This document shows, piece by piece, positions 1 to 64,000 of a stretch of DNA of 64,000 bases. Made by a program: the position numbers and the translations under genes. The notes beneath the pieces were generated by a model. That model saw nothing but the letters and a program-made list of their open reading frames with translations, ran no database searches and had not been told where the DNA came from. The stretch lies in NCBI GenBank assembly GCA_026002855.1, contig BPGD01000001.1, positions 1,329,972-1,393,971 on the forward strand. Reading direction: 5' to 3'. The DNA is from Bryobacteraceae bacterium. GTDB lineage: Bacteria; Acidobacteriota; Terriglobia; Bryobacterales; Bryobacteraceae. Numbering within the stretch: the stretch's first letter is position 1; every line of letters begins with the position of its first letter.

Positions 1-106
1 GCGGCTCGCGGGTGCGCGACCAGGCAATGCCCTGCGGCGAGACCTCGAAAACGAGCTCCGGCGGCGGATCCACAACCAGCGATTTCAGTCGGTGCAGCCA
101 GCTCAT
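1..106 (-). CDS. Start of a PilM-like pilus assembly protein (partial)
   Basis: The first 35 codons of a gene that runs off the left edge. The protein begins MSWLHRLKSLVVDPPPELVF and continues as FEVSPQGIAWSRTREP. Its ATG follows the pilB stop directly (TGA at 109-107, ATG at 106-104), so it is co-translated with pilB. A short amphipathic start followed by a beta-hairpin of the type F-x-V-x-x-x-G-I-A-W is compatible with the actin-like ATPase PilM, which links the pilus inner-membrane platform to the motor. The pilC-pilB order upstream supports this, but too little protein is visible for certainty. Confidence 0.55.
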   Translation of the reverse strand, partial: MSWLHRLKSLVVDPPPELVFEVSPQGIAWSRTREP

Positions 107-1729
<1,623 letters not shown>

Positions 1730-1738
1730 CGCGCCCTC

Positions 1739-2944
1739 CTATTTCATCGCGTCGGCCAGCGAGAAGATCGGCAGGTATAGCGAGACAAGCACGAACGCCA
1801 CGAACAGGCCCATGAAGATCATGATGGCCGGCTCGATCAGCGAAAGCGCCGCCTGCATGCGCGTGTTGACGTCGTCTTCGTAAAACTCGGCCACGCTGTT
1901 CAGCATCTGCGGCAGCGCGCCGGTGCTCTCGCCCACCTCGATCATGTCGATCGCCAGCCCCGGAATCAGCCCGGTCGAGGCCAGCGCGCCCGACAGCGAC
2001 TGCCCCTCTTTCACCCGCTTCTGCGCCTCGGCCAGCGCCCCGCGAAGCAGCGGGCTGCCGACCGACTGCGACGCCGTCTCCATGCCCTGCACCAGCGGAA
2101 TGCCGCCCGACAGCAGCGTCGCCAGCAGCCGCGCCAGTTGCGCCACCTGGTACTTGAGCCAGATTTCGCCGAGCAACGGCGTGCGCACCTTCAGCCGGTC
2201 CGCCACCGCGCGGCCCGCGTCCGTTCGCAGGTAGTAACGGAGGCCGGCGATGACAAGCGCCAGCGCCACCGCGCCGGCCACAATGAACTTCTCGGCCGCC
2301 AGCCCCACCGTGATCAGCAGGCGCGTCGGCGCCGGCAGCGGAGCGTTCGTCGTCGAATACAGCTCGGCAAAGCGCGGCACGACGAACGTTACCAGAAACA
2401 CCACCAGCCCGATCACCAGCAGCACCAGCACGCTCGGATAGATCAGCGACAGCAGGATCTTCTTCCTCACCGCCAGCGCCAGCCGCTGATAAGCCAGATA
2501 GCGCTCCAGCACTTCGCCGAGCGCGCCGCTGCGCTCGCCTGCCATGATCGAGGTGACGTAAATCGGCGGGAACATCTGCTGCCGCGCGAAGGCCTCGCTC
2601 AACAGCGAGCCTTTCCTGACGTCGTCGCGGATCTCGGCGACCACCGGACCGAGCTTCGAATCCGTCAGCCGGTCGGCCAACAGGTCGAGACATTTCAGGA
2701 TTGGCAGCCCGGCGCGGAACAGCGTGATGAACTGCTGATTGAAGATCAGGAACTTCTCTAGGTCGAGTTTCCGTTTCTTGCCTGCCGCCGGGACCAGGCT
2801 CAGCCCCACGCGCGGGCGCACCGAGTAAACGAGGTAGCCCTGCTGAGCGAGCCGCTCGCGCGCTTCCTGCTCGCTGGCGGCTTCCACCACCTCCTGGCGG
2901 ATCTCGCCACGGGCATCCGCATATTTGAGCGCATACTGGGGCAT
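1739..2944 (-). CDS. pilC: Type IV pilus inner-membrane platform protein PilC / GspF family
   Basis: A 401-residue polytopic membrane protein with two repeated T2SSF domains (LRAGLPILKCLDLLA at about residues 70-85 and LLSGGIPLVQGMETASQSVG at about 265-285). Hydrophobic helices follow each repeat and a third sits at the C-terminus (IMIFMGLFVAFVLVSLYLPI). It forms the platform that PilB turns to assemble pilin. I start at MPQYALKYADARG, which matches the usual PilC start (short strand, then EAxSxxEAxxRL). The frame stays open to 3145, but that extension overlaps the preceding receiver gene and has no family character. Same operon as pilB. Confidence 0.92.
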   Translation of the reverse strand: MPQYALKYADARGEIRQEVVEAASEQEARERLAQQGYLVYSVRPRVGLSLVPAAGKKRKLDLEKFLIFNQQFITLFRAGLPILKCLDLLADRLTDSKLGPVVAEIRDDVRKGSLLSEAFARQQMFPPIYVTSIMAGERSGALGEVLERYLAYQRLALAVRKKILLSLIYPSVLVLLVIGLVVFLVTFVVPRFAELYSTTNAPLPAPTRLLITVGLAAEKFIVAGAVALALVIAGLRYYLRTDAGRAVADRLKVRTPLLGEIWLKYQVAQLARLLATLLSGGIPLVQGMETASQSVGSPLLRGALAEAQKRVKEGQSLSGALASTGLIPGLAIDMIEVGESTGALPQMLNSVAEFYEDDVNTRMQAALSLIEPAIMIFMGLFVAFVLVSLYLPIFSLADAMK

Positions 2945-3098
2945 GGACGCAGTGCGACCCTCACTAGGGTTGACGCCGAAAGCGCCCGCGCCGTGCAAAG
3001 CTGCCGGATCCAATGCGAAAAGCGAGATAATCCGCCAGAAGTAGTTTTTTGGAGCCGGGAAACTACAAAATAGGCGATATCCGGTTCGTTTCGCAGGC

Positions 3099-3566
3099 TT
3101 ACGACTTGCGCAGTCGCCGGAAACGACGCGAAGCTCGTCGGCCAATCAGATTAGCTACTTGGCCGAGCAGTTCGGGGACATTTTCTGCTTCCACCAGCAT
3201 TCGGGTGGGTCTTGCCCGTCGTCCCTGCCTGGGATCCGAGGCCCGCCATGAGGTCACCAGCGCCGTGGCCGGGCGGTATTCTTTCATCCGGGCGTGAGCC
3301 AGGACTTTGAGCCCCGCCTCCGGTGACTCCATGGCCAGATCCGTGAGCACAAGCTCGTACTCGGACTCATCCAGCAGGCTCACCGCTTCGGCAGCGGAGG
3401 CCGCCGCGTCCACCTGGTAGCCGCCTGCTTCGAGCACGGTTTGCAGCGTAAGCCGCGCGGCTGGATCGTCGTCGGCCACCAGAACCCGGGCCATTCGCTG
3501 TCCAGACTTGTTTCTGCCCGGCACATGAGCCAGTTCCGAGGCAGCCGGGCTTCGTCGCGTCGTCAT
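3099..3566 (-). CDS. Degenerate response-regulator receiver-domain protein
   Basis: A 155-residue single-domain receiver (REC) protein with no output domain. After a basic N-terminal stretch the CheY-like fold starts at MARVLVADDD. The acidic triad (D32-D34), the phospho-acceptor position (D76 in VLTDLAM) and the switch Thr (T105 in ALVTSW) are present. The conserved Lys of beta-5 is missing: the aligned segment reads MLVEAENV, with Glu at about residue 126. Three in-frame starts exist (3599, 3566, 3494). I chose 3566 because AGGAG lies just upstream, although spacing is short; 3494 would give the bare REC domain. It sits upstream of pilC on the same strand, so a role in pilus control is possible. 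The extended C-terminus is Arg-rich. Confidence 0.8.
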   Translation of the reverse strand: MTTRRSPAASELAHVPGRNKSGQRMARVLVADDDPAARLTLQTVLEAGGYQVDAAASAAEAVSLLDESEYELVLTDLAMESPEAGLKVLAHARMKEYRPATALVTSWRASDPRQGRRARPTRMLVEAENVPELLGQVANLIGRRASRRFRRLRKS

Positions 3567-3616
3567 GAACTCCTGTTCATTCAATGGGCTAGGCGGCACA
3601 TACCGCCTTTGCCCTC

Positions 3617-3644
3617 AGTGTAAACCCAATCGGGCGAATTTGAA
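3617..3644 (-). promoter_or_regulatory. Putative promoter of the receiver-domain gene, with a direct repeat
   Basis: On the minus strand TTCAAA (3644-3639) and TACACT (3622-3617) are separated by 16 nt, a reasonable sigma-70 promoter about 50 nt before the 3566 start. The -35 box lies inside a 9-bp direct repeat, TCAAATTCG, present at 3657-3649 and 3643-3635, i.e. 14 bp apart. Such a repeat could bind a regulator. Confidence 0.4.
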
Positions 3645-3702
3645 CCCACGAATTTGAGGTGGATCCGTCCTATAGGCACGGCCAAGAGGGACGCTTTGAC
3701 AC

Positions 3703-5022
3703 TCAGCCTTCCGTTCCGAAAACCCGCCGAAAAATGGCGCGCACATGGCGGAGCTGGCGTTCCGGCGAAAAGGCGTGGGCGATCTGCTCCGGACTGAGAT
3801 ACTTGCGGACTTCCGGGTTGGACTCGATCGCCGCCCGGAAATCGCCCTCTTCCCGCCAGGCCTTCATCGCCTCGCCCTGCACCAGCCGGTAGGCGTCCTC
3901 CCGCAGCATTCCCGCCGCCGTCAGATCCAGCAGCAGCTGGCCGGAAAAGACCAGCCCGCGGGTCAGCTCGAGGTTGCGCAGCATCCGCTCCGGAAAGACC
4001 TGCATTCCGTCCACCAGCCAGACGGTCTTTGCTAAGAGGTAGTCCGTGAGGATGCACGAATCGGGCAGAATGATCCGCTCGACGCTGGAATGCGAGATGT
4101 CCCGTTCGTGCCAGAGGGCGATATTTTCAAACGCCGCCTGGAGGTTGGCGCGCACCACCCGCGCGAGGCCACAGATCTGCTCGCTCACCACCGGGTTGCG
4201 CTTGTGAGGCATGGCGCTTGAACCCTTCTGGGCGCCCTCTGCAAATGGCTCCTCCGCCTCTCGCACCTCGGTCCTTTGCAGGTGCCGGATTTCAAGCGCG
4301 ATCTTCTCACACAGGGCGCAGGCCAGGGCGAGCGCGCTGACAAAGGCGGCGTGGCGGTCGCGCGAGATGACCTGGCTGGCAATCGGCGCCACCTTCAGGC
4401 CCAGCTTTGCGCAGATCGCCTCTTCGGCTTCCGGTGAAAGATGGGCCAGGTTGCCCACGGCCCCGGAGAGTTTGCCGACACGCAGGTCCTCCGCCGCCGC
4501 CTCAATCCGGTGCCGCGCCCGCCGGCCTTCGTCGTACCAGAGAGCCAGCTTCAGACCAAACGTGATCGGTTCGGCGTGGACGCCATGCGTGCGCCCGATA
4601 GCCAAGGTGTCCCGAAACTCGAAGGCGCGCCGACGGAGAACTTCGAGCAGGCGGTCGAGTCCATCGAGGATCAGACGCGCCGCCTGTCGCAATTGCAGAG
4701 CCTGCGCCGTATCTACTACATCGTTCGAGGTGAGACCGTAATGAAGCCAGCGGGACGCCTCAGCAAACCCCTTGACCCTTAAACTTTCCGCTACGCAAGT
4801 AGTAAATGCGATGACATCATGGCGGACTTCGCGCTCGATTTCCTGGATCCGTTCTACACGGAACGTGGCGTGCTCGCGAAGCAGACGTGCCGCCTCGGCA
4901 GGGATCTCGCCGCGGTCGGCCAACACTTCGGCCGTGGCCAGCTCGACCTCCAGCCACTGTTGGAACTTGTTGTGATCACTCCAGATGCGCCCCATCTCAG
5001 GGCGTGTGTAGCGTGCGATCAT
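3703..5022 (-). CDS. purB: Adenylosuccinate lyase
   Basis: A 439-residue cytosolic enzyme of the fumarase/aspartase superfamily. It cleaves SAICAR to AICAR and adenylosuccinate to AMP, two steps of purine synthesis. The N-terminus MIARYTRPEMGRIWSDHNK is typical of the Bacillus-type PurB, and the superfamily signature SSAMPHKRNP with its flexible catalytic Ser loop is intact at about residues 265-275. Catalytic His residues lie in the RTHG and TSNDV regions. Length is normal. The start is 12 nt after the stop of the hydrolase at 5035. No other purine genes are nearby. Confidence 0.95.
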   Translation of the reverse strand: MIARYTRPEMGRIWSDHNKFQQWLEVELATAEVLADRGEIPAEAARLLREHATFRVERIQEIEREVRHDVIAFTTCVAESLRVKGFAEASRWLHYGLTSNDVVDTAQALQLRQAARLILDGLDRLLEVLRRRAFEFRDTLAIGRTHGVHAEPITFGLKLALWYDEGRRARHRIEAAAEDLRVGKLSGAVGNLAHLSPEAEEAICAKLGLKVAPIASQVISRDRHAAFVSALALACALCEKIALEIRHLQRTEVREAEEPFAEGAQKGSSAMPHKRNPVVSEQICGLARVVRANLQAAFENIALWHERDISHSSVERIILPDSCILTDYLLAKTVWLVDGMQVFPERMLRNLELTRGLVFSGQLLLDLTAAGMLREDAYRLVQGEAMKAWREEGDFRAAIESNPEVRKYLSPEQIAHAFSPERQLRHVRAIFRRVFGTEG

Positions 5023-5034
5023 GACAGAATCTTT

Positions 5035-5814
5035 CTACAAAAGAAATACCTCAGACTGCCGCCTTGGCTCCACCACCACCAAACGCGGTTCACGGCCGCG
5101 GCGGCGCAGCGCCTGGCGCGCGCTCAACTCGGCCTCCCAGACCGTGTTGTTCTGCTCACTCAGGTGGCCAAGCACGAGCCATTGCGTCTCGTCGGGCAGG
5201 TCGGCGGCGATGTAGTCGCAGGCGGCGTCGTTCGACAGGTGTCCATTTCGGGACAGAATCCGCTGCTTGAGGTGCCAGGGATAGGGCCCCACCTTGAGCA
5301 GCTCAGGGTGGTGATTCGACTCTAGGAGCAGGAAATGCGCTCCCCGCAGGTGGAACTTCACACTGTCCGGCAGGTAACCGAGGTCGGTGGCAATGGCGAT
5401 CTTGATGCCTTGCGCGGTGAAGGTGTAGCCCACCGGGTCGCGGGCGTCGTGCGGGAGCGTGAACGACTGCACGCGCAGATCCCGGAAGTCAAACGCGGCT
5501 CCGGCCTGGAAGGTCTCCAGCGGTGGCGGCGGCGAGTTGCCCCAATCGAGCAGTGGCGCTGTCTCGTGTGTTGCGAAGACCGGCACGCGGCCGCCGAGAC
5601 AGCGGTTGATGACCGGGAGGCCGGCGATGTGATCCGTGTGCTCGTGGGTGATGAAGATGGCGTCCAGACGAGCGGGGTCTTCGCCGATGGCGGCCAACCG
5701 GGCGAATGTCTCCTTGCGGTTGATGCCGGCGTCGACGAGGATTCGGGTCTTTTCGGTCGAGAGAAAGATCGAATTGCCAGCGCTCGACGAGGCGAGCACA
5801 CACGCTTTGACGAT
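5035..5814 (-). CDS. Metallo-beta-lactamase-fold hydrolase (YycJ/WalJ-like)
   Basis: About 259 residues. It carries the HxHxDH metal motif (THEHTDHIAG) and the further His/Asp ligands of the beta-lactamase fold. The start resembles the YycJ/WalJ group, whose first strand reads VxVLxSxSxGN: here VKACVLASSSAGNS. That strand lies upstream of the first conventional start codon, GTG at 5799, which would cut it off. The only plausible initiation codon is AUC at 5814, six bases after a perfect AGGAGG (5821-5826). There is no in-frame ATG, GTG or TTG between this site and the upstream region. If the AUC proposal is wrong, the gene is 5035-5799. Function is probably nucleic-acid or phosphodiester hydrolysis; the exact substrate is unknown. 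It is 12 nt upstream of purB. Confidence 0.85.
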   Translation of the reverse strand: MVKACVLASSSAGNSIFLSTEKTRILVDAGINRKETFARLAAIGEDPARLDAIFITHEHTDHIAGLPVINRCLGGRVPVFATHETAPLLDWGNSPPPPLETFQAGAAFDFRDLRVQSFTLPHDARDPVGYTFTAQGIKIAIATDLGYLPDSVKFHLRGAHFLLLESNHHPELLKVGPYPWHLKQRILSRNGHLSNDAACDYIAADLPDETQWLVLGHLSEQNNTVWEAELSARQALRRRGREPRLVVVEPRRQSEVFLL

Positions 5815-5909
5815 GGCGGCCCTCCTGGGATCTCTTCCATGGTAAACCAGCCTGCCTCGTGGGAGGCCGGCTCTGGCAGGAAAACGGCGCCGGAACGAGG
5901 CGGGGCACC

Positions 5910-6815
5910 TCAGGCGAGATAGTCGAACAGCGAGCGGCGCGGCGAAGCGGCGCGGACCTGGAGGGCGGCTTCCTGTGTAAAGCGCACCTGCTGGAGTTCG
6001 ACAATGGATTCCGTCAGATCGGCGTCCTCGATGGAGGCCACCTGTGTCTGGAGGCGCAGCTTCATCGCCGAGGCCGTCTCCAGCCCGTCGGCGATCTGCG
6101 TCTGAACGTTGCCATAGAACATGAGCGCCGCGTTCAGGTGAGCAGCCATGTCAGCCAGCGGAGCCAGGGCGGACTGCATCGCCTGTTCGTCGCCGCTCAG
6201 CAGCGCCTGCCGCAGTGTTTCCATCCCGGCCAGAACGTTCAACCGCGGATTCGGGTTGGCGAAAATCCACTCGGCATCCAGCGAGACGCGAAAGGTGACG
6301 CCCGTAGGGTGGATGGCCTCGCGCGTGGCGGCCGCGCCGCGGTAGGGACCCCAGGGAGGCGTGGCCGACCAGTCCATCAGAAACGGGGCTGTCTGGTCGG
6401 CATTGCCGGCGAAGATGTAGCGGCCGTCAACCTGGGTGTTGGCAATGCCCGTCATCCGCTCGATCAGGCTCTGGATTTCGTCGGCGATGCCGCGCCGAGT
6501 CGTCTCGGTCTGGATGCCGCTGGCGCCGGTCATGCCGAGCGTCCGCACACGATCGAAGAGTTTCACGGCCTGCTGGAGGACTCCTTCGGCGCCGTCCACC
6601 TCAGTCTTGAACCGGCCCAGATTGGCCTGGATCTGGTCGAGCCGCGCCAGGTCCGCCTTGGCGCCCAGCAGGCTGACGACGCGGTCCGGCGCATCCGAGG
6701 GGGCAGCCACGCGCTTGCCTCCGGCCACCTCGCGCTGGGCGCGCTCGAGACGGGAGTTCAGGCCTCTCAGATGCTCAAGAAAGCGGTTCGTGGCGGCGTC
6801 CAGCGAGCGAATCAT
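5910..6815 (-). CDS. flgL: Flagellar hook-filament junction protein FlgL
   Basis: A 301-residue flagellin-like protein (HAP3). The N-terminus is the D0/D1 coiled coil typical of flagellins (NSRLERAQREVAGGKRV, then PSDAPDRVVSLLGAKADL) and the C-terminus is the matching helix (ASIEDADLTESIVELQQ followed by RFTQEAALQV). It is secreted by the flagellar export apparatus and joins hook to filament. Length is normal for FlgL. It is the last gene of flgM-flgN-flgK-flgL, 72 nt after flgK. The fliW/csrA genes that often follow flgL are absent here. Confidence 0.92.
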   Translation of the reverse strand: MIRSLDAATNRFLEHLRGLNSRLERAQREVAGGKRVAAPSDAPDRVVSLLGAKADLARLDQIQANLGRFKTEVDGAEGVLQQAVKLFDRVRTLGMTGASGIQTETTRRGIADEIQSLIERMTGIANTQVDGRYIFAGNADQTAPFLMDWSATPPWGPYRGAAATREAIHPTGVTFRVSLDAEWIFANPNPRLNVLAGMETLRQALLSGDEQAMQSALAPLADMAAHLNAALMFYGNVQTQIADGLETASAMKLRLQTQVASIEDADLTESIVELQQVRFTQEAALQVRAASPRRSLFDYLA

Positions 6816-6887
6816 CGTTCATGTCCTCATGGCGGGCAGCCGGTATGCGGCTGCCCGGCGCGGGCGCGTTGCGGCGTCCTGCCTCTC

Positions 6888-8252
6888 TTAACGGACGAGG
6901 CCGAGCACGGTTTGAGTCATTTCGTCGAGCACGCGGATCATCTGCGCGGCCGCCTCATAGGCCCGCTGGAACTGCATCAGCAGCACCGCCTCCTCGTCCA
7001 GGTTCACCTTCTGGATGTTCTCGCGAAACTGCCGGGCCTGAAGCTCAAGCTGGCGTGAGACGGTGTCGGACTCGCGCGCCTCGGCCACCAGCCGTCCCAC
7101 CGAAGCGGCCTGCACGCCATAGAACTGGACATAGCTGTAGCCCTGGACCTGGCGCTGCTGGCCGAGTTCGGCCACCTGCACCGCCACGCCGTTGCCGCCC
7201 GGAGCGGACGGATCGGCCGCAGGCAGCTCTCGCGCCGTCATCGACGTGCGGGCGAGGGTCCGCGCGGCCCCGGCCGTCGAATCGTAGACAAACAGGCCCT
7301 GCGCGGGGGCGTTGCCATCGAGGTCCAGGCCACCGGCCAGCAGTCCATTCACGTCGTCGGCCAGCGTCTGCGCCAGCAGGTCGAGATCAGCCATCCTCTG
7401 GGGCAGCACGTTGTTGCGAACCTCCAGCAACGCGCGGATGCGGCCACCGGAGACGTTTGCGGTGACGGCATTGCCTTCGGCGTCGCGCAGGTCCACCCGT
7501 GCCGGATCGCTCGTGTCCACCGTCAGCGGCCAGGCTCGGTCGCCCGCCACCAGCAGCGTCTGCCCGCCCAGATACAGCGACACGCTGCCGTCCTCGCGCC
7601 GCAGCACGGTCACGTCGGCCAGCGCGCTGACGTCTTCGAGCAGGTTGTTCAGCCGGGCCTGGAGCCCGGCGTCGTCCTGCGCGCGGAAGTCCTCGCGGAA
7701 GATCCGGTTGATCGCAACAATCTGATCGAGCTTCTCGTTCAGTTCCCCGACTCGCGCCACCAACGCCTGCTCGGCCGAGCGTTGCGCCTCGGTAAGCCCG
7801 GCAGCCATGGACTGGAAGGAGCGGGCCAGCGCATCCGCCCGGTCAAGGACCACCTGCCGCGCCGCCAGGTCGTTCGGCGCCACAGTGAGGGCGGCAAAGG
7901 CCTGAAAGAAGCGGTTGATCGCTCCGCCCAGGCCGGAGTCCTGCCCAATGTCAAACAGCGGCTCAATCTGCTCGAGTTGCGCCCGGCGCTCGTCGGCGTA
8001 CCCCGATGCGCTCATCCGCTGCCGCACCGAGGCTTCCGCGTATGCGTTGCGCAGGCTCAGCGTTCCGCCCGAGGCCACACCGCCAGGCAGCCCGCGGTCA
8101 AGATCCATCGGCAGCGCCGTCAACAACTGCACCTGTTTGGCATAGCCCGGCGTGGAGGCGTTGGCCACGTTGGACTGCACTACGCCCACCGCGCGCTCGA
8201 ACACCTTCATCGCTCCGGCGGCGTTGCGCAGCGAAACGAACAGGTTCCCCAC
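6888..8252 (-). CDS. flgK: Flagellar hook-associated protein FlgK
   Basis: A 454-residue HAP1. The N-terminal rod/hook signature NVANASTPGYAKQVQ lies at about residues 30-45, and the C-terminal helix carries LDEEAVLLMQFQRAYEAAAQ and MIRVLDEMTQTVLGLVR, characteristic of FlgK. It sits between hook and FlgL. The start is a GTG with a perfect Shine-Dalgarno (AAGGAG, 6 nt spacing). The SD lies between the flgN-like stop (8264) and the start, consistent with tight coupling. Somewhat short compared with the enteric protein (about 550), as often outside enterics. Confidence 0.94.
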   Translation of the reverse strand: MGNLFVSLRNAAGAMKVFERAVGVVQSNVANASTPGYAKQVQLLTALPMDLDRGLPGGVASGGTLSLRNAYAEASVRQRMSASGYADERRAQLEQIEPLFDIGQDSGLGGAINRFFQAFAALTVAPNDLAARQVVLDRADALARSFQSMAAGLTEAQRSAEQALVARVGELNEKLDQIVAINRIFREDFRAQDDAGLQARLNNLLEDVSALADVTVLRREDGSVSLYLGGQTLLVAGDRAWPLTVDTSDPARVDLRDAEGNAVTANVSGGRIRALLEVRNNVLPQRMADLDLLAQTLADDVNGLLAGGLDLDGNAPAQGLFVYDSTAGAARTLARTSMTARELPAADPSAPGGNGVAVQVAELGQQRQVQGYSYVQFYGVQAASVGRLVAEARESDTVSRQLELQARQFRENIQKVNLDEEAVLLMQFQRAYEAAAQMIRVLDEMTQTVLGLVR

Positions 8253-8263
8253 GGCGTTCTCCT

Positions 8264-8641
8264 TCAGCCGACCTCATCCACCCGCCCAGGCCGTGCCGCC
8301 ACCGGCCCCGCCGGCCCATAGCCCGTTGCCAGCCCGGCCGCCACGCTCCAGCCTCCGGCGAGTTCCAGCGCCCCATGCACAAGCACTTCCACCCGCCCGA
8401 GCTCGTCAGCCCACGCCCTCAGCGCCGGTTCCAGACACGGGCGCTCTTCCACCTGGCCTTGGCGCAGCCGCCGCTCCAACTCGCCCAGCCGCAGGCCTGC
8501 CTCTTCCAGCGCATCAACCAGTCCTTCCGCTCCGGCCGGTCCAGCGAGCGCCCGCTCCCGGATCCTCGCGGCCGCGAGCCTCAACCGGTCGGCCAGCTCG
8601 CCCGCCGCCGCCCGGTCCGGCCCCTCGTCAGAGCCCCTCAT
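8264..8641 (-). CDS. FlgN-like flagellar export chaperone (by position)
   Basis: A 125-residue, Arg/Glu/Ala-rich, predicted helical protein (RLRLAAARIRERAL, LVDALEEAGLRLGELERRL) starting at MRGSDEGPD. It overlaps the end of flgM by 14 nt and ends 11 nt before flgK. FlgN, the chaperone of FlgK and FlgL, occupies exactly this slot in many operons and is a poorly conserved helical protein of 110-150 residues. I see no decisive sequence motif, so the name rests on context and composition. Confidence 0.7.
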   Translation of the reverse strand: MRGSDEGPDRAAAGELADRLRLAAARIRERALAGPAGAEGLVDALEEAGLRLGELERRLRQGQVEERPCLEPALRAWADELGRVEVLVHGALELAGGWSVAAGLATGYGPAGPVAARPGRVDEVG

Positions 8642-8945
8642 CGCCGCCGCCCATCTCCGCTTCCGCAATCAGAGCGTCCGCAATTGCGTCCGCATCCGGC
8701 GTATAACGGCCCGCCGCAAACTCTTCCGCCAGCTTCGCAATCCGGGCTTCCCGCTCCGGCGAGCCCGACACAAGCTCTCGAATTTTGGCCGAAAGTTCCG
8801 ACAGCGCAACGCGATCCGAAACCGGCGCGCCTTCTGTCTGCCGGATCTTCTCCGCCGCCTGCTGCTGTTGCGCCGCCTCCGTCGCCTGCGCCCTGGCAAC
8901 ATCGGCCGGATTGAGTGGAACCGCGTTCCGGTCGTCGATCTTCAT
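8628..8945 (-). CDS. flgM: Anti-sigma-28 factor FlgM
   Basis: A 105-residue small protein that holds FliA (sigma-28) inactive until it is exported through the finished hook. The family's C-terminal sigma-binding region is visible: VSDRVALSELSAKIRELV, then REARIAKLAEEFAAGRY and TPDADAIADALI. The N-terminus MKIDDRNAV is also typical. ATG with GGAAG 5 nt upstream. First gene of the late flagellar operon and preceded by a sigma-28-like promoter, which implies autoregulation. Confidence 0.93.
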   Translation of the reverse strand: MKIDDRNAVPLNPADVARAQATEAAQQQQAAEKIRQTEGAPVSDRVALSELSAKIRELVSGSPEREARIAKLAEEFAAGRYTPDADAIADALIAEAEMGGGDEGL

Positions 8946-8997
8946 CGTGGCTTCCGCAGCCCGGGTCGCCTGAACCCGGCACCACGCCTCCCTTCGC

Positions 8998-9024
8998 TTA
9001 TCGTCGGCAACGGCGGGATCTTGA
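8998..9024 (-). promoter_or_regulatory. Sigma-28 (FliA)-type promoter of flgM-flgN-flgK-flgL
   Basis: On the minus strand TCAAGATC (9024-9017) is followed after exactly 11 nt by GACGATAA (9005-8998). The FliA consensus is TAAAGTTT-N11-GCCGATAA (TCAAG in the -35 half in several bacteria). The -10 half matches 7 of 8 and the -35 half 5 of 8. It lies in the short gap between the HTH gene and flgM, about 50 nt before the flgM ATG. Confidence 0.65.
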
Positions 9025-9042
9025 GAAAAAGATGGGAGAAGG

Positions 9043-9384
9043 CTAAACCGACTGGAAGAATCGAATCCAGCGCGGCGTCTGGGTGCGGCGAACCTCCACC
9101 ACAGGCTCCTCGGCGCCGGCAGCCGTCTCCCGCCAGTGTTCCAGGATCAGATCCGCATCGTAGCCAATGGCATCCGCATACTGGCGGATGTAGCTGACGG
9201 TAAACACCCCGCCCGGCAGATCTCCATAACGGCCCTCTTCGATCGCCTCGAGGAAGCGCCGGCTGAGCTTGGTCCGGTCGATGATCTCTTCGAGCGACAC
9301 CCGCGCCCGCAACCGATGCTCCCGGAGCGGCAACTTCGCCGGGCCCTGCCTCATTTTTCCGGCTGCCTCGCGGCCTGTGGGCAC
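9043..9384 (-). CDS. RodZ-type helix-turn-helix protein, short form
   Basis: A 113-residue protein with the Cro/C1-like HTH found at the N-terminus of RodZ: LREHRLRARVSLEEIIDRT, then LSRRFLEAIEEGRYGDLP and FTVSYIRQYADAIGYDADLI. The RodZ transmembrane helix and periplasmic domain are absent; the protein stops after a short tail, WIRFFQSV. It may be a stand-alone cytoplasmic regulator or partner. Start GTG at 9384 with GGGAG 6-7 nt upstream; an ATG at 9354 is the alternative. It is immediately upstream of flgM, but the flgM promoter lies between, so co-transcription is not required. Confidence 0.8.
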   Translation of the reverse strand: MPTGREAAGKMRQGPAKLPLREHRLRARVSLEEIIDRTKLSRRFLEAIEEGRYGDLPGGVFTVSYIRQYADAIGYDADLILEHWRETAAGAEEPVVEVRRTQTPRWIRFFQSV

Positions 9385-9429
9385 GTTCGTCTCCCGTGGC
9401 TCTCATCCTAACCAAAATCCCGCCGTTGT

Positions 9430-9447
9430 GGGAATCCCACGATTCCC
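9430..9447. promoter_or_regulatory. Inverted repeat upstream of the HTH gene
   Basis: Perfect 7-bp arms GGGAATC and GATTCCC around a 4-base centre (CCAC), 46-63 bp before the GTG of the HTH gene. There is no T-tract, so it is not a terminator. An operator is possible, perhaps for the adjacent HTH protein. Confidence 0.3.
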
Positions 9448-9495
9448 GTATTTGAGGACACTTTGGACCCTGAGACGCCAGCGCCCCAACCGCCA

Positions 9496-10095
9496 TCAAG
9501 GCCCCTCCTTGCGTCCGGTGGCCGGTGCCGCGCCCGCCGGCGCCCGCTGAAGCTTCTCCAGATCCGCCACCAGCTGCCGCGTGATCTTTTCGGCCACGTC
9601 GGCGCTTGCCGAACGGAACTTCGCCCCCTGGCTCTCCTGCGTGGTCGACCACAGCACGTCGCCGTCCCGCGCGACAATGCGAACACTGGCCGAAGCCTCG
9701 TGCCGCCGCTCCTGGATGCGCACGCTCTCACTGTCGTTCACCCCGGCGCCGAGCGCGCCATAGACACGGTTCCGCACGCCCGTGCCCCGGCCACCACTCA
9801 CGTTCGACCGCGCCCCCACGGCCTCGCCGGACTGAAACACGTCCGTGTAGACGAGATCTTCAGCCGAGCCGCGCAGCACCGCATCGGCCCGGTCTGGATT
9901 CTCCGTGATGACAAACAGGCCCGTGCGCTGGAGGCTCGCGATGACCATGTCGCGGATCTGGGCCGCGCCCTCCCCGCCGCCAAAGCGATCCACATAAAGG
10001 CGCCGCACCCGGGCCAGCCGCGCTCCCAGGTCCTCGTCCGGCGACTCGGGAGGACCGCAAACGGCCATTGCCATCAGGAGCCAGGCCGCCGTCAT
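9496..10095 (-). CDS. Small exported protein of unknown function
   Basis: A 199-residue protein with a short hydrophobic N-terminus (MTAAWLLMAMAVCGPPE) that looks like a signal peptide. The middle reads VRRLYVDRFGGGEGAAQIRD, then MVIASLQRTGLFVITENPDRADAVLRG, followed by strands ending in EKITRQLVADLEKLQ. This resembles small periplasmic proteins that raise multi-copy alpha/beta units for outer-membrane assembly (CsgG-like style), but I do not recognise a named family. Its ATG overlaps the stop of the preceding exported protein (ATGA at 10095-10092), so the two are a translationally coupled pair. Confidence 0.7.
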   Translation of the reverse strand: MTAAWLLMAMAVCGPPESPDEDLGARLARVRRLYVDRFGGGEGAAQIRDMVIASLQRTGLFVITENPDRADAVLRGSAEDLVYTDVFQSGEAVGARSNVSGGRGTGVRNRVYGALGAGVNDSESVRIQERRHEASASVRIVARDGDVLWSTTQESQGAKFRSASADVAEKITRQLVADLEKLQRAPAGAAPATGRKEGP

Positions 10096-10559
10096 CCCTT
10101 GCCCGCCTTTCTGGCTTCTTCATCCATATAGGTCACCCGCAGCCCGGTGCGCGCTTCCAGGCTCACCAGCATCGCCCGGATCGCGTCCTTGTCCACGCGC
10201 AGCAGCAGCGCCTCCTGGCGGCCATCTTCGGTCTGGTACCCGATGGCCAGATAGTGCGCCCGTTTCTTGCTCAGGATCAGCAGGGGCGAAATCAGGATCG
10301 CCTCCAGCAGCCTCCGGTCGACCCGCTGCCCGTACTCGAGCAGATTGATCCGCTCATACGGGATCCGCACGACGCTCTTCTTCGTGGCGAAGACCAGCGA
10401 CACCGGGTCGGCGGCCGAAAGCCGCCCGCGCAGGCCGGCCTCAAGCGACGCAAGCGTCCCGCCGACATACTCGGCCGCCGCCCCCGGATCGGCGGCAGGG
10501 GCGCACACGGAGAACAGGGCCATGCCCGCCGCGACCGACACTGCCACAAGGGCCCGCAT
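10092..10559 (-). CDS. Exported protein with a PH-like fold, unknown function
   Basis: 155 residues from MRALVAVSVAAGMALFSVCA, a clear signal peptide ending near APAAD. The frame is open further upstream to 10655, but that stretch is Arg-rich and unlike a protein start. The mature part is strand-rich (VSLVFATKKSVVRIPYERIN, AHYLAIGYQTEDGRQEALLL) and ends in a helix (KDAIRAMLVSLEARTGLRV). That order resembles bacterial PH-like domains that read as V-x-I-P-Y-x-x-I. No catalytic motif. Coupled to the next gene by a 4-nt overlap. Confidence 0.7.
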   Translation of the reverse strand: MRALVAVSVAAGMALFSVCAPAADPGAAAEYVGGTLASLEAGLRGRLSAADPVSLVFATKKSVVRIPYERINLLEYGQRVDRRLLEAILISPLLILSKKRAHYLAIGYQTEDGRQEALLLRVDKDAIRAMLVSLEARTGLRVTYMDEEARKAGKG

Positions 10560-10690
10560 CGCAGTCCGCAAAACATGTGCCGGCCGCGCCTGAAAACTCT
10601 CACCCAAAATCGTCCTCCCGCGGGCGCTTGTCTCGCCGCGGCGGCCGTGAAACAATCATCACAGACCCCGCCCTGCCCGGGAGAAGATCC

Positions 10691-12223
10691 GTGATCGTTC
10701 CAGAAATCGAGCCGGCATCAACGCCGGCCAACCGCGTCATCCTGCTCCACCCGGACGATGACATCGCCATCGCCCGCGTGCCGCTCGAGCCCGGGCAGAC
10801 TGTCGCCGCCGGCGGCACGGAGATCGTCGTCCGCCAGCCGGTGCCGGCCGGCCACAAGGTGGCGCTGCGGCCGCTTGCGCCCGGCGCGCGCGTCCGCCGC
10901 TACGGCCAGGCGATTGGCACGGTTTCGGCCCCCATCGCCCCGGGCGAGCATGTCCACGTGCACAATCTTTCCTTCGACGATAGCTCGCGCCAGTACCGCT
11001 TCCCCGCCGAAGAGCGCGCCCTGCCGCCGGCCCCGGCCGAAGTTCCGGTGTTTCTCGGCTACCCGCGCGCCGACGGGCGCGCCGGCACCCGCAACTACGT
11101 TGCCGTCGCCGCCGCTTCCAACTGTGCCTCGCACGTCGCGCAGCTTGTGGCCGACCATTTCCGCGGGGTTACGCTGCCGGAAAACGTGGACGGCGTGGCC
11201 GCCTTCCCGCACGCCGACGGCTGCGGCCACTCGATCGGCCCGGACACCGAGCAGCTCCACCGCGTTTTGCGCGGCGTGATTGACCATCCGAACGTCGGCG
11301 GCGCCGTCCTCATCGGGCTAGGCTGCGAAATCAACCAGATCGGCCGCTATCTCGACGAACTGCCCCGCGAGCGGCTGGAAGGATTCACGCTTCAGGAGAC
11401 GGGCGGCACGCCTGCCACCGTCGAGGCAGGCATCCGTGCCGTTGAGCGGCACATCGAACGGCTCGCCGCCATGCGGCGCACGCCGGCGCCCGCCTCAAAG
11501 CTGGTGCTTGGGCTCAATTGCGGCGGGTCGGACTCCTTCAGCGGCATCACCGCCAACCCGGCCCTGGGCGTCTGCTCGGATCTGCTGGCGCAAATCGGGG
11601 CCACGGCCGTGCTGGCCGAAACGCCGGAGATCTTTGGCGCCGAACATCTGCTGGTTGAGCGCGCCCGCTCGCGCGAGGTCGCCGAAAAGCTGCTCGAGAT
11701 GGTCGCCTCCTACAGGGCCTATCTGGCCCGCTTTGGCGGCTCTTTTGACGACAACCCCTCGCCGGGCAACAAGGAGGGCGGGCTGACCAACATCGTCGAG
11801 AAATCGCTGGGCGCGGTGGCCAAGGGCGGCACGCTCCCCCTGATGGAGGTCGTCGACTACGGCGAACGCGTGCACGGGCCGGGCCTCGTCTTCATGAACA
11901 CGCCCGGCTACGACCCCGTGTCGCTGGCCGGTCTTGCCGCCGGCGGGGTCAACGTGATCGCCTTCACCACCGGGCGCGGCTCGGCCATCGGTTTCCCCAC
12001 GATTCCCGTCATCAAGATCAGCTCCAACTCGGCGCTGTTTGCCCGCATGCGCGCCAACATCGACCTCGACGCCGGCCCCATCGCCTCCGGCGCGGCCACG
12101 GTGGACGAGATCGGCCGCCGCATCTTCGATCTCCTGCTCGAGGTCGCCTCGGGCCGCCGCACCGCCAGCGAGCTTCACGGCCACCGCGAGTTCGTCCCCT
12201 GGCGCATTGGCCCGGTATTGTGA
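10691..12223 (+). CDS. Altronate dehydratase family protein (UxaA-like)
   Basis: A 510-residue lyase. An N-terminal SAF domain (about residues 10-95) is joined to the large UxaA catalytic domain starting at GYPRADGRAGTRNYVAVAA. Family members dehydrate D-altronate or galactarate-type acids to 2-keto-3-deoxy sugar acids with a metal cofactor. Conserved Cys and His residues (ASNCASHV, HADGCGHS, LNCGGSDSFSG) are present. The start is GTG at 10691 with GGGAGA upstream; the frame opens at 10577 but there is no signal there. The KduD-like dehydrogenase 37 nt downstream fits a 2-keto-3-deoxygluconate pathway, so D-altronate is the best substrate guess; galactarate is the alternative. Confidence 0.85.
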   Translation: MIVPEIEPASTPANRVILLHPDDDIAIARVPLEPGQTVAAGGTEIVVRQPVPAGHKVALRPLAPGARVRRYGQAIGTVSAPIAPGEHVHVHNLSFDDSSRQYRFPAEERALPPAPAEVPVFLGYPRADGRAGTRNYVAVAAASNCASHVAQLVADHFRGVTLPENVDGVAAFPHADGCGHSIGPDTEQLHRVLRGVIDHPNVGGAVLIGLGCEINQIGRYLDELPRERLEGFTLQETGGTPATVEAGIRAVERHIERLAAMRRTPAPASKLVLGLNCGGSDSFSGITANPALGVCSDLLAQIGATAVLAETPEIFGAEHLLVERARSREVAEKLLEMVASYRAYLARFGGSFDDNPSPGNKEGGLTNIVEKSLGAVAKGGTLPLMEVVDYGERVHGPGLVFMNTPGYDPVSLAGLAAGGVNVIAFTTGRGSAIGFPTIPVIKISSNSALFARMRANIDLDAGPIASGAATVDEIGRRIFDLLLEVASGRRTASELHGHREFVPWRIGPVL

Positions 12224-12260
12224 GCATTTTGTTTGAAACGAGACATGGAGATTCTGTTCG

Positions 12261-13031
12261 ATGTCCGTGCTTGACCTCTTCCGTCTGGATGGCAAGCTCG
12301 CCCTGGTCACCGGCTGCCGCCGCGGCATCGGGCTGGCCATCGCCGAAGCGCTCGCCCAGGCGGGCGCCGACATCATTGGCGTCAGCCGCTCGCTGGAGGA
12401 CGCGGATTCCGAGGCGGAACGCCGCGTCCGCGCCTGCGGCCGCCGCTTCCACGGCTTCCGCTGCGACCTGGCCGACCGCGCCGCGCTGAAAGGGCTGCTG
12501 GCGCGCCTGGCCGGCGAGTTGCCGCCGGTCGACATCCTCGTCAACAACGCTGGCATCATCCGCCGCGCGCCCGCCGCCGCCCATCCGGACGAGGACTGGG
12601 ACGCCGTCCTCGCCGCCAATCTCACCGCCCCGTGGATCCTCGCCCGCGAAATCGGCCGCACGATGCTCGAGCGGGGATCGGGCAAGATCATTTTCCTCGC
12701 CTCGTTGCTCTCCTTCCAGGGCGGCATTCTTGTGCCGTCCTATGCGGCCAGCAAGGGCGGCGTCGCCCAACTCGTCAAGGCGCTCGCCAACGAGTGGGCC
12801 CCGCGCGGCGTCAACGTCAACGCCATCGCCCCGGGCTACATCGCCACCGACAACACCGCGGCGCTCCGCGCCGACCCCGAACGGCGCCGCGCCATCCTGG
12901 AACGGATCCCTGCCGGCCGCTGGGGCGAACCCGCCGACCTGGCCGGCGCCGCCGTGTTTCTGGCCTCGCGCGCCTCGGACTATGTCCACGGCGCCATCCT
13001 CGTGGTCGATGGCGGCTGGATGGGACGCTGA
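12261..13031 (+). CDS. kduD: Short-chain dehydrogenase, KduD-like (2-deoxy-D-gluconate 3-dehydrogenase)
   Basis: A 256-residue classical SDR. It has the nucleotide-binding TGCRRGIG motif, NNAG at about 94-97, the catalytic Ser in FLASLLSFQGG, and the YAASK active site. The opening MSVLDLFRLDGKLALVTG is typical of KduD, which interconverts 5-keto-4-deoxyuronate-derived diketide sugars and 2-keto-3-deoxygluconate in pectin and uronate breakdown. Its position right after the UxaA-like gene supports this. Other SDRs of sugar-acid metabolism cannot be excluded. Confidence 0.85.
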   Translation: MSVLDLFRLDGKLALVTGCRRGIGLAIAEALAQAGADIIGVSRSLEDADSEAERRVRACGRRFHGFRCDLADRAALKGLLARLAGELPPVDILVNNAGIIRRAPAAAHPDEDWDAVLAANLTAPWILAREIGRTMLERGSGKIIFLASLLSFQGGILVPSYAASKGGVAQLVKALANEWAPRGVNVNAIAPGYIATDNTAALRADPERRRAILERIPAGRWGEPADLAGAAVFLASRASDYVHGAILVVDGGWMGR

Positions 13032-13075
13032 TCCCCGCGCCGGGATAGGATGTTTCTGCGCCTGGTGGATCGACG

Positions 13076-14191
13076 ATGAACGCCCTCACCCGCCGCCTCT
13101 TCACCGCGGCCTCGGCCGCCGCGCCCGCCGCGCTCGCCCAGCCCGGCCCGATGAACCCGTTGCCGCGCTGGCGCGGCTTCAACCTGCTGGATCTGTTCCA
13201 GGCCCTGCCGCTCAAGCCCGAGGCCGCGCCCCGGCCCGTCACTGAAGACGAACTGCGCTGGATCCGCGACTGGGGCTTCAACTTCCTGCGCATTCCGATG
13301 GACTACTGGTTCTGGATCGACTCGGACTGGCGCCGCACGCGCCGCCTCCTGCCCGACGAGACCTTCCAGATCCGCGAGTCCGCCTTTGACCCCATTGACC
13401 GCCTCGTCGTGCTCGGCCAGAAATACGGTCTTCACGTGTCGCTGAATTTTCATCGCGCGCCCGGCTACTGCGTCAACAACCCGGAGCGCGAACCCTTTGT
13501 GCTCTGGTCCGACCCGCGCGCCGAAGAGGCGTTCGTCTATCACTGGTCCTTCTTCGCCCGCCGCTACCGCGGCGTGCCCGCCTGGGCGCTCAGTTTCAAC
13601 CTGCTGAACGAGGCCCCCGGGGCGCGCGAGGGCTACATGGACCGCGAGGACTACGTCCGCGTGATGCTCCGCGCGACGAACGCGATCCGGGCCATCAGCC
13701 CGGACCGGCTGATCCTGATCGACGGGCTGCGCTACGGCAATGAAGTCGTGTATGAAATGATCTGGACGCGCGTGGCGCAGTCGGTGCACGCCTACACGCC
13801 CATGGGGATCTCGCATTACCGCGCCGCGTGGGTGGACCGCCGGCTGGACTTTCCCGAGCCGCAGTGGCCGCTGCGCCGGCCGGACGGCTCGGTGGAGTTC
13901 GGCCGCGAGCATCTCGCAAAACTCTACGCGCCCTGGGGCGAACTGGTGCGGCAGGGCATCGGCGTGCACTGCGGCGAGGCGGGTTGCTACAACCGCACGC
14001 CCCACGCCGTGTTCCTCGCCTGGATGGAAGACGTGCTTGACATTCTTCAGGGCCACGGCATCGGCTGGGCCCTGTGGAACTTCCGCGGGCCCTTCGGCCT
14101 GCTCGACAGCGGCCGCGCCGACGTCGCCTACGAAGACTGGCACGGAGCGAAACTCGACCGCCGCCTGCTCGACCTGCTTCAGCGCTACTAA
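13076..14191 (+). CDS. Exported glycoside hydrolase family 5-type enzyme
   Basis: A 371-residue secreted hydrolase. The N-terminus MNALTRRLFTAASAAAPAAL has twin arginines and a hydrophobic stretch, suggesting Tat export. The (beta/alpha)8 GH5 features follow: WRGFNLLDLF, FNFLRIPMDYWFW, the acid/base Glu in SFNLLNEAPG (about residue 180) and the likely nucleophile in VHCGEAGCYN (about residue 305). GH5 enzymes cleave beta-glucans, mannans and related glycosides; the exact substrate is not evident. It follows the uronate genes by 44 nt and may feed them from plant polysaccharide. Confidence 0.85.
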   Translation: MNALTRRLFTAASAAAPAALAQPGPMNPLPRWRGFNLLDLFQALPLKPEAAPRPVTEDELRWIRDWGFNFLRIPMDYWFWIDSDWRRTRRLLPDETFQIRESAFDPIDRLVVLGQKYGLHVSLNFHRAPGYCVNNPEREPFVLWSDPRAEEAFVYHWSFFARRYRGVPAWALSFNLLNEAPGAREGYMDREDYVRVMLRATNAIRAISPDRLILIDGLRYGNEVVYEMIWTRVAQSVHAYTPMGISHYRAAWVDRRLDFPEPQWPLRRPDGSVEFGREHLAKLYAPWGELVRQGIGVHCGEAGCYNRTPHAVFLAWMEDVLDILQGHGIGWALWNFRGPFGLLDSGRADVAYEDWHGAKLDRRLLDLLQRY

Positions 14192-14336
14192 ACGCCGGCC
14201 AGGCGAACCGGGAAAGACCTGCGGTATCGTTTTGCGCTAGGGAGCCACGGCTGCAGCGGCCCACGAGAGCGAGCAAGAGCGGCCTCCATCACGCTGCATG
14301 TGCCGCGCAGGATCATCCAGCCTTCGCACATATGCG

Positions 14337-14364
14337 AAAAGGGCGCCCCCGCGCGGGAGCGCCC
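14337..14364 (-). terminator. Intrinsic terminator after ahcY
   Basis: On the minus strand a GC-rich hairpin, GGGCGCTCCC-GCGC-GGGGGCGCCC (one T-G pair), is followed by TTTT. It begins 22 nt after the ahcY stop. Confidence 0.75.
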
Positions 14365-14385
14365 TCCCGTCAACCTGGCCGTTGT

Positions 14386-15816
14386 TCAGTACCGGTAGTG
14401 ATCAGGCTTGTAGGGCCCCTCCACCGGCACGCCAATGTAGCTGGCCTGCTTCTCGGTCAGCCGCGTCAGCTTTACCCCGATCTTGTCCAAATGCAGCCGC
14501 GCCACCTCTTCGTCCAGCTTCTTCGGCAGCATGTAGACGCCCGGCTTGTAGACGTCGCGGTTCTTCCACAGGTCCATCTGCGCCAGCACCTGGTTGCTGA
14601 ACGACGTCGACATCACAAAGCTCGGATGGCCGGTCGCGCAGCCCAGGTTCACCAGCCGCCCCTCGGCCAGCACGTAAATCTGGTGCCCGTCCGGGAACGT
14701 GTAGCAGTCCACCTGCGGCTTGATGTTCTTCCGGATCACGCCCGGCGCCGCGTTCAGCCGGTCCACCTGAATCTCGTTGTCAAAGTGGCCGATGTTGCAC
14801 ACGATCGCCTGGTCTTTCATCTTCTCCATGTGCTCCAGCGTGATCACGTCGCAATTGCCCGTCGCCGTCACATAGATGTCCGCCTTGCCCAGCGTCTCCT
14901 CGATCGTCGTTACCTCATAGCCTTCCATCGCCGCCTGCAACGCACAGATCGGGTCGATCTCGGTCACGATCACGCGCGCCCCGAACGCCCGCAGCGACTG
15001 CGCCGAGCCCTTGCCCACTTCCCCATAACCGCACACCACCGCCACCTTGCCCGCCACCATCACGTCCATCGCCCGCTTCAGCCCGTCGGCCAGCGACTCG
15101 CGGCACCCATACAGGTTGTCGAACTTCGACTTCGTCACCGAGTCGTTCACGTTGATCGCCGGCACCAGCAGCCGGCCCTCCTGGTGCATCTTGTACAGCC
15201 GGTGAACTCCCGTCGTCGTCTCTTCGCTCACGCCCTTCCACTCGGCCACCATCTCATGCCACCGCCGCGGGTTCTCTGCGTAAATCCGCTTCAGCAGGTC
15301 CTTGATCACCTGCTCTTCCTTCGACTCCGAAGGCTGGTGCACCCAGTCCGATCCCTCTTCCAGCTCATAGCCCTTGTGGATCAGCAGCGTCGCGTCGCCG
15401 CCATCGTCCACCACAAGCTGCGGCCCCTTGCCGCCGGCGTGCGACAGCGCCATGTACGTGCACCACCAGTAGTCCTCCAGCGTCTCGCCCTTCCAGGCAA
15501 ACACCGGAATGCCCGCCGCCGCAATCGCCGCCGCCGCGTGGTCCTGGGTCGAAAAGATGTTGCACGATGCCCACCGCACCGTCGCCCCCAGCTCCACCAG
15601 CGTCTCAATCAGCACCGCCGTCTGGATCGTCATGTGCAGCGAGCCGCTGATCCGCACCCCGTCCAGCGGCTTCTCCGCTGCGTACTTCCGCCGCAGCGCC
15701 ATCAGGCCCGGCATCTCCGCCTCGGCAATCGTGATCTCCTTCCGCCCCCACTCGGCTAGGCGGATGTCAGCCACCTTGTACGGCAAAGTCTCCGGCTTCA
15801 TCACCCCACTGCTCAT
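14386..15816 (-). CDS. ahcY: Adenosylhomocysteinase
   Basis: A 476-residue NAD-dependent enzyme that splits S-adenosylhomocysteine into adenosine and homocysteine, relieving inhibition of methyltransferases. Motifs are complete: [17 protein letters not shown] near the N-terminus, [16 protein letters not shown], the NAD Rossmann loop [15 protein letters not shown], and the C-terminal PDHYRY tail that enters the neighbouring subunit. Length is that of the common bacterial form. ATG with AGGAG 9 nt upstream. A perfect TATAAT for this gene is part of the palindromic control region shared with the divergent sahR-like gene. Confidence 0.97.
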
Positions 15817-15836
15817 CGGCTCTCTCTCCTGGCTGG

Positions 15837-15870
15837 ATTATATCGTTCCATCACGATACGTTGATATAAT
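15837..15870. promoter_or_regulatory. Palindromic divergent promoter/operator between ahcY and the SahR-like gene
   Basis: The two genes are 69 bp apart. The 8-bp outer arms ATTATATC (15837-15844) and GATATAAT (15863-15870) each contain a perfect TATAAT -10 box: minus strand 15842-15837 for ahcY and plus strand 15865-15870 for the regulator. An inner inverted repeat ATCGT-TCCATC-ACGAT lies at 15842-15857 (ATCGT 15842-15846, ACGAT 15853-15857). Protein bound to this element would cover both promoters. The -35 boxes are poor, suggesting reliance on regulation. Confidence 0.7.
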
Positions 15871-15885
15871 GCCAGACAACACCCC

Positions 15886-16815
15886 ATGGCGTCAATCCTG
15901 CGCGCGATGAAGATCCTCGCCGACCCCACCCGGGTCCGCATCGTACGCCTCCTCGCCCGCGAAGAGCTCGCCGTGGCCGAATTGCAGGAGATCCTCTCTC
16001 TTGGCCAGAGCACCCTCAGTTCCCATCTCGCGCAGCTCCGCCAGGCGGGCCTCGTCGAGGATCGCAAGGCCGGAAAGAACGTCCGCTACAGCCTGCGGCG
16101 GCCGATGCCCGCTCCGCTGGAGGCGGCCCTGGAGGCGGCTGCGGCAGAGCTGCCCGAAACCCGCCGCGACGCCGAAATGCTTGCCTTAATTCTCGAAAAA
16201 AGGCGCGAAAAAACCCGCGCATTTTTCGACGAGTTGGCCGGCAAATTCGGCCGCCACTGGATGCCCGGCCGCTCCTGGCGCGCCGTCGCCGAAGCGCTGC
16301 TCGCGCTTCTACCGCCGCTCGAGGTCGCCGACCTCGGCGCCGGCGAGGGAGCGGTGGCGTTCCTGCTGGCGCGCCGCGCCCGCCGCGTCATCGCCGTCGA
16401 CAGCTCCCCGCAGATGGTCGAATATGGCCGGCGTCTGGCTGCCGAGCGCGGCGTTGCCAACGTCGAATACCGTCTCGGGGATCTCGAATCGCTCCCGATT
16501 GAAGACGCTTTGCTCGACGCCGCCGTCTTCTCGCAGTCCCTCCATCATGCCCAGCATCCGGACCGCGCCATCGCCGAAGCGCGCCGCGTGCTGCGCCCAG
16601 GCGGCCGCGTCGTCGTCATCGACCTCAACCGCCACAACCGCGAAGAGGCGCGCGAACTCTACGCCGACGAATGGCTCGGATTCTCTGAAGTGGACCTGCG
16701 GGGCTTTCTCCGCCAGGCGGGCTTCGAGTCCATCGAAACGGCTCTCATCTGGCGGGATGAACAGCCGCCCCACTTCGAAACCGTCTTCGCTACCGCGGTC
16801 AGACCGCTACAATGA
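15886..16815 (+). CDS. sahR: ArsR-family regulator fused to a SAM-dependent methyltransferase domain (SahR-like)
   Basis: 309 residues. Residues 1-75 form an ArsR winged helix: MKILADPTRVRIVRLLAREE, AVAELQEIL, then GQSTLSSHLAQLRQAGLV. From about residue 110 a class I methyltransferase fold follows, with motif I VADLGAGEG (147-155) and later LDAAVFSQSLHH and LRPGGRVVVIDLN. In Proteobacteria the SahR regulator has this domain order, senses S-adenosylhomocysteine and controls ahcY and methionine genes. The divergent ahcY next door makes the same role likely. The ATG has no Shine-Dalgarno and lies about 9 nt after the expected transcription start, so the mRNA is nearly leaderless. An uncharacterised ArsR-methyltransferase of other specificity is the alternative. 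Confidence 0.82.
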   Translation: MASILRAMKILADPTRVRIVRLLAREELAVAELQEILSLGQSTLSSHLAQLRQAGLVEDRKAGKNVRYSLRRPMPAPLEAALEAAAAELPETRRDAEMLALILEKRREKTRAFFDELAGKFGRHWMPGRSWRAVAEALLALLPPLEVADLGAGEGAVAFLLARRARRVIAVDSSPQMVEYGRRLAAERGVANVEYRLGDLESLPIEDALLDAAVFSQSLHHAQHPDRAIAEARRVLRPGGRVVVIDLNRHNREEARELYADEWLGFSEVDLRGFLRQAGFESIETALIWRDEQPPHFETVFATAVRPLQ

Positions 16816-17033
16816 CCACCCGATTCGGCCGCACCGCTGGAAATCCTGCCTCGGAAGGCCGCGAGAGGAAGCGGCCCTGACGCCGCCCAATCCCTCGTCC
16901 TGACCCAGGCGCCCGCTGATTTCGCTTGCCCTGGCAGGCGGGCGTCCTTCGCGGCTCTGAAGGTTTCTTCCTGGCTGCAAGAGGGACGCCGAAACGATGC
17001 GATGGCAGGCCGGCCGGTGCTGTTCAATCCGTC

Positions 17034-17816
17034 TTACGGAAAGGGCCGGCGCGTGATGCGCGGACCCTGTTGCTGCTGCGCGCCCCGCGGAGGAATGATG
17101 CCGGGCGCGGAGGCGGCTGCGGGCAGCCCTTCCAGCTCGGCCTCGTCGAATTTCAGCGTCCGGTCGAGCACCATCTCGACGGTGGTTCCGCGTTCGAGCA
17201 TTGCGTCCGGACCACGGGTCAACAGCACGCCCACCAGGCCGGCAGCGGCGCCGGCAGCGGCCCCGATGCCCGCACCCTTGCCGGTGCGCGTGGCCACGCC
17301 GCCGATCATCGTGCCCCAGCCGGCGGCCTCGCCCACCTTCACCGCATCGCCGGTCTTGTTCGACTCGCCTTCCACCTTGCCCTCGGTGCGGTCAACGCGG
17401 CCGGGATTGGCGGCATCGAGCGAGTGCACGCTGGCGCGGAAGTCCCGCGTGACTCCATTCGGCAGGGTGAGCGAGTCAAAGCGGATGTAGAGTTCAGCCC
17501 GGCCCTTCACCTTGCCGCCGCGTTTCACCTCTGTCACCGTGCCGGTGACGTAGGACCCTGGCGGGATGACGATGCGCCCGCCGGCCAGAATCGGGAACGC
17601 GGTCTGCAAATACACGCGGTCGCCCACGGCGGCCGTCTTTGTGCTTACACTGTTGACGAGCTGGAGTGGGATCTTCGTTCCCTCGGGCACGGTGTAAACG
17701 CGCTTGCCGGAGGGTTCCGGCTGCGGTTTGCTCTCCTCCTGTGCCGCGGGCCATTGGGCGGCGAACACCGCCACGGCGGCCCATAGCAACCCACCGAAGA
17801 TGATGCCGGGCTTCAC
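17034..17816 (-). CDS. Exported protein with a TrbI-like strand domain and glycine zipper
   Basis: 260 residues from GTG at 17816, which has GGGAGG 4 nt upstream. The frame runs on to 18002 without support. The signal peptide is MKPGIIFGGLLWAAVAVFAA. The mature part starts with YTVPEGTKIPLQLVNSVSTK and VGDRVYLQTAFPIL, a beta domain similar in style to the C-terminus of TrbI/VirB10-type proteins. It then has a Gly/Ala-rich zipper (GKGAGIGAAAGAAAGLVG) that could insert in membrane, and a Pro/Gln-rich tail. No catalytic residues. Probably an envelope protein; function unknown. The 218 bp between this gene and the SahR-like gene (convergent) show no clear feature. Confidence 0.75.
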   Translation of the reverse strand: MKPGIIFGGLLWAAVAVFAAQWPAAQEESKPQPEPSGKRVYTVPEGTKIPLQLVNSVSTKTAAVGDRVYLQTAFPILAGGRIVIPPGSYVTGTVTEVKRGGKVKGRAELYIRFDSLTLPNGVTRDFRASVHSLDAANPGRVDRTEGKVEGESNKTGDAVKVGEAAGWGTMIGGVATRTGKGAGIGAAAGAAAGLVGVLLTRGPDAMLERGTTVEMVLDRTLKFDEAELEGLPAAASAPGIIPPRGAQQQQGPRITRRPFP

Positions 17817-17875
17817 AGCGCCTCCCTTCTTCAGGCTAAACCCGATGGGCCGGAAAGAACAGCCCAAAGGGTTCG

Positions 17876-18721
17876 TCACTGGGTGAAACGCAGCCGCTCG
17901 CCGGGGGGTTGCGGTGGCGCGGCGGCCACCCGGAGGCGCAGGCCAGGCTGGGTAAGCCGGTCGCCAATCGCCACCCGGATCTCCGGATCCGGCCCGGACC
18001 ACTCCGGCAGAACGAACCGGATCTGGTAAATTCCCGGAGCCCCCGGAGTGGCTCCGGCATAGAGGACCCTGTCCGGCTCAGCTTCGATGCCCTCCAATAC
18101 GACACGAACGGCGGAGCGGGCCTTGAGCTCGTTGAAACTGTCCGGGATCAGCAGGCTGAGCGGCGGCCGCAGCAGGGGCCCCCAGCCGGTGCCGTACAGG
18201 ATCACTTCCTCGCCGGGCCGGGCTGGCTGCCCCTCCGCCAGCCACTCCAGCGTATCGGCGCGGCGGGCCATGGCCCAGCCGGCATCCAGGGGCAAAAGGG
18301 ATGGGGCTGCGTCGCGCAGTTGCACCTGTACCGTGGGTCCGTTCAGGGAGTTGCGAGTCAGAACGATTCGCGCCGGGCCGGCCGCCAGCTCCGGTGGCAC
18401 AACAAAGACGACCGCCTCGGGAGATGCATACTCGAGGCCAGCCAGCAGGCCGTTCACTTTCACCGTGACGCCCGCCCCGGGCAGCACAGTGGGCATCAGC
18501 TTCGAGGCAGGCGCCGCTTCCAGTCTGGACACCGTGGCGCTGCTGAGGTTCTCCCCGTAAATCACTGCCAGACAATTGGGTGCCAGTTCCCCGGCCTTGC
18601 CGCTGCCCAGGTTCAGCACGGTGGCCTGGCTGTACACCGGCGCCCAACTGGCGCGTGGATCCGCGGCAAAGACAACGCATGCCGCCAGCGCCGGCAGGGC
18701 CCGGCAGACGAGCCGCCGCAT
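17876..18721 (-). CDS. Exported protein with Solibacter-type C-terminal domain
   Basis: 281 residues with a signal peptide (MRRLVCRALPALAACVVFA). The mature protein consists almost wholly of the beta-sandwich unit seen repeatedly at the C-termini of large secreted acidobacterial proteins (the uncharacterised Solibacter C-terminal family): APNCLAVIYGENLS, GVTVKVNGLLAGLEYASPE, VVFVVPPELAAG, EEVILYGTGWGP and APGIYQIRFVLPE. The family is usually attached to other domains; here it stands alone. Likely a surface or periplasmic carbohydrate-binding or adhesion module, function unproved. Transcribed toward the TrbI-like gene with 59 nt between. Confidence 0.82.
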   Translation of the reverse strand: MRRLVCRALPALAACVVFAADPRASWAPVYSQATVLNLGSGKAGELAPNCLAVIYGENLSSATVSRLEAAPASKLMPTVLPGAGVTVKVNGLLAGLEYASPEAVVFVVPPELAAGPARIVLTRNSLNGPTVQVQLRDAAPSLLPLDAGWAMARRADTLEWLAEGQPARPGEEVILYGTGWGPLLRPPLSLLIPDSFNELKARSAVRVVLEGIEAEPDRVLYAGATPGAPGIYQIRFVLPEWSGPDPEIRVAIGDRLTQPGLRLRVAAAPPQPPGERLRFTQ

Positions 18722-18799
18722 CCGCCTCCATGCTAGGCCGGCGGGCCGGTCGCGTCCATATCCCGGAACGAAGAAAAGGGCTATCCGGGCTGCGGCCCC

Positions 18800-19855
18800 T
18801 TAGGAGCCTGCGGCCGCGCCTTGCCGGTTGGCGGAGCCGTTCGGCGCCTTGCCCGCCTGCGGCCCGGCCACGCCCGCAAGGCGCAGCGCCTTGCGGGTCA
18901 TGGAGCTTACGGGCAACGAGTCCAGGGCGTCCAGTGGCTGCCAGCGAAACTCTGCCGGGGCGCGCATCAGGCTGACGCGCCAGACGCGGATGGTGTAGTC
19001 GTGGCGGGTGATCGAATGGCGAAACATGCCGGCGGACTCGCGCCGGGCGGCGCCGGGCAGGGCCTCGAGCCGCGGAAGCTCCCAGAAACCGGCCAGTTGC
19101 CCGTCCGTCTCAGACCGCCGGCCCAGCAGCAGCCGCCCGCGGTGAACCACGATGGCGAGATCAAGTTCCAGCTTCCGCGTCTCCGGCCGCGGGCCGCGCG
19201 TGGGGAGCGCCTGTTCGATGCCCGCGGCGCGGGCCTGGCATTGCCGCAGCAGCGGACACAGCAGACACTTCGGTTGCCGTGGCAGGCAGACGGTGGCGCC
19301 GAGCTCCATCAGCGCCTGGTTGAAATCGCCCGGGCGGCGTGGATCGAGCATCCGCTGGGCCAGCTCCTTCAGCCGCAGGCGCACCGGGGCCGACGACGGA
19401 TTGCCCGTCTCGGCGCTGAGCCGGGCGATCACGCGAACGACATTGGCGTCCATCACCGCCACCGGCTCGTGAAAGCAGATGGAGGCCACGGCCGCCGCAG
19501 TGTAGTCGCCCACGCCCGGCAGAGCGCGCCACTCCTCCAACGTGCGGGGAAAATCGCCGCGGGCGGTGATGGCCTCAGCGGCCCGCTTCAGATTGCGGGC
19601 GCGGCCGTAGTATCCGAGTCCGGCCCACAGCGCCAGCAGCTCTTCTTCGGGCGCGGCGGCCAGCGCCTCCGGCGTCGGGAAGCGGGCGAGGAAGCGCTCG
19701 TAGTAAGGGATCACCGTCGCGACGCGCGTCTGCTGGAGCATCACTTCCGACACCAGCACGCGCCAGGGGTCGCGCGTGCGCCGCCAGGGCAGGTCGCGGC
19801 GCATCCGGGCGTACCATTCCAGCAGCAGGCGCGCGGCTTCGCGGGGATTTTCCAT
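18800..19855 (-). CDS. mutY: A/G-specific adenine DNA glycosylase MutY
   Basis: A 351-residue base-excision enzyme that removes adenine opposite 8-oxoguanine. The HhH-GPD domain has [20 protein letters not shown] and the [18 protein letters not shown] helix-hairpin-helix with its catalytic Asp in VMDANVVRV. The [4Fe-4S] loop [17 protein letters not shown] is intact. A C-terminal NUDIX-like domain follows ([22 protein letters not shown]). I start at [18 protein letters not shown]; the longer open frame overlaps the divergent uvrA. Only 52 bp separate mutY and uvrA, a shared divergent promoter for two DNA repair genes. Confidence 0.94.
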
Positions 19856-19907
19856 ACGGTTGCTACAATGATGAGGGATTCTCCCTCGCGCGATCAAATC
19901 CCCACGC

Positions 19908-22727
19908 ATGGCTGAGACGGGCGACTTTCTGCGGATTCGCGGTGCGCGGGTCCACAACCTGAAGAACATCTCGCTCGACCTGCCGCACAACCGGCTCACC
20001 GTGGTGACCGGCGTGTCGGGTTCGGGCAAGTCCTCGCTCGCCTTTGACACGATCTACGCCGAAGGCCAGCGCCGCTACGTGGAAAGCCTTTCGGCCTACG
20101 CGCGGCAGTTTCTCGAGCGGATGGAGAAGCCCGCGCTCGAGGAGATCGAGGGGATCGCGCCGCCCATCGCCATCCGGCAGAAGAACACGACGCGCAACCC
20201 GCGCTCGACGGTGGCCACGGCCACCGAGATCTATGACTACCTGCGCCTGCTGTTTGCGCGCGCCGGCGAGACCTGGTGTCCGCAATGCGGCGTGCGCGTC
20301 GAGCGGGACACGGTGGATCCGGTGGCGCAGAAGATGCTCGCGCAGCCGGAGGGCTCGCGCTGGTATGCGCTGTTCCCGGTGCAGACTGCCGGCGGAAAGC
20401 CGGAGGCGCTGAAGGAACGGCTTGAGGACCTGCGCCGGCGCGGTTTTACCCGCCTGTATCAGAACGGGCGCGTGTATGAGTTTTCGACGCCGGAGTCGCT
20501 GCTTGAAATGGACTTCGGCCAGCCGTTCTTCGTCCTCGCCGACCGGCTGGTGATCCGCGCCGACCAGAAGCAGCGCATCGTGGACACGGTGGAGCTCTGC
20601 TACCGCGAGGCCGGCGAAGTGGTCTTCGAGCAGGCGGGCGAGGCCGAGCCCGCGCGGCTGCGGTTTTCGGAGAAGTTCGCCTGTAAAAGGTGCGGGCGCG
20701 AGTTCCTCACGCCGGAGCCGTCGCTGTTCAGCTTCAACAACCCCTGGGGCGCGTGTCCCACCTGCCAGGGCTTCGGCCGCACGATCGACTATGACATGGA
20801 CCTCGTGGTGCCGGACCCGTCGCTGTCGATCGCTGAGGGCGCCATCGAGCCCTGGAACCGCCCCCAGTATGAGTGGGTCCTTGAAGATTTCGCGCGTCGG
20901 CGCCGCCGCGACGTGCGGCTGCGCGTGCCGTGGGCCGAGCTGACGCCCGAGGAGAAGGAAATCGTCCGCCAGGAGGTGCGCGCCTTCTTCCAGGAGGTCG
21001 AGCGGAAGAAGTACAAGGTCCACGTGCGCGTCTTTCTCAGCCGTTACCGCGGCTATGCCACCTGTCCGGCCTGCCGGGGCGCGCGCCTGCGCGAAGAGGC
21101 GCTGAACGTGCGCCTGGGAGGGCGCTCCATCGCCGACGTCGTGCGGATGAACATCGCCGAAGCCAGGGCGTTCTTCGACGGGCTTGGGCTGGGCGGCGAG
21201 CAGGCGGCCGTGGCCGGACGCGTGCTGGAAGAGGTCCGGCAGCGGCTCGGGTTCCTCGAAAATGTCGGCCTGGACTACCTGACGCTGGACCGGCTGACGA
21301 TGACCCTCTCCGGCGGCGAGGCGCAGCGGATTCAGCTCGCCACCTGCCTGGGATCGCGGCTGGTGGGCACCATCTACGTGCTTGACGAGCCTTCCATCGG
21401 GCTGCACCCGCGAGACACCGCACGCCTCATCCGGATCCTCGAGGACCTGCGCGACCTGGGCAATACGGTGCTGGTGGTGGAGCACGACGCCGACGTCATG
21501 CGGGCCGCAGATCACATCGTCGATCTCGGCCCCGGCGCGGGCGAGCTGGGCGGCGAGGTGGTCTTCCAGGGCACGCTCCGTCAGATGCTGGAAACCAACG
21601 GGCGGAAGAAGGTGGACACGCTCACGGCGCGGTATCTGCGCGGCGAGGCGCGCACCTCGCACAAGACCTCGCGCCGGCAGCCGGCGCCGGGCGCCTGGGT
21701 GAGGTTTCTCGGCTGCCGGGCGCACAATCTGAAGAACATCGACGTGGAGTTGCCGCTGGGCGTGATGACGGTGGTGACCGGCGTGTCAGGCTCCGGCAAG
21801 TCAACGCTCGTCCACGATGTGATCTACCGCACGCTCCAGTCGCGCTACCAGCGGAACCTGGCCGCGCCGGCCGAAGACGCCGAGCAGGACCCCTCGCTGG
21901 GCCGGCAGACCTGCCGGCGCGTGGAGGGCGCACACCGGGTGCACGGGCTGGTGCTGGTGGACCAGTCGCCCATCGGCAGGACGCCGCGGTCCAATCCGGT
22001 CACTTACTCGAAGGCCTTTGATCCGATCCGCGAGCTGTTCGCCGCCACGCCGGAGGCGCAGCGGCGCGGCTACCCGGCGGGCTACTTCTCGTTCAACGTC
22101 AGCGGCGGCCGTTGCGAGACCTGCCAGGGCGACGGGACGGTGACCGTGGAGATGCAGTTCCTGGCCGACGTCGAGTTGGTCTGCGAGGACTGCCGCGGCA
22201 CGCGGTTCAAGCCGCAGATCCTCGAAGTCCGCTACCAGGGGCTGAACATCCACGAGGTGCTTCAACTCACCGTGCGCGAGGCGCTTCAGTTTTTTGCCGG
22301 ACACCCGAAGATCACCTCGCGGCTTCAGCCGCTGGCCGACGTCGGCCTCGGCTATCTGCGGCTGGGACAATCGGCGACGACGCTTTCCGGCGGTGAGGCG
22401 CAGCGGGTAAAGCTTGCCAGCCACCTGGCGCTGGCCGACGTCAGTGGCTGCCTGTTCCTGTTCGATGAGCCGACCACGGGCTTGCACTTTGACGATATCG
22501 CCAGACTGTTGGATGCCTTTGAGCGGCTGCTGCACCGCGGGGCGAGCGTCCTGGTGATCGAGCACAACCTGGAGGTGATCCGGCACGCGGACTGGATCAT
22601 CGACCTCGGCCCCGAAGGCGGCGACCGCGGCGGGCACGTTGTCGTGGCCGGGCCGCCTGAGGCGGTGGCGGCGTGCGGACAGTCTTACACGGGGCAGTTC
22701 CTCAGGCCGCTGCTCGAAAGGCGCTGA
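19908..22727 (+). CDS. uvrA: Excinuclease ABC subunit A
   Basis: A 939-residue ABC-type DNA damage sensor of nucleotide excision repair. It has two ATPase modules (Walker [17 protein letters not shown] near residue 31 and [16 protein letters not shown] near 625), two ABC signatures ([12 protein letters not shown] and [12 protein letters not shown]), and the zinc-finger cysteines (CKRCGREF with [17 protein letters not shown] with CEDCRGTRF). Length and order match canonical UvrA. A TACAAT box lies about 40 bp upstream of the ATG. I see no obvious SOS box. Divergent from mutY; uvrB is not in the window. Confidence 0.97.
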
Positions 22728-22761
22728 CACGCCGGCCTGAGGCCGCGTGGCGCGAGTCTGG

Positions 22762-23235
22762 CTATTTGATTTCCGGGCTCTGGGCGGTGGCCGGCTCCGG
22801 CCCCCAGTTTTCCCGGATCACCAGCGTCTGGTCGGAGTAGAACGTGCGCCGGCCGGTGCTGCCGAAGATCTTGGGCACGGCGGTGATGGCGTAGCCCTCC
22901 TTGGTCGGCGTCATCGTGAACACGTACCCGGTCTTTTCGCCGGCGGCGAGATCGCCCGGAATCAGATCGGCTGCGGCAGGGCCGGGCGCGCCGGAGGCGG
23001 GCGGCCCAAGCTGCTGGAGGCTCTCGGCGTACTTCTGGAACTGGCTCATGTACTGCGTCTGCGCCGTGTGGATGGTGTTGATCTGACGGATGGCGGCCAT
23101 CTCCTGCGCCTGCATGCGCGCGCTGTTCAGCTTGGGCACGGCAATGGCGGCGATGACGAGGATGATGGCGATGACGATGAGGAGCTCGATGAGCGAGAAG
23201 CCCCGGCCCCTGCGGCGCTTCGTGCTGGCAGGCAT
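22762..23235 (-). CDS. Type IV pilin-like prepilin
   Basis: 157 residues. It has the prepilin leader MPASTKRRRGRG cleaved before FSLIELLIVIAIILVIAAIA, with the essential Glu+5. The C-terminal globular part ends with PKIFGSTGRRTFYSDQTLVI, a segment common in acidobacterial and deltaproteobacterial PilA-like or pseudopilin proteins. It may be the major pilin moved by PilB/PilC at 107-2944, or a minor pilin. AAGGAC lies before the ATG. Downstream of kdsA, with a 40-nt gap, and convergent with uvrA. Confidence 0.88.
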   Translation of the reverse strand: MPASTKRRRGRGFSLIELLIVIAIILVIAAIAVPKLNSARMQAQEMAAIRQINTIHTAQTQYMSQFQKYAESLQQLGPPASGAPGPAAADLIPGDLAAGEKTGYVFTMTPTKEGYAITAVPKIFGSTGRRTFYSDQTLVIRENWGPEPATAQSPEIK

Positions 23236-23275
23236 GGGACGTCCTTTCTCCGCTGGCGGATTCCTACCCTCTATG

Positions 23276-24103
23276 TTAGACGCCCGCGGCGCCGGAGTCG
23301 TGCAGAAGCGCGTGAAGCCGCAGGAGGCGCCCGGCCAGTCCGGCCACCTGATCCAGCCGGAGCGCGTTCGGCCCGTCGGAGAGCGCCCGTTCCGGCGCCT
23401 CATGCACCTCGAAAAAGACCCCGTCGGCTCCGGCGGCCACCGCCGCCTGGGCCAGCGCCGGGATGAACTCCGGCGCGCCGCCGCTGCGGTCGCCCGCCGC
23501 GCCCGGCAACTGGACCGAGTGCGTGGCGTCAAAAATCACCGGCACGCCGAGCGAACGCATGATCGGGATGGCGCGCATGTCCACCACCAGGTTGTTGTAG
23601 CCGAAGCTGGCGCCGCGCTCGGTGAGCAGCACGCGCGGGTTGCCGGTGGAGAGGACCTTTTCGACGGCGTGCCGCATGTCAGCCGGCGCCACAAACTGCC
23701 CCTTCTTGATGTTCACCGCGCGGCCCGTGCGGCCCGCTTCCACGAGCAGGTCTGTCTGCCGGCAGAGGAAGGCCGGGATCTGGAGCACGTCGGCCACTTC
23801 CGCGGCGGGCGCGGCCTGGTCCGGCGTGTGAATGTCGGTGAGCACCGGCAGGCCGGTCTGGCGCTTGACCTCGGCCAGAATGCGCAGTCCCTCGCGCAGC
23901 CCCGGGCCGCGATAGGAATGGATGCTCGAACGGTTGGCCTTGTCGAAGGAAGCCTTGAAGACAAAGGCGCGGCCGAGCGCCTGCTGAAGCGCGCGCGCGA
24001 GCATGAGGCAGTGCGCTTCGCTCTCGATGACGCACGGGCCGCAGACGAATGCGAGCTGCCCGCCGCCAAAGACAAGGCCGGGCTGGATCTCAACGGGTCT
24101 CAT
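23276..24103 (-). CDS. kdsA: 3-deoxy-8-phosphooctulonate synthase (KDO-8-P synthase)
   Basis: A 275-residue TIM-barrel enzyme that condenses phosphoenolpyruvate with arabinose-5-phosphate to KDO-8-phosphate for lipopolysaccharide. Motifs: [37 protein letters not shown] and [16 protein letters not shown]. The Cys in CGPCV suggests the metal-dependent class. It begins inside the end of pyrG (14-nt overlap), so the pair is coupled. With kdsB two genes upstream, it gives both KDO steps flanking pyrG. Confidence 0.95.
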
Positions 24104-25736
24104 CGGCGAACAGAGGGTTGGTCTCTTCGGTGAGCCGCTTCTGCCGGTATTCATACGCTGCGCCGATGAAGGCCTTGAACAGCGGGTGCGGCTCGAGCGG
24201 CTTGGACTTGAACTCGGGGTGGAACTGGCAGCCGAGAAACCACGGATGGCCGGGCAGCTCGATGATCTCGACAAACTTCGCGTCGCGCGAGCGGCCGGTG
24301 ATGCGCAGTCCGGCCGAGGTGAGGCGGTCTTCGAAGGCGCGGTTGAACTCGTAGCGGTGCCGGTGACGCTCGCTGATCACCTCCTGGCCATAGGCGGCGC
24401 GGGCGAGCGAGCCTTCTTCGAGCAGGCACTCGTAGGCGCCGAGGCGCATGGTGCCGCCAAGCTCCTCGACGCCAAGCAGGTCACGCAGCTTGTAGATGAC
24501 CGGGTAGGGCGTGGCGGGCTCGAACTCGGTCGAGTCCGCGCCGGCCAGGCCGCAGGCGTTCCTCGCGAACTCGATCACCGCCGTCTGCATTCCCAGGCAG
24601 ATGCCGAAATACGGGACGCGATGCAGGCGGGCGAAGCGGATGGCCGCCAGCATCCCTTCCACGCCGCGCTTGCCGAAGCCGCCGGGCACCAGCACGCCGT
24701 CGTAGTGCGACAGATGCGCGGCACACTCCGGCCAGACAAGCGGCTCGGCCTCGATCCAGCGCATGTTGACCTTCAGCCGGTGGTGGATGCCCGCATGCAG
24801 CAGCGCCTCCTTGAGGGACTTGTAGGAGTCCTCATATTCGACGTATTTGCCGACGAGTGCGATGTCCACTTCGTCCACCGGCGAGCGCATCCGGTCGAGC
24901 ATCGCCTGCCAGCGCGACAGGTCGCGCGCGCCGGCCCCGTGGAGCTGGAGCGCCTCGACGACGAGCTCGTCCACCTTCTGCTCGGCGAACATGACCGGCA
25001 CCTGGTAGACGGTATCGACGTCGTAGGCGCTGATGACGGCGTTGCGGTCGACGTCGCAGAACAGCGCGATCTTGTCGCGCTGGTCGTCCGGCAGCGGCCG
25101 CTCGGACCGGCAGATGAGGATATCGGGCTGCACGCCCATCGAGCGCAGCTCCTTCACCGAGTGTTGCGTGGGCTTGGTCTTCAGTTCCTGGGCGGCGGCG
25201 ATAAAGGGCACGTAGGAAACGTGCACGAAGAGCGTGTTCCGGCGGCCCAGCTCGTGCCGCATCTGGCGGATGGCCTCGATGAAGGGCTGGCTCTCAATGT
25301 CGCCCACCGTGCCGCCGATCTCGCAGATGACCACATCCACGCCGTCGGCCACCTTGTGGGCGGCGGCCTTGATCTCATTGGTGACGTGCGGGATCACCTG
25401 GACCGTCTTGCCCAGGTAGTCGCCGCGGCGCTCGCGGGTGATGATGCGCTCGTAGATGCGGCCCGAGGTGAGGTTGTTGTTCTGGGTGAGGCGCGCGTGG
25501 GTGAAGCGCTCGTAGTGGCCGAGGTCGAGGTCGGTCTCGGCGCCGTCGTCGGTGACGAACACCTCGCCGTGCTGAAACGGGCTCATCGTGCCCGGATCGA
25601 CGTTGAGATAAGGGTCGAACTTCTGCAACGTGATCTTCAGCCCGCGCGACTCGAGCAGGCAGCCGATGGAGGCGGCCGCAATGCCCTTGCCCAGGCTGCT
25701 GACGACGCCGCCGGTGACGAAGATGAACTTAGCCAT
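24090..25736 (-). CDS. pyrG: CTP synthase
   Basis: A 548-residue enzyme that aminates UTP to CTP with glutamine. The N-terminal synthetase domain starts [18 protein letters not shown], with [21 protein letters not shown]. The C-terminal glutamine amidotransferase domain has the nucleophile Cys in FGICLGMQ and the catalytic His/Glu in HPEFKS. CTP is the co-substrate of KdsB, which explains the kdsB-pyrG-kdsA grouping. ATG overlaps the kdsB end by 8 nt. Confidence 0.97.
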
Positions 25737-26481
25737 GGTCCAGGCCCGGCCTGCGCCGGGATCTCCACAATTTGAGCACAGCTTCCAGGTCCTCCGGCGT
25801 GTCGACGCCGATGGTATCGTATTCGGTTTCCGCCACGCGGATGCCGATGCCGTTTTCGAGCGCCCGGAGCTGCTCGAGCCTCTCCGCCTCTTCGAGCGGA
25901 CCGCGCCGCAGGGCTCCATAGCCGAGCAGCAGGCCGCGGCGATAAACGTACAGTCCGATGTGCTTCCAGCAGACAGGGGTGCCGTCCCGTCCATAGGGGA
26001 CCGGCGAACGGGAAAAGTACAATGCCCAGCCGTCCAGGCTGGTGACGACCTTGACGACGTTCGGGTTGCCGATGTCTTCGGCCCGCTCGATCTTCCGTTT
26101 CAATGTCGCCATCTGGCAGCGCGGATCGTCTAAAAGAGTGGACACGGCCAGGTCGATGGCGTCCGGCTCGATTAACGGCTCATCGCCCTGGATGTTGACA
26201 ATGATCTCGGCGTCCGTCGCCGCGGCGGCCTCGGCCACGCGGTCAGTGCCGGAGGCGTGTGCGGGGCTGGTCATGGCCACCTCGGCACCGAACCCCCGGG
26301 CGGCGGCGGCGATGCGATCGTCGTCGGTGGCCACCAGGACGCGGTTCAGATGACGCGCAAGCCTCGCCCGTTCCCAGACGTGCTGGATCATCGGCCTGCC
26401 GTCAATGGGGACGAGGGGTTTGCCCGGAAACCGGCTGGAAGCAAAACGAGCGGGAATGACGCCCAGAACCAAAGGGGGCAC
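25729..26481 (-). CDS. kdsB: CMP-KDO synthetase (3-deoxy-manno-octulosonate cytidylyltransferase)
   Basis: 250 residues from GTG at 26481. The fold opens with [20 protein letters not shown], followed by NIQGDEPLI and [11 protein letters not shown], hallmarks of KdsB, which activates KDO with CTP for lipid A attachment. Other in-frame starts are GTG at 26496 and ATG at 26535; none has a clear Shine-Dalgarno. I chose 26481 because it leaves the usual few residues before the VIPAR strand and does not overlap the divergent VWA gene. First gene of the kdsB-pyrG-kdsA overlap cluster. Confidence 0.93.
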
Positions 26482-26533
26482 AATCGAGCATAACACGGCT
26501 ATATACTCAAGGTGCGGGCATAGGAGACCGGCC

Positions 26534-27514
26534 ATGAGGGGATGGATCCTGCCATGTCTGGTTTGGCTCGCCTGCGGGGCGGCAGAGGGGCTCTGGGCTC
26601 AGGAAGCAAGGCCGAGCATCACCCCCCGCGTCAGACCGCGGGCGGAGGAAGCCGACAGCGAGCGCATCAAGCCCAACCTGCGCATCGACACCAATCTCGT
26701 CCTCGTCCCCATCACGGTGACCACTCCCATGAACCAGATCGTCACCGGAATGGAGAAGGAGAATTTCCGCATTTTTGAGGACAAGGTCGAGCAGGAAATC
26801 GCCTATTTCGCCAGTTTTGACGCCCCCATCTCCATCGGGCTGGTTTTTGACGCCAGCGGCTCGATGGGCAACAAGCTGAACAAGAGCCGGCAGGCCGCGG
26901 CCGCATTCCTGAAAACGGCCAACCCCGAGGACGAGTTCTTCCTCATCCAGTTCAACGACCGGCCGCAGCTCGTCGTGCCCTTCACGCGCGACCCCGAAGA
27001 GATCCTGCACCGGCTGACCTTTACCCAGGCCAAGGGGCGCACGGCGCTGCTCGACGCCCTCTATCTGGCCATGCAGACGCTCCGCAAGGGGCGCAACCCG
27101 CGCAAGGCGGTGCTGGTGATCTCCGACGGCGGCGACAACTCCAGCCGTTACACCGAGACCGAGATCCGCAATCTGCTCAAGGAGGCCGATGCTCAGGTCT
27201 ATGCCATCGGCATCTTCGAGCCGATCGGTTCCCGCGGCCGCACCGCCGAGGAGCTGGCCGGGCCCGGACTGCTCAGCGACCTGGCCGAGATGACCGGCGG
27301 CCGGCACTTCCCCGTCGACAACCTGAACGACCTGCCGGACATCGCCGCCAAGATCGGCCTTGAGCTGCGCAATCAGTATGTGCTCGGCTATGTATCCAAG
27401 AACCAGAACCGCGACGGGAAATACCGCCGGATCACGGTAAAATTGAATCAGCCGCGCGGTCTCCCGCCACTTCGGGCGCTGCACCGGCAGGGCTATTATG
27501 CGCCGACTCAGTAA
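26534..27514 (+). CDS. Exported VWFA-related acidobacterial protein (first of two)
   Basis: 326 residues. A signal peptide (MRGWILPCLVWLACGAAEGL) is followed by an acidobacterial VWFA-related domain. The opening strand region is LRIDTNLVLVPITVT, then MEKENFRIFEDKVEQEIAYF. The metal-ion-dependent adhesion site is intact (FDASGSMGNK, with the Thr in GRTALLDALYLA and the Asp in VISDGGDNSS). It ends with the typical NQYVLGYVSKN and KLNQPRGLPPLRAL. Likely an extracytoplasmic protein-binding module. ATG with AGGAGA 7 nt upstream and TATACT about 27 bp upstream. It overlaps its paralogue downstream by 17 nt. Confidence 0.88.
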   Translation: MRGWILPCLVWLACGAAEGLWAQEARPSITPRVRPRAEEADSERIKPNLRIDTNLVLVPITVTTPMNQIVTGMEKENFRIFEDKVEQEIAYFASFDAPISIGLVFDASGSMGNKLNKSRQAAAAFLKTANPEDEFFLIQFNDRPQLVVPFTRDPEEILHRLTFTQAKGRTALLDALYLAMQTLRKGRNPRKAVLVISDGGDNSSRYTETEIRNLLKEADAQVYAIGIFEPIGSRGRTAEELAGPGLLSDLAEMTGGRHFPVDNLNDLPDIAAKIGLELRNQYVLGYVSKNQNRDGKYRRITVKLNQPRGLPPLRALHRQGYYAPTQ

Positions 27515-28436
27515 AGCCGCAGCGTCGCTGCTCCTCTCCGTGTTCACCCTTTTCAGCCAGCCGCCGCAGCCGCAGGTTCCGGACGAGGGAGGAACCATCC
27601 GCGTGGAGACGCGGCTGGTGGTGCTGCATTGCGCCGTCGTGGACAAGAAAGGTGGCCTGGTGACCAACCTGCCCATGAGCGCCTTCAAGGTCTACGAGAA
27701 CAACGTCGAGCAGCCCATCCGTGTCTTCCGGCGCGAGGACGTGCCCGTAAGCCTCGGCATCGTCATCGACAACAGCGGCTCCATGCGCGACAAGCGGCAG
27801 CGCGTGGAGGCGGCGGCCATCGAACTGGTGAAGTCGTCCAATCCGCAGGACGAAGTGTTTGTCGTCAACTTCAACGACGAGGCCTATCTCGACGTCCCCT
27901 TCACCAACGACATCAAGAAGCTGGAGGAGGGCGTGGCCCGCATCGATTCGCGCGGCGGCACGGCGCTGCGCGACGCGGTGTCGATGTCCATTGACTACCT
28001 GAAACAGGAGGGCAAGAAGGACAAGAAAGTGCTGCTGCTGATCACCGACGGCAACGACACCGCCTCTACCGGCATCACGCTCGAAAAGCTGGTCGAAAAG
28101 ATTCACCGCAGCGAGGTGCTCGTCTACGGCATCGGCATCCTCGGCAAGGACGACGCGCGCGACCGCAAGCGCGCCATCCGCACCATCGACGCGATGACGC
28201 GCGCCTCCGGCGGCGTCAGCTACTACCCGGGCGAGGTCGCCGAAGTGGAACAGATCGCCCGCCAGGTGGCGCATGACATCCGCAACCAGTACGTCATCGC
28301 CTACTCGCCGCTGAACCAGAACCTGGACGGCTCCTTCCGGTCCATCCGCGTGGTCGCCGCCAACGGCCGTTACACGGTGCGCACGCGGAGCGGTTACTAT
28401 GCGACGCCCGAGCCCGCCAAACGGGCCAGCCGCTGA
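27498..28436 (+). CDS. Exported VWFA-related acidobacterial protein (second of two)
   Basis: 312 residues, a paralogue of the preceding gene and in the same operon. Signal peptide MRRLSKAAASLLLSVFTLF, then RVETRLVVLHCAVVD, MSAFKVYENNVEQPIRVF, a full MIDAS (VIDNSGSMRD, GGTALRDAVSMS, LITDGNDTAS) and the end motif NQYVIAYSPLNQNLDGSFRS. The central DASGS-type site differs (DNSGS), which still binds metal. Tandem duplication with divergence is likely. Partners unknown. Confidence 0.88.
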   Translation: MRRLSKAAASLLLSVFTLFSQPPQPQVPDEGGTIRVETRLVVLHCAVVDKKGGLVTNLPMSAFKVYENNVEQPIRVFRREDVPVSLGIVIDNSGSMRDKRQRVEAAAIELVKSSNPQDEVFVVNFNDEAYLDVPFTNDIKKLEEGVARIDSRGGTALRDAVSMSIDYLKQEGKKDKKVLLLITDGNDTASTGITLEKLVEKIHRSEVLVYGIGILGKDDARDRKRAIRTIDAMTRASGGVSYYPGEVAEVEQIARQVAHDIRNQYVIAYSPLNQNLDGSFRSIRVVAANGRYTVRTRSGYYATPEPAKRASR

Positions 28437-28442
28437 CAGGCG

Positions 28443-28652
28443 ATGCTCTGGCGGATCCTGCGCTTCCTCTGGACGGCCAGCCGCGGCTACCGCCTCGCGC
28501 CCTGGCGCAGCCCGTACCTGCGCTGGCGCATCGAGACCTACTGGGGCACGGAGGCCGCCCTCATCGGCGCGCGCGATTTCTGGCGCTTTGTCTTCGAGCA
28601 CCGCCGCGACCTCTGGCGCTTCCTCCGGTGGGCGGCGGAGCTGCGCGCCTGA
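28443..28652 (+). CDS. Small Trp/Arg-rich protein
   Basis: 69 residues starting 6 nt after the second VWFA gene: MLWRILRFLWTASRGYRLAP and so on. It contains 8 Trp and 14 Arg residues and is probably one or two amphipathic helices with no signal peptide cleavage site. The tight spacing after the VWFA gene, an ATG, and lack of overlap with another gene support it as real. I do not recognise the family. A membrane-surface helical protein is the most economical guess. Confidence 0.6.
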   Translation: MLWRILRFLWTASRGYRLAPWRSPYLRWRIETYWGTEAALIGARDFWRFVFEHRRDLWRFLRWAAELRA

Positions 28653-28658
28653 ACCCCT

Positions 28659-30602
28659 TCATTTCTCCGCCACCCACCGCCGCAGAAACCGCACCGCCTC
28701 GGCGCCGTCCACCCGGTGCGGCCCGTTGAACAGCGCAATGGCCGTGCGTTCGCCGATGCCCATTTCGTCATAAAAGCGCCGCACCCGCGCGTATTCGGCC
28801 AGCACCCATTCGTCGATCCCCACCCCGTCGCGGTGGCCGCGCTCGACGAGGAAGGGCCGCGGCGCCATCAGCATCGCCAGCTCGGCGTGGCTCGCGATGT
28901 GGGCCAGATTCCATTCGAGCATGTCGTATTCCTCGCTGAACATGTAGCTCCACGGCTCCTCGATGCTGACCATTTTGCCGACCCATTCGTTGAAGTCGCC
29001 CGCGCAGACGGCGGCGCGGAAGCGCGGTTCAAAGGGCGACACGCGCAGGGCCGTCTTGCCGCCGTAGGAGAGGCCGTAGAAGCCTATGCGGTCCGGATCC
29101 ACGAAGGGCAGCGTGACCAGCCAGTCCAGCGTCACGCGGTACTGTTCGCGGATGAAGGAATACTGCGTGAGGCCGAGCGGATGCGCCATTCTCACCAGGG
29201 GCCGGAAATCGCCCGTGTAGGGGTTCTGGGGAAGATAGACGGCCCAGCCCTCGCGCACCAGCGTTTCGGCGAAGTTTCGGTAGACGGCAAACGCGCGCGA
29301 GTCTGGCTTCTGGCCGAAGAGATCCTGCGGCCGGCCCTGAAGGCCGTGCTGGACGACGATGAGCGGAACGCGGCCTTCCGGCAGGCGCGCCGGCGCGAGC
29401 AGCACGCCATAGGCGAAGAACTCCGGGCGCACGTCAAGCATGACCTCCCAGCCGCGCCAGTCCGCCGCCGACGGCAGCGGGCGCGTGCGCGGCCGGGGCG
29501 GCACGGTCTCTGGTGGCAGCTCGCCGAGCATCTCCTCGCGGATGCGCCGCTCGAGCGGCGCGGCGGCCCGGCGCCACTCCTCCGGCGTCGCGCCGCGGAT
29601 ATTTGCCCACAGCTCATCGCGCACGCGGCGCGAGCGGCGCGCCAGGCGCTGGAGGAAGTCCTCCATCTGGCGCACCTGCCGCGCACGGCGGGCCTCCGTG
29701 TCCCGGCGCGGCAGACGCAGCGGGGCGGCCAGGCCGCGCGGCGCGTTGCCCAGCCGCCAGCGGAGCAGCGCGCGCAGGTCCTCTTCGCCAAAAAAACGCG
29801 CCAGCCCGAAAATGTTCCGGTGCAGCGGCTGGCTCCGGTAGCTCGGCGGCTCGATGCCGAGCGAGCCGGTTTCCACAAGCGCGATGCGCGGGTCGAGAAT
29901 GCCGGCAAAGACGGCAATCCAGCCGCCGTCGCCCGCCCCTGCCACCTCGACGAGCTGCTCGCGGTGGCGCTGTTTCCACCAGTCCACCAGCGCGAGCACC
30001 TTCTGGACTTCCAGCCCCAGCGGATGCCGGCCCACGGGGAAGCCCATCCGAAGGATCCATTCGCGTTCCGTCTGCTGCTTTGCCCAGCCGCCCGGCGCCG
30101 GGGGCGGAGGCGCCGTGCTGCTCAGCAGGACGGGGACGAAGACGTCCGCTCCGGCGGCGGCGAATTCGAAAATTTCAGTGCAGTCCTCCGGCTCGCGGTC
30201 CGTCTCCGGCAGGTAGATCACCAGGTGGCGCGGCGTCTCCCGCTGGCGCAGATACAGCCCTTCGCCCTCGACTCCTTCGAGCACGCTCCAGCGCACGGCG
30301 AGTACGTCGAAGGTATCGCCCGAGGCGATCACGGCGGACTGCTCCGGCGTCGCCACCAGCTCCATCCGCACCGGATCCGCCCGCCGGTCGACGGCGCCGA
30401 TCAGCCGCCGCAGCTCGTGCGGATCCGGGTTGCGGCGCTCCGCGTACCAGGGCCGGATCCGTTCGAGGTAGCGGCCGATGCCCTCCACCATTGCCGCGGC
30501 GGGATCTCCGCGAAACTCGAATGGCTCGGTGCCGGGCAACGGCTGGCATCGAGCCGCGCCTGTCAGCGTCAGGGCGGCCGCCACAGCAAGCGCGAATCGC
30601 AT
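28659..30602 (-). CDS. Large exported alpha/beta hydrolase
   Basis: 647 residues with a signal peptide (MRFALAVAAALTLTGAARC). The C-terminal half is an alpha/beta-hydrolase: oxyanion region PLIVVQHGLQGRP, nucleophile elbow GLSYGGKTAL, and acid/His candidates in ERGHRDGVG and NGPHRVDG. The N-terminal half carries a second, weaker hydrolase-like region (HLVIYLPETDRE, then VAGAGDGGWIAVFAG), suggesting a two-domain enzyme like acidobacterial dienelactone/xylan-esterase-type hydrolases. Likely an esterase or peptidase acting outside the cytoplasm. The start follows from the signal peptide; the open frame runs on to 30719. It converges with the small Trp/Arg-rich gene, 6 nt apart. Confidence 0.78.
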   Translation of the reverse strand: MRFALAVAAALTLTGAARCQPLPGTEPFEFRGDPAAAMVEGIGRYLERIRPWYAERRNPDPHELRRLIGAVDRRADPVRMELVATPEQSAVIASGDTFDVLAVRWSVLEGVEGEGLYLRQRETPRHLVIYLPETDREPEDCTEIFEFAAAGADVFVPVLLSSTAPPPPAPGGWAKQQTEREWILRMGFPVGRHPLGLEVQKVLALVDWWKQRHREQLVEVAGAGDGGWIAVFAGILDPRIALVETGSLGIEPPSYRSQPLHRNIFGLARFFGEEDLRALLRWRLGNAPRGLAAPLRLPRRDTEARRARQVRQMEDFLQRLARRSRRVRDELWANIRGATPEEWRRAAAPLERRIREEMLGELPPETVPPRPRTRPLPSAADWRGWEVMLDVRPEFFAYGVLLAPARLPEGRVPLIVVQHGLQGRPQDLFGQKPDSRAFAVYRNFAETLVREGWAVYLPQNPYTGDFRPLVRMAHPLGLTQYSFIREQYRVTLDWLVTLPFVDPDRIGFYGLSYGGKTALRVSPFEPRFRAAVCAGDFNEWVGKMVSIEEPWSYMFSEEYDMLEWNLAHIASHAELAMLMAPRPFLVERGHRDGVGIDEWVLAEYARVRRFYDEMGIGERTAIALFNGPHRVDGAEAVRFLRRWVAEK

Positions 30603-30844
30603 GCCCCCATTCTGCACCGCGGCCGCGCTCTTCGGCCAACAGGGCCGCAAGCGAAGCGGCCGCAGGCCACGCGAACCAGCGGCCCTGGCATGCGGCGGCT
30701 CATAACCACGCGGCGACACGGGTAACCGCTCCTCCCGCCGGCCTCAGGGGCGAGCCCCATTCGCGTCTCCGTACCGCTTCATTCGCGGTTTAGTCCCGTT
30801 TGCGCCTTGAAAAAGCGTAAGATGAGAGCGAATTGACAGATACC

Positions 30845-31747
30845 ATGCGGAGCCTGGCGGCCCTGGTGCTGAGCGCATCGTGTGCGGCGGCCCAGCCGGC
30901 CGAAGATCTGAAGATCGTACGCAACATCGTCTACTCAAGGCCTGCCGGACGCGAGCTGCTGCTGGATCTCTACCTTCCGGAGCGCGGCGCGAGGCCGCTG
31001 CCGGTGGTTTTGTGGATCTATGGCGGGGCCTGGCGCGCGGGCAGCAAGGACGACGGCCAGACTCGCGCTGCCCTGTGGCTCACGCGGCACCGCTATGCGG
31101 TGGCGGCCTTCAATTACCGGCTGAGCCAGGAGGCAAAATTCCCTGCGCAGATCCAGGACGCCCGCGCGGCTGTGCGCTGGCTGCGGCGTCATGGCGCCGG
31201 CTACGGGCTGGACCCGGCGAGGATCGCCGTCTGGGGAGCTTCCGCCGGAGGACATCTGGCGGCGCTGCTGGGCGTGAGCGCCGGCGCGAAAGACCTGGAC
31301 GGGCCTGAGGCCGATGCGGAAGTTTCCCCCCGCGTGCAGGCGGTGATCGATTTCTTCGGGCCGACAGACTTTCTCCAGATGGACGCGCACGCGTTGCCGG
31401 GCGGGATGCGGCACAATCCGCCCGAGTCGCCCGAGTCGCAACTGATCGGCGGCCCCATCCAGGACAACCCGGACAAAGTGGCGCGCGCCAACCCGGTAAC
31501 TTACGTCCACCGGGACGCGGCTCCATTCCTCATCCTGCACGGCGAGCGCGACCCGCTGGTGCCCGTGCACCAGAGCGAACTGCTGTTCGACGCACTGCGC
31601 CGTGCGGGCGTGCCGGCGGTCTTCCACAGGATTGCCGGGGCGGGCCACGGCGGACCGGAGTTCTCCGGCGCCGTCGTGCGCGCGATGGTGCTGGCGTTTC
31701 TGGATGAGCATCTTCGCGGGCAGCCGGCCGGACCGGAGCAGAAATGA
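30845..31747 (+). CDS. Exported alpha/beta hydrolase, BD-FAE/carboxylesterase-like
   Basis: 300 residues from ATG at 30845, which gives a clean signal peptide (MRSLAALVLSASCAAAQ). A TTG four codons earlier (30833) has GAGAG upstream and is the alternative. The esterase features are an oxyanion strand VVLWIYGGAWRAG (HGG replaced by YGG), the nucleophile elbow GASAGGHLAAL, Asp in LILHGERDPLVP, and His in GAGHGGPE. This is the lipase/feruloyl-esterase-like group that acts on esterified sugars. The stop overlaps the ubiD start by ATGA, so ester cleavage and decarboxylation are coupled at translation. Confidence 0.82.
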   Translation: MRSLAALVLSASCAAAQPAEDLKIVRNIVYSRPAGRELLLDLYLPERGARPLPVVLWIYGGAWRAGSKDDGQTRAALWLTRHRYAVAAFNYRLSQEAKFPAQIQDARAAVRWLRRHGAGYGLDPARIAVWGASAGGHLAALLGVSAGAKDLDGPEADAEVSPRVQAVIDFFGPTDFLQMDAHALPGGMRHNPPESPESQLIGGPIQDNPDKVARANPVTYVHRDAAPFLILHGERDPLVPVHQSELLFDALRRAGVPAVFHRIAGAGHGGPEFSGAVVRAMVLAFLDEHLRGQPAGPEQK

Positions 31748-33204
31748 GAGCGGAAGACATCTGCGACCTGCGCACGGCGCTCGACCTGCTCGCCTCGGTT
31801 CCGGGCGAGCTGATCCGGACGTCCGCGCCGGTGGATCCTCATGCCGAGCTGGCCGCCGTGTATCGCCAGATTGGCGCGGGCGTGCCGGTGAAGCCGCCGG
31901 CCCCTGCCGGCCCAGCGATGCTGTTTGAACGGGTGAAAGGTTACGATGTGCCGGTGGTGGCGGGCGTGCTGGGAACGAGGCGGCGCGCGGCGCTGCTGCT
32001 GGGCGCTGAGCCGGAGCGGGTGGCCTTTGCACTGCTCGATGCCCTGGAAAATCCCCTGGCGCCGGCCCTCGCAGAGGGCACCGCGCCCTGCCAGGAGGTG
32101 GTGCACCGGGCGCCGCTCGATCTGCGCCGTCTGATCCCCGCGCCGACGAACACGCGCCAGGACGCGGGGCCGTACCTCACGATGGGCCTGTTGCGCGCCC
32201 GCGATCCCGACACGGGAGAGGCCGACGTGACCATTCACCGGCTGTGCGTGCAGGGGCCGGACCGACTGAGCGTGTATTTTGCGCCGGGCCGCCACATTGA
32301 TGCGTTCCGCGCAAAGGCCGAATCGCGCGGGCTGCCGCTGCCGGTGTCGATCAGCATTGGCATGGATCCGGCCATCTATCTGGCCGCCTGCTTCGAGCCG
32401 CCGGCCACGCCTCTCGGCTTCGACGAGCTGGCCGTGGCGGGCGGCCTGCGGCGCAGGCCCGTGCGTCTGGCGCGCTGCGTGACGCAGCCGGTGGAAGCGG
32501 TGGCTGACGCCGAGATCGTCATTGAAGGCGAGATCCTGCCGGGCGAACGGATCCGCGAGGACATCCAGACCAACACCGGCTACAGCATGCCGGAGTTTCC
32601 CGGCTACATGGGCGTGGCGCAGCCGGAGCTGCCGGTGATCCGCGTCACCGCGGTGACGCACCGCCGCAGGCCAATCCTCCAGACGATCGTCGGGCCGGGA
32701 CTTGAGCATTGCCAGCTTGCGGGCATCCCGACCGAAGCGAGCATCCTGCAAATGGCGGAACGCAGCATGCCGGGCCGTGTGCGCAACGTCTACTGCCATC
32801 CGGCAGGCGGCGGGAAGTATCTCGCGATTGTGCAATTCCGCAAGGCCGAGCCGCGCGACGAGGGGCGGCAGCGGCAGGCGGCGCTGGCCGCATTTGCCGC
32901 CTTCGGCGAGCTGAAGCACGTGATTCTCGTCGATGAAGACGTGGACCTGTTCAACACCGATGAAGTCCTGTGGGCGATGACCACGCGCTATCAGGGGGAT
33001 GTGAGCACGGTCTTCATTCCGGGCGTGCGCTGCCATCCGCTGGATCCTTCGCAGACGCCCGGGTTCAGCCCGTCGATCCGCGCGCCGGGCATCTCCTGCA
33101 AGACGATCTTCGACTGTACCGTGCCCTGGAGCCTGCGCGACGCATTCCGCCGCGCCGAATTCGACGACGCCGACCCGTCGCGGTTTCTTCCGGAGCGGCC
33201 GTAA
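31744..33204 (+). CDS. UbiD-family prenylated-FMN-dependent decarboxylase
   Basis: 486 residues. UbiD features: the N-terminal [71 protein letters not shown] and the central [20 protein letters not shown] with the Glu and Arg near the cofactor. The C-terminus [21 protein letters not shown] is typical. The family reversibly decarboxylates aromatic and alpha/beta-unsaturated acids using prenylated FMN made by UbiX; UbiX is not in the window. Coupling to an esterase favours a hydroxybenzoate- or cinnamate-type substrate over ubiquinone synthesis. Confidence 0.88.
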
Positions 33205-33226
33205 AGATGTTGAAATCCGCGTGGGA

Positions 33227-33232
33227 TATACT
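33227..33232 (+). promoter_or_regulatory. Putative -10 box of infA
   Basis: TATACT about 60 bp before the infA ATG, in the 88-bp gap after the UbiD gene; no good -35 is seen. A short GC-rich hairpin (GCCGC...GCGGC) follows in the leader. Confidence 0.35.
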
Positions 33233-33292
33233 GAAAATGCGCTGCCGCGGCGACGCGGCGGCCGCCCAGATCATCCCATCCTCAGGAGGACA

Positions 33293-33517
33293 ATGAGCAA
33301 GGAAGACTGCATTGAAGTGACTGGCACGGTGGTGGAGAAATTCCCGAATGGACTGTTCAGCGTCCAGTTGGATCAGGACCAGAGCCGGACGGTTCTCGCC
33401 CATCTGGCGGGCAAGCTGAGGAGGAACCGGATCCGCGTGCTGGCGGGCGACCGCGTGACGCTGGAGATGTCGCCCTATGACCTGACCAAGGGGCGCATCA
33501 CGTACCGTCACAAGTAA
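33293..33517 (+). CDS. infA: Translation initiation factor IF-1
   Basis: A 74-residue OB-fold protein that binds the 30S A site during initiation. The sequence follows the family closely: [40 protein letters not shown] and [16 protein letters not shown] 2-residue insertion ([10 protein letters not shown] instead of the usual ELENGHKV) is the only oddity. Strong Shine-Dalgarno AGGAGG 3 nt from the ATG. It is isolated from ribosomal genes here (infA commonly precedes rpmJ), so this may be one of several infA copies. Confidence 0.95.
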
Positions 33518-33566
33518 TCCCTCCCTCCCCCAGGGTCGCCCGCGGCGGCATGCCGCCCTCCCACGC

Positions 33567-34706
33567 ATGCAACCCCTGAAGGTTCTCTTCGTTTTCGGAA
33601 CGCGCCCGGAAGCGATCAAGCTCTGTCCGCTGATTCTGGCCATGCGGCAGCGCGGCCAGTTTGACGCGCGGGTGTGCGTGACGGCGCAGCACCGCGAGAT
33701 GCTCGATGCGATGCTTGCGCGGTTTGGCGTCGAAGCCGACAATGACCTGGACGTCATGGCCCCGGACCAGCCGCTCAGCCTGCTGACGGCACGGATCCTC
33801 GAACGGCTCGACGGGGTGCTCGTCCGGCAGCGGCCGCAGCTCGTGCTCGTACAGGGCGATACGACGACGACGATGGCCGGCGCGCTGGCCGCCTTCTACC
33901 GCCGCATTCCGGTGGGCCATGTGGAGGCCGGACTGCGCACCGGCGACCTCAGCCAGCCGTTTCCGGAAGAGGCCAACCGGGTGTTGACGTCCAGGCTGGC
34001 GACGCTGCATTTCGCGCCCACGCCGCGCGCGGCGGCCCATCTCCGGCAGGAGGGCGTCCCGGAGGACCGCATTTTCGTCACGGGCAACACGGGCATCGAC
34101 GCCCTGCTATATACGCGCGAGCGGCTGGAACGCGGCGAGTGGCCGGGTTTCGATGCCGGCGTTCCAGCGCCGGGGCGGAAGCTCGTGCTGATGACGGCTC
34201 ACCGGCGGGAGAGCTTCGGCGAAGGGTTTCTGCGCCTCTGCGAGGGCGTGCGGCGGATCGCGGCGCGGGGCGACACGGAAGTCGTCTATCCGGTGCACCC
34301 CAATCCGAACGTGCGCACGGTGGTGGAGCGCGAGCTTGGCGGCGTGGAACGGGTCCGACTGATTGAACCGCTCGATTACGTGCCCTTCGTGGACCTGATG
34401 CGCCGGGCCGATCTTCTGCTGACGGATTCGGGCGGCGTGCAGGAAGAAGGGCCATCGTTTGGCAAGCCGGTGCTGGTGATGCGCGAGAAGACCGAGCGGC
34501 AGGAAGCGGTGGAGGCCGGGGCGGCGATTCTGGTGGGGACTGACCCGGCGCGGATCGCCGCCGAGGCCGGTCGGCTCCTGGATTCGGCCGAGGCGCGCGA
34601 GGCGTTCACGCGAGTTCGCAATCCTTTTGGAGACGGCCGGGCCAGCCTCCGGATCCTGGACGCAATTCTTTCGTTTTTCAACACTTCAGCCATGGCACGG
34701 GGCTGA
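33567..34706 (+). CDS. wecB: Non-hydrolysing UDP-N-acetylglucosamine 2-epimerase
   Basis: A 379-residue GT-B-fold enzyme that converts UDP-GlcNAc to UDP-ManNAc for surface polysaccharides. Motifs: VLFVFGTRPEAIKLCPLI, VQGDTTTTMAGALAAFY, VGHVEAGLRTGDLSQPFPEE, TAHRRESFG, YPVHPNPNV and LTDSGGVQEEGPSFGKPVLV. All are intact and length is normal. A perfect 14-bp palindrome (GGCGGCATGCCGCC, 33544-33557) lies just upstream, without a T-tract. No other polysaccharide genes are adjacent. Confidence 0.94.
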   Translation: MQPLKVLFVFGTRPEAIKLCPLILAMRQRGQFDARVCVTAQHREMLDAMLARFGVEADNDLDVMAPDQPLSLLTARILERLDGVLVRQRPQLVLVQGDTTTTMAGALAAFYRRIPVGHVEAGLRTGDLSQPFPEEANRVLTSRLATLHFAPTPRAAAHLRQEGVPEDRIFVTGNTGIDALLYTRERLERGEWPGFDAGVPAPGRKLVLMTAHRRESFGEGFLRLCEGVRRIAARGDTEVVYPVHPNPNVRTVVERELGGVERVRLIEPLDYVPFVDLMRRADLLLTDSGGVQEEGPSFGKPVLVMREKTERQEAVEAGAAILVGTDPARIAAEAGRLLDSAEAREAFTRVRNPFGDGRASLRILDAILSFFNTSAMARG

Positions 34707-34790
34707 GCCGAACCGCCGGGGACGGCGCCGGCGGCAGGCCGAATCCTTCCGCCGCGCCAGTACAATGGCGCGCGGAGGTGAAGCCCGCCG

Positions 34791-35831
34791 ATGCGAGCCA
34801 ATGTGATCCCGATCCGCCCGAAACCGATTCCGCCCGACGAAGGGGATCTGGCGGCGAGACTGGGGCGGCGGATCGTGGGCCAGGAGGAGGCGATCCGCGC
34901 CATCGTGCCCTACGTGGAGCTCTATGAGGCGGGCCTGGCGCCGGCCGGACGTCCCGTAGGCGTGTTCCTGCTGCTGGGGCCCACCGGCACGGGCAAGACG
35001 CGCACGGTGGAAGCGCTGGCCGAGGCGCTGCACGGCAGCGAGCGGAACGTGCTGCGGATCGACTGCGGCGAGTTCCAGCTCGAACACGAAGTGGCCAAGC
35101 TGATCGGCGCTCCGCCGGGCTATCTGGGCCACCGCGAGACGCATCCGCTGATCAGCCAGACAAAGCTGAACGCGGTGGCGAGCGAGCGGAGCCGGCTGTC
35201 GATCGTGCTGTTCGACGAAATCGAGAAGGCCGCCGGATCGCTGGCCCGCCTTCTGCTGGGCGTGCTGGACAAGGCGACGCTGAAGCTGGGCGACAACACC
35301 ACCGTGCAGTTCGACCACAGCCTGATTTTCCTCACCTCGAACCTGGGCGCGCGGGAGATGGCCAGGCAGACGACGGAGCGCTTCGGGCTGGCGGCCGCGG
35401 CCGAAGCGGCGCCGGCGGCGCGGCTGGAGCGCGTGGCGCTGCGCGCGGTGAAGAGGCGCTTTTCGCCGGAGTTCGTCAACCGGATTGACCGCATTCTCAC
35501 CTATCACCCGCTCGACGAGGCCGCCTTTGAGGCCATTCTGGACCTGCAACTCGAGGCGCTCGAACAGCACATCGCGGCGCGGCTGGGCGAGGCGGCCTTC
35601 CGGCTGTCACTGGACGGCGCGGCGCGGCGGTTTCTGCTGGAACGCGGAACCAGCGTCGAGTACGGAGCGCGGGAGCTGAAGCGGGTGGTGCACCGCCATG
35701 TGATCCAGCCTCTGGCACGGGTGGTGCTGGACGGGCTGGCGGCGCCGGGCGAGGTGGTGCGGGTGGAGCCGGACGAGCGCGGAGAGAGGCTCTGTTTCCG
35801 CACCAGCGCAGGATGCTATCGGCCGAATTGA
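34791..35831 (+). CDS. Stand-alone ClpB-D2-like AAA+ ATPase
   Basis: 346 residues corresponding only to the second ATPase ring of ClpA/ClpB. Walker A GPTGTGKT at 63-70, pore-loop Tyr in APPGYLGH (Y111), Walker B VLFDEIEKA (D142, E143), sensor 1 LTSNLG (N184), arginine finger in SPEFVNRIDRI (R231), and sensor 2 GAREL near 293. There is no N-domain, first ATPase ring, coiled-coil M domain or ClpP-binding loop that I can see. It may be an unfoldase with an unknown partner. It stands alone, 84 nt after wecB and convergent with the small membrane protein at 35833. Confidence 0.88.
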   Translation: MRANVIPIRPKPIPPDEGDLAARLGRRIVGQEEAIRAIVPYVELYEAGLAPAGRPVGVFLLLGPTGTGKTRTVEALAEALHGSERNVLRIDCGEFQLEHEVAKLIGAPPGYLGHRETHPLISQTKLNAVASERSRLSIVLFDEIEKAAGSLARLLLGVLDKATLKLGDNTTVQFDHSLIFLTSNLGAREMARQTTERFGLAAAAEAAPAARLERVALRAVKRRFSPEFVNRIDRILTYHPLDEAAFEAILDLQLEALEQHIAARLGEAAFRLSLDGAARRFLLERGTSVEYGARELKRVVHRHVIQPLARVVLDGLAAPGEVVRVEPDERGERLCFRTSAGCYRPN

Positions 35832-35832
35832 A

Positions 35833-36165
35833 TCATCTCGGCGTGGCGGCGCGCGGGTCGTGGCGCAGCAGGACGCGGCGGAGGTTCAGCGTGTGCCAGG
35901 CGCCGATATAGAGATTCAGCACGCCGAGGCCGCTGACGGCGCCGCGCACATAGTTGTTCAGGAAAAATGGGCGCCACTCGGGCACGAGGTCAAAAAAGAA
36001 GTTCTGCGACCACAGATTGCCGAGCCACGGATAGACCAGCAGGAACAGGCCCACTTCCAGGCTCATGAGCACATAGAGCAGGTAGGAGAGCTTTTCAAAC
36101 CAGGTGAGCGGCTCGCCCTGGGAGCCGGAGGCGGGCGGAGGCGTTTGCGCGGGTGGAGCCGTCAT
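35833..36165 (-). CDS. Small membrane protein of unknown function
   Basis: 110 residues. A Pro-rich cytoplasmic start ([19 protein letters not shown]) precedes a long hydrophobic region ([20 protein letters not shown]), a loop and a second hydrophobic helix ([19 protein letters not shown]). Ends with basic residues. Its ATG overlaps the rnhB stop (ATGA, 36165-36162), making it the last gene of the ffh-to-rnhB run. Unknown family. Confidence 0.72.
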
Positions 36166-36776
36166 AGAACGCCCTGCAACGCCTCCAGGACGGGAGAGAA
36201 GCTGCGGCGGTGCAGCGGAGTGGGCCCGAGGCGGCGCAGCGCCTGGCAGTGTTCGGCCGTAGCGTAGCCCTTATGGCGCGCGATGCCGTAGCCCGGATAG
36301 CGGCCGTCAAGCTCATCCATCAACGCGTCGCGGGCTGTCTTGGCAAGGATGGAAGCGGCGGCGATGCAGGCCACGCGCGCGTCGCCGCGGATGAGCGCCT
36401 GCTGGGGCACGGGCCAGTCGACTTCAAGCGCGTCCACAAGAAGATAATCGCACGGGGGGCGGAGCGCTTCGACGGCGCGGCGCATGGCGAGCCGCGACGC
36501 CTCGCGGATGTTGATGCGGTCGATCTCTTCGACGGAAGCGGTGGCGACGGCCCAGGCGAGCGCGCGCTCGCGGATGGCGGCGGCGAGCTCCTCGCGGCGG
36601 CCGGGCGAAAGCGTCTTGCTGTCGGCCAGGCCGCGCACGGGGCGGGCCGGATCCAGGATGACGGCCGCGGCGAACACCGGACCGAACAGGCAGCCGCGGC
36701 CCGCCTCGTCGACGCCGGCAATGCACCGGTAGCCGAGGCGCCGCACCGAATCTTCCATCTGCGAGGTGCAGCGCAC
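36162..36776 (-). CDS. rnhB: Ribonuclease HII
   Basis: A 204-residue enzyme that cuts the RNA strand of RNA-DNA hybrids and single ribonucleotides in DNA. The active-site motif GVDEAGRG, the second Asp in YLLVDALEV, and the catalytic Asp in [12 protein letters not shown] are present. The GTG start at 36776 has GGAGG about 9 nt upstream; ATG at 36758 is also possible. It follows rplS as in many genomes. Confidence 0.93.
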
Positions 36777-36791
36777 GGCGGCGCGCCTCCG

Positions 36792-37148
36792 CTACTGTTC
36801 GCGCTCGCGCTCGCGCAGGCGGGCGGCCTTGCCGCGGAGATTGCGGAGGTAATAGAGCTTGGCGCGGCGGACGCGCGCGCTGCGGACCACGTCAATGTGG
36901 TCGATGACTGGGGCGTTCAGCGGAAAGATGCGCTCGACGCCCTGGCCGAAGCTGATCTTGCGCACGGTGATCGTTTCGCCGAGGCCGCTGTTCTTGCGCG
37001 CGATGACGGTGCCTTCGAAGGCCTGGAGGCGTTCCTTGTCGCCTTCCTTGATCTTGACGTGCACGCGGACGGTGTCGCCGACGCGGATCTCGGGCAGGTC
37101 GGTCCGCTTGTGCCGGTTGATCACTTTGCTCAGGTACGGGCTGATCAT
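36792..37148 (-). CDS. rplS: 50S ribosomal protein L19
   Basis: A 118-residue ribosomal protein at the 30S/50S interface. Motifs: [52 protein letters not shown] and [18 protein letters not shown]. Normal length. The ATG overlaps the trmD stop by 4 nt. Confidence 0.97.
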
Positions 37149-37942
37149 GGGACTTCTTCTTCCTTTGGGTCGCTTCTTTCTATGGTGTCACACTGCGGCG
37201 GCTCTCCGCCCGGCCTGGCCGGGCCGGGCGCGCCAGCGCCGGCGGCGAGCAGGTCCGGACGCATCCGCCGGGTCTTTTCGAGCGCCGCCTGGAGGCGCCA
37301 CCTTCGGATCTGGGCATGGTTGCCGCTGAGCAGCACCTCCGGCACGCGCCAGCCGCGGAACTCGGCCGGACGCGTGTAATGCGGGCAATCCAGAATGCCG
37401 AGCGGGGCCTGTTCTCCTTCCGTGGAGAAGGACTCCCACTCAGAGGACTCTTCGTTGCCGAGAACGCCGGGCAGAAGCCTGCCCACCGCGTCCACGACGG
37501 CGGCGGCGGCCAGCTCGCCGCCGCTCAGAACGTAGTTGCCGATCGAGAGCTCCTCATCGGCCAGATGCTGGCTGACGCGCTCATCGACGCCTTCATAACG
37601 GCCGCAGATGAGGACGATTTCCTCATAACGGGCCAGGCGCCTGGCGTCCGGCTGCGTGAACAGCCGGCCCTGCGCCGACAGCAGCACGACGCGGTGCCGC
37701 TGCGGGTCGCGCGCCGGCAGGATCGTTTCCACCGCCTCGAAGACCGGCTCGGGCTTGAGCACCATGCCGGCGCCGCCGCCGAAGGGGCGGTCATCGACGG
37801 TGCGGTGCGCGTCCCGGGTCCAGTCCCGCAGGTTATGGATGCGGATGCCGAGCAGGCCCGCCTTTTGGGCGCGGGCGATGACGCCGTACTCGAACGGCCC
37901 GCGGAAAAACTCCGGGAAGATGGTGAGCACGTGAAAGATCAT
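37145..37942 (-). CDS. trmD: tRNA (guanine-N1)-methyltransferase TrmD
   Basis: A 265-residue SPOUT enzyme that methylates G37 of tRNA. It has [20 protein letters not shown], the [17 protein letters not shown] substrate loop, [12 protein letters not shown], and the trefoil knot with [21 protein letters not shown]. The C-terminus has a short extra Pro/Gly tail. The first 110 bases are also read by the rimM frame. Confidence 0.96.
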
Positions 37943-38534
37943 CGCCAGTCCCAGGGCCGGCCGCTTCGGACCGGTTCAACTCAAACAGCCCTTCCGGGGG
38001 ATCCACGACGATGCGGCGTTCCGCGGGCCGGATGTCCACGCAGATGGACCGCGTGAAAGGGATCCAGACCGGATCGCCGCCGGGGGCCCCGGCGGGTTCC
38101 ATTTCCAGCAAAATCGAGCCGCCGAAATCCTGCCAGCCGGTCACCGTGCCCGCAGGCGCGCCGGTGCGCCGGTCGAACACGGCCGAGCCGACGAGATCCG
38201 ACAGGTAATATTCGCCCTCGGCGAGCGGCGGCAGCTCCGCGCGGGGAACCACCGCTTCACAGCCTGTCAGCGGTTGTGCGGCACCGATCGAGTCGATGCC
38301 GGCGAATCTCAGAATCAGGCGGCCTCTGTACGGGCGCGCTTCGAGCACTTCCACCGGCTCGCCGCCGAACAGAAACTGTCCCTCTCCGTTGCGGATCCAG
38401 ACCCGCCTTAGCCAGCCGTAGCGTTCCGGTGGGTTCCAGACATCGCCGTAGATTTCGCCGCGCAGGCCGCGGCAGCGGCCGAGGCGAACCACGGTGACCC
38501 AGCCGGCGGTATCATCCGGCGGAAATCCGGACAT
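37833..38534 (-). CDS. rimM: Ribosome maturation factor RimM, with an unusual C-terminal extension
   Basis: The N-terminal RimM domain ([19 protein letters not shown]) and PRC-barrel ([43 protein letters not shown]) are complete by about residue 186 and the protein assists 30S 3' domain assembly with S19. Orthologues normally stop near here at about 170-185 residues. This frame continues for about 47 more Arg/Pro/His-rich residues and overlaps trmD by 110 nt. The ATG follows the khpA stop without a gap. Confidence 0.92.
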
Positions 38535-38774
38535 TTATTCGAGAATTTCCAGCGTAAAACGCCGGTTCAATTTCATTCCGGCGGCTCCCAGCAGGGTGCG
38601 GATCGAACGCGCGGTACGACCCTGTTTCCCGATCACCTTGCCGAGATCACTGGGCGCCACCCGCAATTCGAGCACGGTCACCTGCTCGCCCTGCACCTCG
38701 CGAACGTGCACCTCTTCCGGGATATCCACCAGAGCCTTCGCAATTTCCTCGACCAACTCTTTGATGCCAGCCAT
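38535..38774 (-). CDS. khpA: KH-domain RNA-binding protein KhpA (YlqC)
   Basis: A 79-residue single type-II KH domain. The RNA-binding GxxG loop is [10 protein letters not shown] in [20 protein letters not shown]. Start at [17 protein letters not shown], the usual start; an open extension to 38807 is not needed. KhpA binds RNA with KhpB and affects cell size. Position between rpsP and rimM is classical. Confidence 0.94.
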
Positions 38775-38856
38775 CGCGAGGACCTCTTTCTGCCTCGATC
38801 CTAGCACGAACGGATTTCGGCCGATAGCCGCGCGCGCCGGGACCGCGGCAGGCGGT

Positions 38857-39117
38857 TCAGGCGACCGGCTGTTCGGCGGCGGGCGCCGGATGCTTCTTCA
38901 GCAGCCGCGCCACCGTGTCGGAAAGCTGCGCGCCCTGGCGGAGCCAGTGCTCGATCCGGTCGTATTTCAGCTCGACGACCGCCGGGTCGGCCACCGGGTT
39001 GTAGTGGCCGACGACCTCAATCGCCTTCGAGTCCCGCGCGCGCCATTTTTCAATGACGACCACGCGGTAGGCCGGCTTCTTTTTGGCGCCGAATCGCGCC
39101 AGTCGAATCATCAGCAT
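38857..39117 (-). CDS. rpsP: 30S ribosomal protein S16
   Basis: An 86-residue protein: [31 protein letters not shown] and [19 protein letters not shown] are diagnostic. ATG at 39117 with GGAGAAGGA upstream; the second Met (39111) is the more conserved start. It follows ffh by 43 nt in the conserved order ffh-rpsP. Confidence 0.96.
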
Positions 39118-39160
39118 CGTTGTTTCCTTCTCCTCAAAATCCTGACGCCCCCTCCCGCCG

Positions 39161-40513
<1,353 letters not shown>

Positions 40514-40528
40514 AACTGTCCGCGCCGC

Positions 40529-40557
40529 AAAAAAGTGCCTGCGTCCGCCAGGGCACT
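40529..40557 (-). terminator. Intrinsic terminator between galU and ffh
   Basis: On the minus strand AGTGCC(C)TG-GCGGACG-CAGGCACT is an 8-bp stem with one bulged C followed by TTTTTT. It lies 104 nt after the galU stop and ends 16 nt before the ffh start. It is the natural end of the galU transcript, or an attenuator in the ffh leader. Confidence 0.7.
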
Positions 40558-40659
40558 GCGATGAACCGGCTCGATCGAGGGTATGGTGACGGCACGGCGC
40601 AGGCCGCGCCCGAGACGCAGGGATCGGCACACGACCGCCCGACCAGGCGATCTCCTCCG

Positions 40660-40665
40660 ATTATA
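40660..40665 (-). promoter_or_regulatory. Candidate -10 box upstream of ffh
   Basis: A perfect TATAAT on the minus strand overlaps the galU stop codon. A transcript from it would start near 40653, giving a leader of about 140 nt for ffh that contains the terminator hairpin at 40529-40557. No convincing -35 is visible (CTGTCA is 19 nt upstream). Confidence 0.4.
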
Positions 40666-41560
40666 ACAGCCCGGCGGCGCGGCCTGACAGCAGCTCTTCA
40701 ATGTAGGCGCGCAGGGCCGGGCCCGTATCCGGCCGGCGGAGGGCGAACTCGACGAAGCACTTGGCGTATTCGAGCCGGTTGCCGATGTCGAAGCGGCGCG
40801 CCTGCCAGGCGAGAGCGAAGACCGGCTCGTCGAGGGCGAGCTGGTTCATCGCATCGGTGAGCTGGATTTCGCCGCCGACGCCGCGGGGCGTCGTCTCCAG
40901 GCAGTCGAAGATCTCCGGCGTGAACACGTACCGGCCGGCGATGGCAAGATCCGAGGGCGCCTCGGCGGGGGCGGGCTTTTCCACCAGCCGGCGCAAGCGG
41001 AGCAGGTTCGGATCGAAGGGCTCGGGGTCGCCTTCGACGATGCCATAGCGGGAGACCCATTCCCGCGGGACGCGGTGGACGGCGACGATGCTCGAGCGCA
41101 CCTGCTCGAAGGCGTCGAGCAGTTGCTCGAGGCCGGGCTTCTGGCCGGCGGGCGGGTCGATGATCGTGTCGCCGAGCAGCACGGCGAACGGCTCGGAGCC
41201 GACGTGGTCGCGGCCGAGCCGGATGGCGTCGCCCAGGCCGAGCTGCTCCTTCTGGCGGATGTAGTGGATGCGGACGCGCTCGCCGATGTCGCGCACGCGC
41301 TCGGCCAGCTCCGTCTTGCCGGCGTTGCGGAGGAAGTGCTCGAGGTCGGGGTTGTAGTCGAAATGGTTTTCGATGGCCTGCTTGCCGCGGCCGGTGATGA
41401 TGAGCACGTCCTCGATGCCGCTTTCGGCCGCCTCTTCGAGCACGAACTGCAACACCGGCTTGTCGACAATGGGCAGCATCTCCTTGGGCATGCTCTTGGT
41501 GGCGGGCAGGAAACGGGTGCCCATGCCGGCGGCGGGGATGATGGCTTTGCGGACTTTCAT
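40661..41560 (-). CDS. galU: UTP-glucose-1-phosphate uridylyltransferase
   Basis: A 299-residue nucleotidyltransferase that makes UDP-glucose. Motifs: KAIIPAAGMGTRFLPATKSM, KEMLPIVDKPVLQFVLEEA, FAVLLGDTIID and GVGGEIQLTDAMNQL. Co-transcribed 18 nt after a glucuronokinase-like gene, so the enzyme may also accept glucuronate-1-phosphate (inference). Family alternatives such as GtaB and RmlA are excluded by the motif set. Confidence 0.93.
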   Translation of the reverse strand: MKVRKAIIPAAGMGTRFLPATKSMPKEMLPIVDKPVLQFVLEEAAESGIEDVLIITGRGKQAIENHFDYNPDLEHFLRNAGKTELAERVRDIGERVRIHYIRQKEQLGLGDAIRLGRDHVGSEPFAVLLGDTIIDPPAGQKPGLEQLLDAFEQVRSSIVAVHRVPREWVSRYGIVEGDPEPFDPNLLRLRRLVEKPAPAEAPSDLAIAGRYVFTPEIFDCLETTPRGVGGEIQLTDAMNQLALDEPVFALAWQARRFDIGNRLEYAKCFVEFALRRPDTGPALRAYIEELLSGRAAGLL

Positions 41561-41578
41561 GGCGGGCTCATGCCTGGA

Positions 41579-42574
41579 TCAGGGCAGGATGCGCGGCACG
41601 ATGAGCTGCGCGCCCATCTGCGCGTAGGACGCCCGCAGGCGCTCCAGCCGCTCCGGGTCGCCGTCATAGACGCCGATGACGGCGCCGCCGGAGCCGCAGA
41701 ACTGCGTGAAGGCGCCGAGGGAGCGGCCGCGCTCGACCAGCTCCATGTTGCCCGGGCTGATGCGGATGAGCTGGGCGCGGAGATCAAAGGCCTGGTTGAG
41801 CAGCGGGCCGATCTCCGCCCCGCGGCCGGCAACGATCAGGTCGCGCGCCTCCTGCGCCCAGGCGGCCCACTGGCGGATGGCGTCCATCACCGCGGGCTCG
41901 CCGCGCTGGTAGCGGCTGCGCAGATCGTTGTGCGTCAGCTCGGTCCCTTCGGCCAGGTTGTCGTGGTAGGCGACAAAGAGCGGGGGCAGCAGCCGTGGAT
42001 CGAGCGGCTCGTAAAGGCCGTGGCCGTCGCGCTCCATGCGGGTCCTGTCGAAGTCCATGAAGACGACGCCTTCGTAGACCTGAATGACACGGTCCTGAAG
42101 GCCGGCCCCGATATGCAGCTCTTCGAGTTCCACCGACAGGATCAGGTTCGGCAGCACCGGCTTCGGGATGTCGACGCCGAAAAACTGCATCAGCGCGCGG
42201 ATGGTGGCAGTGACGATGGCGCTCGAGCCGGCCAGCCCGACGCGCACGGGAATGTCGGTGTCGTACTCGATGGTGAAATTGCGGTCCATCGGCACGCCCG
42301 CGCGCCGGCACCATTCGCTGAATTTCTTGATCGACGCCTTGATCAGGCGCACGCCGCCGTAGTAACCGTTCTGGCGGACATCTTCGAGGAAGTCGTCCAC
42401 GCCCAGAAATTCCAGCCGGTCCCGGTGGCCGCCCACGATGCGCAGTCGCGGCGATTCATACAGCGTCACCTCGGCCTGGAAATTCCGCACAATGAGCGAA
42501 ATGGTCTTGCCGTAATAGCCGTCGCTCGGATTGCCGATCAGGCCGGCGCGGGCGTAGGCGCGGGTGCGGATCAT
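41579..42574 (-). CDS. Glucuronokinase-like GHMP kinase
   Basis: 331 residues. Motif 1 is AGLIGNPSDGYYGKTISLIV (about 10-30) and motif 2 is GLAGSSAIV (113-121), with motif 3 GSGGAVIGV near the C-terminus. The pattern closely resembles plant D-glucuronokinase: NPSDxYxGKTIS, YYGGVRL, GLQDRVIQVYEGVVFMDF and LLPPL. That enzyme phosphorylates free glucuronate at C1. It is upstream of galU, 18 nt apart, forming a kinase/uridylyltransferase pair. A TATACT (42591-42586) puts transcription only about 5 nt before the ATG, and no Shine-Dalgarno is seen, so the mRNA may be leaderless. Other sugar kinases of the GHMP family are less likely. Confidence 0.82.
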   Translation of the reverse strand: MIRTRAYARAGLIGNPSDGYYGKTISLIVRNFQAEVTLYESPRLRIVGGHRDRLEFLGVDDFLEDVRQNGYYGGVRLIKASIKKFSEWCRRAGVPMDRNFTIEYDTDIPVRVGLAGSSAIVTATIRALMQFFGVDIPKPVLPNLILSVELEELHIGAGLQDRVIQVYEGVVFMDFDRTRMERDGHGLYEPLDPRLLPPLFVAYHDNLAEGTELTHNDLRSRYQRGEPAVMDAIRQWAAWAQEARDLIVAGRGAEIGPLLNQAFDLRAQLIRISPGNMELVERGRSLGAFTQFCGSGGAVIGVYDGDPERLERLRASYAQMGAQLIVPRILP

Positions 42575-42585
42575 TCTAACCCGCC

Positions 42586-42591
42586 AGTATA
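42586..42591 (-). promoter_or_regulatory. Candidate -10 box of the glucuronokinase gene
   Basis: TATACT on the minus strand, with TTTCGA 16 nt upstream as a weak -35. It sits 12 bp before the ATG and implies a nearly leaderless transcript. Confidence 0.4.
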
Positions 42592-42673
42592 CCCTTGCCC
42601 GCGGGTTTCGAAATGTTTGCGCTGCTTCGCGGAACAGAATCAGTGCGACATTATGCTAGAGAGGGAGGAGAGG

Positions 42674-43759
42674 TTGAGCGGGAATCTGCCACTGTTCGAG
42701 TCCGAAAACTCGAAGCCGCCGCTGGCCGGACGGACCTCTGCTGCGGATACCGCGATGCGACTTCTCGCCGAAAGCCCCGCGCCGCTCAGCCCGGCGCAGA
42801 TCCGCAGGCTCTGGCCGGCCCGGCCGGCGCCGAAACCCGCCGCTGTGGAGGCGGCCCTCGAAGAGCTTGCCGCCAGGGGCGAGGCCGCGCGGCTCCAGGC
42901 AAAGAGCGGCAAGACGCTCTGGAGCGCGCGGCGGCTGGAAGACTGGCTGCGCCAGGCGCGGGAGCGGATGCTCGAGGCCGTCCGGCAGGCGCCGGCGCCG
43001 CTCAAGGAAAAAGAGCTGCTGACGGCCGCGGCCTGGCCGAAGGAGCTCGACGGGCGTCCCGCGCTCGAGCTGATCCGGCAACTGCAGACCGACGGTGCGC
43101 TGAAGGCGTGGTCTGGCAAGACGCCGGCCTACTGGCGGCTGAGCCCGGAAGAAACGGCGCCGGAGGCGCTGCTCGAGTCCCTGGGCAACCGCGCGATGAG
43201 CCGCGCCGACTGGATGCGGCAGGCGAAGGCACGGCTGAAGGGCGTCAGCCGCGACCGCTGGGAGCGCGCAGCGGCCGACCTGGTGGCGCAGGGGCGCGTA
43301 TTTCAATACACGCTGCGCATCGACGGTAAAAAGGTGGAGGCCTGCGCGCGGGCCGAGCACCGCAGGGCGTTCCTGGAACTCTACCGCCCGATGCTCGAAC
43401 GGCTGAAGGACGAATGGCGCCGGCTGGGCGCGAGCGAGGAGCAGATCGAGAGTTTCCTGGCAGGCAAAGCGGCTGGATCGGCGGCCACGCTGACGGCGGA
43501 AGAGCTGTTGCTCGATGAGCTGAAGCGGATGGAGCAGGAAACTCCTTTGCCGATCCCGGTGATCTCTCTGCGCGCGCGGCCAGCGCTGCGCGGACTGACG
43601 AAACAGGAGTTCGACCGCGCCGCCATGGAGCTGTTCCGGCGGGGCCGCATCTACATGGCGCCGCACGATCACCCCTGGCGGCTGCCGGAGGCGGAGCGCG
43701 AGGCGCTGGTCCATGACGGAGAGAGGAACTTTTATGTCAGCGTCACCGCTCGCTCTTGA
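42674..43759 (+). CDS. Tandem winged-helix protein (first gene of nuclease-translocase operon)
   Basis: 361 residues from TTG at 42674, which has GGGAGGAGAGG directly upstream; ATG at 42653 lacks a ribosome site. I recognise at least three, probably four, winged-helix units. They are near residues 25-80 (PLSPAQIRRLWPARPAP, then VEAALEELAARGEAARL), 100-155 (PLKEKELLTAAAWPKE, ALELIRQLQTDGALKAW), 165-225 (SRADWMRQAKARLKGVS, RDRWERAAADLVAQGRVF), and 295-361 (RARPALRGLTKQEFDRAAME, LFRRGRIYM). There is no enzyme motif. Such repeats suggest DNA binding or a scaffold that selects or opens DNA for the next two proteins. The stop overlaps the second gene's start by 26 nt. I cannot name the family. Confidence 0.85.
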   Translation: MSGNLPLFESENSKPPLAGRTSAADTAMRLLAESPAPLSPAQIRRLWPARPAPKPAAVEAALEELAARGEAARLQAKSGKTLWSARRLEDWLRQARERMLEAVRQAPAPLKEKELLTAAAWPKELDGRPALELIRQLQTDGALKAWSGKTPAYWRLSPEETAPEALLESLGNRAMSRADWMRQAKARLKGVSRDRWERAAADLVAQGRVFQYTLRIDGKKVEACARAEHRRAFLELYRPMLERLKDEWRRLGASEEQIESFLAGKAAGSAATLTAEELLLDELKRMEQETPLPIPVISLRARPALRGLTKQEFDRAAMELFRRGRIYMAPHDHPWRLPEAEREALVHDGERNFYVSVTARS

Positions 43760-45548
43760 GCTGAAGGGCATCCCGAACCCGTTCCGCAGCGGAATCACCC
43801 GCGATGCGTGGGATCCGGAGTGGGTGGACGTGGCGGAGATTCACGCGGAAATCTCCGCGAGGATCTGCGCTGAGGTGGAAACCATCCGCCAGCATGGCGG
43901 CAGCCGGGGCGTGCTGGTGTTTGGCGAGCCCGGCAGCGGCAAGACGCACCTGTTGAACCGTCTGCGCTCCTGGTGCCTTCAGAACGGCGCGCTGTTTTCC
44001 GGCTTCCGGCTCCAGTGCGCGCCGCAGACCATCTGGCGGCACCTGCGGCGCGAGTTCGCCGGCGACCTGCTGCACCCTTTGCCCGGCGGGACACGGCAAC
44101 TGGACGTCCTGCTGAATGCCGGCGAGGACCGCATCCGCCAGACGTGCAGTTACGCGCCAGCCACCGTGCTCCTGCACCTGAGAGAGGGAAGATTCCGGCG
44201 CGAGGGCGAAGCGTGGCTGCGCGGAGACCTGCTGCCGGACTCGATCCTTGAAGACATGGGAATCACCGACGGCGGAGAACTGGAGGAAGAAGCAGAGGAC
44301 GAAGCCCGACGGATCCTGCTGGAACTGATCGCGCTGGCCGCCCCCACCCCCGTGGTGATGGCGCTCGATCAAATGGAGGCGATGATTCTGGACTCTTCCG
44401 ACCTGCGTCCTCTATGGGCGTTAGGCGCGGCGGGGGCTGCATTGCGCGACGAGTCCGCGAACCTGGTGCTGGTCACCTGCGCGCAGACGGGGTTTCTCGA
44501 CGTGCTCCACCGCGGTTTCCGTCATGCGGAGATGGACCGCATGGGAGAGGTCCGGCTGGAGCTGTACCCGCTGGATGTGGAAGCCGCGCGGCGCCTGCTG
44601 GCGGCGCGGATGGATGCGGAGCCCGCCCTGCGGGATCACCGGTATCGGAAGAGGCAGCCCCTGTGGCCGTTCACCGAATACGCCGTGAAGCATCTTCTGG
44701 TCCCGCAGGGCCGAGTCGTGGCGAGGAGGCTGATCTATGCCGCGCGGGATCTTTTTGAGGAACTTCGCGGCTTGAAACCGGCCCGGTCCCCCTTGGACGC
44801 AGCGCGTTTCCTGGACGCCGAGCTCCGCAGCAGGAGGGAGGGCGCCTGCGACCGCAGGGATTGGACGGGCAACGAATTTCTGCTGGACGCCGTGCAGCGG
44901 GTGATGCCGCTGGCCGGATGGAAAAGCATGGAGCCGCGCCCGCAGGGCGTGGATCTGCTGCTCGAGAAAGACGGCCGGCGGCTGATGCTGGTGATGTTCA
45001 ATCAGGCAACGATGCATGGCGCGGCGCGGAGACTGGAACGGCTCGCCCGGCTGGAGCAACCCCGCCAGCTGCGGCTGCTGCGCGCCACCGGGTTGCCGAT
45101 GGGCCGGCGCGCGCCGAAAACGGCCGACCGTCTGGCGCAGCTCGAAGCGAGAGGCGCACGGATGGTGCGGCTGTCCCGGGAGACGATGGCCGCCCTGGAG
45201 GCCTGCCGCACGCTGCTGGCCGACGCAGCCGCCGGCGACCTGCATGTGGACGGCGAGACGCTGGGACGGGAGTTCGTTGAGCAGTGGCTGCGCGAGCGGT
45301 TCCCGCAGGAGCTGCGGGACTGGCTGGAGGGACTGGAACCGGGCGCGGCCCCTGCCGGCGGCGACGAGGCCCTGATGGACGCGCTGGTCGATTGCGTCCG
45401 CCAGGAGAAGGTGATCCCGGTTGAGGAGGCTGCGCGGCGGCTGGGCTGCGGGGCCGAGGAGGTGAGGCGCTGTGCGCGTCAGACTCAGGATGTGGTGGCC
45501 GCCCTGGGCGAGCCGCCGCAGGTGCTTTACGAGCGCCTCGGCGGATGA
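43734..45548 (+). CDS. AAA-type ATPase with an unassigned mid domain and C-terminal winged helix (second gene of the operon)
   Basis: 604 residues. ATG at 43734 has AGGA 7 nt upstream; the ATG at 43713 is less likely. The N-terminus GIPNPFRSGITRDAWDPEWV is followed by the P-loop VFGEPGSGKT (Walker A 64-71) and a Walker B of the form VVMALDQME, Asp 212 followed by Gln, not Glu. This is similar to ORC/Cdc6-like and STAND-type regulatory ATPases. A second compact region, GVDLLLEKDGRRLMLVMFN at about 405-423, resembles the core strands of a PD-(D/E)XK fold without obvious catalytic acids. The last 60 residues, CVRQEKVIPVEEAARRLGCG, look like a winged helix. Its start overlaps the end of the first gene, and its stop is 7 nt before the third gene's GTG. 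Confidence 0.88.
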   Translation: MSASPLALELKGIPNPFRSGITRDAWDPEWVDVAEIHAEISARICAEVETIRQHGGSRGVLVFGEPGSGKTHLLNRLRSWCLQNGALFSGFRLQCAPQTIWRHLRREFAGDLLHPLPGGTRQLDVLLNAGEDRIRQTCSYAPATVLLHLREGRFRREGEAWLRGDLLPDSILEDMGITDGGELEEEAEDEARRILLELIALAAPTPVVMALDQMEAMILDSSDLRPLWALGAAGAALRDESANLVLVTCAQTGFLDVLHRGFRHAEMDRMGEVRLELYPLDVEAARRLLAARMDAEPALRDHRYRKRQPLWPFTEYAVKHLLVPQGRVVARRLIYAARDLFEELRGLKPARSPLDAARFLDAELRSRREGACDRRDWTGNEFLLDAVQRVMPLAGWKSMEPRPQGVDLLLEKDGRRLMLVMFNQATMHGAARRLERLARLEQPRQLRLLRATGLPMGRRAPKTADRLAQLEARGARMVRLSRETMAALEACRTLLADAAAGDLHVDGETLGREFVEQWLRERFPQELRDWLEGLEPGAAPAGGDEALMDALVDCVRQEKVIPVEEAARRLGCGAEEVRRCARQTQDVVAALGEPPQVLYERLGG

Positions 45549-45555
45549 GGGGGCC

Positions 45556-47439
45556 GTGGAGCAGGACGCCGTGTCCCTGACGGTTTCCGAGATCCGGCGG
45601 GAGATCTGGCGCGCGGCCGGCGGGGCCGTGGACGAAGGGGCCGGTGCTGAAGCGGGCCGGCTGTTCCATCGGACGGCGGCGGAAGCGTTGGGCGGGGACT
45701 CGCCTGCGGCCTGGTTCCACCACTTCGACGCGGAAAGCCTGCATCGGTTGGAGGCTGCCGAAGACTATGCGCGCGCGCTCTATGAACATGAGCTGGGGCC
45801 CGCACTTTCCGCCCAGGACGCGGCCTTCCATGCCCGCCCGGAGGCGCTGCTGCGCCTCTGGCAGGGCGTGCGCCATTTTGCCGCCTGGCTCGTGGGCGCG
45901 CTGCGGGAATGCGAGGCGCGCGGCGTCATTGGCTGGAACGGCCGCAGCGGATGGCGGGGCGCGGAGTCGGTCGCGCGGACCGAGGTCCCACTGGTCTGGC
46001 GCGTGCAGCGGCCCGGCTGGCGCGCGGCCGTGGAGGTGAATGGCACGCTGGATGCGCTGTGGCGCGACCCGGCGAGCGGCCGCTGGTGCGTTGTGGAATG
46101 GAAGCTCGCCTCCACCGCGCCCGAGGCCGATCTGATGCAGCTGTGCCTGTACTCACTGATGCTTGAAACCGGCAGCGAGCCGGGCGCGGCGGCGCTGGTC
46201 CATTTCGACCCGGCGCCGGCGCAGACTGTTCTGGACGCCGCACAACTGGAGCCGTTGAAGGAAAAGATCGTCGATCTGATCGGCCGGCTGGCCGGCGTTG
46301 TCGGCGCGCCCCTGCGGACGGCGCTGCAAGCGCCACAGCCCGTGCCGCGCCCGGCCTTCATCCCCTCCCTGCGCGACCAGGAGCTGGCGCGGAAGACCAT
46401 CGAGGTGCTGCGGGCGCGGGGCCATGACGTCGAGCTGGGCCCCGGCCTGGCGGCCGGGCCGGCTTTCCTGCGCGTGCCGGTGCGGCTGGCGCCGCGTTCG
46501 AGCGTGCGCCGGGTGCTGGCCGAGGCCGATAACCTTCAGGTGCAGCTCGGGCTGGCCACGCGGCCGTTCCTGCGCAAGGGCGAGGGTTGCGTCCTGGTGG
46601 AAGCCCCCCGCGCGCAGCGCGAGACCCTCTACTTCAACGCCGTGGATTTCTCGCGCGCCGCGGATTTCACCGCGCCGCTGCTCGTGGGCGTGGATCTGGG
46701 CCTTGTGCCGCACTTCGCCGACCTGGCCCGGCCGCAGACGCCGCACCTGCTGGTGGCGGGCTCCACCGGCAGCGGCAAGAGCGAGTGGCTGCGCACGGCG
46801 CTGGCCAGCCTGATGGCCACGCACACGCCGGCCGATCTGCGCGTCGTGCTGATCGACCCGAAACGCACCGCCTTCGGCGAGCTGCGCGGATCGTCCTACC
46901 TCTGGCCGAAGCTCGGGCTGCTGCTGCCGCCCGACGACGACATGACGGCGGCCTTCGACACACTGATCGAGGAGATGGAAGAGCGCTACCGCGCCTTCGA
47001 CCGGCAGGGCATCGCCGCGCTGGCCGGGTGGCGCGCCGAGGCCGGAACAAAACCGCCCAGAATTGTTGTTTTCTGCGACGAATACGCCGACCTCGTCCAC
47101 AGCGCGGCCGAGCGGAAAGAGCTGGAGAAACGCGTGGCGCGGATCGGCGCGAAGGGCCGCGCCGCCGGCATCCACCTGGTGCTGGCCACGCAGCGGGCCA
47201 GCCGCGACGTGGTGACGGGCGTCATCAAGTCCAACCTCACCGGCCGCGTCTGTCTGCGGGTGGCGGAGGCGATCGAGTCGCGGCTGGTGCTGGGCGCGGC
47301 CGGGGCCGAGGACCTCACCGGCCACGGCGACCTGCTGTGGTCCGACGGCAGCGAGCCCGTGCGCCTTCAGGCACCGCTGCTCGATGAAGAGTCGCGCCGC
47401 CGGTTCTTCACGCCGGCGCGCGCGGCGGGAGGGCGTTGA
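45556..47439 (+). CDS. RecB-like PD-(D/E)XK nuclease fused to an FtsK/SpoIIIE DNA translocase (third gene of the operon)
   Basis: 627 residues from GTG at 45556 (GAGGGGG upstream). Residues 1-260 are a RecB-family nuclease: GRLFHRTAAEAL (His 38), GTLDALW (Asp 166), CVVEWKL (Glu 181, Lys 183) and QLCLYSLML (Gln 195, Tyr 199). The rest is an FtsK motor with an alpha-like segment and Walker A GSTGSGKS (402-409), Walker B IVVFCDEYADL (Asp 508, Glu 509), LATQRASRDVVTGVIKSNL, and the IESRLVLG...GHGDLLW end. It has no FtsK transmembrane domain and no gamma DNA-orienting domain, so it is cytoplasmic. The predicted action is translocation on double-stranded DNA with end or strand cleavage. The stop overlaps the folP ATG by one base. 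Confidence 0.9.
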   Translation: MEQDAVSLTVSEIRREIWRAAGGAVDEGAGAEAGRLFHRTAAEALGGDSPAAWFHHFDAESLHRLEAAEDYARALYEHELGPALSAQDAAFHARPEALLRLWQGVRHFAAWLVGALRECEARGVIGWNGRSGWRGAESVARTEVPLVWRVQRPGWRAAVEVNGTLDALWRDPASGRWCVVEWKLASTAPEADLMQLCLYSLMLETGSEPGAAALVHFDPAPAQTVLDAAQLEPLKEKIVDLIGRLAGVVGAPLRTALQAPQPVPRPAFIPSLRDQELARKTIEVLRARGHDVELGPGLAAGPAFLRVPVRLAPRSSVRRVLAEADNLQVQLGLATRPFLRKGEGCVLVEAPRAQRETLYFNAVDFSRAADFTAPLLVGVDLGLVPHFADLARPQTPHLLVAGSTGSGKSEWLRTALASLMATHTPADLRVVLIDPKRTAFGELRGSSYLWPKLGLLLPPDDDMTAAFDTLIEEMEERYRAFDRQGIAALAGWRAEAGTKPPRIVVFCDEYADLVHSAAERKELEKRVARIGAKGRAAGIHLVLATQRASRDVVTGVIKSNLTGRVCLRVAEAIESRLVLGAAGAEDLTGHGDLLWSDGSEPVRLQAPLLDEESRRRFFTPARAAGGR

Positions 47440-48242
47440 TGGCGCGCACGCTGGTGATGGGCATTCTGAACGTCACGCCGGACTCGTTTTCCGACGGCGG
47501 GCGCTTCGCCACGCCGGACGAGGCGGTGGAAGAGGCGCGGCGGCTGATTGCCGAGGGCGCCGACATCATCGACGTAGGCGGCGAGAGCACGCGGCCGGGC
47601 GCGCACCCGGTGCCAGAGGACGTCGAGCTGGAGCGCGTGCTGCCGGTGGTGGAGCTGCTGGCGCTGGACCCGCGCGTGCGCGTGTCGATCGATACGATGA
47701 AGCCGCGCGTGGCCGCGGCCTGTCTGGAAGCGGGCGCGACGCTCGTCAACGACGTCAGCGGTCTGGCAGATCCGCAAATGGCGCGCGTGGCTGCGGCCGC
47801 CGGGGCGGGCGTCGTCATCATGCACATGCGCGGCACGCCGCAGACGATGCGGCAGCACGCCGTCTACCGGGACGTGATGCGCGAGGTGATCGAGGAGCTG
47901 CGGCCGCGCGTGGAGCGGGCGCGCGGGGCGGGAGTCCGCGAAATCTACGTCGACCCGGGCATCGGCTTCGCCAAGACCCCGCCGCAGAGTTTCGAACTGC
48001 TGCGGCGGCTGGGCGAGCTGCGCGAGCTGGGCTGCCCGATCTTGATCGGGCCCTCGCGCAAATCGTTCCTCGGCGTGCTGCCGGGAATGGAGGACATCAG
48101 CGAACGGCTGGAGGGCACGATCGCGGCGGCGGTGATTGGCGCGATGAACGGGGCGTCGATCGTGCGCGTCCACGACGTGCGCCCGGTGAAGAAGGCGCTC
48201 AGCGTGGCAGACGCGGTGCGGGGCGAGATATGGACAAGGTGA
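47439..48242 (+). CDS. folP: Dihydropteroate synthase
   Basis: A 267-residue TIM barrel that joins p-aminobenzoate to dihydropterin pyrophosphate; the sulfonamide target. Motifs: MGILNVTPDSFSDGG, DVGGESTRPGA, VNDVSGLADP, YVDPGIGFAKTP and IGPSRKSFLG. ATG at 47439 shares its A with the stop of the nuclease-translocase gene (TGATG). It begins the folP-folB-folK set. Confidence 0.96.
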   Translation: MARTLVMGILNVTPDSFSDGGRFATPDEAVEEARRLIAEGADIIDVGGESTRPGAHPVPEDVELERVLPVVELLALDPRVRVSIDTMKPRVAAACLEAGATLVNDVSGLADPQMARVAAAAGAGVVIMHMRGTPQTMRQHAVYRDVMREVIEELRPRVERARGAGVREIYVDPGIGFAKTPPQSFELLRRLGELRELGCPILIGPSRKSFLGVLPGMEDISERLEGTIAAAVIGAMNGASIVRVHDVRPVKKALSVADAVRGEIWTR

Positions 48243-48592
48243 TTGTGAGCGGCGCGCGGCTGGCGGCGCGAATTGGGGTGAGTGAACAGGAGCGCGCCGC
48301 CGCGCAGGAGCTGGTGGTGGACGTCGAGCTGGAGACGGACACCCGCGAAGCGGCGCGCACGGACGACGTGCGCAACGCTATCGATTACGCGGCCGTGCAT
48401 GCGTTGCTGGCCGCGACGGCGGCGGCGCGGCCGCGCGCGCTGGTGGAGACGCTGGCCGCCGACCTGGCCGGGGCCGTCCTCGAAAGTTTCCCGGCGCGGG
48501 GCGTGCGCGTGCTGGTGCGCAAGCCGGGCGCGCTGCGCCCGCAGGGCGCCGACTGGGCCGGCGTCGAGATCACGAGGCGCCGCGATGGTTGA
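48230..48592 (+). CDS. folB: Dihydroneopterin aldolase
   Basis: 120 residues, MDKVIVSGARLAARIGVSEQ, with the family helix-strand features: QELVVDVELETDTREAA, IDYAAVHALL, LVETLAADLAGAV and VRVLVRKPGALRPQGADWAG. Cleaves dihydroneopterin to hydroxymethyl-dihydropterin and glycolaldehyde. Starts inside folP (13-nt overlap) and overlaps folK by 8 nt. Confidence 0.93.
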   Translation: MDKVIVSGARLAARIGVSEQERAAAQELVVDVELETDTREAARTDDVRNAIDYAAVHALLAATAAARPRALVETLAADLAGAVLESFPARGVRVLVRKPGALRPQGADWAGVEITRRRDG

Positions 48593-49097
48593 GGCGTGGA
48601 TCGCGCTCGGCTCCAACCTCGGCAACCGCCGCTCGCATCTGCGCGGCGCGTTGCGGGAGGTGCTGCGGCTGGGTCGGCTGCGGGCCGTGTCGCCCCTGTA
48701 TGAAACCGAACCGGTGGGCCTGCGCGGGCAGCCGGAATTCCTGAATGCGGTGGCGCGGCTGGACACGGCGCTGGGGGCACGGCCGCTGCTCGACGCGCTG
48801 CTCGATATCGAAATCCGCCACGGGCGCGTGCGCGGCGCTCGCTACGGTCCGCGGACGCTGGACCTGGACCTGCTCTTTTACGGCGAGGCCGTGATCCGCG
48901 AACCGGGCCTCGAAGTGCCGCATCCGCGGCTCCATGAACGGCGGTTTGTGCTGGAGCCGCTGGCTGCGGCGGCCCCAGAGCTGCGGCACCCGCTGCTCGG
49001 ACGCACGGTGAGGGAGCTGCTGGAGAACCTGACTGGCTGCGAGGCCGTCCGCCTGGCGGAAGGGCCCGAGTGGGCTGCGGATCTGGTCAATCCCTGA
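48585..49097 (+). CDS. folK: 2-amino-4-hydroxy-6-hydroxymethyldihydropteridine pyrophosphokinase
   Basis: 170 residues. HPPK signatures: AWIALGSNLGNRRSHLRGAL, SPLYETEPVG, FLNAVARLDT, RYGPRTLDLDLLFYGEAV and PHPRLHERRFVLEPLAAAAP. It supplies dihydropterin pyrophosphate for FolP. Its end overlaps the convergent ispF end by 11 nt. Confidence 0.95.
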   Translation: MVEAWIALGSNLGNRRSHLRGALREVLRLGRLRAVSPLYETEPVGLRGQPEFLNAVARLDTALGARPLLDALLDIEIRHGRVRGARYGPRTLDLDLLFYGEAVIREPGLEVPHPRLHERRFVLEPLAAAAPELRHPLLGRTVRELLENLTGCEAVRLAEGPEWAADLVNP

Positions 49098-49566
49098 CGA
49101 GGAGCACCGCGGCCTGCGCCTCAGCCGAGCGGCCCTCGCCGACAGGCCCCACTTTCTCGGCGGTCTTGAACTTCACCGACACACGGTCTTCGCCAAGCCC
49201 GAGCAGCCGCGCCAGGTTCGCCCGGATCTCCGCGCGCAGCGGGCCGAGCTTCGGCCGCTGGAGAATGACGGTCGCATCGACGTTGCTGATGTGGTAGCCC
49301 CGCTCGCGGACAAGCGCGGCGGCGTGCTGCACGAAGACGGCCGAGTCGCAGTCCTTCCAGCGCGGGTCCGTATCCGGGAAGTGCATGCCGATGTCGCCGA
49401 GCGCCAGCGCGCCGAGCAGTGCGTCGGTCACCGCATGGAGCAGGACGTCGCCATCGGAGTGCGCTTCGAAGCCGAATTCGCAGGGCACGCGCACGCCGCC
49501 CAGCACCAGCGCCCGTCCGGCGGCGAGGCGGTGGTTGTCCCAGCCCAGGCCGACGCGGACGTCCAT
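49087..49566 (-). CDS. ispF: 2-C-methyl-D-erythritol 2,4-cyclodiphosphate synthase
   Basis: A 159-residue trimeric zinc enzyme of the MEP isoprenoid pathway. RVGLGWDNHRLAAGR and HSDGDVLLHAVTDALLGALALGDIGMHFPD contain the zinc-binding Asp/His residues; KFKTAEKVGPVGEG is the C-terminal signature. The DxH zinc pair appears as DNH. Starts where ispD stops (shared base). Confidence 0.95.
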   Translation of the reverse strand: MDVRVGLGWDNHRLAAGRALVLGGVRVPCEFGFEAHSDGDVLLHAVTDALLGALALGDIGMHFPDTDPRWKDCDSAVFVQHAAALVRERGYHISNVDATVILQRPKLGPLRAEIRANLARLLGLGEDRVSVKFKTAEKVGPVGEGRSAEAQAAVLLVRD

Positions 49567-50285
49567 CAGCCGGCCACCCTGGCGCGCTCGCTCGCCAGAA
49601 AGAGCTGGGCGAGTTCCATGTCGGAGGGGCGCGTGATCTTGATGTTGCGGTCCGAACCGGGCACCACGTGGATGTCGACCGTCTCCAGCCGCTCCACCAG
49701 GCTGGACTCATCGGTGCCGGTGAAGCCGTCCTCGCGCGCCTTTTCAAACGCGCGGCGGAGGATTTCCGCGCGGAAGACCTGCGGGGTCTGCGCCAACACC
49801 AGGCGGTCGCGGTTCAGCGTGCCGCGGACCAGATGCCGGTGAACCTGCTTCACGGTGTCCACCGGCACGATGCCCGTGATCGCCGCGCCGTGGTGCGCGG
49901 CGGCCAGAATCGTTTCCGAGATGATCTCCTGGCTGACGAACGGGCGCACCGCGTCGTGCACGGCCACCAGCTCCACGTCGGCTTCCAGCGAGAACAGCGC
50001 GTTGGCCACCGATTCCTGCCGCGTCTCGCCCCCCTCCACGCAGCGGACCGGCTTCTGGAATTTCTCGTGGGCGATCATCTCCTCCACCCACGGGATGTCT
50101 TCGCGCCGCAGGGCGACGACGACCTCGGTGACATGATGCGAGGCGACAAATTTGCGGATCGTGTGAATGAGAATCGGCACGCCTTCCAGCAGCATGAACT
50201 GCTTGCGGCTGGTGCCGGTGCTTTCGGCGCCGGCGCGCATGCGGGTCCCAAGACCGGCGGCAGGCAGGATGACGGAGACTTTCAT
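49566..50285 (-). CDS. ispD: 2-C-methyl-D-erythritol 4-phosphate cytidylyltransferase
   Basis: A 239-residue MEP pathway enzyme. VSVILPAAGLGTRM, KQFMLLEGVPILIHTI, VAVHDAVRPFVS and DESSLVERLETVDIHVVPG are diagnostic. Coupled to ispF; the CTP it uses is made by PyrG elsewhere in the window. The Lys/Arg active-site residues in RKQFM are present. Confidence 0.95.
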   Translation of the reverse strand: MKVSVILPAAGLGTRMRAGAESTGTSRKQFMLLEGVPILIHTIRKFVASHHVTEVVVALRREDIPWVEEMIAHEKFQKPVRCVEGGETRQESVANALFSLEADVELVAVHDAVRPFVSQEIISETILAAAHHGAAITGIVPVDTVKQVHRHLVRGTLNRDRLVLAQTPQVFRAEILRRAFEKAREDGFTGTDESSLVERLETVDIHVVPGSDRNIKITRPSDMELAQLFLASERARVAG

Positions 50286-50320
50286 GACGGTGCCAGTTGC
50301 GGGCGATCAGCCCCCTTCGC

Positions 50321-51406
<1,086 letters not shown>

Positions 51407-51477
51407 CGGCAACTCCTGGACATGGCATCCGGCGGCGCGAACCGCCTTGATCTGTCAGACGCACGCGCCGCGGATTG

Positions 51478-51483
51478 AGTATA
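51478..51483 (-). promoter_or_regulatory. Candidate -10 box of the PIN/TRAM gene
   Basis: TATACT on the minus strand about 72 bp before the GTG start; no strong -35. Confidence 0.35.
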
Positions 51484-51552
51484 CCACCCATTCCGCATTG
51501 CCCTGCCGCTTTAGCCGTTGCCGGCTCGGCCGCTCCTGGGCGTGCGGCTGTC

Positions 51553-52056
51553 TCAATTGAGCGCCCGCCCCGCGGCCGGCAGGTCGGAGGGCCCCATCTG
51601 GCTCATCACCCAGAGCACGGTCTGCGCATACTCGGGATTTGGATTGTAGACCCGCAGGATGCGGCGCGGATCACGGTTGCGGTACAGCGGCGAATGAGCC
51701 AGGCGGCCGGCCACGTGGTAGATGCCCGCGCGGGCGTCCGGGAAGTACCAGTTGCTGTTGTCCCAGCCGAACATGTTGTTGTTCCGGACGTCCTTGCCGC
51801 CGGTGGACTCAACGAAGGCGATGCTGGGCAACAGCCGCCAGTCCAACCCGTTTTCGTCAGCGGCGGCGACGAAGTCCTCCGCATAAAGATGGGCCGGGCA
51901 GTCTCTGGTCAAAAAAAACTGCCGGATGCAGTACAGCCTGGGGTCTCTGGGATCGGGAACGGCCGGGGCGGGCCTCGGGCCCGGATCGGCCGGCTGCTGG
52001 ACGGCGACCACGCCGGCCAGCAGGAAAACAGAGCGGGTTACCAAGCGTCGAAACAA
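51553..52056 (-). CDS. Exported putative peptidoglycan-hydrolase-like protein
   Basis: 167 residues from TTG at 52056 (GGAGG 6 nt upstream). A signal peptide (MFRRLVTRSVFLLAGVVAV) is followed by YCIRQFFLTRDCPAHLYAED and LLPSIAFVESTGGKDVRNNN. The latter, with MFGWDNSNWYFP and GIYHVAGRLAHSPLYRNRDP, resembles the glucosaminidase/lytic-transglycosylase-like lysozyme fold in which a Glu (here in VESTG) is the acid. Function as a wall hydrolase is an inference. It is preceded by an unusual structured leader of about 300 nt. Confidence 0.72.
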   Translation of the reverse strand: MFRRLVTRSVFLLAGVVAVQQPADPGPRPAPAVPDPRDPRLYCIRQFFLTRDCPAHLYAEDFVAAADENGLDWRLLPSIAFVESTGGKDVRNNNMFGWDNSNWYFPDARAGIYHVAGRLAHSPLYRNRDPRRILRVYNPNPEYAQTVLWVMSQMGPSDLPAAGRALN

Positions 52057-52364
52057 AGGCAGTCCTCCCCTTCTCGTCTCCAACGGCAAAGGATTCCTTT
52101 GCGCACACGACACGCGTGTGCGTCCGAAGCGGAATCCATTCACGGGCGCCGGCTGCGCGGCCGGCGGTTGCTTGTCAGGGCGGCGTTGCCGCTCGTGTGT
52201 ACCGAACCCCGAGGGGGTTGGCCGAGGTTGCCGAATCAGGTTCGCGTCCGGCCTTGCCCGCAGGCCTCTCTCCGGCCTCCACGAACCTGTTGTCTGGCGC
52301 TGTTCTTTGTCTCTGCGCGCCAGGCTGTGCCGTCTACGTCAGGCAAACAGCATCTGCCATTATA
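52057..52364 (-). promoter_or_regulatory. Structured leader and promoter of the putative wall-hydrolase gene
   Basis: A perfect TATAAT (minus strand, 52364-52359) predicts transcription from about 52352, giving a leader of nearly 300 nt. The stretch holds no plausible gene but several hairpins: CAGGTTCG/CGAACCTG (52237-52244 with 52282-52289), AACCCC-GAG-GGGGTT (52205-52219), GCCGGC/GCCGGC (52148-52153 with 52160-52165), and a nested one, GGATTCC/GGAATCC (52091-52097 with 52131-52137) around CGCACAC/GTGTGCG (52102-52108 with 52116-52122). This looks like a riboswitch or other cis-RNA. I could not match it to a known class. The -35 is unclear. Confidence 0.55.
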
Positions 52365-52473
52365 CCAGAAAGGCCCCCTGAAGCACCGGCTCTAAGTACC
52401 AATGGTTCCACATACTTGCGGAGCCCTGCTGCGGGCGCCTTCCGCGCCCGCTCGCGCCGCGCGGCCTTGCGTG

Positions 52474-52503
52474 TTGAGCCGCAATGGGTTGTGATTCTAC
52501 AAT
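52474..52503 (+). promoter_or_regulatory. Putative promoter of groES
   Basis: TTGAGC (52474-52479) and TACAAT (52498-52503) with an 18-nt spacer, about 92 bp before the groES ATG. No CIRCE repeat is present. The remaining sequence from 52365 to 52595 shows no other feature. Confidence 0.5.
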
Positions 52504-52595
52504 GCTAGGTGGAAGCAGGCGGCCTTGCGCCTACGCACCATCAGCGTGCGCAAAGCCGGTTCACGAGATTCTGACCGCCAAAGGAGTTCCGTCCC

Positions 52596-52883
52596 ATGAA
52601 GTTCCGTCCTCTGCATGATCGTGTGCTGGCACAGCGAATCGAAGAAGGCGAGGAGAAGATCGGCGGCATCGTGATTCCAGACACCGCCAAGGAGAAGCCA
52701 CAGCGGGCCAAAGTGGTCGCCGTGGGCGATGGCAAGATCCTGAAGGATGGCAAACGGGCGGCGCTGGACGTCAAGGTCGGCGACGAGGTGCTGGTCGGCA
52801 AGTGGTCGGGCACCGAAGTGAAAATTGACGGCGAGGAGTACCTGGTTCTGAGGGAAGACGAGATTCTGGCAGTGCTCGGCTGA
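52596..52883 (+). CDS. groES: Co-chaperonin GroES
   Basis: A 95-residue heptameric lid for Gro[62 protein letters not shown] and ILAVLG are all typical, including the mobile loop. AAGGAG lies 9 nt upstream of the ATG. The usual groEL does not follow; instead a Skp-like gene does. Confidence 0.96.
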
Positions 52884-52908
52884 GGCCGGCTGCCGCACCG
52901 GAAGGAGC

Positions 52909-53451
52909 ATGAGCGAGCTGATGAGGACAAGCAGGATTTGGGCGCGCGCCGGCTTGCTGGCGTGCGGGCTGCTGGCCGCCGCGGCTGCCGCGTCGGCGCA
53001 GGTGAAGGTCGGCATTGTCGACCTTCAGAAGGCATTGCAGGAAACGGCCGAGATCAAACAGGCGGAGGCCGACCTGAAGGCGCGGTTCAGTCCGCGTCAG
53101 GAAGAGCTGGCGCAGCTCGAGCGGGAGATCGCCAAACTCCAGCAGGAAGCGCAGACCAACCAGGACAAGTACACGGAAGCGGCGATGAGCGAACTCATCA
53201 ACCGCATCCAGCTCAAGCAGCGCCAGTATCAGCGCAACAGCGAGGCCCTTCAGGACGCCGTCAACCGCGAGCGGCAGGACATCCTGCAACGGGTGGGGCA
53301 GCGCTTCCGCGAGGTCTTGAAGAAGGTGGCCGAGGAAAAGGGCCTGGACATGATCATTGACGCGTCCAACCTGCTGTACTCGAAGCCCGCGCTCGACATC
53401 TCCGCCGACGTCACCGCGGCTTACGACAAGGCCTATCCCGTCAAGAAATAA
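52909..53451 (+). CDS. Periplasmic chaperone of the OmpH/Skp family
   Basis: 180 residues. A signal peptide (MRTSRIWARAGLLACGLLAA, starting at M5) leads to VKVGIVDLQKALQETAEIKQ and a long coiled coil (QAEADLKARFSPRQEELAQL, LEREIAKLQQEA), the tentacle structure of Skp. Ends with VAEEKGLDMIIDASNLLYSKPALDIS. Holds unfolded outer-membrane proteins in the periplasm. 25 nt after groES. The ATG at 52909 has AAGGAGC upstream; 52921 is the alternative start. Confidence 0.9.
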   Translation: MSELMRTSRIWARAGLLACGLLAAAAAASAQVKVGIVDLQKALQETAEIKQAEADLKARFSPRQEELAQLEREIAKLQQEAQTNQDKYTEAAMSELINRIQLKQRQYQRNSEALQDAVNRERQDILQRVGQRFREVLKKVAEEKGLDMIIDASNLLYSKPALDISADVTAAYDKAYPVKK

Positions 53452-53478
53452 GACGCATTCCGCCGGGGAGGGCGGAGC

Positions 53479-53958
53479 ATGACCGGCTTCCTGGACACCT
53501 ACGGGCAGGAGGAGGCCCGGCGAGAGCGCAGGATCAGGCGCTGGGTGGGCGGCATCGTTGCCGCTCTCCTGGTTGGCTTTCTGGGCTACTGGTACTTCCA
53601 CGACTTCCGGGAGAAGCGGCAGGTGGCGCTGTTCCTCCGGCTGGTGGCCGAAAAGAAATATGAGGACGCTTACCGGCTGTGGGGATGCGACCCGGCCCGC
53701 CCCTGCCGCGACTACAATATGGAGAAATTCCTGGAAGACTGGGGGCCAAAAAGCCCGTATGGCGACGTTGCCCGGGCCCATGTGCGCCGCTCCCGCTCCT
53801 GTGAGGACGGCGTCATCCAGATCCTTCAGTTCCCCCAGGGCACCGAGGTCTTTCTCTACGTTGACCGCAAGGACCGCCACATCTCCTACAGCCCTTTCGG
53901 CTATTGTGTGGACGCTTCGGGCAGGAACGTCAACCTGATCGACATCTTCTTCCGCTGA
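53479..53958 (+). CDS. Single-pass membrane protein of unknown function
   Basis: 159 residues. A short basic cytoplasmic segment (EEARRERRIRRWVG) precedes one transmembrane helix (GIVAALLVGFLGYWYFHDF). The exterior part has two Cys pairs (LWGCDPARPCRDYN, SRSCEDGVI with FGYCVDASG) that might form disulfides, and strand-rich segments. No family recognised. Located 27 nt after the Skp-like gene and probably co-transcribed. Confidence 0.75.
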   Translation: MTGFLDTYGQEEARRERRIRRWVGGIVAALLVGFLGYWYFHDFREKRQVALFLRLVAEKKYEDAYRLWGCDPARPCRDYNMEKFLEDWGPKSPYGDVARAHVRRSRSCEDGVIQILQFPQGTEVFLYVDRKDRHISYSPFGYCVDASGRNVNLIDIFFR

Positions 53959-54019
53959 CGCGTCCGTGCCGCCAGCCCACCGGTGGAACGGCTCTTCTGC
54001 CCCCTGCATCTTTTCTGGT

Positions 54020-54961
54020 GTGAAGGCGTGGAGATCGCTGCTGCTCGTCTGCCTTCCCGCGTGGGCTGCCATTCCGCCCCTGCCGGAGGGGCTGCGGGCG
54101 ATGTACAACCTCGAATACGATCGCGCCATCACGCTGCTGGAGCAGGAGACGCGCGAGCGGCCCGACGACCCGGAAGCCTGGAATCATCTGGCCCATGCCC
54201 TGCTGCACCGCGCCCTGTTCGCAGCCGGTGCGCTCGATTCGAGCTCCTTCACCGCCGGCAATTCCTTCCTCCGCCGCCCGAAGGTTCCGATGGGCGCCGA
54301 AGAGAGGGAGCAGTTCGACCATGCCATCGCCCGCTCGCTGGCTCTCTGCGAGCAGCGCCTGAGGGAGAACCCTGCGGATACCGCCTGTCTGTACGCCTCT
54401 GGCGTGGCCCACGGCCACCGGGCGCAGATGCTGATGTGGGTGAAGAAGGCCTGGTGGGAGGCCCTGCGCGAAGGGACGCGGAGCCGCGAGGCGCATGAGA
54501 AACTGCTGAAGCTGGATCCTTCCTTCGCCGACGCGCGCCTCATCCCCGGCCTGCATGAATACATCGCCGGCAGCCTGCCGTGGTACATCCGGGGGATCGC
54601 ATTCCTCGCCGGATTCCGCGGCGACCGCCGCCGCGGCATCGAGCGGATGGAAGCGGCCGTGCGCGACGGCCGCAAGACGGCCGTGGAGGCGCGCGTCCTG
54701 CTGGCCGTCGTCCTGCGCCGCGAGGGCCAGCCGGCAAGGGCCGCGCCGTTGATGGGCGAGCTCGCAGGAGCCTTTCCGGGCAATTACCTGTACCGCATCG
54801 AAGAGATCCGCCTGCTGGCCGAGGCGGGCCGCGCCGGCGAGGCCCGCAGTCGGCTGGACGAGCTCGCCCGGAGCGGCCTGCTGCCGGCTGCTAAGATCGA
54901 AGAGTTGCGGACCTCGACCGAGCGGATTCTCATGCAGCCCCGCAGCCGGAGGGAGCCATGA
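54020..54961 (+). CDS. Exported TPR-like helical protein
   Basis: 313 residues starting with GTG at 54020, which yields a signal peptide (VKAWRSLLLVCLPAWAA). Open frame from 53966 gives no signal and no SD. Helical repeats resemble tetratricopeptide units: MYNLEYDRAITLLEQETRER, PDDPEAWNHLAHALLHRALF, ENPADTACLYASGVAHGHRA, LKLDPSFADARLIPGLHEY. Likely a periplasmic protein-interaction scaffold. Its stop overlaps the SirB1-like start (ATGA). Confidence 0.75.
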   Translation: MKAWRSLLLVCLPAWAAIPPLPEGLRAMYNLEYDRAITLLEQETRERPDDPEAWNHLAHALLHRALFAAGALDSSSFTAGNSFLRRPKVPMGAEEREQFDHAIARSLALCEQRLRENPADTACLYASGVAHGHRAQMLMWVKKAWWEALREGTRSREAHEKLLKLDPSFADARLIPGLHEYIAGSLPWYIRGIAFLAGFRGDRRRGIERMEAAVRDGRKTAVEARVLLAVVLRREGQPARAAPLMGELAGAFPGNYLYRIEEIRLLAEAGRAGEARSRLDELARSGLLPAAKIEELRTSTERILMQPRSRREP

Positions 54962-55623
54962 GGGAGCCTTCCAGCCGTCTCATCTCGTTGCTTGGCGGCG
55001 ACGAGACCGCGATGGAGCTGGACGAAGCCGCCGTGGAAGTCGCCGCGCTGGATCACGGAGACCTGGCACGGCGCGCCGTCTTCCGCCAGCTCGACATCTG
55101 GGCCGCACGCGTGCTCGATGTGGCCGGCCCGGGCGCGCGCGGCGCGGCGCTGCTGCACGCCCTCAACCATGTCCTGTTTGAGGAGGAGAAACTCGAAGGC
55201 GACCACGAGGACTACTATTCGCCCGCCAACAGCTGCATCGACATGGTGATGGCGCGGCGCAGGGGACTGCCGATCACGCTTTCGGTCATTGCCATCGAGG
55301 TCGCCCGCCGCGCCGGACTCCCGCTGTCGGGCGTCAGCCTGCCGGGCCACTTCGTCTGCCGCTATGACGACGAGGACGGCGTGCGCGTCATGATCGACCC
55401 GTTCCACGGCGGCCAGCTCCTCACCGAAGAAGACTGTCTTCGGCTCGTGGAAGAGGCCACCGGCGCCACGTTGCCGCCGCTCGAAGAGCTCTTCGCCCCG
55501 GCGCCCAGAAGCCGCATTGTCGCCCGCATGCTGAACAACCTCCACGGCGCCTACTGGCGCCGCGGCGATCTGGCCAAGGCCGCCGAAGTCGCTCACTGGC
55601 TCCGCATGGCCGCGCGTGGATAA
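54958..55623 (+). CDS. SirB1-type transglutaminase-like protein
   Basis: 221 residues. The SirB1 family pattern is visible: LDIWAARVLDVAG, ALNHVLFEEEKLEGDHEDYY, NSCIDMVMARRRGLPITLSV, GVSLPGHFVCRYD with the likely His, and MIDPFHGGQLLTEEDC. The putative Cys-His-Asp triad is C (in NSCID), H (in PGHFV) and D (in MIDPF). Function in bacteria is poorly known; often near peptide chain release or stress genes. Co-translated with the preceding TPR-like gene. Confidence 0.85.
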   Translation: MREPSSRLISLLGGDETAMELDEAAVEVAALDHGDLARRAVFRQLDIWAARVLDVAGPGARGAALLHALNHVLFEEEKLEGDHEDYYSPANSCIDMVMARRRGLPITLSVIAIEVARRAGLPLSGVSLPGHFVCRYDDEDGVRVMIDPFHGGQLLTEEDCLRLVEEATGATLPPLEELFAPAPRSRIVARMLNNLHGAYWRRGDLAKAAEVAHWLRMAARG

Positions 55624-55672
55624 ATGCTCGTGAACCGGGGCGGAATTCCGGGTGTAGAATGACAATGACCCC

Positions 55673-55990
55673 ATGGAATTGAGCGCATACGAACTGGAAG
55701 CAAGACTGCACCAGTTCAACAGGCTGATCGGGGACCTTCTGCGCGGGCGGTTGAACCGGAACACTTTTCAGCCCTGGGAAGTGGAAATCCTGCTCGATAT
55801 CGAGTCCTGCGACCTGAGCGGGGCCAACAAGCGCGAGCTTCTCCAGCGCTATCAGAAGGCCGCCAACCGCTATGTGGAGCGGGGCGGACGCACGCTGCTC
55901 AAGCTGTCGGAATACATGGCCGGCAAGCACCGCACCTTGGGAAGCAAAACACCTGCGCCCGGCGACGGCCCGCAGCGGGAATCCGGCTGA
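55673..55990 (+). CDS. Small acidobacterial-type protein of unknown function
   Basis: 105 residues, MELSAYELEARLHQFNRLIG onward, predicted helical with the segment WEVEILLDIESCDLSGANKRE and a charged C-terminal tail. No motif known to me. A TAGAAT box lies 13 bp before the ATG, and no Shine-Dalgarno is present, so translation may be leaderless. The gap before it holds nothing else. Convergent with the glycosyltransferase, 23 nt apart. Confidence 0.7.
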   Translation: MELSAYELEARLHQFNRLIGDLLRGRLNRNTFQPWEVEILLDIESCDLSGANKRELLQRYQKAANRYVERGGRTLLKLSEYMAGKHRTLGSKTPAPGDGPQRESG

Positions 55991-56013
55991 TATCAGGAAA
56001 AATCCACAGTCCT

Positions 56014-57672
56014 TCAGCGCCAGGCCGGTTTTTTTCTGATGTCGGATACGTCGAAAACGTAAATCGAATATCCGATTTTCGCCACCGGTTTTCGCGCCCG
56101 CAGCCAGCCGTACCACTCGCGTTTGTGGTAGACGCCCTCGAGCAGCGTCACGCTGATCGCATACCATCGCCGCTCCGGCCGGCCTCCGCGGCGGATCTCC
56201 TCGTCCGGAATGACGCCGCACTCGTCGAATCCGAAGTAATCCAGGGGCACGACGCCGAAATAGCACAGGCAGACCTCGTCGCGCGGCCGGCCGTCCAGCC
56301 ACTCGATGAACTCGCCAAGGCTCTGTCCCCAGTCGATGTTGGAATCGAGCAGAATGCGGTGGCCGTTTTCCGGGCCGCCCGCGGCGAAGTTGAAGAACGC
56401 AATGTCATGCGGAAAAATGCGGACGCTTTCGGCCGCCGCGAGCAGACAGCATCCGGCCAGAAGAACCGGCGCGGCCCGGCGGTACAGCCTGCCTCCCCAG
56501 GCGGCCATCAAACCGGCAGCCAGGACGATGGTGAGCGGGAAGACCGGTAGCAGATGGCGCACGCCGATGTTGACGTGGCTCTGCACGACCGCCGCCCAGT
56601 AGACGGCCAGCGGAATCGCCAGCGCCGCCCACGCGCGGTATGGCGCCGCCACGAGCAGCGGCAGCGCCAGCGCCACGAGCAGCAGCGTCCCGACGGGAGC
56701 CTTCACCAGGAACGCCACCGGGAAGTACTGCCACCGGCCGCCCTTGTAGATCTCGCCCAGCAGATAGGCTTCGTGGCCCTCGTCCTGATGGTGGAAATGC
56801 GTGCCGATGCCCACGAGCCACGGGTGCGCCGGCACGTGCCACTTCTCGCCCAGCCAGCGCAGCGCCGTATTGACCGGGCCGCCTTCCGAGACGCGCTCGT
56901 CGAGCCTGCCCAGCTCTTTCCACCGCAGGCCCGCAGGCCCGTAGGAGAGCATCGCCACCAACGCGGCCAGCACGAACGTGCCAGCGAGTGCCGCCGCGCT
57001 GCGGCGCCAGCCGGTGTGGAGGACGGCAGCCAGCAGCAGGAAACAGGGCGCGAGAAACAGCATCGAAAGCTTCACCGCGAAGGCCGCGCCCGCGGCCAGG
57101 CCCGCCAGCATGATGCGACGCCAGCCGCCGTGGAGCAGCGCCGACTCAAAGGCGATGATCGCAAGGAACGCCGTCAGCGCCGCGGCCATGTCGGTGGTGG
57201 CATAGTGACCGTGAGCGCAGAGGGTAGGATCCAATGATACCAGCGCCGCGGCCGCCAGTCCGGCGGCCGGCCCGAAGCGCGCCCGCGTCCACAGCGCCAC
57301 CGCCAGCGTCAGCGCGAGCGTCAGCAGCACCACCATCGCGCGCGCGGACAACAGCAGCGTTTCCGCGCGCCATTTCGGCTGCCGGTAGAGCACCTGCTTG
57401 CCGTGCTCGATCATGTCCCGGTGCTTCCAGGACTCCTCGCCGAGCTTCGCGTCGGCGCGCAGCGCCGCCAGCGGCAGCGTGAACCATACGCGCGCCAGCG
57501 GCGGGTGCTCGATGTCGAGCTCGTACAGGCCTGTCTTGAGGAACGTATAGCCGCTGGCGATGTGGATGCCTTCGTCGACGGTCTGCGTCTCGCGCCACGA
57601 GTTGTACAGGCAGCGTGCGCCCTGCAAGAGGAGGAGCGCCGCCACGAGCGCGCGCCAGAGACGGGGATTCAT
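56014..57672 (-). CDS. GT39/PMT-family membrane glycosyltransferase
   Basis: 552 residues. It has the GT-C fold: an N-terminal helix, the acidic motif TVDEGIHIASGYTF in the first loop, then about ten hydrophobic helices (for example VVLLTLALTLAVALW and FLAPCFLLLAAVLHT), and a C-terminal periplasmic domain. Uses a lipid-linked sugar donor to glycosylate proteins or lipids. The DE pair in TVDEG is the catalytic Asp. Stop to start gap to galK is 4 nt on the same strand. The acceptor is unknown. Confidence 0.85.
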   Translation of the reverse strand: MNPRLWRALVAALLLLQGARCLYNSWRETQTVDEGIHIASGYTFLKTGLYELDIEHPPLARVWFTLPLAALRADAKLGEESWKHRDMIEHGKQVLYRQPKWRAETLLLSARAMVVLLTLALTLAVALWTRARFGPAAGLAAAALVSLDPTLCAHGHYATTDMAAALTAFLAIIAFESALLHGGWRRIMLAGLAAGAAFAVKLSMLFLAPCFLLLAAVLHTGWRRSAAALAGTFVLAALVAMLSYGPAGLRWKELGRLDERVSEGGPVNTALRWLGEKWHVPAHPWLVGIGTHFHHQDEGHEAYLLGEIYKGGRWQYFPVAFLVKAPVGTLLLVALALPLLVAAPYRAWAALAIPLAVYWAAVVQSHVNIGVRHLLPVFPLTIVLAAGLMAAWGGRLYRRAAPVLLAGCCLLAAAESVRIFPHDIAFFNFAAGGPENGHRILLDSNIDWGQSLGEFIEWLDGRPRDEVCLCYFGVVPLDYFGFDECGVIPDEEIRRGGRPERRWYAISVTLLEGVYHKREWYGWLRARKPVAKIGYSIYVFDVSDIRKKPAWR

Positions 57673-57676
57673 CCGC

Positions 57677-58762
57677 TCATCCGATGCGGCGCGCGCCGGA
57701 AGCCGGAGTGCAGGCGTGGATGGCGGGCGTGAGCCCGTATTTCTCCTGATACGCGGCGGTGAGCCGCTCTCGGAAACGGTCCACGGCCCCGCGCTCCACC
57801 AGGCTCACGGTGCAGCCGCCGAAGCCGCCGCCGGTCATGCGCGACCCGTAAACGCCTTCGAGCGTCAGCGCCGTATCGACCAGAAAATCCAGCTCCTCGC
57901 AACTGACCTCATAGTCATGCTGGAGCGAGCGGTGACTCTCGACCATCAGCCGGCCCATCGTGTTCAGGTCGTTGCGCAGCGCAGCGGCGAAGAAATCCTG
58001 CACGCGCTGGTTCTCGAGGATCACATGCCGGGCCCGCGCCAGCGGGATCTCGGGCATCTGGCGCGAGGCGCGCTCGAGATCGGCCAGCGTCACGTCGCGC
58101 AGCGACCCGCGCCCCGGGAAAAACGACAGCGCCTGCTGGCATTCGGCCACGCGCTGGCGGTAGGCCGAGGAGCCGAGCTCGTGCTTCACCATCGTATTGG
58201 CGATGACGATCTCGACTCCGCCGGGGATCGGGACGTAGTCGTGCGTGATCGAGCGGCAGTCGAGCAGGATCGCCTTGTGCTCCTGGCCGAACAGCGAGGC
58301 GTACTGGTCCATGATGCCGCACGGCATGCCGACGAATTCGCGCTCGGCGCGCTGGCAAAGCCGCGCGATTTCGAGCTTCGGCAGCTCGCGGCCGTCGAGC
58401 AGCGCGAGCGCGGACGACACCTCCAGCGCGGCCGACGAGCTCAGCCCGCTCCCGGTGGGCACGCTCGCATCGATCTCCAGCCGCATGGGCCGGAGCTCGA
58501 CGCCCAGCCGGGCGAGCTCGCGCGCCACGCCCAGAACGTAATCCACCCACGCGCCGGTGCGCCGCATGGAGGGAATCGCCTCCAGCGGAAAAATCATTTC
58601 TCCCGGAAATTGTGCGCTGCTGAGATGCAGCACCGGCCGCCGCGCCGGCGAGGAGCGCACCGTGCAGCCCAGCTCCAGCGCCACGGGCATCACGAAGCCC
58701 ATGTTGTAGTCGGTGTGCTCGCCGATCAGGTTCACGCGGCCGGGCGCGAACCACTTCTTCAC
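57677..58762 (-). CDS. galK: Galactokinase
   Basis: A 361-residue GHMP kinase that phosphorylates galactose at C1. WFAPGRVNLIGEHTDYNMGF is the GHMP/galactose signature, with PTGSGLSSSAALEVSSALAL, QYASLFGQEHKAILLDCRS and MTGGGFGGCTVSL. The N-terminus is shorter than in E. coli GalK. The GTG at 58762 is chosen because its GTG overlaps the TGA of the upstream 59-residue membrane gene (GTGA), a coupling arrangement; TTG at 58780 with GGAGG upstream is the alternative. Follows a sodium/sugar symporter. Confidence 0.93.
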   Translation of the reverse strand: MKKWFAPGRVNLIGEHTDYNMGFVMPVALELGCTVRSSPARRPVLHLSSAQFPGEMIFPLEAIPSMRRTGAWVDYVLGVARELARLGVELRPMRLEIDASVPTGSGLSSSAALEVSSALALLDGRELPKLEIARLCQRAEREFVGMPCGIMDQYASLFGQEHKAILLDCRSITHDYVPIPGGVEIVIANTMVKHELGSSAYRQRVAECQQALSFFPGRGSLRDVTLADLERASRQMPEIPLARARHVILENQRVQDFFAAALRNDLNTMGRLMVESHRSLQHDYEVSCEELDFLVDTALTLEGVYGSRMTGGGFGGCTVSLVERGAVDRFRERLTAAYQEKYGLTPAIHACTPASGARRIG

Positions 58763-58938
58763 GCGCGACGTGCGAGCCAAAGGAACACGCCTCCGAAAAC
58801 AAGCGAGAAGATGCCGAACTCGAGGTTCAGGTTGCGGTCCAGCAGCGGCGCGCGGAAATCGGCCACCATTCCGGTAACGCTCAGGATCAGGCCGAGCAGC
58901 ACGAAGAAGTAGCCGGCGGGTTTTCTCAGGTCCAGCAT
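58759..58938 (-). CDS. 59-residue two-helix membrane protein in the symporter-galK operon
   Basis: Encodes MLDLRKPAGYFFVLLGLILS, then VTGMVADFRAPLLDRNLNLE and FGIFSLVFGGVFLWLARRA. Two hydrophobic helices flank a short hydrophilic loop. ATG at 58938 has GGAG 6 nt upstream, and its ribosome site lies 10 nt after the symporter stop. Its stop overlaps the galK GTG. It may be a small accessory subunit or stabiliser for the symporter. It was found by reading all frames; homologues should be looked for. Confidence 0.75.
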   Translation of the reverse strand: MLDLRKPAGYFFVLLGLILSVTGMVADFRAPLLDRNLNLEFGIFSLVFGGVFLWLARRA

Positions 58939-58947
58939 CGCAGGCTC

Positions 58948-60594
58948 CTAGTAGAAGATCACGTTCAGCCCCAGGCACATCAGGCCGGCGATCAGCGCCA
59001 GCACCGCCGGGCGCCTGTACCAGACCGCCGGCTCGGCCTCGTGCTTCGTCACGCCATAGACCAGCCCGACCAGCTCCGCTTCCGGCCGCGGCCTGCCAAA
59101 CAGGCTGACGATGATGGTGACCACGAAACAGACCGTCCAGGCGTTGATGGCCACCCAGAAGTTCTGCGCCATCGAGGACGGAAACTCGTGCACCACGCCC
59201 AGCCAGCCGCCCTTGCCTTCGGCAAGCGTCAGGCTGTAGGTGAGCGCGGCGGCGGCCGTGCCGGTCACCAGCCCGGTGAAGGCGCCATTGCCGGTGGCGC
59301 GCTTCCAGAACATGCCCAGCAGGAAGGTGGCAAACAGCGGCGCGTTGACGAAGCCGAAGATGAGCTGGAGGAAGTCCATCATGTTGTTGAACTTCGTCGC
59401 CAGAAACGCGGCCCCGATCGAGAGCGCGGTGCCGAAGATCGTCGCCATGCGGCCCATCCACAGGTAGTGCGAGTCCGGCGCGTTCTTGCGGATGTAGCTC
59501 TGGTAGATGTCGTAGGTCCAGACGGTGTTGAACGCGGTCACGTTGCCCGCCATGCCGCTCATGAACGAGGCCACCAGCGCCGTCAGGCCCACGCCGAGCA
59601 TGCCGCTCGGATAGAACTCCGCCATCAGGCTGAACAGGACCTTGTCATAGTCCGGGCCGCCGTTCTTGAGCGGGATCGAGTAGCCCATGCCCATCTGCGC
59701 CAGCGCCGCCGCGGCGATGCCGGGGACGATGACCACGAACGGGATCAGCATCTTCGGAAAGGCGCCGACGATCGGCGTGTTGCGCGCGTCGGTCATCGTG
59801 CGCGCCGCCATGGCGCGCTGGATCACCAGATAGTTCGTGCACCAGTAACCGAAGCTGAGCACGAAGCCGAGGCCCATGATCAGGCCGAAGATCTCGACGC
59901 CCATCGGGTTGTCCGCCGGGTTGGCCAGATGCTTCCACGCCTCCGTCATCTGCGGGCTCAGGCGCTGCTCGATGCCGCGCCAGCCGCCGGCCTTGTGCAC
60001 GCTCAGAATCGCCAGCGGGGCGAAACCGGCGACGATGAGGAAGAACTGGAGCACCTCGTTGTAAATGGCGCTCGACAGTCCGCCCAGATAGGTATAGGCG
60101 AGCACGATGCCCGCCGACATCAGCACCGAAAACGTGAAGCTCCAGCCGAAGATGGCCTGCAGCAGGATGCCGAGGGCGTACATCGAAATGCCCGAGCTGA
60201 AAATCGTCATCACCGCGAAGGTGAAGGCGTTGAAGCCCCGCGTCTTTTCGTCAAAACGCAGTTTGAGATACTCGGGCACGCTGCGGGCCTTGCTGCCGTA
60301 GTAGAACGGCATCATGAAGACGCCGACAAACAGCATCGCCGGAATCGCCCCCACCCAGTAAAAGTGCGACGTCAGCATGCCGTACTTGGCGCCAGAGCCG
60401 CACATGCCGATCATCTCCAGCGCGCCCATGTTGGCCGCCAGAAACGCCAGCGACGTGATCCACAGCGGCAGCGAGTGGGCGCTGGTCAGGAATTCGCTGC
60501 TCGTGCGCACGTGCTTGCGCAGGAACCAGCCGATGCCGAGCACGAACCCGAAATACAACACGAGAACGAGGTAATCGACAAAGTGGAGGGACAT
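58948..60594 (-). CDS. Sodium/sugar symporter of the SSS family
   Basis: 548 residues with about 13-14 hydrophobic helices. Features of the solute:sodium symporter family include LVLYFGFVLGIGWFLRKHVR, the start of the transport core EFLTSAHSLPLWITSLAFLA, GGLSSAIYNEVLQFFLIVAG and NTVWTYDIYQSYIRKNAPDS. The SGLT-like galactose/glucose symporter is the best substrate guess because galK follows (58948 to 57677). A sodium-driven uptake system for galactose (or another galactoside) is inferred from context. Confidence 0.88.
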   Translation of the reverse strand: MSLHFVDYLVLVLYFGFVLGIGWFLRKHVRTSSEFLTSAHSLPLWITSLAFLAANMGALEMIGMCGSGAKYGMLTSHFYWVGAIPAMLFVGVFMMPFYYGSKARSVPEYLKLRFDEKTRGFNAFTFAVMTIFSSGISMYALGILLQAIFGWSFTFSVLMSAGIVLAYTYLGGLSSAIYNEVLQFFLIVAGFAPLAILSVHKAGGWRGIEQRLSPQMTEAWKHLANPADNPMGVEIFGLIMGLGFVLSFGYWCTNYLVIQRAMAARTMTDARNTPIVGAFPKMLIPFVVIVPGIAAAALAQMGMGYSIPLKNGGPDYDKVLFSLMAEFYPSGMLGVGLTALVASFMSGMAGNVTAFNTVWTYDIYQSYIRKNAPDSHYLWMGRMATIFGTALSIGAAFLATKFNNMMDFLQLIFGFVNAPLFATFLLGMFWKRATGNGAFTGLVTGTAAAALTYSLTLAEGKGGWLGVVHEFPSSMAQNFWVAINAWTVCFVVTIIVSLFGRPRPEAELVGLVYGVTKHEAEPAVWYRRPAVLALIAGLMCLGLNVIFY

Positions 60595-60645
60595 AAAGCA
60601 GACCCGCGAATCTCTTTGTATATCACATCCGGCGCGGCCGCACGC

Positions 60646-60676
60646 AAAAAGGCCCGGGGCCTTGCGGCCCCGGGCC
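60646..60676 (-). terminator. Intrinsic terminator after the TonB-dependent receptor gene
   Basis: On the minus strand a perfect 11-bp GC stem, GGCCCGGGGCC-GCAA-GGCCCCGGGCC, is followed by TTTTT. It starts 24 nt after the receptor stop. Confidence 0.88.
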
Positions 60677-60700
60677 GTCGGACGGGTTCCGCCCAGGCGC

Positions 60701-63700
60701 TCAAAACTCGAGCCGCAATCCCATGGTGATGAGCCGCGGGCTGAGCTGTGGACCGGTCGGGCGGCCGAAGTTGGCGTTGCCGATGGTGCCCACCACGCCG
60801 CCGAAGTTGGTCCGGTTGAACGCGTTGAACGCGTCGGCGCGGTAGATGAGCGTCACCGGGTTCTTGTCGTTCTCCCACAGCGTCGTCCGCTTCATGATGC
60901 CGATGTTGTCAGAGAACACCGGCGGCTGGCGGAAGTCGGTGTGGAAGAAGGCGGCCGTGCCCAGCGAGAAGGCCGGCGCCGGCTGCCAGGCGGCCGGGTT
61001 CAGCCATCGCGTGGACGGGTTGTTCGGGTCCAGGCTGGTGCGGTCGATCCCCGTGCGAACCGCAGCGCCCGGCACCTGGACTGCCTTGGTCACGGTGGAG
61101 AAAAGCGTGGAGCCCAGCGGGTTGCCGGGCGTTGTGATGTAAATCAGGTTGCCGCTTGCCCAGCGATGCGCCGAGCTGATGACCCAGTTGGACACCAGCG
61201 CGTTGGTGAGCCGGTTGACATTGCCCAGGAACTTCTTGCCCTTGCCAAACGGCAGTGTGTAGGTGACCAGCATCGTGCTGACGTGCGGCTGGTCGAAAGG
61301 CAGGTAGGACTTGCCATCGTCGGGATTGTAGGAGTCCTGCAACTGCCCTCCGGGGGAGAAGTTCTGCGAAAAGATCTGGCGGAAGTGCGCCTGGCTGAGC
61401 GACTTCGACCAGACGTACGTGCCCAGGAACTGAAGGTCGCCGTAACGGCGCTCCACCTTGAGCTGAAGCGAATCGTACCAGGTGCGGCCCAAGGCGGAGT
61501 TGCGGCTCCAGATGGACTGGTAATGAGGATACGGCCGCAGCGCGTCAGCCACGCGAGGCGTGAAGCCGCGGCCCGCACGGAAGGCGTCGATGAAGCCCGG
61601 GAACGGCTCGACAATGCCCGCGGCCGCCGCCGCGGGGCTGTTCAGCGGCTGGGTCAGCAGCGAACCCAACTGGAGATAACTGACCGGAAGCTGGTTGATG
61701 TCGATGGTGGAGTTCAGGTAACGGCCGCGGTTACCCTGGTAGGCGATGTCGATCAACCAGCCCCTGCCGATCTCCTGCTGGATGTTGAAGCTCCAGGTCT
61801 GAATCCGCGGGGCCTTGCCGAACGTGGGGCCCATGTAGTCGGCGCTCAGCCAGTTGGCGATGGTCGGATCCAGGTTCGGCGGCGGCTTATAGCCGGGCCG
61901 GATCGGGATGCCGCCGTCCCAGTTGATCACCGGGTTGAAACCGTCGCTCTGGAGCGCGTTCTGCGCGAAGAAGCCGAGACGGCAGCCGCAGCCGCCATTG
62001 CCGAGCGTCTGGTAGTAGATGCCATAGCCGCCGCGCAGCACCGTCCGGTCAAACAGCTTGAAGGCGAAACCGGCGCGCGGCCCGACGTTGGTCCAGTCCG
62101 TCGGGAAGGTGCGCGGCGTGCCCGTGCGGCCCGCGCCCTGGCCGGCGAAGATGTAAGCTCCGCGCATGCCGGCGGCACCGGGATTGGCCACGCGCGGGTC
62201 GAACGTGGAGTAGCCATTCGGGATGTGCCAGCCGATGGGCACTTCATAGCGCATGCCGAGGTTGAGCGTCAGGCGCGGATTCACGCGCCAGTTGTCCTGG
62301 AAGTAACCGGCGGCGTAACGGTACTTGACCGGGTCGAACAGGACCGGAGGCACCACCCGATCGGCGGCGTCCACGGCGCCCAGCAGGAGGCTGGCAAACT
62401 CGTGCCCGGTGGTCGTGTCCGTGGCCGGCGACATCGCCGTCTGGCGGCGGTGGAAGATGTAGCGGCCGTTGGCGCCGGCATAATCGCGGCCAAGGGTCTG
62501 CAACCAGCGGGCGTCCCAGCCAAACTTCATCTCATGCCGGCCGCGCACCCAGGTGAAACTCTGCGTGACCATGAAGGTGTCGTTGTCCTGGCCGCCGTTG
62601 TCCACTTTTCCATCCTGCACGCCATAGGGCGACAGGCCGGCCGCGCCCTGGAACTGGATGCGCGGCATCGCATCCCAGTCGCTGCTCAGACCGGGGATGC
62701 CCAGCTTTGAGCCCCACCCGCGCTGGTTCGGGTTGCGCCAGAACTGGCGCGTGGCGGAAACGGCGATGTTGGTCACCGCCAACAGGTTCGGCTTGAGGGT
62801 CATCACGTGGCTGGCACGCACGTTCCAGGGCTTCTGACCGTTCTGAAGGCCATTGCCGATGGGCCCGGCGAAATTGGTCACATCGTCCTGGATCTGGTCT
62901 TCCCGCGAAAGGAAGAAGTTGACCCGCTGGTTGGCCGAAAAGTTATGGTCGAGCTTGATGCTCCAGATGGTGCGGTCAAAGACGCTGGTCGAGACGAAAT
63001 TGTAATTCTGCGCCAGCCGGTTGACGTTCGGATCCGGGATCAGCGGCAGCAGGTTCTTCGATACGTTGCTGAAGCGAGACTGCGGGATGCGCTGATCGGG
63101 GAACGGCGCGCGCACGTTGTTGTTCGTGGTGAGAGGGTCGTAGATCGGAGGGACGCCCGCTTCGCTGAAGTCGCCCTGTTTCATCCGGGCCGTGGGAACG
63201 GTGAGCACGGGGAAGCTGAGCGAGGCCGGGCGGATATCCTTCGTGTAGGTGAAATACCAGAAGGTCCGGTTCTGCCCGTCGTACACTTTCGGGATGAGCA
63301 CCGGACCGCCCATGGCGCCACCGGTCTCGTTGAACCGTTCCTTCGGCCGGGCGCGGCCGATGGAGTTGAAGGTCCAGCTGTTGGCGTTCCAGATGTCGCG
63401 CCGCATGTTGTGGAACGCCGCCCCGTGGAACCAGCTGCCGCCGCTCTTGGTGACGTACATTTCGATGCCGCCGCCAACGCGGCCGTATTCGGCCGAGTAG
63501 GTGCCCGTCAGCAGCTTGAACTCGCCAAAGATCTCTGCCGAGGGCATGTTGAAGACAACGCCGCCAGACTCGGGAATCACCAGCGAGCCGCCGTCGATCA
63601 TGATCTCCTGCGCCCGGCCACCGGAACCCGAAACCGAAAGCTCCGCGCCCGTATTGACTCCGGGCATGTACTGGATGAAATTGCGCGGGTTGCGGATGCC

Positions 63701-64000
63701 GCCGGTGAACAGCGGCAGGTTCTCCATGAACTTCGGCGAGAAGTTCGCGCCGCGCTCGCTCGTGGTGGCCTCCAGAACCGGGGCCTCCGCCGTGACCTCG
63801 ACGGTCTGCTGCACGTCGCCCAGCTCAAGCTGGAGGTTCAGGTCAAGCCGTTGCGCCACGCGCACTTCGACGCCGGTGCGCGACAGCCGTTTGAAGCCAG
63901 GCACTTCCACCGAAATCGTGTACGTGCCGACCGGCAGTGTGGGGAAGATGTAAATGCCCGCTTCCGACGTAATCGCTTCGTACTTGGTCTGACGCGCCGT
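60701..64000 (-). CDS. Oar-like TonB-dependent receptor, 5' end outside window
   Basis: At least 1,099 residues; no stop before position 64000, so the start is beyond the edge. The visible N-terminus is the end of a carboxypeptidase-regulatory domain (EAGIYIFPTLPVGTYTISVE, then VPGFKRLSRTGVEVRVAQ). The plug and barrel follow: GVNTGAELSVSGSGGRAQEI, GGSLVIPESGGVV, then many beta-strand motifs and an aromatic-rich C-terminus ending in MGLRLEF, the terminal Phe required for outer-membrane insertion. Oar-like receptors import large substrates with TonB. No close partners are visible. The gene is separated from the galactose operon by a strong terminator. Confidence 0.9.
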   Translation of the reverse strand, partial: TARQTKYEAITSEAGIYIFPTLPVGTYTISVEVPGFKRLSRTGVEVRVAQRLDLNLQLELGDVQQTVEVTAEAPVLEATTSERGANFSPKFMENLPLFTGGIRNPRNFIQYMPGVNTGAELSVSGSGGRAQEIMIDGGSLVIPESGGVVFNMPSAEIFGEFKLLTGTYSAEYGRVGGGIEMYVTKSGGSWFHGAAFHNMRRDIWNANSWTFNSIGRARPKERFNETGGAMGGPVLIPKVYDGQNRTFWYFTYTKDIRPASLSFPVLTVPTARMKQGDFSEAGVPPIYDPLTTNNNVRAPFPDQRIPQSRFSNVSKNLLPLIPDPNVNRLAQNYNFVSTSVFDRTIWSIKLDHNFSANQRVNFFLSREDQIQDDVTNFAGPIGNGLQNGQKPWNVRASHVMTLKPNLLAVTNIAVSATRQFWRNPNQRGWGSKLGIPGLSSDWDAMPRIQFQGAAGLSPYGVQDGKVDNGGQDNDTFMVTQSFTWVRGRHEMKFGWDARWLQTLGRDYAGANGRYIFHRRQTAMSPATDTTTGHEFASLLLGAVDAADRVVPPVLFDPVKYRYAAGYFQDNWRVNPRLTLNLGMRYEVPIGWHIPNGYSTFDPRVANPGAAGMRGAYIFAGQGAGRTGTPRTFPTDWTNVGPRAGFAFKLFDRTVLRGGYGIYYQTLGNGGCGCRLGFFAQNALQSDGFNPVINWDGGIPIRPGYKPPPNLDPTIANWLSADYMGPTFGKAPRIQTWSFNIQQEIGRGWLIDIAYQGNRGRYLNSTIDINQLPVSYLQLGSLLTQPLNSPAAAAAGIVEPFPGFIDAFRAGRGFTPRVADALRPYPHYQSIWSRNSALGRTWYDSLQLKVERRYGDLQFLGTYVWSKSLSQAHFRQIFSQNFSPGGQLQDSYNPDDGKSYLPFDQPHVSTMLVTYTLPFGKGKKFLGNVNRLTNALVSNWVISSAHRWASGNLIYITTPGNPLGSTLFSTVTKAVQVPGAAVRTGIDRTSLDPNNPSTRWLNPAAWQPAPAFSLGTAAFFHTDFRQPPVFSDNIGIMKRTTLWENDKNPVTLIYRADAFNAFNRTNFGGVVGTIGNANFGRPTGPQLSPRLITMGLRLEF

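What the first reader, a model, noticed from the sequence alone, without database searches (positions are those of the whole stretch)
42674..47439. Uncharacterised three-gene operon: tandem winged-helix protein, AAA ATPase, RecB-nuclease/FtsK fusion
Three overlapping or nearly touching genes encode a tandem winged-helix DNA-binding protein, a regulatory AAA-type ATPase with a C-terminal winged helix, and a protein joining an intact RecB-like PD-(D/E)XK nuclease (Asp 166, Glu 181, Lys 183) to an intact FtsK/SpoIIIE motor. I cannot match the combination to a named system such as HerA-NurA, BREX, Dnd/Dpt, Wadjet, Zorya or Gabija. No integrase, transposase or phage gene is next to it. A DNA recognition, translocation and cutting machine for repair, chromosome dimer handling or defence is the most economical reading.
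Basis: partly seen in the sequence, partly recalled or inferred. Interest (0 to 1): 0.88.

Follow-up and report, generated by a model that had tools for sequence, protein, structure and literature searches.

The report
ORC-like ATPase with nuclease-FtsK motor operon
Three neighbouring bacterial genes look like a machine that binds DNA, loads a ring-shaped motor and pulls DNA into a nuclease, probably to destroy invading DNA; gene sets of this kind were predicted in 2024 and I found no experiment on them.

Summary
42674-47439 encodes (1) a protein modelled as four winged helices, (2) an Orc/Cdc6-type AAA+ ATPase with a degenerate restriction-nuclease-like domain and a C-terminal winged helix, (3) a RecB-type nuclease fused to FtsK alpha and beta motor domains. 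The host is apparently a Bryobacteraceae (Acidobacteriota) species. 27 of 200 family genomes carry the ATPase; 23 of 28 loci show all three genes, always in one order. The genes vary together but hardly with the host's Ffh, as if the operon moves between genera. Best reading: genes 1 and 2 recognise DNA and load the nuclease-motor ring, which pumps and cuts it. Seen here: intact nuclease residues in 23 of 24 members, one natural variant lacking both the WH gene and five nuclease residues, and WH-ATPase pairs without nuclease or motor in another phylum. Against defence: no defence island seen, no plasmid, phage or viral relatives, and a fixed place within the genus.

The parts
42674..43759 (+). 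Gene 1: multi-winged-helix protein, 361 aa; model shows winged helices at about residues 23-84, 88-154, 158-226 and 275-330
   Evidence: Translation; AF2 mean pLDDT 91.6, pTM 0.65; five Foldseek matches at E <= 0.001: RNA polymerase III winged-helix subunits and SelB (low TM-scores). The count of winged helices is my reading of the printed secondary structure.
43734..45548 (+). Gene 2: Orc/Cdc6-type AAA+ ATPase (604 aa from ATG 43734; ATG 43713 is also in frame) with a degenerate PD-(D/E)XK-like domain and a C-terminal winged helix
   Evidence: Pfam AAA_16/AAA_22; Foldseek best match Orc1 2v1u 1.3e-6, 25 of the 30 matches at E <= 0.001 are ORC/Cdc6/OCCM chains
44859..45248 (+). Degenerate (inactive-looking) REase-like domain inside gene 2, about residues 376-505 (numbered from 43734)
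   Evidence: Order helix-strand-strand-helix-strand-helix-strand-helix; no E-x-K in residues 400-430 (the strand pair) in 41 of 41 aligned ATPases, three rows have an E-x-K elsewhere in the domain. Assigned by topology and position; no fold search of the domain alone.
45556..46410 (+). Gene 3, N-terminal part: RecB-type PD-(D/E)XK nuclease (H38, D166, E181, K183, Q195, Y199)
   Evidence: PDDEXK_1 5e-9 over residues 31-246; conservation
46411..47439 (+). Gene 3, C-terminal part: FtsK alpha and beta motor domains, Walker A GSTGSGKS, Walker B VVFCDEYAD; ends with the beta domain
   Evidence: FtsK_SpoIIIE 4.2e-31; profile positions 261-617 of 622 align to residues 81-459 of solved FtsK 2IUU, E 3.4e-80

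Best explanation
The operon is a chromosomal Orc/CDC6-coupled 'HerA/FtsK capture' system: a standalone restriction-type machine against invading DNA. Proposed working: the multi-winged-helix protein binds DNA and delivers it to the Orc/Cdc6-like ATPase, which assembles around duplex DNA with its dead nuclease domain and C-terminal winged helix as extra DNA contacts. This complex loads protein 3 as an FtsK-type ring. The ring pumps double-stranded DNA, and the RecB-type nuclease domains at its face cut what passes, as HerA with NurA do as two proteins. Shown here: domain content, intact catalytic and ATPase residues, conserved gene order, joint variation of the genes, purifying selection, and a pattern of spread that does not follow Ffh. 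Inferred: the loading step, ring formation, nuclease polarity, the defence role, and how self DNA is spared (no modification gene is in the operon).
For: Feature-by-feature match to the published class. ATPase in 27 of 200 family genomes, leaving out two marginal partial hits of the 29 listed. All three genes, same order and strand, in 23 of 28 loci. ATPase and nuclease-motor distances correlate (Spearman 0.63, Mantel p 0.001, 17 genomes) while Ffh correlates weakly with either (nuclease-motor 0.16, ATPase 0.20; p 0.11 and 0.07; without the same-genus genome 0.13 and 0.15, p 0.22 and 0.14); e.g. G129/G250 nuclease-motor 74%, Ffh 73% identical; the nearest relative by nuclease-motor differs from that by Ffh in 10 of 16 genomes. 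Nuclease and motor residues conserved. dN/dS 0.10-0.38 in nine operon comparisons. Related WH-ATPase cores occur with FtsK-type and with HerA-type motors, as the 'capture' idea expects.
Against: No experiment. Among 123 ORFs beside 19 loci, the 25 of 48 PADLOC families printed at E <= 1e-10 were one RTasHel, 23 GajB models each hit by one member, and mad3 hit by two: no recurring defence neighbour (23 families not printed; some ORFs were picked on the wrong strand). No ATPase relative in plasmids, phages or viral contigs, nor of the nuclease in plasmids. Fixed place in the genus: both flanks shared in four of five genomes, the fifth contig starts inside gene 1. In 6 of 16 genomes the nearest relative by nuclease-motor is also the nearest by Ffh, as vertical descent would give. 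Within the genus folB and folK are about as divergent (64-79%) as the operon proteins (49-74%). WH-ATPase pairs without nuclease or motor exist. L050 keeps open frames although five nuclease residues are changed.
Confidence: 0.6

Rival explanations
1. A DNA-end-processing repair machine: the FtsK-type ring and RecB-type nuclease resect double-strand breaks, like HerA-NurA or AddAB, with the Orc-like protein as loader.
For: Motor-plus-nuclease layout as in HerA-NurA; the nuclease is of the PDDEXK_1 group, found also in 850-1170 aa proteins across the family, AddB-like by size and my recollection; kept in five of five genomes of the genus examined.
Against: Patchy: 27 of 200 family genomes. PDDEXK_1 proteins occur in 195 of 200 family genomes, and carriers G149, G109, G165, G036, G105 and G125 have ones of 888-1171 aa besides the operon's, so the operon does not stand in for them. 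Operon proteins are far more divergent than Ffh across genera (34-44% against 75% mean identity).
Confidence: 0.15
2. A plasmid or replicon control system: the Orc-like and WH proteins recognise replication origins or replicating plasmid DNA and the motor-nuclease destroys it.
For: Orc/Cdc6 fold and several winged helices suit origin or replication-intermediate recognition; the authors of PMC10853773 propose interception during segregation, transfer or packaging.
Against: No sequence evidence bears on the target. It overlaps with the best explanation and differs in target only.
Confidence: 0.15
3. A settled chromosomal DNA-organising or regulatory system in which the WH-ATPase pair is the functional core and nuclease activity is secondary.
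For: ATPase without motor or nuclease-motor in 12 of 15 fetched loci of another phylum, 8 with a WH-profile match beside it; L103 has the ATPase alone; L050 lacks the WH gene and five nuclease residues but keeps open frames.
Against: In the host family 23 of 24 aligned nucleases keep all six residues. In four of the 12 loci little downstream of the ATPase is on the contig (L116 and L121 under 0.2 kb, L118 1.3 kb, L122 1.2 kb).
Confidence: 0.1

Closest known systems
Orc/CDC6-coupled HerA/FtsK capture systems (PMC10853773; section 22 read in full, passages elsewhere)
   Same: Orc/CDC6 AAA+ with an inactive REase domain between core and C-terminal wHTH; active-looking nuclease; HerA/FtsK motor with FtsK-alpha; separate divergent multi-wHTH gene; proposed counter-invader role
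   Different: The paper's main text has no 'Acidobacter', 'Bryobacter' or 'Solibacter' and no 'RecB'. It places the active REase in two families, one shared with AbiJ; whether our RecB-type nuclease is the other is open. Its supplement was not read.
DndFGH / DptFGH / SspFGH
   Same: C-terminal motor resembling SspH (PADLOC SspH 3.1e-48 over residues 386-613); an ATPase partner and a multi-wHTH partner (the latter from PMC10853773)
   Different: Gene 3 is 627 aa and matches only the motor end of the 1561-1766-position SspH models; no SspF match for the window ATPase (one of 25 relatives at 0.022)
HerA-NurA
   Same: Ring translocase of the FtsK-HerA superfamily coupled to a nuclease
   Different: One polypeptide; PDDEXK_1 nuclease, no NurA match listed at E up to 1; extra Orc-like and WH proteins
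BREX and BREX-related capture systems (PMC12839542; passages read)
   Same: ORC/Cdc6-type ATPase plus multi-wHTH protein, in some with HerA/FtsK
   Different: None of the three genes is PglZ or a methyltransferase; no BrxC match for the window ATPase, though four of 25 relatives match weakly, best 1.5e-5
Cellular FtsK/SpoIIIE
   Same: Alpha-beta motor homologous over about 350 positions
   Different: A nuclease in place of the N-terminal membrane region (recalled for FtsK); ends with the beta domain; 25 system and 25 cellular motors fall on two sides of one branch (SH-aLRT 100, quick tree with long branches)

Membership tests
Orc/CDC6-coupled HerA/FtsK capture system | Orc/CDC6-family AAA+ ATPase | tested here: met
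   25 of 30 Foldseek matches at E <= 0.001 are ORC/Cdc6/OCCM chains (TM-scores normalised to the query 0.2-0.3); Walker A and D/E of Walker B in 25 of 25
Orc/CDC6-coupled HerA/FtsK capture system | Inactive REase inserted between AAA+ core and C-terminal wHTH | tested here: met
   Topology and position in the AF2 model; no E-x-K in the strand pair in 41 of 41. Not confirmed by a separate fold search.
Orc/CDC6-coupled HerA/FtsK capture system | Active REase of one of the two families of the paper | tested here: inconclusive
   Active-looking PD-(D/E)XK nuclease, PDDEXK_1/RecB-like; which of the paper's families it equals could not be checked
Orc/CDC6-coupled HerA/FtsK capture system | HerA/FtsK motor, one set with FtsK-alpha | tested here: met
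   Alpha and beta domains align to 2IUU; best PADLOC match SspH
Orc/CDC6-coupled HerA/FtsK capture system | Separate fast-evolving gene with 2-4 wHTH domains (in a subset) | tested here: met
   Four winged helices in the model; mean identity 26%, against 34% ATPase, 37-38% nuclease, 48-49% motor
[quoted passage not shown]
   No DptG or SspB family among the PADLOC matches of 22 members at E up to 0.1; that PADLOC holds fitting models was not checked, and distant kinship would be missed
Orc/CDC6-coupled HerA/FtsK capture system | Mobile gene neighbourhoods | tested here: inconclusive
   Distances do not follow Ffh and none of 11 window flanking genes lies beside it in six other genera; but it is fixed in the genus and no integrase or transposase is among the 25 of 135 Pfam families printed for the neighbours
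Orc/CDC6-coupled HerA/FtsK capture system | Defence against invading DNA | not testable with these tools
   A prediction in the paper as well
DndFGH/SspFGH | Large DndH/SspH-type multidomain protein | tested here: not met
   Gene 3 matches only the C-terminal motor end of the SspH models
BREX | PglZ and methyltransferase with BrxC | tested here: not met
   None of the three proteins is one; flanking genes were named by eye only
HerA-NurA | NurA-family nuclease | tested here: not met
   PDDEXK_1 and no NurA match listed

The most novel reading that the evidence does not exclude
The WH-ATPase pair is an exchangeable bacterial counterpart of the eukaryotic ORC-Cdc6 loader: it licenses DNA and loads whichever FtsK/HerA-type ring it is paired with. 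Here the ring carries a nuclease, so the operon would be an origin-licensing scheme turned into a DNA-destroying one. The pair standing alone in another phylum, the ATPase fused to FtsK- or HerA-type motors elsewhere, and the joint absence of the WH gene and nuclease residues in one lineage would all follow.
Probability: 0.2. Interest if true: 0.75.

Novelty: new member of a known kind. Interest (0 to 1): 0.45.

Why it matters
The class was predicted in 2024 from sequence, and my searches showed no experiment on it. This version is compact (three genes, about 4.8 kb), has intact active sites and comes with natural variants (nuclease residues changed and no WH gene; HerA-type motor; ATPase-motor fusions; WH-ATPase pairs alone). 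It is a convenient subject to test whether an ORC-like ATPase can load an FtsK-type ring and whether such a machine blocks phages or plasmids.

Tried and rejected
Rejected: membership in DndFGH/SspFGH, BREX or HerA-NurA (see membership test). A role standing in for AddAB-type repair: PDDEXK_1 proteins are near-universal in the family (195 of 200). Wadjet, Zorya and Gabija were not tested separately; the PADLOC tables for the three window proteins list none of them.

Led nowhere: plasmids and phages and viral contigs (40 pattern matches, none a relative). Neighbour scans showed no recurring defence or mobile family among the rows printed. No empty site: all five genomes of the genus carry the operon, and in 25 folP loci of other genera (L166-L190) neither the operon nor the galU/kinase genes match within about 1.5 kb of folP. 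The third structure search and Rfam were not used.

Rows dropped or limits: two partial hits (G261, G113). Alignments A1-A3 hold 24, 25 and 22 full-length or nearly full-length rows. One search leaves out eight near-duplicate or same-genus rows (L041, L043, L044, L084, L090, L094-L096). One search uses 17 of the 20 genomes. Neighbour scan: 19 of 28 loci, ORFs picked by a codon-position G+C rule, some plainly on the wrong strand. Searches scored only 3 and 4 candidates per genome at E <= 1e-8, so distant relatives may be missed. In one search, 15 of 16 genomes were fetched (not G904, a 160-aa frame). One search listed 15 of 19,524 papers and one search listed 20 of 28.

Names of flanking genes (ffh, rpsP, galU, a GHMP-type kinase, folP, folB, folK, ispF, ispD; thyX and htpG in relatives) are read from translations or recalled, not from a family search.

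Full report
What is there. Window 42674-47439 (+) encodes a 361-aa multi-winged-helix protein, a 604-611-aa AAA+ ATPase and a 627-aa nuclease-motor. Genes 1 and 2 overlap by 26 nt, genes 2 and 3 are 7 nt apart, and the stop of gene 3 shares one base with the ATG of the next gene (read as folP). There are no tRNA genes in the window. G+C here is 0.67-0.72, the upper part of the window's range of 0.63-0.72. The genome is one 4.44 Mb contig with one copy of the operon. Groups are told as codes only.

Protein 3. Pfam finds PDDEXK_1 and FtsK_SpoIIIE. A profile of 24 relatives aligns at positions 261-617 of 622 to residues 81-459 of solved FtsK 2IUU, that is alpha and beta domains, with no room for a further C-terminal domain. 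E181 is conserved in 24 of 24, H38, D166, K183, Q195 and Y199 in 23 of 24, the one exception each time being L050.

Protein 2. AlphaFold2 (25 rows, mean pLDDT 90.3) and Foldseek give an Orc/Cdc6-type fold: best match Orc1 2v1u (1.3e-6), 25 of 30 matches at E <= 0.001 ORC/Cdc6/OCCM chains; TM-scores normalised to the query are low (0.2-0.3). Between AAA+ part and C-terminal winged helix lies a domain of restriction-endonuclease-like topology. It has no E-x-K in the strand pair in 41 of 41 aligned sequences; three have one elsewhere in the domain. PADLOC matches of relatives are weak and of many kinds (mad8 in 19 of 25, best 1.7e-5; Avs2 in 14; BrxC in 4, best 1.5e-5; DpdH in 1, 5.2e-5), as P-loop proteins give.

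Protein 1. AlphaFold2 (22 rows, mean pLDDT 91.6, pTM 0.65) shows three winged helices in a row, a helical linker and a fourth. The best Foldseek matches are RNA polymerase III subunits and SelB. Pfam and PADLOC matches of relatives are scattered and weak.

Distribution. In 200 family genomes 29 match the ATPase; two are marginal, so 27 count (not all 200 are complete). In 28 loci from 26 of these genomes (the window's own not counted), the ATPase is in 28, the nuclease-motor in 26 and the WH gene in 24; all three are in 23, always in one order and strand. The other five: L090 and L092 start inside the ATPase; L097 ends inside it and has no WH match in 4.3 kb upstream; L050 has no WH match (a gene read as thyX is there); L076 has no nuclease-motor match in the 1.3 kb left. 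In a phylum draw of 396 genomes 3 besides G000 match at 1e-8: G668 has all three genes (L102); G415 has a WH protein, the ATPase and a protein P0004 with a HerA-type motor by Pfam and an N-terminal part resembling our nuclease by a weak profile match and by eye (L104); G617 has the ATPase alone (L103). In the phylum of G711 (record titled 'Proteobacteria bacterium'; phylum name not told) 16 of 299 genomes match. Of 15 loci fetched, 12 show the ATPase without motor or nuclease-motor by my profiles; the WH profile matches next to it in 8, an ORF of similar size stands there in three, and one starts at the contig end; the downstream side is short in four. L125 has the ATPase fused to an FtsK alpha-beta motor with a WH gene upstream; L129 and L130 have it fused to a HerA-type motor.

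Evolution. 25 system motors and 25 cellular FtsK rows fall on two sides of one branch (SH-aLRT 100; quick tree, several long branches). The four parts vary together: Spearman 0.32-0.64, Mantel p 0.001-0.011 in six comparisons of 15-16 loci. ATPase and nuclease-motor correlate with each other (0.63, p 0.001) but not significantly with Ffh (0.20 and 0.16, p 0.07 and 0.11; 17 genomes). By nearest relative, nuclease-motor and Ffh agree in 6 of 16 genomes and differ in 10. This fits spread of the unit between genera with vertical descent among close relatives; fast evolution alone could also blur the signal. dN/dS is 0.10-0.38 in nine operon comparisons and 0.09 for folP (dS up to 1.0). Within the genus the operon proteins are 49-74% identical to the window's, most neighbours 84-100%, folB and folK 64-79%; both flanks are shared in four of five genomes and the fifth contig starts inside gene 1. 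In six other genera none of 11 window flanking genes is beside the operon.

Literature. Five searches ran (one search found nothing; 52 and 70 list a part of what they found). PMC10853773: section 22 in full and passages; it describes this class from sequence and proposes a counter-invader role. PMC12839542: passages only; it notes that HerA/FtsK with ORC/Cdc6-type ATPases, fast-evolving wHTH proteins and nucleases recur in anti-invader systems. Other papers were seen in listings only. The library holds open-licence PubMed Central papers, so an experimental paper elsewhere is possible.

Judgement. What it works like: most likely a loader-motor-nuclease machine acting on duplex DNA. What it is: a member of the Orc/CDC6-coupled HerA/FtsK capture systems in the four structural features tested and met, with two open (nuclease family; kinship of the WH gene). 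Whether it defends, and against what, is not shown; the lack of a defence island in what was printed, the lack of plasmid, phage and viral relatives, and the fixed place in the genus speak against a highly mobile defence cassette.

Noticed in passing
L050:7322-11027 (G021): Variant with five of six conserved nuclease residues changed (positions 38, 166, 183, 195, 199), the motor's Q546 changed as well, and no WH match upstream, yet open frames.
   Followed up: partly
L116-L124, L126-L128 (phylum of G711): ATPase genes, most with a WH gene beside them, without motor or nuclease-motor; their nuclease-like domain is degenerate as well.
   Followed up: partly
L126:2110-3060 (G788): An ORF just downstream of the ATPase looks by eye like a small PD-(D/E)XK protein (Rpn-like, recalled); not tested.
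   Followed up: no
L091:2038-4076 and L092:1328-3305 (G250, G236): Second copies of the operon in genomes with another copy; the nuclease-motor gene is split over two frames (decay or assembly error).
   Followed up: no
L083:10435-10815 (G225): A second, partial motor match (profile positions 511-617) lies 1.7 kb after the operon near the contig end.
   Followed up: no
L103:8732-10909 (G617): ATPase gene with neither WH nor nuclease-motor match nearby; its C-terminus carries a run of short near-identical repeats.
   Followed up: no
window 47437-47441: The stop of gene 3 and the start of the next gene (read as folP) share a base, so the folate genes may be on the same transcript; a second, distant folP-like match lies at G000:C1:1547253-1548023 (31% identity).
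   Followed up: partly
L179, L181, L182 (G1024, G1023, G1025): folP matches in three genomes of one genus each contain one in-frame TGA.
   Followed up: no
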